The position numbers were made by a program, and so were the translations under genes. A stretch of DNA of 10,314 nt from Opitutaceae bacterium (lineage in GTDB: Bacteria; Verrucomicrobiota; Verrucomicrobiae; Opitutales; Opitutaceae), in assembly GCA_031266495.1 (NCBI GenBank), contig JAISAX010000405.1, forward strand, positions 1 through 10,314. The letters run 5' to 3'. Below are positions 1 through 10,314 of this stretch, in pieces; position 1 is the stretch's first letter, and each line of letters opens with the position of its first letter. Under the pieces are notes generated by a model, which saw only the letters and a program-made list of their open reading frames with translations, had not been told where the DNA came from and made no database searches.

Positions 1-100
1 AGGCGCGAAGCGCCTCGCCCCTTGCCCCTCCGCCGATCAGCCCGGCGACGCTTTACTGTCGATCCGATCCGTCGCAGCGGCAGGAATGCCGCCGCTCCGG
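1..100. repeat. Modular hairpin repeat, copy 1, containing a 59-bp exact repeat
   Basis: Positions 1-15 form a perfect 6-bp hairpin with a 3-nt loop (aggcgc/gcgcct). A spacer containing ttgcccctccgcc follows, and then a 59-bp block at 42-100 that is identical to 4542-4600. Inside the block, gcggca and tgccgc form a 6-bp stem around ggaa. The element lies just downstream of the minus-strand gene ending at 135, so its hairpins could help end that transcript, but no T-run confirms this. The spacer resembles the spacers at 4511-4523, 8706-8726 and 8751-8771, which is why I treat these sites as one family. Confidence 0.85.
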
Positions 101-134
101 CTTCGCGTAACATCAGTTATTTCCTTACGGTTCC

Positions 135-1583
135 TCAGCTTTCCCGGCGCGAGGGGAGGAGGGCGGCGTCCTGCATGCCGTGGATGATTTTTTTGTCGGG
201 CGGGCAAAACGTGGCGAGCGCCCCGCAGAGCGTCGTCCGGTCCTCCTTGACGAAGAAATACGGGCAGAGCCGGAGGCGTCCGGAGGCCTCGATGACCAAG
301 CCTTCGCGCGAGTAGAGCCGGTGCGCGAGGCGGCGCGGTTTTTTGTAGGCTTGCAGGATGTGCAGGTTGGCCGGCGCGTCTTCGATGGCGATATCCACGC
401 CGCCCTGCCATTCCTCGCGCGAGCAGTCGCTGCCGAGGACCACGCTGCGCGCTCCCCAGGCGGTTTCGTGGAACCCGGAAATCTTGATGATGAGGTCGCG
501 CTCCTTTTGCGACGCGGCGGCGAGCTGGCGCCAGTCCGTCATGGCGCGTCCGCCGATGCGCGGGCCCTCGAGCACGGCGCCGGGGGGGAGCGGTGCCGGG
601 TCGATCACCCAGGTGGGCGGGATGAGTTTTGCGAGGAGGTCGCGGGTTTTCCGGCCGAGGGTTTCGGCCCAGTAATCCTGCAACAGGTGGTGGTGAAAAA
701 GCGCGAGGCCGAGTTTTTCTTCCTGAAAGGGGCGCAGCGGCGGCGTGATGGCGACCTCGCCCGCCTCGACGGCCTCCATGATCTGTGTGGCGGTGGCGAT
801 GGCGGGCAGGTCGAACAGCTCGAAAAAACGGTAGATCACATCGATTTTCTCCGGATCGCCCTCGACATCGAAGCAGAGCGTGCTGCCGAGCGGGAAGATG
901 TCGCCGGGTTCGAGGCAGAACACGCGCTTGCCCTGGCGTTGCAATTGCTGCGCCAGCCATTCCATCTCGGGCCGGTAGGTGGCGGCCTCTTCGCTGACGA
1001 CGATGGCGACGAGCGGATTGCGCAGATCGGCGCGGAGCGCGGCGAGGGAGTCGTAAAAATGGCGGATCATGGCATCGTCCGCGCCGAGGATGGCGTCATC
1101 GGGCTGCGCGCCGTCGCCGCCACCGTCGTCGCCGCAGCAGCAGCCACCGCCGCCCTGCTGGTAGAGGCGGTTGAGAAAGGCGGTGAGGCCGATGCCGCCG
1201 GGCACGGAGTCGAGTTCCGTCATGACAAAACCGTCGTCGGTGAGCAGCAGGTCGGGCCGGAGGACGGTCGGGAAGACACCGCGATTTTGCGGGTGGCGGG
1301 CGTGGGCGACGAGTTTGCCGGGTTTGCCGCGGTCGAGGTAATCGCAGACCCAGGGCGTGAGGAGGGGTTTGTTGCGGAGCAGGTTTTTGCCGGAGGCGCT
1401 GCGCAGGTAGAGGGTTTCGAGGGCGCGGTGAAAATCGAGGCAGGCGGCGCCGATGGCATCGATTTGGGCGAGTTCGGCGGGTGTGAGCGGCCACGCTTGC
1501 GGAGAGAGCTGCCAGGTCTTCGCTTCAAAGAGCGGCTGGGCCGCGAGAGCGGAGCGGATGGCGGCATGATCGAGATCGGGCAT
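135..1583 (-). CDS. Conserved protein of unknown function, possibly ATP-grasp-like
   Basis: A 482-residue protein whose composition and codon use look real; I cannot name its family. Residues 122-143 carry TELDSVPGGIG followed by LTAFLNRLYQ, a conserved-looking acidic and glycine motif of the type seen in glutathionylspermidine-synthase-like and circularly permuted ATP-grasp enzymes. The C-terminal third (about 365-470) has LIIKISGFHETAWGARSV, EEWQGGVD and LRLCPYFFVKED, a pattern compatible with a nucleotide-binding lobe. This is inference from pattern only. Residues 144-158 form a Gly/Cys/Asp-rich insertion with three consecutive cysteines. There is no signal peptide or membrane segment, so it is probably cytoplasmic. 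I chose the ATG at 1583; an upstream in-frame TTG at 1628 would add 15 residues. Neither start has a Shine-Dalgarno sequence. It is transcribed divergently from rpmB. Confidence 0.82.
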   Translation of the reverse strand: MPDLDHAAIRSALAAQPLFEAKTWQLSPQAWPLTPAELAQIDAIGAACLDFHRALETLYLRSASGKNLLRNKPLLTPWVCDYLDRGKPGKLVAHARHPQNRGVFPTVLRPDLLLTDDGFVMTELDSVPGGIGLTAFLNRLYQQGGGGCCCGDDGGGDGAQPDDAILGADDAMIRHFYDSLAALRADLRNPLVAIVVSEEAATYRPEMEWLAQQLQRQGKRVFCLEPGDIFPLGSTLCFDVEGDPEKIDVIYRFFELFDLPAIATATQIMEAVEAGEVAITPPLRPFQEEKLGLALFHHHLLQDYWAETLGRKTRDLLAKLIPPTWVIDPAPLPPGAVLEGPRIGGRAMTDWRQLAAASQKERDLIIKISGFHETAWGARSVVLGSDCSREEWQGGVDIAIEDAPANLHILQAYKKPRRLAHRLYSREGLVIEASGRLRLCPYFFVKEDRTTLCGALATFCPPDKKIIHGMQDAALLPSRRES

Positions 1584-1707
1584 GTTTGTAGGAAGGAACA
1601 GCGAGACCTGGCCGGGCGGAAATCGCAAGCCGCCGGTTCGACCCGTTCACCGGAGAAATTGCCCTTGCTTCGCCCGGCGCCGACCCTTTACCTCTGACCC
1701 TTTTCTC

Positions 1708-1743
1708 AAAACCAAAACCAAAACCAGAACCAGAACCAGTTCC
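1708..1743 (+). promoter_or_regulatory. Hexamer tandem repeat in the rpmB 5' leader
   Basis: Six hexamers in a row: AAAACC three times, AGAACC twice, then AGTTCC. They end 8 bases before the rpmB ATG. The leader is nearly free of G and has no Shine-Dalgarno sequence, so it should be unstructured. A role in SD-independent ribosome loading is my inference. It sits in the 168-bp gap between rpmB and the divergent gene, which must hold both promoters; I could not pick convincing -35/-10 boxes. Confidence 0.7.
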
Positions 1744-1751
1744 AATCCACC

Positions 1752-1982
1752 ATGGCCAGAATCTGTGCAATCACCGGAAAGCGCCCCGTCAAGGGCTCGA
1801 GTATTCATCGCAAGGGTCAGTCCAAGAAGAGCGGGGGCATCGGCACGCACGTGACCACGATCACGAAGCGCAAGTTCCGGCCCAACCTCCAGCGCATCCG
1901 CATCCGGACCGAAAACGGCGGCACCAGACGAGTGCTCGTTTCCGTCAAGGCCATCAAGGCCGGGCTTGTCACCAAGGCCTGA
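1752..1982 (+). CDS. rpmB: 50S ribosomal protein L28
   Basis: A 76-residue protein, the usual length for bacterial L28, a component of the large ribosomal subunit. It begins MARICAITGKRPVKG and has the family layout: an N-terminal ITGK segment, a basic SIHRKGQSKKSGG loop, the TKRKFRPNLQRIRI core at about 38-51, and a C-terminal VSVKAIKAGL helix. Only one of the cysteine positions used by zinc-binding L28 forms is present (C5), so this is probably the zinc-independent type. The ATG start is fixed by the conserved N-terminus. It stands alone, with its own leader and a strong terminator 35 bases after the stop. It is unrelated in function to its neighbours. Confidence 0.98.
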   Translation: MARICAITGKRPVKGSSIHRKGQSKKSGGIGTHVTTITKRKFRPNLQRIRIRTENGGTRRVLVSVKAIKAGLVTKA

Positions 1983-2016
1983 ACAGGTTTTGCTCCCTCT
2001 GTTTTGTTTTCATGGG

Positions 2017-2050
2017 AACCGCCATCCTCCGGGGTGGCGGTTTTGTTTTG
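2017..2050 (+). terminator. Intrinsic terminator of rpmB
   Basis: AACCGCCA (2017-2024) pairs perfectly with TGGCGGTT (2035-2042), and the stem can extend inward by two more pairs past one mismatch. The T-rich stretch ttttgtttt follows directly. It lies 35 bases after the rpmB stop codon and before the next gene at 2118. Confidence 0.85.
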
Positions 2051-2117
2051 CGGGCGGCGGCGGGGTGCGCGAGGCGGGGCTTTCCTTTTTACGGCAAACC
2101 TTTTTGCTGCCGTGACC

Positions 2118-3071
2118 ATGAGTACTTTTACGCAACTGCCGGAGTGCAGGCGGGGACTGGCGGCGGCGGCCTCCGTCGCGGTGCAGGCGTTGGCGCTGGC
2201 GTTGGCGCTGACGGCGCCGGTGGCGCGGGCCGTGCCGCCGGCGGCGGTGCCGTCGCAAAAGCCCGGCACCGCGTTTTTACCGGAAGGGCGGCTGGTCTGG
2301 CACGAAATCCAGACCACCGATGTGGAAAAGGCGCTGGCGTTTTACGTTTCGGTTTTCAACTGGACCCGCGTGGATGCGCCGACCGTCAAGGGCGACCGGC
2401 CGTACGCGATGCTGAAAAAGGACGACCATGTGTTTGCCGGCGTCGCCCTGCTGTCGGCTTACGGGCTGACCGGCCCGGCGCGCTGGCTGTCGTGGGTGGC
2501 CGTGGCCAACGTGGACGAGTGCCTGGCCGCAGTGATCAGGGCCGGGGGGGTGCCGGAAAAAGGGCCGGCCAACCACCTGGTGGGCCGGGTGGCGTTTGCC
2601 TGCGATCCGGCGCAGGCGCGGTTTGCGCTGGTGCGACCGCATTTCCGGCAGCCGTTTGTATTTCAGGCTCCGGTCACGTGGCACGGGCTGATGGTCGCCG
2701 GGGCGGATGCGGAGAAGGTGGCTCCCTTTTACCGGGACGTGTTCGGGTGGGGGGAGGCGGTCGTGGATTATTCGTTGCGCAAGTCGCTGCCGGTGCTGAC
2801 GACGGGGGGCATGCGGGTGGCGAGCGTGCACGTGTTGCCGGAGCCGGGGCCGGGGCCGGCTGCGGGGGGGGGGGGGAGGGGGGCGGAGCCGGCCTTCCTG
2901 CCGTTCGTGCAGGTCGAGGATCTGCGCGTGGCGCTGGCGCGTTTCGCGGCGGGCGGTGGCCGGGAAGTGATGCCGGTGGAGACGATCGAAGGCTTCGGCA
3001 AGGTGGTCCGCGTGGCCGATCCGCAGGGCGCCGGACTGGTGTTGTTCCAGCGGGCGGGGCAGAATCTGTGA
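2118..3071 (+). CDS. Exported two-domain VOC (glyoxalase/bleomycin-resistance fold) protein
   Basis: A 317-residue protein with an N-terminal signal peptide (about 1-38, hydrophobic AVQALALALALTAPVA, cleavage near ARA). Two VOC modules follow. The first (about 58-175) starts with LVWHEIQTTDVEKALAFY and VFNW; the second (about 186-312) starts with WHGLMVAGADAEKVAPFY and VFGW. These βαβββ openings with a histidine (H62, H189) are typical of the VOC superfamily, whose members bind a metal and act on varied small molecules. The substrate cannot be told. A 13-G run at 2864-2876 encodes a Gly-rich loop (about residues 250-253) in the second module. A 12-bp direct repeat (2187-2210) encodes the Ala-Leu stretch of the signal peptide. 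The ATG at 2118 is chosen because it begins the signal peptide; there is no Shine-Dalgarno sequence. It lies downstream of the rpmB terminator and appears monocistronic. Confidence 0.9.
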   Translation: MSTFTQLPECRRGLAAAASVAVQALALALALTAPVARAVPPAAVPSQKPGTAFLPEGRLVWHEIQTTDVEKALAFYVSVFNWTRVDAPTVKGDRPYAMLKKDDHVFAGVALLSAYGLTGPARWLSWVAVANVDECLAAVIRAGGVPEKGPANHLVGRVAFACDPAQARFALVRPHFRQPFVFQAPVTWHGLMVAGADAEKVAPFYRDVFGWGEAVVDYSLRKSLPVLTTGGMRVASVHVLPEPGPGPAAGGGGRGAEPAFLPFVQVEDLRVALARFAAGGGREVMPVETIEGFGKVVRVADPQGAGLVLFQRAGQNL

Positions 3072-3110
3072 GCGCCCCGCGCGGGATGAGCGCCTGCAAG
3101 CGCTACTGAT

Positions 3111-3232
3111 CAGTCAAAGGTCAAAAGTCGGAAAGTCATCACCGGCCCGCCGGAGTGGGCCATCCCTGCAAAATGCTCCGCGTAGCGGGGCTGCTGGCGA
3201 CTTTCGACCTTCTGACTTTTGACCTTTGACTG
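3111..3232. repeat. MITE-like or REP-like element with 19-bp terminal inverted repeats
   Basis: The left end (3111-3129, cagtcaaaggtcaaaagtc) is a perfect inverted copy of the right end (3214-3232). The arms continue with gaaagtc (3131-3137) and gactttc (3199-3205), offset by an 8-nt insertion on the right. Inside are two smaller hairpins: ggccc/gggcc at 3144-3161, and gctccgc/gcggggc at 3175-3191 with a gta loop and one mismatched (G-T) pair. There is no coding capacity. It fills most of the space between the VOC and NIF3 genes and could act as a two-way terminator or a non-autonomous mobile repeat. Mobility is inference; no target-site duplication is obvious. Confidence 0.75.
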
Positions 3233-3300
3233 CACACTACCTTCTCCCCCTTCGTTTTTCACACTGGCCGCGGCGGCCGCAGGCCCCAACCTTGGCGGCC

Positions 3301-4104
3301 ATGTCAGTCACCGCACCTGCCACCGCATCCGCCACCGCCACCGCGCCCACCCTCCAGGAACTCGTTTCCTGGTGCGACGAACGCACGCGCCGCACCGCGT
3401 TTCGCGACGCTCCCGGCGCGTTCAACGGCCTGCAACTCGCCAACGACGGACGCGTCACCCGCATCGGCGCGGCCGTCGATGCCGGCGTCGGACCGTTTCG
3501 CGCGGCCACGGCGGCGGGCGTCGATTTTCTCATTGTCCACCACGGCATGTACTGGACGATGCCGCAGCCGCTGACCGGTCCCGTTTACGAGCGCGTGGCG
3601 ACGCTTTTCCGCGGCAACTGCGCGCTCTACTCCAGCCACCTGCCGCTCGACGGACACGAGGACCTCGGCAACAACGCCCTGCTCGCCCGCCAGCTCGGCC
3701 TGGAGCCGTTGCGCCCGTTCATGACGCAGCAGGCGCCCGGCGGCGAATCCATCGGCCGGATCGCGGCCTTCGACGGCACCCGCGCCGACCTGCGCGCCCG
3801 CCTGGAAACGCACTACGCGCGCGTGACCGCGATCGAGTGCGGCAGCGAACGCCCCCGGGCGGTGGCCTTTTGCAGCGGCAGCGGCAACAGCGCCATCCCG
3901 GCCCTCGCGGCCGAAGGCGTGGACACGCTCGTCACCGGCGAACTGCGCGAGGAATGGTACAGCCACATCCAGGAACACCGGCTCAACGTCTGGCTCTGCG
4001 GCCACTACGCCACGGAAGTGCATGGAGTGCAGGCGCTGGCCCGCGAACTCTCCCTGAAGTTCGGATTGCCGTGGCAATTCATCGCCACCAACAATCCGCT
4101 CTAG
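3301..4104 (+). CDS. NIF3/YbgI-family dinuclear metal-centre protein
   Basis: A 267-residue protein close to the usual length of short NIF3-family members (about 250). Family motifs are in order: AFNGLQLAN (40-48), the metal-binding VHHG with H80 and H81, SHLPLDGHEDLGNN (112-125) with ligand D117, VTGELREEW (211-219), and GHYATE near the C-terminus with H235 and E239 as the remaining expected ligands. Members bind two metal ions. They have been annotated as GTP cyclohydrolase I type 2 or linked to tRNA and stress functions, but the physiological role is unsettled. It is probably cytoplasmic. The ATG at 3301 is preferred over 3226, because the extra 25 residues would overlap the inverted-repeat element and lack family similarity. 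Residues 1-16 are a low-complexity Ala/Thr stretch. It appears to be a single-gene unit. Confidence 0.94.
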   Translation: MSVTAPATASATATAPTLQELVSWCDERTRRTAFRDAPGAFNGLQLANDGRVTRIGAAVDAGVGPFRAATAAGVDFLIVHHGMYWTMPQPLTGPVYERVATLFRGNCALYSSHLPLDGHEDLGNNALLARQLGLEPLRPFMTQQAPGGESIGRIAAFDGTRADLRARLETHYARVTAIECGSERPRAVAFCSGSGNSAIPALAAEGVDTLVTGELREEWYSHIQEHRLNVWLCGHYATEVHGVQALARELSLKFGLPWQFIATNNPL

Positions 4105-4125
4105 TGTCTAGGCAAGCATCAAAAT

Positions 4126-4335
4126 TTGAGCCTGCCGGGACTCATCACGTTGAGCGGAGACAGCGTGGCGAATGCGAAAGCGGAATTGGGTATGAACCTT
4201 GATGAGGTTACGGGCACGTACACTCTTTCCGTGACCCTGTCAGCCGTGCCCGAGCCAGCCGGGTATGCGACGCTGGCCGGGCTGGTATTGCTGGCGTGGG
4301 TGGCGATGCGCCGCAGCCGCGGCGTGCGCGGCTGA
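4126..4335 (+). pseudogene. Orphan C-terminal part of a PEP-CTERM protein
   Basis: The reading frame gives 69 residues ending with VPEP at 41-44, a hydrophobic segment (about 46-61) and a basic RRSRGVRG tail. These are the three parts of a PEP-CTERM sorting signal, recognised by exosortase at the inner membrane. About 40 residues precede the tail, and there is no signal peptide, which a real PEP-CTERM protein needs. The only starts are a TTG at 4126 and an in-frame ATG at 4192. The frame is open back to the NIF3 stop (4102-4104), with no trace of a normal N-terminus. I read it as the remnant of a gene whose 5' part was lost by deletion or rearrangement. An untested alternative is a very short expressed peptide. 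Confidence 0.6.
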
Positions 4336-4396
4336 TCGCTTTTTCCCGGACAGGGCGGGAGGCGGGAGGCGGGAGGCAGGAGAGGCGCGAGAAAGC

Positions 4397-4412
4397 GGGA
4401 GGGAGGGAGGGG
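4397..4412 (+). other. Canonical G-quadruplex motif
   Basis: The sequence GGGAGGGAGGGAGGGG has four G-runs joined by single-A loops, the arrangement expected to give a very stable parallel quadruplex. It follows a G-rich stretch with three GGGAGGC units at 4357-4377. It lies in the non-coding spacer before the metal-transport-like gene cluster. Confidence 0.75.
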
Positions 4413-4452
4413 CGCATCTCAAAACCTGGACATGCAGCAAGCAAAGCCGTCT

Positions 4453-4600
4453 CACGGGCATCTTGCCCGTGTTCCGGAGAGTGGCACGGGGGCTTCCTTG
4501 CCCGTGAGCGGCGTTGCCCCTCCGCCATACGGCCACACAAACCGGCGACGCTTTACTGTCGATCCGATCCGTCGCAGCGGCAGGAATGCCGCCGCTCCGG
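4453..4600. repeat. Modular hairpin repeat, copy 2, with the second 59-bp exact repeat
   Basis: Hairpin cacgggca/tgcccgtg with loop tct occupies 4453-4471. A second, cacggg/cccgtg, occupies 4485-4506 with a 10-nt loop. The spacer gcgttgcccctccgcc follows, then the block 4542-4600 identical to 42-100. The order of hairpin, spacer and block matches the copy at 1-100, so the duplicated unit is larger than the identical 59 bp and has diverged outside it. A T8 run at 4610-4617 follows and may allow termination of read-through from upstream. Confidence 0.85.
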
Positions 4601-4666
4601 AGCCGCCGCTTTTTTTCTCCTGTTCGGCGCTTGCGCTCCGCGCTCATGCAGGGAATGTTCCCCGCC

Positions 4667-5017
4667 ATGCGTGGAAAGTCAGGCAAGGTGAAGACCAGGC
4701 TTTCGCGACTCCACCGGGTCGTGATCTGGCTTGCTGTCGCGCTCGTTCTGTTCCTGCTCGTCGCCGGAGTCCGACCCTCGCTCCACGCCGCCTGCTGCTC
4801 GCAGGACCACGGCAACCCGGTCGCCAGCATCGCGCACCAGTGTGTCATCACCGATTTCAGCCAGGGTCAGGGGATTGTCCTGACCGGCCCGCTTCCCGTT
4901 GCGCCGGACAAAATCCTTGTCGGGGACATCGCCACGATGCCCCGGCCAGTTGTCAGGGAAAAGGACATCCGCCTTTTGCCGCCGCCCTGCGGTCCCCCGG
5001 CGCTCGCGCTGGCGTAA
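4667..5017 (+). CDS. Small single-pass membrane protein with CVITxF motif (DUF2946-like)
   Basis: A 116-residue protein: a basic N-terminus (RLSRLHR), one membrane segment at about 18-36, then an exported tail with H40, C43, C44, H48, H57 and C59 in the segment leading to CVITDFSQG (59-67). It ends RLLPPPCGPPALALA. The Cys/His cluster suggests metal binding, which is inference. Its layout matches the gene ending at 9278 (membrane segment, short His part, CVITIFAHG, then a Pro-rich end), so the two look like divergent paralogues. The DUF2946 link is tentative. In-frame ATGs at 4646 and 4655 are possible starts; 4655 has a weak AGGGA just upstream. Frames extending further upstream would translate the 59-bp repeat and are unlikely. 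It is first in the same-strand metal-type cluster. Confidence 0.68.
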   Translation: MRGKSGKVKTRLSRLHRVVIWLAVALVLFLLVAGVRPSLHAACCSQDHGNPVASIAHQCVITDFSQGQGIVLTGPLPVAPDKILVGDIATMPRPVVREKDIRLLPPPCGPPALALA

Positions 5018-5039
5018 ACGTCCGTCATCACGGACAAGT

Positions 5040-5156
5040 GACGCGGGCGTCTCGCCCGCCCTGGAGTGCGGCAGTCTTCTGCCGCTTTCCCAAGGCGCAT
5101 CGGCGTTTCCCAAAGCCGCAAAAGCGGCGCAGGAGCGCCGCACTCCAGGGCGGCTG
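5040..5156. repeat. Multi-stem palindromic element between 4667-5017 and the ABC genes
   Basis: Hairpin gcgggcg/cgcccgc with loop tct lies at 5043-5059. A perfect 17-bp outer inverted repeat (5056-5072 with 5137-5153) encloses smaller stems: gcggcag/ctgccgc at 5068-5085, gccgc/gcggc at 5115-5128, and gcggcgc/gcgccgc at 5124-5141, the last two being alternatives because they overlap. The first hairpin shares its 7-bp stem with 8688-8704. As RNA it could fold into a branched structure in the leader of the ABC operon, so it may terminate or attenuate transcription, or stabilise the message. It lacks a T-run. Confidence 0.8.
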
Positions 5157-5251
5157 ACGCAGCCTGAACAGCGTCGCTCCCCCCCCCCTCCCCTGCCCCC
5201 TTGCCCGCCCGGCTCCTTCATCTCCCTCCCGTCCGTTTCCTCTTCACCGAC

Positions 5252-5935
5252 ATGCAACTGCTCACCATTTCCCGCCTGAAAAAATCCTTCGTCTCGCCCG
5301 ACGGCGAACGCCGCCTGATCGTCGATGTGCCGGACTTCGCCCTCGCCGCCGGCCGGCAACTCGCCCTGCGCGGCGAAAGCGGCTCCGGCAAGACGACCTT
5401 TCTCCATCTCGTCGCCGGCATCCTCGCCGCCGACGAAGGCGATATCCGCTTCGAAAACGAAAATGTCACCGCCCTGTCCGAATCCGGCCGCGACCGCCTG
5501 CGCGCCTCCTCGTTCGGTTACATTTTCCAGACCTTCAACCTTCTCCAGGGCTACACCTGCCTGGAAAACGTCCTCCTCGGTATGACTTTTTCTCCCGGAC
5601 CAGGCTCCGACCGCGCCCGCGCCACCGCGCTGCTGCGCCGGGTGGGGCTTGGCGAGCGGCTGCACCACCGCCCGCGCCAGCTTTCCACCGGACAACAGCA
5701 ACGCGTCGCCATCGCCCGCGCCCTTGCCAATCGCCCCCGGCTCGTCCTCGCCGACGAACCCACGGGCAACCTCGACCGCGCCAACGCCCGCGAAGCCCTC
5801 GCCCTCATCCGCGAAACCTGTCGCGAAGCCGACGCCGCGCTCCTGCTCGTCAGCCACGACCCCGACGTCCTCTCCGCCTTCGACGAGGAGGACGTCAGCG
5901 ACTTCGCCACCATCAACCAAAGCCTGAAAACCTGA
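5252..5935 (+). CDS. ABC transporter ATP-binding protein, LolD/MacB type
   Basis: A 227-residue nucleotide-binding subunit of normal length for the LolD/FtsE/MacB class. Walker [10 protein letters not shown] is at 41-49, the Q-loop FQTFNLLQ at 92-99, the signature [10 protein letters not shown] at 144-153 (usual form LSGGQQ), Walker B LVLADEP at 164-170, the D-loop GNLD at 172-175 and the H-loop at H202. The FQxFNLL and DEPTGNLD wording is typical of the class paired with FtsX-fold permeases that do not move substrate through a channel. The next gene is exactly such a permease, 97 bases downstream. The ATG at 5252 fits the family N-terminus; the longer frame from 5201 adds a pyrimidine-derived stretch. 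No Shine-Dalgarno sequence is present. In this neighbourhood it probably energises a metal-handling system like ZrgBC. Confidence 0.96.
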
Positions 5936-5952
5936 AAGCCTGAAGGCTTGAA
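5921..5952 (+). repeat. Four-copy octamer repeat across the ATPase stop codon
   Basis: Units are agcctgaa, aacctgaa, agcctgaa and ggcttgaa. The second holds the TGA stop (5933-5935), so the last residues of the ATPase are encoded by the repeat and the rest is untranslated. Loss or gain of a unit would change the C-terminus or the spacing to the permease gene. Confidence 0.7.
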
Positions 5953-6008
5953 ACAATCCGCAAGACCACACCACACCCCACTGCCGACACTTCAAATCTC
6001 ACCCTTTT

Positions 6009-6026
6009 TCAGCCTCAGCCTCAGCC
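6009..6026 (+). promoter_or_regulatory. Hexamer tandem repeat in the permease leader
   Basis: TCAGCC is repeated three times, ending six bases before the permease ATG at 6033 and preceded by a T-run. There is no Shine-Dalgarno sequence. The arrangement parallels the hexamers before rpmB (1708-1743) and before the DUF3299 gene (7904-7927). Confidence 0.65.
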
Positions 6027-6032
6027 ATTCCC

Positions 6033-7235
6033 ATGAAGACCATCCTTTTTCTCGCGCTCCGCAGCCTGCGCCAGCACGCGCTCGCCACCTGGGTCACGAC
6101 GCTCTCCGTCGCCCTCTCCGGCGGCCTGCTCCTGACGGTCTGGATCGTCAAGGAGCAGTCGCAGCTCGCTTTCACCCGCGTGGACACCGGTTTCGATGCC
6201 GTCCTCGGCGCGCGCGGGTCGCCGCTCCAGCTCGTGCTCAACGCCATTTTCCATCTAGAGGCTTCGCCCGGCAACGTCTCGCGCGCCGACTACGAGTTCA
6301 TCAAAAAACATCCGGCCATCAAACGCGCCATCCCCATCGCCGTCGGCGACAACCTCCGCGGCTACCGGATCGTCGGCACCGAACCGGCGTATTTCGAGAC
6401 CGAATACGCCACGGGAAAAACCTTCGCGCTCGCCTCCGGGCGGATATTCGATCCCGGCGCCAAGGAGGCCGTCATCGGCAGCTTTGCCGCCGCGAAACTC
6501 GGCCTCCGCACAGGCGACACGTTTCACCCTTACCACGGACTCGCGTTCGACGAGAACCACCAGCACGCCGAAACCTACACCGTTGCCGGAGTCCTCGCCT
6601 CCTCCGGCACGCCCGCCGACAAAGTCGTCTGGATCCCCCTGCACGGCCTGCAAACCATGTCCGGCCACGCCGCCGCCACCGCCGACCAGGTCAGCGCCGT
6701 GCTCGTGCAACTCCGCTCGCCCGCCGCCGGATTCCAGCTCGACTTGTTATACAACAAGCAAGGCGACCGCCTGACCTTCGCCTACCCGATCGGCGCGATC
6801 ATGGCGGGGTTTTTTCGGAAAATCGGCTGGTTCGACCGCGTGCTTGCGCTCATCGCCTGGCTCGTCGGCCTCGTATCCGCCGCCGGAGTACTGGTGGCGA
6901 TTTACAACTCCATGGCCGCCCGCCGTCGCGACCTCGCCATCCTGCGCGCGCTCGGCGCCCGCCGCCGCACCCTCTTCGGCGCGATCGTGCTCGAAGCCGC
7001 CGCCATCGGCTTCTTCGGCATGATCGCCGCCTTTGCCGTCCTCGCCCTCATCGGCGGCGGCGTCGCCGCCATCATCCGCGCCCAGGCCGGAGTCGTCCTC
7101 GACATCTGGACCTGGACGCCCGTCATGCTCTGGGCGCCGCTCGCCATGATCGCGCTCTGCTCCCTCGGCGGAGTCGTCCCCGCGATCAAGGCCTACCGCA
7201 ACGACGTTGCCACCAACCTCGCCCCCACCTCGTAA
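6033..7235 (+). CDS. ABC transporter permease, FtsX/MacB-fold
   Basis: A 400-residue permease with the four-helix MacB/LolE layout: TM1 at about 17-38, a large periplasmic domain at about 40-265, TM2 at about 269-291, TM3 at about 316-347 and TM4 at about 363-386. After TM2 comes MAARRRDLAILRALGARRRT (294-313), the cytoplasmic coupling segment typical of FtsX-fold permeases that contacts the ATPase. The periplasmic domain has the MacB-like opening and a histidine cluster, HPYHGLAFDENHQH (165-178, with H165, H168, H176 and H178), unusual for lipoprotein or FtsEX systems and suggestive of metal contact. It follows its ATPase by 97 bases and is followed after 66 bases by a His-rich lipoprotein. 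In the Zrg comparison this is the ZrgB/ZrgC-type permease. Lipoprotein release or efflux roles cannot be excluded. Confidence 0.95.
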   Translation: MKTILFLALRSLRQHALATWVTTLSVALSGGLLLTVWIVKEQSQLAFTRVDTGFDAVLGARGSPLQLVLNAIFHLEASPGNVSRADYEFIKKHPAIKRAIPIAVGDNLRGYRIVGTEPAYFETEYATGKTFALASGRIFDPGAKEAVIGSFAAAKLGLRTGDTFHPYHGLAFDENHQHAETYTVAGVLASSGTPADKVVWIPLHGLQTMSGHAAATADQVSAVLVQLRSPAAGFQLDLLYNKQGDRLTFAYPIGAIMAGFFRKIGWFDRVLALIAWLVGLVSAAGVLVAIYNSMAARRRDLAILRALGARRRTLFGAIVLEAAAIGFFGMIAAFAVLALIGGGVAAIIRAQAGVVLDIWTWTPVMLWAPLAMIALCSLGGVVPAIKAYRNDVATNLAPTS

Positions 7236-7249
7236 CCATCTCCCGTCAG

Positions 7250-7301
7250 CCAACCAAACCAACCAGACAACCAACCCGACAGACAGACACACACACAACC
7301 C
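7250..7301 (+). promoter_or_regulatory. A/C-only short-repeat leader of the lipoprotein gene
   Basis: The 52 bases before the ATG are built from CCAA/CCAG-like tetramers, then cagacagac and an ACACACAC tract, and end in aaccc. T is absent and G is very rare; no Shine-Dalgarno sequence is visible. It is the same type of unstructured leader as the hexamer leaders elsewhere, though the repeat unit is different. Confidence 0.55.
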
Positions 7302-7859
7302 ATGCAAACAACCATCCGCATCTCCATCAACGCGCTCGCGGTCGCCGCCGCGCTTGCCCTCGCCACCGCCGGCTGCCACCGGCACGACGACGCCCACGCC
7401 GCCGCCGGAACCACCACCACCGCCGCCGGCCACCACCACGAACACACGCCCCCGCACGGCGGCACGCCCGTCGTCCTCGGCGACGAGGCGTTTCACCTCG
7501 AACTGGTCCGCGACGCCGGGGCCGGCAAGCTCCAGATCTACGTCATGGACGGAGAACTGGAAAACTTCATCCGCATCCCCGCCGCCTCGATCAGCATTAC
7601 GGCAACGGTCAACGGCCAGCCGCAGGCGCTTGTCTTCCGGCCCGTGGCGAGCGAGGCCACCGGCGAGACGGCCGGCGACACCTCTCTCTTCGAAGCGGAG
7701 GCCGGCTGGATCGGCACCAAAGCCGCCGACGACTTCGACGCCACCCTGGAAACCATCACCATCAAAGGCACCGCCTTCAACAACGTGAAGTTCAACTACC
7801 CCAAAGGCAACGAGGACGACGACGACGACGATCACGGCGAACACGAACACAAACACTAA
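7302..7859 (+). CDS. His/Asp-rich periplasmic lipoprotein, predicted metal binder (ZrgA-like role)
   Basis: A 185-residue exported protein. Residues 1-24 are a signal peptide with a lipobox-like end (ATAGC) and C25 as the likely lipidated residue. The mature N-terminus is rich in histidine: HRHDDAH (26-32) and HHHEHTPPH (44-52). A conserved-looking core starts at HGGTPVVLGDEAFHLELV and KLQIYVMDGELENFI. The C-terminus is an Asp run followed by HGEHEHKH (171-185). Such clusters bind Zn, Ni or Co in many metal chaperones, so binding is a strong inference but the metal is unproved. Vibrio ZrgA is also a His-rich periplasmic protein encoded with an ABC transporter and a DUF3299 protein; I cannot confirm sequence homology (DUF2796). 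It lies 66 bases after the permease and 70 before the DUF3299 gene. Confidence 0.87.
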   Translation: MQTTIRISINALAVAAALALATAGCHRHDDAHAAAGTTTTAAGHHHEHTPPHGGTPVVLGDEAFHLELVRDAGAGKLQIYVMDGELENFIRIPAASISITATVNGQPQALVFRPVASEATGETAGDTSLFEAEAGWIGTKAADDFDATLETITIKGTAFNNVKFNYPKGNEDDDDDDHGEHEHKH

Positions 7860-7903
7860 AGAAACGCCTTCGTCTTTACCTTCGTTGCCTTTGTTTCCTT
7901 CTG

Positions 7904-7927
7904 TTCAAATTCAGATTCAAATTCAAA
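7904..7927 (+). promoter_or_regulatory. Hexamer tandem repeat before the DUF3299 gene
   Basis: TTCAAA, TTCAGA, TTCAAA, TTCAAA in a row, followed by CC and the ATG at 7930. It is the clearest case of the leader type seen at 1708-1743 and 6009-6026: a hexamer array, G-poor, ending within a few bases of the start codon, with no Shine-Dalgarno sequence. Confidence 0.7.
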
Positions 7928-7929
7928 CC

Positions 7930-8571
7930 ATGAAAGCCGCCGACCAGAGAATCGCCCGCCAGACCGCCCGCCGCCACAAACTGATCAAACGCCTGCTGGT
8001 CTGGACAGCGGTGGCCATCCCCTTCATAGCGCTCGCCGCCCTGCTCGACCCGCAGCGCGAAGACCGCGCCGCGCGCGACGCCGCCGCGCAGCAGGAACTC
8101 GCCGCCCGCCAGGCCGTCCTCGAACAGGTGCCCGAATCGAAGCGCGGCCTCCGGAGCGGCCCCGGCTCCGGCAACGACATCCTCGACCTGAGTTTTTCGA
8201 AACTCGAATTCGAGGTCCCGCCCGAAGCCGCCCGGCCAAAAGACGGCCAGCCACGCCACGACAACTACGCGCCCGACCGCATCCGCGCGTACAACGGACG
8301 CACTGTACGCCTGCGCGGATACATGCTCCCCGTGCGCATGGAAGAAGGCAAAGTACGCGAATGCCTGCTCATGGCCGGCCAGATGACCTGCTGCTACGGA
8401 GCCACGCCCAACTTCTGGGAATTTGTTTCTGTCAAACTGGCCGGGCCGCCCGTGCCGGGTCTGATGGACGTGCCCCTTGTATTCGAAGGCACCCTCACCA
8501 CAGGCGACGTTTACGACAACGGTTACTGGACCCAGTATTACACCATGGAAGCCACCTCCGTCAGCCGATGA
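7930..8571 (+). CDS. DUF3299-type membrane-anchored protein (ZrgD-like)
   Basis: A 213-residue protein. A basic N-terminus (HKLIKR) and one membrane segment (about 22-39) anchor it with the rest exported. The segment 42-66 is Ala/Arg/Gln-rich and probably helical. The DUF3299 core runs from about 118 to 210: NGRTVRLRGYMLPVR (122-136), the paired cysteines TCCYGATPNFWEFVSVK (153-169), then VPLVFEGTLTTG and YTMEATSV. The CC-x-G-x-x-P motif is the hallmark of this family. Its function is unknown, but in Vibrio a DUF3299 protein is part of the Zur-controlled ZrgABCDE zinc locus. The ATG at 7930 follows a hexamer leader; the longer frame would translate that repeat. The stop overlaps the next start (ATGA at 8568-8571), which suggests translational coupling. 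Confidence 0.9.
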   Translation: MKAADQRIARQTARRHKLIKRLLVWTAVAIPFIALAALLDPQREDRAARDAAAQQELAARQAVLEQVPESKRGLRSGPGSGNDILDLSFSKLEFEVPPEAARPKDGQPRHDNYAPDRIRAYNGRTVRLRGYMLPVRMEEGKVRECLLMAGQMTCCYGATPNFWEFVSVKLAGPPVPGLMDVPLVFEGTLTTGDVYDNGYWTQYYTMEATSVSR

Positions 8572-9278
8572 GCAGGATTTTCGATTTTCGATTCTCGATT
8601 CTCGATTTGAAGGAGCCGTTGGTATCCAACCGGGGAGCACCGCGGAAAGAGGACCGGATCGGGAGTGGCGGGAGTGGCGGGAGTGGCGCGGGCGTCCCGC
8701 CCGCAAGCGTTGCCTCACCGCTCCGGCGTGGCACGGGCTTCCAGCCCGTGAGCGTTGCCTCTCCGATCCGGCGGCGCTTTGCGCCGTCCCACGGGCGATT
8801 GACGGAAAATGCCCGCGCCACTCCGCGCCTGCTGCGCGTGACCGCATGGACGGGTGTCATCTTGATGGTGGTGCTGGCATTCGGCGCGGCGAGTCCGCAA
8901 TTCCACGCCTGGTTCCATGCGGAGGCCCATGCCGCCGCCGCCGCCGCGTATCACGAACACGAACACAGTTCCCCGGAGGCCACCTCCTCCCCTCCCGCCA
9001 ACCCCGCCAACCCAGCCAACCCCGCCCGCTCCCCTGCCCTGCCCGCCCCTCCCGCCCCTCCCGCCGACTCCGGCAGCGCGTCGTCCGTGCCCGAGGATGA
9101 CGACGGCTGTGTCATCACGATATTCGCGCACGGTGTTGTGAGCCTGAGCGCGGCCCTTGTCCTGCTCGCCGGGATCGCCGTCCTCAAACCCGCGCACCGG
9201 GTCGCCTGCGACCGGATTGCCCCTGCCGCGCCGCGTTACACCTGGTTGCGAACCCACGCGCCCCCTCCGGCGGCCTGA
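8568..9278 (+). CDS. His-rich membrane protein with CVITxF motif (DUF2946-like), repeat-derived N-terminus
   Basis: The full frame codes 236 residues. Residues 3-80 are translated from repeats: the heptamer tract 8576-8608, the nonamer tract 8661-8687 and the hairpins at 8688-8786. The likely ancestral protein begins near RLLRVTAW (residues 87-94): one membrane segment (about 93-107), then FHAWFHAEAH and YHEHEH, a Pro/Ala/Asn linker with NPANPANPA, then CVITIFAHG starting near residue 181, a second membrane segment (about 190-207) and a THAPPPAA end. It resembles the 4667-5017 product. The ATG at 8568 overlaps the DUF3299 stop. Alternative starts are TTG 8799, which keeps the basic residues before the membrane segment, and GTG 8838. 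I keep 8568 as the outer limit and doubt that the first 80 residues matter. A metal-related role is inferred from the histidines and context. Confidence 0.68.
   Translation: MSRIFDFRFSILDLKEPLVSNRGAPRKEDRIGSGGSGGSGAGVPPASVASPLRRGTGFQPVSVASPIRRRFAPSHGRLTENARATPRLLRVTAWTGVILMVVLAFGAASPQFHAWFHAEAHAAAAAAYHEHEHSSPEATSSPPANPANPANPARSPALPAPPAPPADSGSASSVPEDDDGCVITIFAHGVVSLSAALVLLAGIAVLKPAHRVACDRIAPAAPRYTWLRTHAPPPAA
8576..8608 (+). repeat. Heptamer tandem repeat at the start of the last operon gene
   Basis: Units are GATTTTC twice, GATTCTC twice, then a partial GATTT. The tract begins six bases after the ATG/TGA overlap at 8568-8571. The unit length of 7 is not a multiple of three, so a change in copy number would shift the frame of any protein started at 8568. 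Its translation, FDFRFSILDL, is low-complexity and unlike the rest of the protein. Confidence 0.75.
8661..8786. repeat. Modular hairpin repeat, copy inside the last operon reading frame
   Basis: Three perfect GGGAGTGGC nonamers (8661-8687) are followed by hairpins gcgggcg/cgcccgc with loop tcc (8688-8704), cacgggct/agcccgtg with loop tcc (8732-8750) and cggcgc/gcgccg with loop ttt (8772-8786). Near-identical spacers, agcgttgcctcaccgctccgg-type, occur at 8706-8726 and 8751-8771, showing two tandem hairpin-plus-spacer units. Stems and spacers match those at 4453-4523 and 5043-5059. Confidence 0.85.
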
Positions 9279-9321
9279 GCCTGCGCGATTCCCGTCGCCG
9301 GGTCGCCGGCTCCCCGCCCCT

Positions 9322-9362
9322 CCCCCCCCCCCCCCGCCCCTCCCCCGCCGACACACACACAC
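9322..9362 (+). repeat. C14 homopolymer and (AC)6 microsatellite
   Basis: Fourteen consecutive C at 9322-9335 are followed by more C-rich sequence and six AC units at 9351-9362. This lies in the 218-bp gap between the operon and the PEP-CTERM gene. Such tracts are prone to slippage in the cell and to sequencing error, so their exact length is uncertain. Confidence 0.7.
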
Positions 9363-9386
9363 AACGCGGCGTGTCGTTTATAACCT

Positions 9387-9448
9387 GTCATGGCCGGGAC
9401 AACCACGTCTCGCGTCATGCCGCCGGGATTGTCATGCGCCTGCATGAC
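9387..9448 (+). promoter_or_regulatory. Repeated GTCATG half-sites upstream of the PEP-CTERM gene
   Basis: GTCATG occurs at 9387, 9414 and 9431, and in inverted form at 9443-9448. The last two make a perfect 7-bp inverted repeat, gtcatgc-gcct-gcatgac (9431-9448), 48 bases before the ATG at 9497. It could be an operator for a dimeric regulator or an RNA hairpin in the leader. No known binding motif was recognised, and no clear promoter boxes were found. Confidence 0.4.
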
Positions 9449-9496
9449 GGACCGGAACCTTTCAGTATTCAGAAAACAGTACATCTCTTGTCTTTT

Positions 9497-10314
9497 ATGA
9501 AAAACAACATTCTTGCAAAAACGTTCCCGACGGCTCTTGCCGCGGGACTCTTCATCATGATCGCTCCGCAATCCGGAGCGCAAGCAACCCCCGGCATCTA
9601 TACGGCCGGTCACGGCGACATTGGCGTGGCGTTCGAGGACGGTGAACTCGAACCCCACTGGCATCTCGGCTCCGCGGCCGTCGTCAATGGCCAGGAACTC
9701 GGCGGGGATGGCGGTGAATTTGCTCCGGACGAAATCATCGCCTCCGGCTCCGGCACGCTGGTCGTCAGCGGCGCCAATGCCTCGAAACTGAACAGCCTGC
9801 TGGGAGTGTCCCTCAATGACACGATCTACATCTTCGGTTCCGATTTTGAGCTGCCCAACCTGGGCTGGGCTTCGGAAGAACTGGACAAACCGGAGTGGAG
9901 CGGCGGCGTCATCAACGTGACGCTGTCCAGCGTCAGCGGTCCCGGATATTTCGCGCTCTTCCAGATAGACGAGGCCGACAGCACGATTAACACCGCCCGC
10001 TTCTCCAGTTACGATGCCGGCGCCACTGGCGCCAACAACGTGCTGGCAGTTCCGGCCGGAGGTCATGTTCACTACCTGTTCGGCTTCAGCGAAGCCGGTT
10101 CGTATGAACTGAGCCTTACCTTCAGCGGCACCCACACGACTGCGGGGTTCGTTGAATCAACGGCCACCTTTGGCATGGTGGTGGGAGAAAGTGCAAACGG
10201 AGCGACGCCGGTCCCGGAGCCAGCCACCTGCGTGCTTCTCGCCGGCGCAACGGGACTGCTCTTCGCGCTGAACCAAAGGATGCGCCTCCACCTCCGCCTC
10301 CGCCGTAAAACCGG
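9497..10314 (+). CDS. Secreted PEP-CTERM protein with choice-of-anchor M-like domain (runs off window end)
   Basis: The frame is open from the ATG at 9497 to the window edge (272 codons), so the stop lies outside but must be near. Residues 1-30 are a signal peptide ending GAQA. The body (about 33-215) matches my memory of the choice-of-anchor M (TIGR03769) pattern: TAGHGDIGVAFEDG (36-49), HWHLG (54-58), APDEI, GWASEE, VNVTL-like INVTLSSVSGPGYFALFQID (139-158), GGHVHYLFGFSEAGSYELSL (188-207). H39, H54, H56, H190 and H192 are candidate metal ligands. The end has VPEP at 239-242, a hydrophobic segment to about 258 and an Arg-rich tail, a complete PEP-CTERM signal for exosortase sorting to the outer surface. 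It lies 218 bases after the ABC operon. There is no Shine-Dalgarno sequence. It probably sits on the cell surface and captures a metal or metal complex; that role is inferred. Confidence 0.87.
   Translation, partial: MKNNILAKTFPTALAAGLFIMIAPQSGAQATPGIYTAGHGDIGVAFEDGELEPHWHLGSAAVVNGQELGGDGGEFAPDEIIASGSGTLVVSGANASKLNSLLGVSLNDTIYIFGSDFELPNLGWASEELDKPEWSGGVINVTLSSVSGPGYFALFQIDEADSTINTARFSSYDAGATGANNVLAVPAGGHVHYLFGFSEAGSYELSLTFSGTHTTAGFVESTATFGMVVGESANGATPVPEPATCVLLAGATGLLFALNQRMRLHLRLRRKT

Follow-up and report, generated by a model that had tools for sequence, protein, structure and literature searches.

Among the described systems closest to the gene analyzed here are the Corynebacterium diphtheriae proteins ZnuE, ZnuF and ZnuG, in which an HxD and an HxH motif lie about 150 residues apart and thermal shifts are consistent with zinc binding (PMC12445094). 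All three are products of a locus for an anchored-repeat ABC transporter, zinc and Zur govern the expression of the C. diphtheriae genes (PMC6711530), and CmrA and CmrA2 are likewise HxD/HxH proteins. According to PMC12445094, ZnuE and ZnuG depend on their HxD/HxH histidines for their growth effects, a ZnuE His-to-Ala mutant still shifts with zinc, and single deletion of znuF or znuG leaves growth unimpaired.

Extracellular zinc collection in Gram-negative bacteria is poorly known, and one recent case is ZepA (All3515) of Anabaena, an exoprotein that combines a PEP-CTERM signal with an immunoglobulin-like beta sandwich, is a Zur target and acts in zinc uptake; PMC10957091 places zepA in the context of COG0523, TonB receptors and FUR, with homologues in the PVC group. 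A further point of comparison is the Vibrio ZrgABCDE system for zinc uptake; zinc deficiency induces its operon, which includes the DUF3299 gene zrgE, 76- to 206-fold in Vibrio parahaemolyticus (PMC9817125). Finally, the Planctomycetota and Verrucomicrobiota encode DUF1559 or H-X9-DG prepilin-type proteins, the type to which the product of a partner gene in the genome TAV2, discussed below, belongs.

The window analyzed here is an entire contig of 10314 bases from an Opitutaceae bacterium, in which a choice-of-anchor M gene lies beside an ATPase/permease operon. Its features are listed with their counterparts in two genomes, Geminisphaera colitermitum TAV2 (G001) and G054, and in two loci of the collection described below (L006 and L029).

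4667..5017 (start may be 4646), + strand: small Cys/His membrane protein, operon head; same position in G054 (87%) and TAV2 (47%)
5252..5935, + strand: LolD/MacB-type ATPase, ZrgC-like; PF00005 at 109.4 bits; 91% in G054
6033..7235, + strand: FtsX/MacB-type permease, ZrgB-like; PF02687 at 52.4 and PF12704 at 51.4 bits; 94% in G054, 85% in TAV2
7302..7859, + strand: His-rich putative lipoprotein (13 His); relatives in L006 (38%) and L029 (37%)
7930..8571, + strand: DUF3299 protein, ZrgE-like; PF11736 at 24.0 bits, just above the cut-off of 22; 83% in G054, 72% in TAV2
8808..9278 (start codon uncertain), + strand: small His-rich membrane protein; relatives in TAV2 and G054
9497..10314, + strand: choice-of-anchor M gene; NF038134, alignments of 28 and 72 rows, AlphaFold2 model

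The frame of the last gene (9497-10312, + strand) stays open for 272 codons up to the contig end, and the gene has no stop codon because the contig ends within the frame. Its product, P0001 in the protein database (273 aa), passes the cut-off of the choice-of-anchor M model NF038134 (57.9 bits versus 55, E 1.4e-15), has a signal peptide-like N terminus and ends, as is visible by sequence, in PEP, a hydrophobic stretch and basic residues. The PEP-CTERM models score under their cut-offs (TIGR02595, 12.3 versus 16; PF07589, 16.9 versus 20.7); all 28 aligned rows keep P240-E241-P242 unchanged, and the AlphaFold2 model places a helix at 242-272, in the PEP-CTERM tail. An exosortase (PF09721) is encoded in 30 of the 31 domain-bearing genomes searched, a set that does not include the window's own genome.

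The 28 rows derive from a first search that gave 29 proteins including P0001, with the short fragment P0024 left out. A genome scan with this alignment matched 506 stretches, 72 of them encoding a relative, and yielded 71 loci, a few of them sharing a genome with another; their flanks extend to 10 kb at most, and contig ends truncate many of them. A second alignment of 72 rows comprises the window protein, 67 proteins from the 71 loci (200-330 residues, at least 100 bits) and four from G054; its profile matches at least 68 proteins among 7999 scored candidates. The first-pass annotation had assigned a TIGR03769-like domain to the gene, of which the match to NF038134 stands, whereas TIGR03769 itself stays under its cut-off (19.7 versus 30.9 bits, E 9e-4, residues 189-222), as does TIGR03773, the transporter-associated surface protein model (46.2 versus 190.3 bits, residues 117-239). 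The broader idea of a Gram-negative, PEP-tailed relative of the actinobacterial TIGR03769/TIGR03773 proteins is upheld, as the 72-row profile reaches Rothia TIGR03773 proteins at E-values around 1e-32 (P0049, 4.6e-33; P0079, 6.5e-32), which contain HxD and HxH. We conclude that the gene encodes a real PEP-CTERM-tailed member of a known domain family, probably a zinc scavenger, and that P0001 is related to zinc proteins studied in other bacteria but anchored in another way; as we read the name 'choice-of-anchor', its curators already implied different anchors for this domain.

P0001 contains an HxD motif (H39, D41), an additional H54xH56 pair, E74 and an HxH motif (H190, H192). H39, D41, H54, H56, E74 and H190 are invariant across the 28 rows, and H192 is absent from three (P0027, P0028 and P0029); in the 72-row alignment, conservation stays at 90% or above for H39, D41, H190 and H192 and drops lower for H54, H56 and E74, which are conserved in near relatives. 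Five conserved histidines had been proposed from the window, a count that holds for H39, H54, H56 and H190 among near relatives and weakens at H192 and, in the wider family, at H54 and H56, the first of which is missing from the Rothia proteins. The AlphaFold2 model, made of strands and the C-terminal helix, has a mean pLDDT of 87.6, and between residues 31 and 230 its ten-residue blocks score 93-98, one at 82 excepted; Foldseek returned no match at E 0.001, and no solved structure was matched with confidence. Another protein matched by the 72-row profile, P0080 (521 aa), combines PF01297 (ZnuA family) with parts of the choice-of-anchor M domain, and in its sequence HxH precedes an HxD-like motif. 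Separately, a single contig (G006:C179, locus L006) carries seven matches to choice-of-anchor M, and one open frame of 1966 residues accounts for three.

Common to P0001 and the ZnuE/F/G type are the spacing of HxD and HxH (148 residues separate D41 from H190), a zinc setting and an expected surface location. The differences concern anchoring, by a sortase signal in ZnuG, CmrA and CmrA2 (with other attachment otherwise) versus PEP-CTERM in P0001; the transporter, which is ZnuABC-type in C. diphtheriae and FtsX-type beside P0001; and the H54xH56 pair with E74, which are extra in P0001 and its near relatives. ZepA resembles P0001 as a PEP-CTERM exoprotein, but its motif H-X2-9-H-F/Y-H, as given in PMC10957091, is not matched by P0001 (H39-X14-H54-W-H56), a comparison made at the level of motifs.

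The identity of the metal is suggested by the surroundings of the relatives, which come from Verrucomicrobiota, Planctomycetota and neighboring groups. At least one of cobW, fur, a ZnuD-like TonB receptor gene and znuA lies in 35 of the 71 loci and in none of 40 control regions (18-20 kb each, from 14 of the genomes and not matched one to one; 798 kb against 1030 kb for the loci, with thresholds chosen after the score gaps had been seen), which supports the first-pass annotation's association with metal genes and specifies zinc. Individually, and always against 0/40, cobW occurs in 20 loci (Fisher p 5e-5), fur in 11 (p 0.007), znuA in nine (p 0.025; weak) and ZnuD-like receptors in eight (p 0.049; weak); MerC-like genes occur in 16. 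None of the four is present in 36 loci within the flanks available, and seven (L019, L023, L052, L054, L058, L063 and L067) lack cobW, fur, TonB and znuA as well as the pseudopilin and palindrome (at one mismatch or fewer) described below. In L005, CobW exceeds the ZigA cut-off (648 versus 600 bits), the receptor of L012 remains under the ZnuD cut-off (265 versus 950 bits), and the ZnuA-type and Fur-type proteins tested pass no single equivalog cut-off; for the latter, Zur identity is therefore taken from context. From this gene neighborhood the metal is most likely zinc, and that P0001 instead binds copper, manganese or nickel, or serves as a matrix protein binding no metal, seems to us very improbable. 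Two other gene families were observed around the relatives: one of about 190 residues (for example, L018:1471-2043, with no NCBIfam match at E<=1e-4) in 11 of the 71 loci and none of the 40 controls, and, close to the domain gene in five of the 71 (L011, L015, L016, L023 and L028), a large MFS/spermidine-synthase-type fusion protein.

An inverted-repeat count over 180 upstream stretches brought up the palindrome TGCAAA-N3-TTTGCA, of which the 71 loci contain 21 exact copies, 29 with one mismatch and 71 with two (0, 2 and 14 in one mononucleotide shuffle). With at most one mismatch it occurs in 33/71 loci versus 1/40 controls; a labelled gene begins close by at 40 of these 50 sites, and at 20 of the 21 that are exact. 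Across 15 whole genomes, picked for having sites or near-sites in their loci, the exact palindrome is found 22 times and its reversed control never; 19 of the 22 are expected by construction because they fall within loci already collected, leaving three independent sites. The first (G006) starts 10 bases upstream of znuA, taken as its longest frame, and overlaps the earliest start that this gene could use; znuA is followed by znuC-type, znuB-type (assigned by reading only) and fur-type frames. The second (G034) lies 225 bases before a cobW frame, and the third (G013) precedes a fur gene, about 2 kb beyond which lie pseudopilin and domain genes. We read the palindrome as a candidate Zur-type operator. 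In Luteolibacter, zepA is reported to be preceded by a perfect palindrome (PMC10957091). Within the window the palindrome is not above chance (three matches at three mismatches, 2.58 expected), and a looser version is at background in G001 (62 sites) and G054 (70 sites), where the reversed-pattern control gives 70 and 72.

This context also bears on what is done with the zinc. P0001 could be a surface store or sink that sequesters zinc outside the cell, buffering excess or starving competitors: in C. diphtheriae, plasmid-borne ZnuF or ZnuG cut low-zinc growth in a transporter-less strain, and sequestration and storage are discussed by the authors (PMC12445094). However, the relatives of P0001 lie among uptake genes (ZnuA, ZnuD-like, ZigA, Fur) and share their palindrome with a znuA gene, which fits starvation rather than excess, and we consider such a store unlikely. 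We rather regard P0001 as probably an exported, zinc-binding scavenger sorted by its PEP-CTERM signal, which points to another widespread family besides ZepA, that of exosortase-sorted zinc proteins related to the sortase-anchored actinobacterial ones.

The commonest neighbor counted around the relatives is a DUF1559-type pseudopilin gene, present in 38 of the 71 loci and none of the 40 controls, and in 37 of these 38 cases on the same strand and within 1 kb of the domain gene. In TAV2 (L001), for example, it lies 11 bases downstream of the domain gene, and its product has a prepilin N terminus (TIGR02532, 24.2 bits, cut-off 16.3) and scores below the GspG cut-off (39.9 versus 88.85 bits). The wider pseudopilin family is very large, matched by 7998 of 7999 scored candidates, and among the 120 relatives listed most carry PF07596 (DUF1559) and many PF07963. 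Within DUF1559, the subfamily considered here is set apart by its tie to the choice-of-anchor M domain and the palindrome and by D195, H196 and H198, which are invariant in 37 rows. It is present in at least one to three copies (E<=1e-35) in 30 of 31 genomes, picked mostly for having the domain and pseudopilin pair, with at least 35 genes at 177 bits or more and at least five at 132-145; the copy counts are lower bounds, as 85 first-look candidates were scored in each of the larger genomes.

Seven further pseudopilin places were inspected. A domain gene adjoins both L177 and L180, and a palindrome, with one mismatch, is present at L177 and absent from L180; L176 and L178 have a one-mismatch palindrome at their start, and L182 one about 430 bases upstream, with no domain gene nearby; and the lower-scoring L179 and L181 have neither. 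A pseudopilin gene downstream of the window gene cannot be seen because the contig ends at 10314, and the new parts of this analysis, the pseudopilin and the palindrome, both come from the relatives and not from the window. A literature search, with most subscription papers and all preprints outside its scope, found no report of a choice-of-anchor M domain together with a pseudopilin, and no zinc-linked pseudopilin appeared in titles or abstract openings of papers combining Zur, zinc and pseudopilin. This family, its candidate Zur operator and its pseudopilin partner can all be tested in cultured Verrucomicrobiota, and the association would offer a plausible function for one subfamily of the DUF1559 prepilin-type proteins, a very large family.

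The operon beside the window gene had been proposed as its partner, and its ATPase, permease, lipoprotein and DUF3299 frames are all confirmed. The window contains the ATPase, permease and DUF3299 set of ZrgABCDE, and shares with it a predicted metal-binding exported protein, which is His-rich in the window; it differs in that DUF2796 (ZrgA) and DUF2607 (ZrgD) have no Pfam match among the lipoprotein and the two small proteins, and no choice-of-anchor M gene is noted in the accessible part of PMC9817125. The lipoprotein has no Pfam match at E<=1, the two small proteins match no Pfam or NCBIfam family above cut-off, and the ATPase stays under the TIGR02211 cut-off (180.4 versus 307.75 bits). 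Within about 1.5 kb of the best 20 permease loci (tblastn), an ATPase is found at 20, a His lipoprotein at 12 and DUF3299 at seven.

Whether the operon serves the scavenger is less clear, and it is quite possible that P0001 collects zinc while the MacB-type operon is a separate zinc-related, or simply adjacent, unit. Across 150 genomes of the G001 family, the permease (counted at E<=1e-20) is found in 96, the domain in seven (five over cut-off) and both in two (G001 and G054), a trend that is negative (Fisher p 0.10) and does not support a general link between domain and operon. In TAV2, the operon and the domain gene lie on separate contigs (C186 and C50), and a related permease occurs in the available flanks of just one of the 71 loci (L010; 26% identity, E 9e-37). 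Moreover, the window domain protein is nearer to that of TAV2 (64%) than to those of G054 (32-36%), though the window permease is nearer to that of G054 (94%) than to that of TAV2 (85%). DUF3299 (Pfam) is found in 24 of 49 domain-bearing genomes.

On the other side, G054 keeps the operon in an island with two pseudopilins and four domain genes, ordered as first small protein, ATPase, permease, His lipoprotein, DUF3299, second small protein, pseudopilin, two domain genes, second small protein again, two domain genes and pseudopilin, the two relatives of the window's 8808..9278 product there being 58-59%. Another relative of this small His-rich protein lies directly upstream of the domain gene in TAV2 (L001:9392-9769, 41%), and relatives of the His-rich lipoprotein adjoin a choice-of-anchor M gene in L006 and lie near one in L029, both Verrucomicrobiota loci. 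The neighborhood conservation anticipated by the first-pass annotation therefore extends to one near relative, G054; the linkage of operon and domain is local and not general. About 20 kb from the G054 island lies a Fur-family gene (G054:C1:6079489-6079767), a possible zinc regulator for this lineage.

For the exported scavenger that we favor, a Sec signal and exosortase sorting would bring P0001 to the outer surface or into the matrix; when zinc is scarce it would be bound there by H39, D41, H190 and H192, aided by H54, H56 and E74. The zinc could then pass to outer-membrane and periplasmic carriers, candidates being the His-rich lipoprotein and the small His-rich membrane proteins, with the ZrgBC-like ATPase/permease powering this last handover, the weakest link of the scheme. 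MacB/FtsX-type pumps are not known to work as importers, and the zinc relay from P0001 to the adjacent transporter is an unproven proposal. More tentatively still, Planctomycetota and Verrucomicrobiota may possess a two-part surface collector induced by zinc starvation, in which the PEP-CTERM HxD/HxH protein, once loaded with zinc, would be presented, extruded or retracted by a dedicated D-H-x-H DUF1559-type pseudopilin, the collector being joined in the window lineage to a ZrgBC-like FtsX machine driving transfer through the His-rich lipoprotein; we hold this fuller scheme to be speculative.

Two minor observations concern the remainder of the window. Directly after a Nif3-like gene lies a C-terminal PEP-CTERM fragment (4114-4335, + strand; NF038126, 35.1 bits, cut-off 50) that looks like the remnant of another surface protein gene, and an intergenic stretch of about 59 bases is present twice by eye (42-100 and 4542-4600), resembling a repetitive intergenic element.
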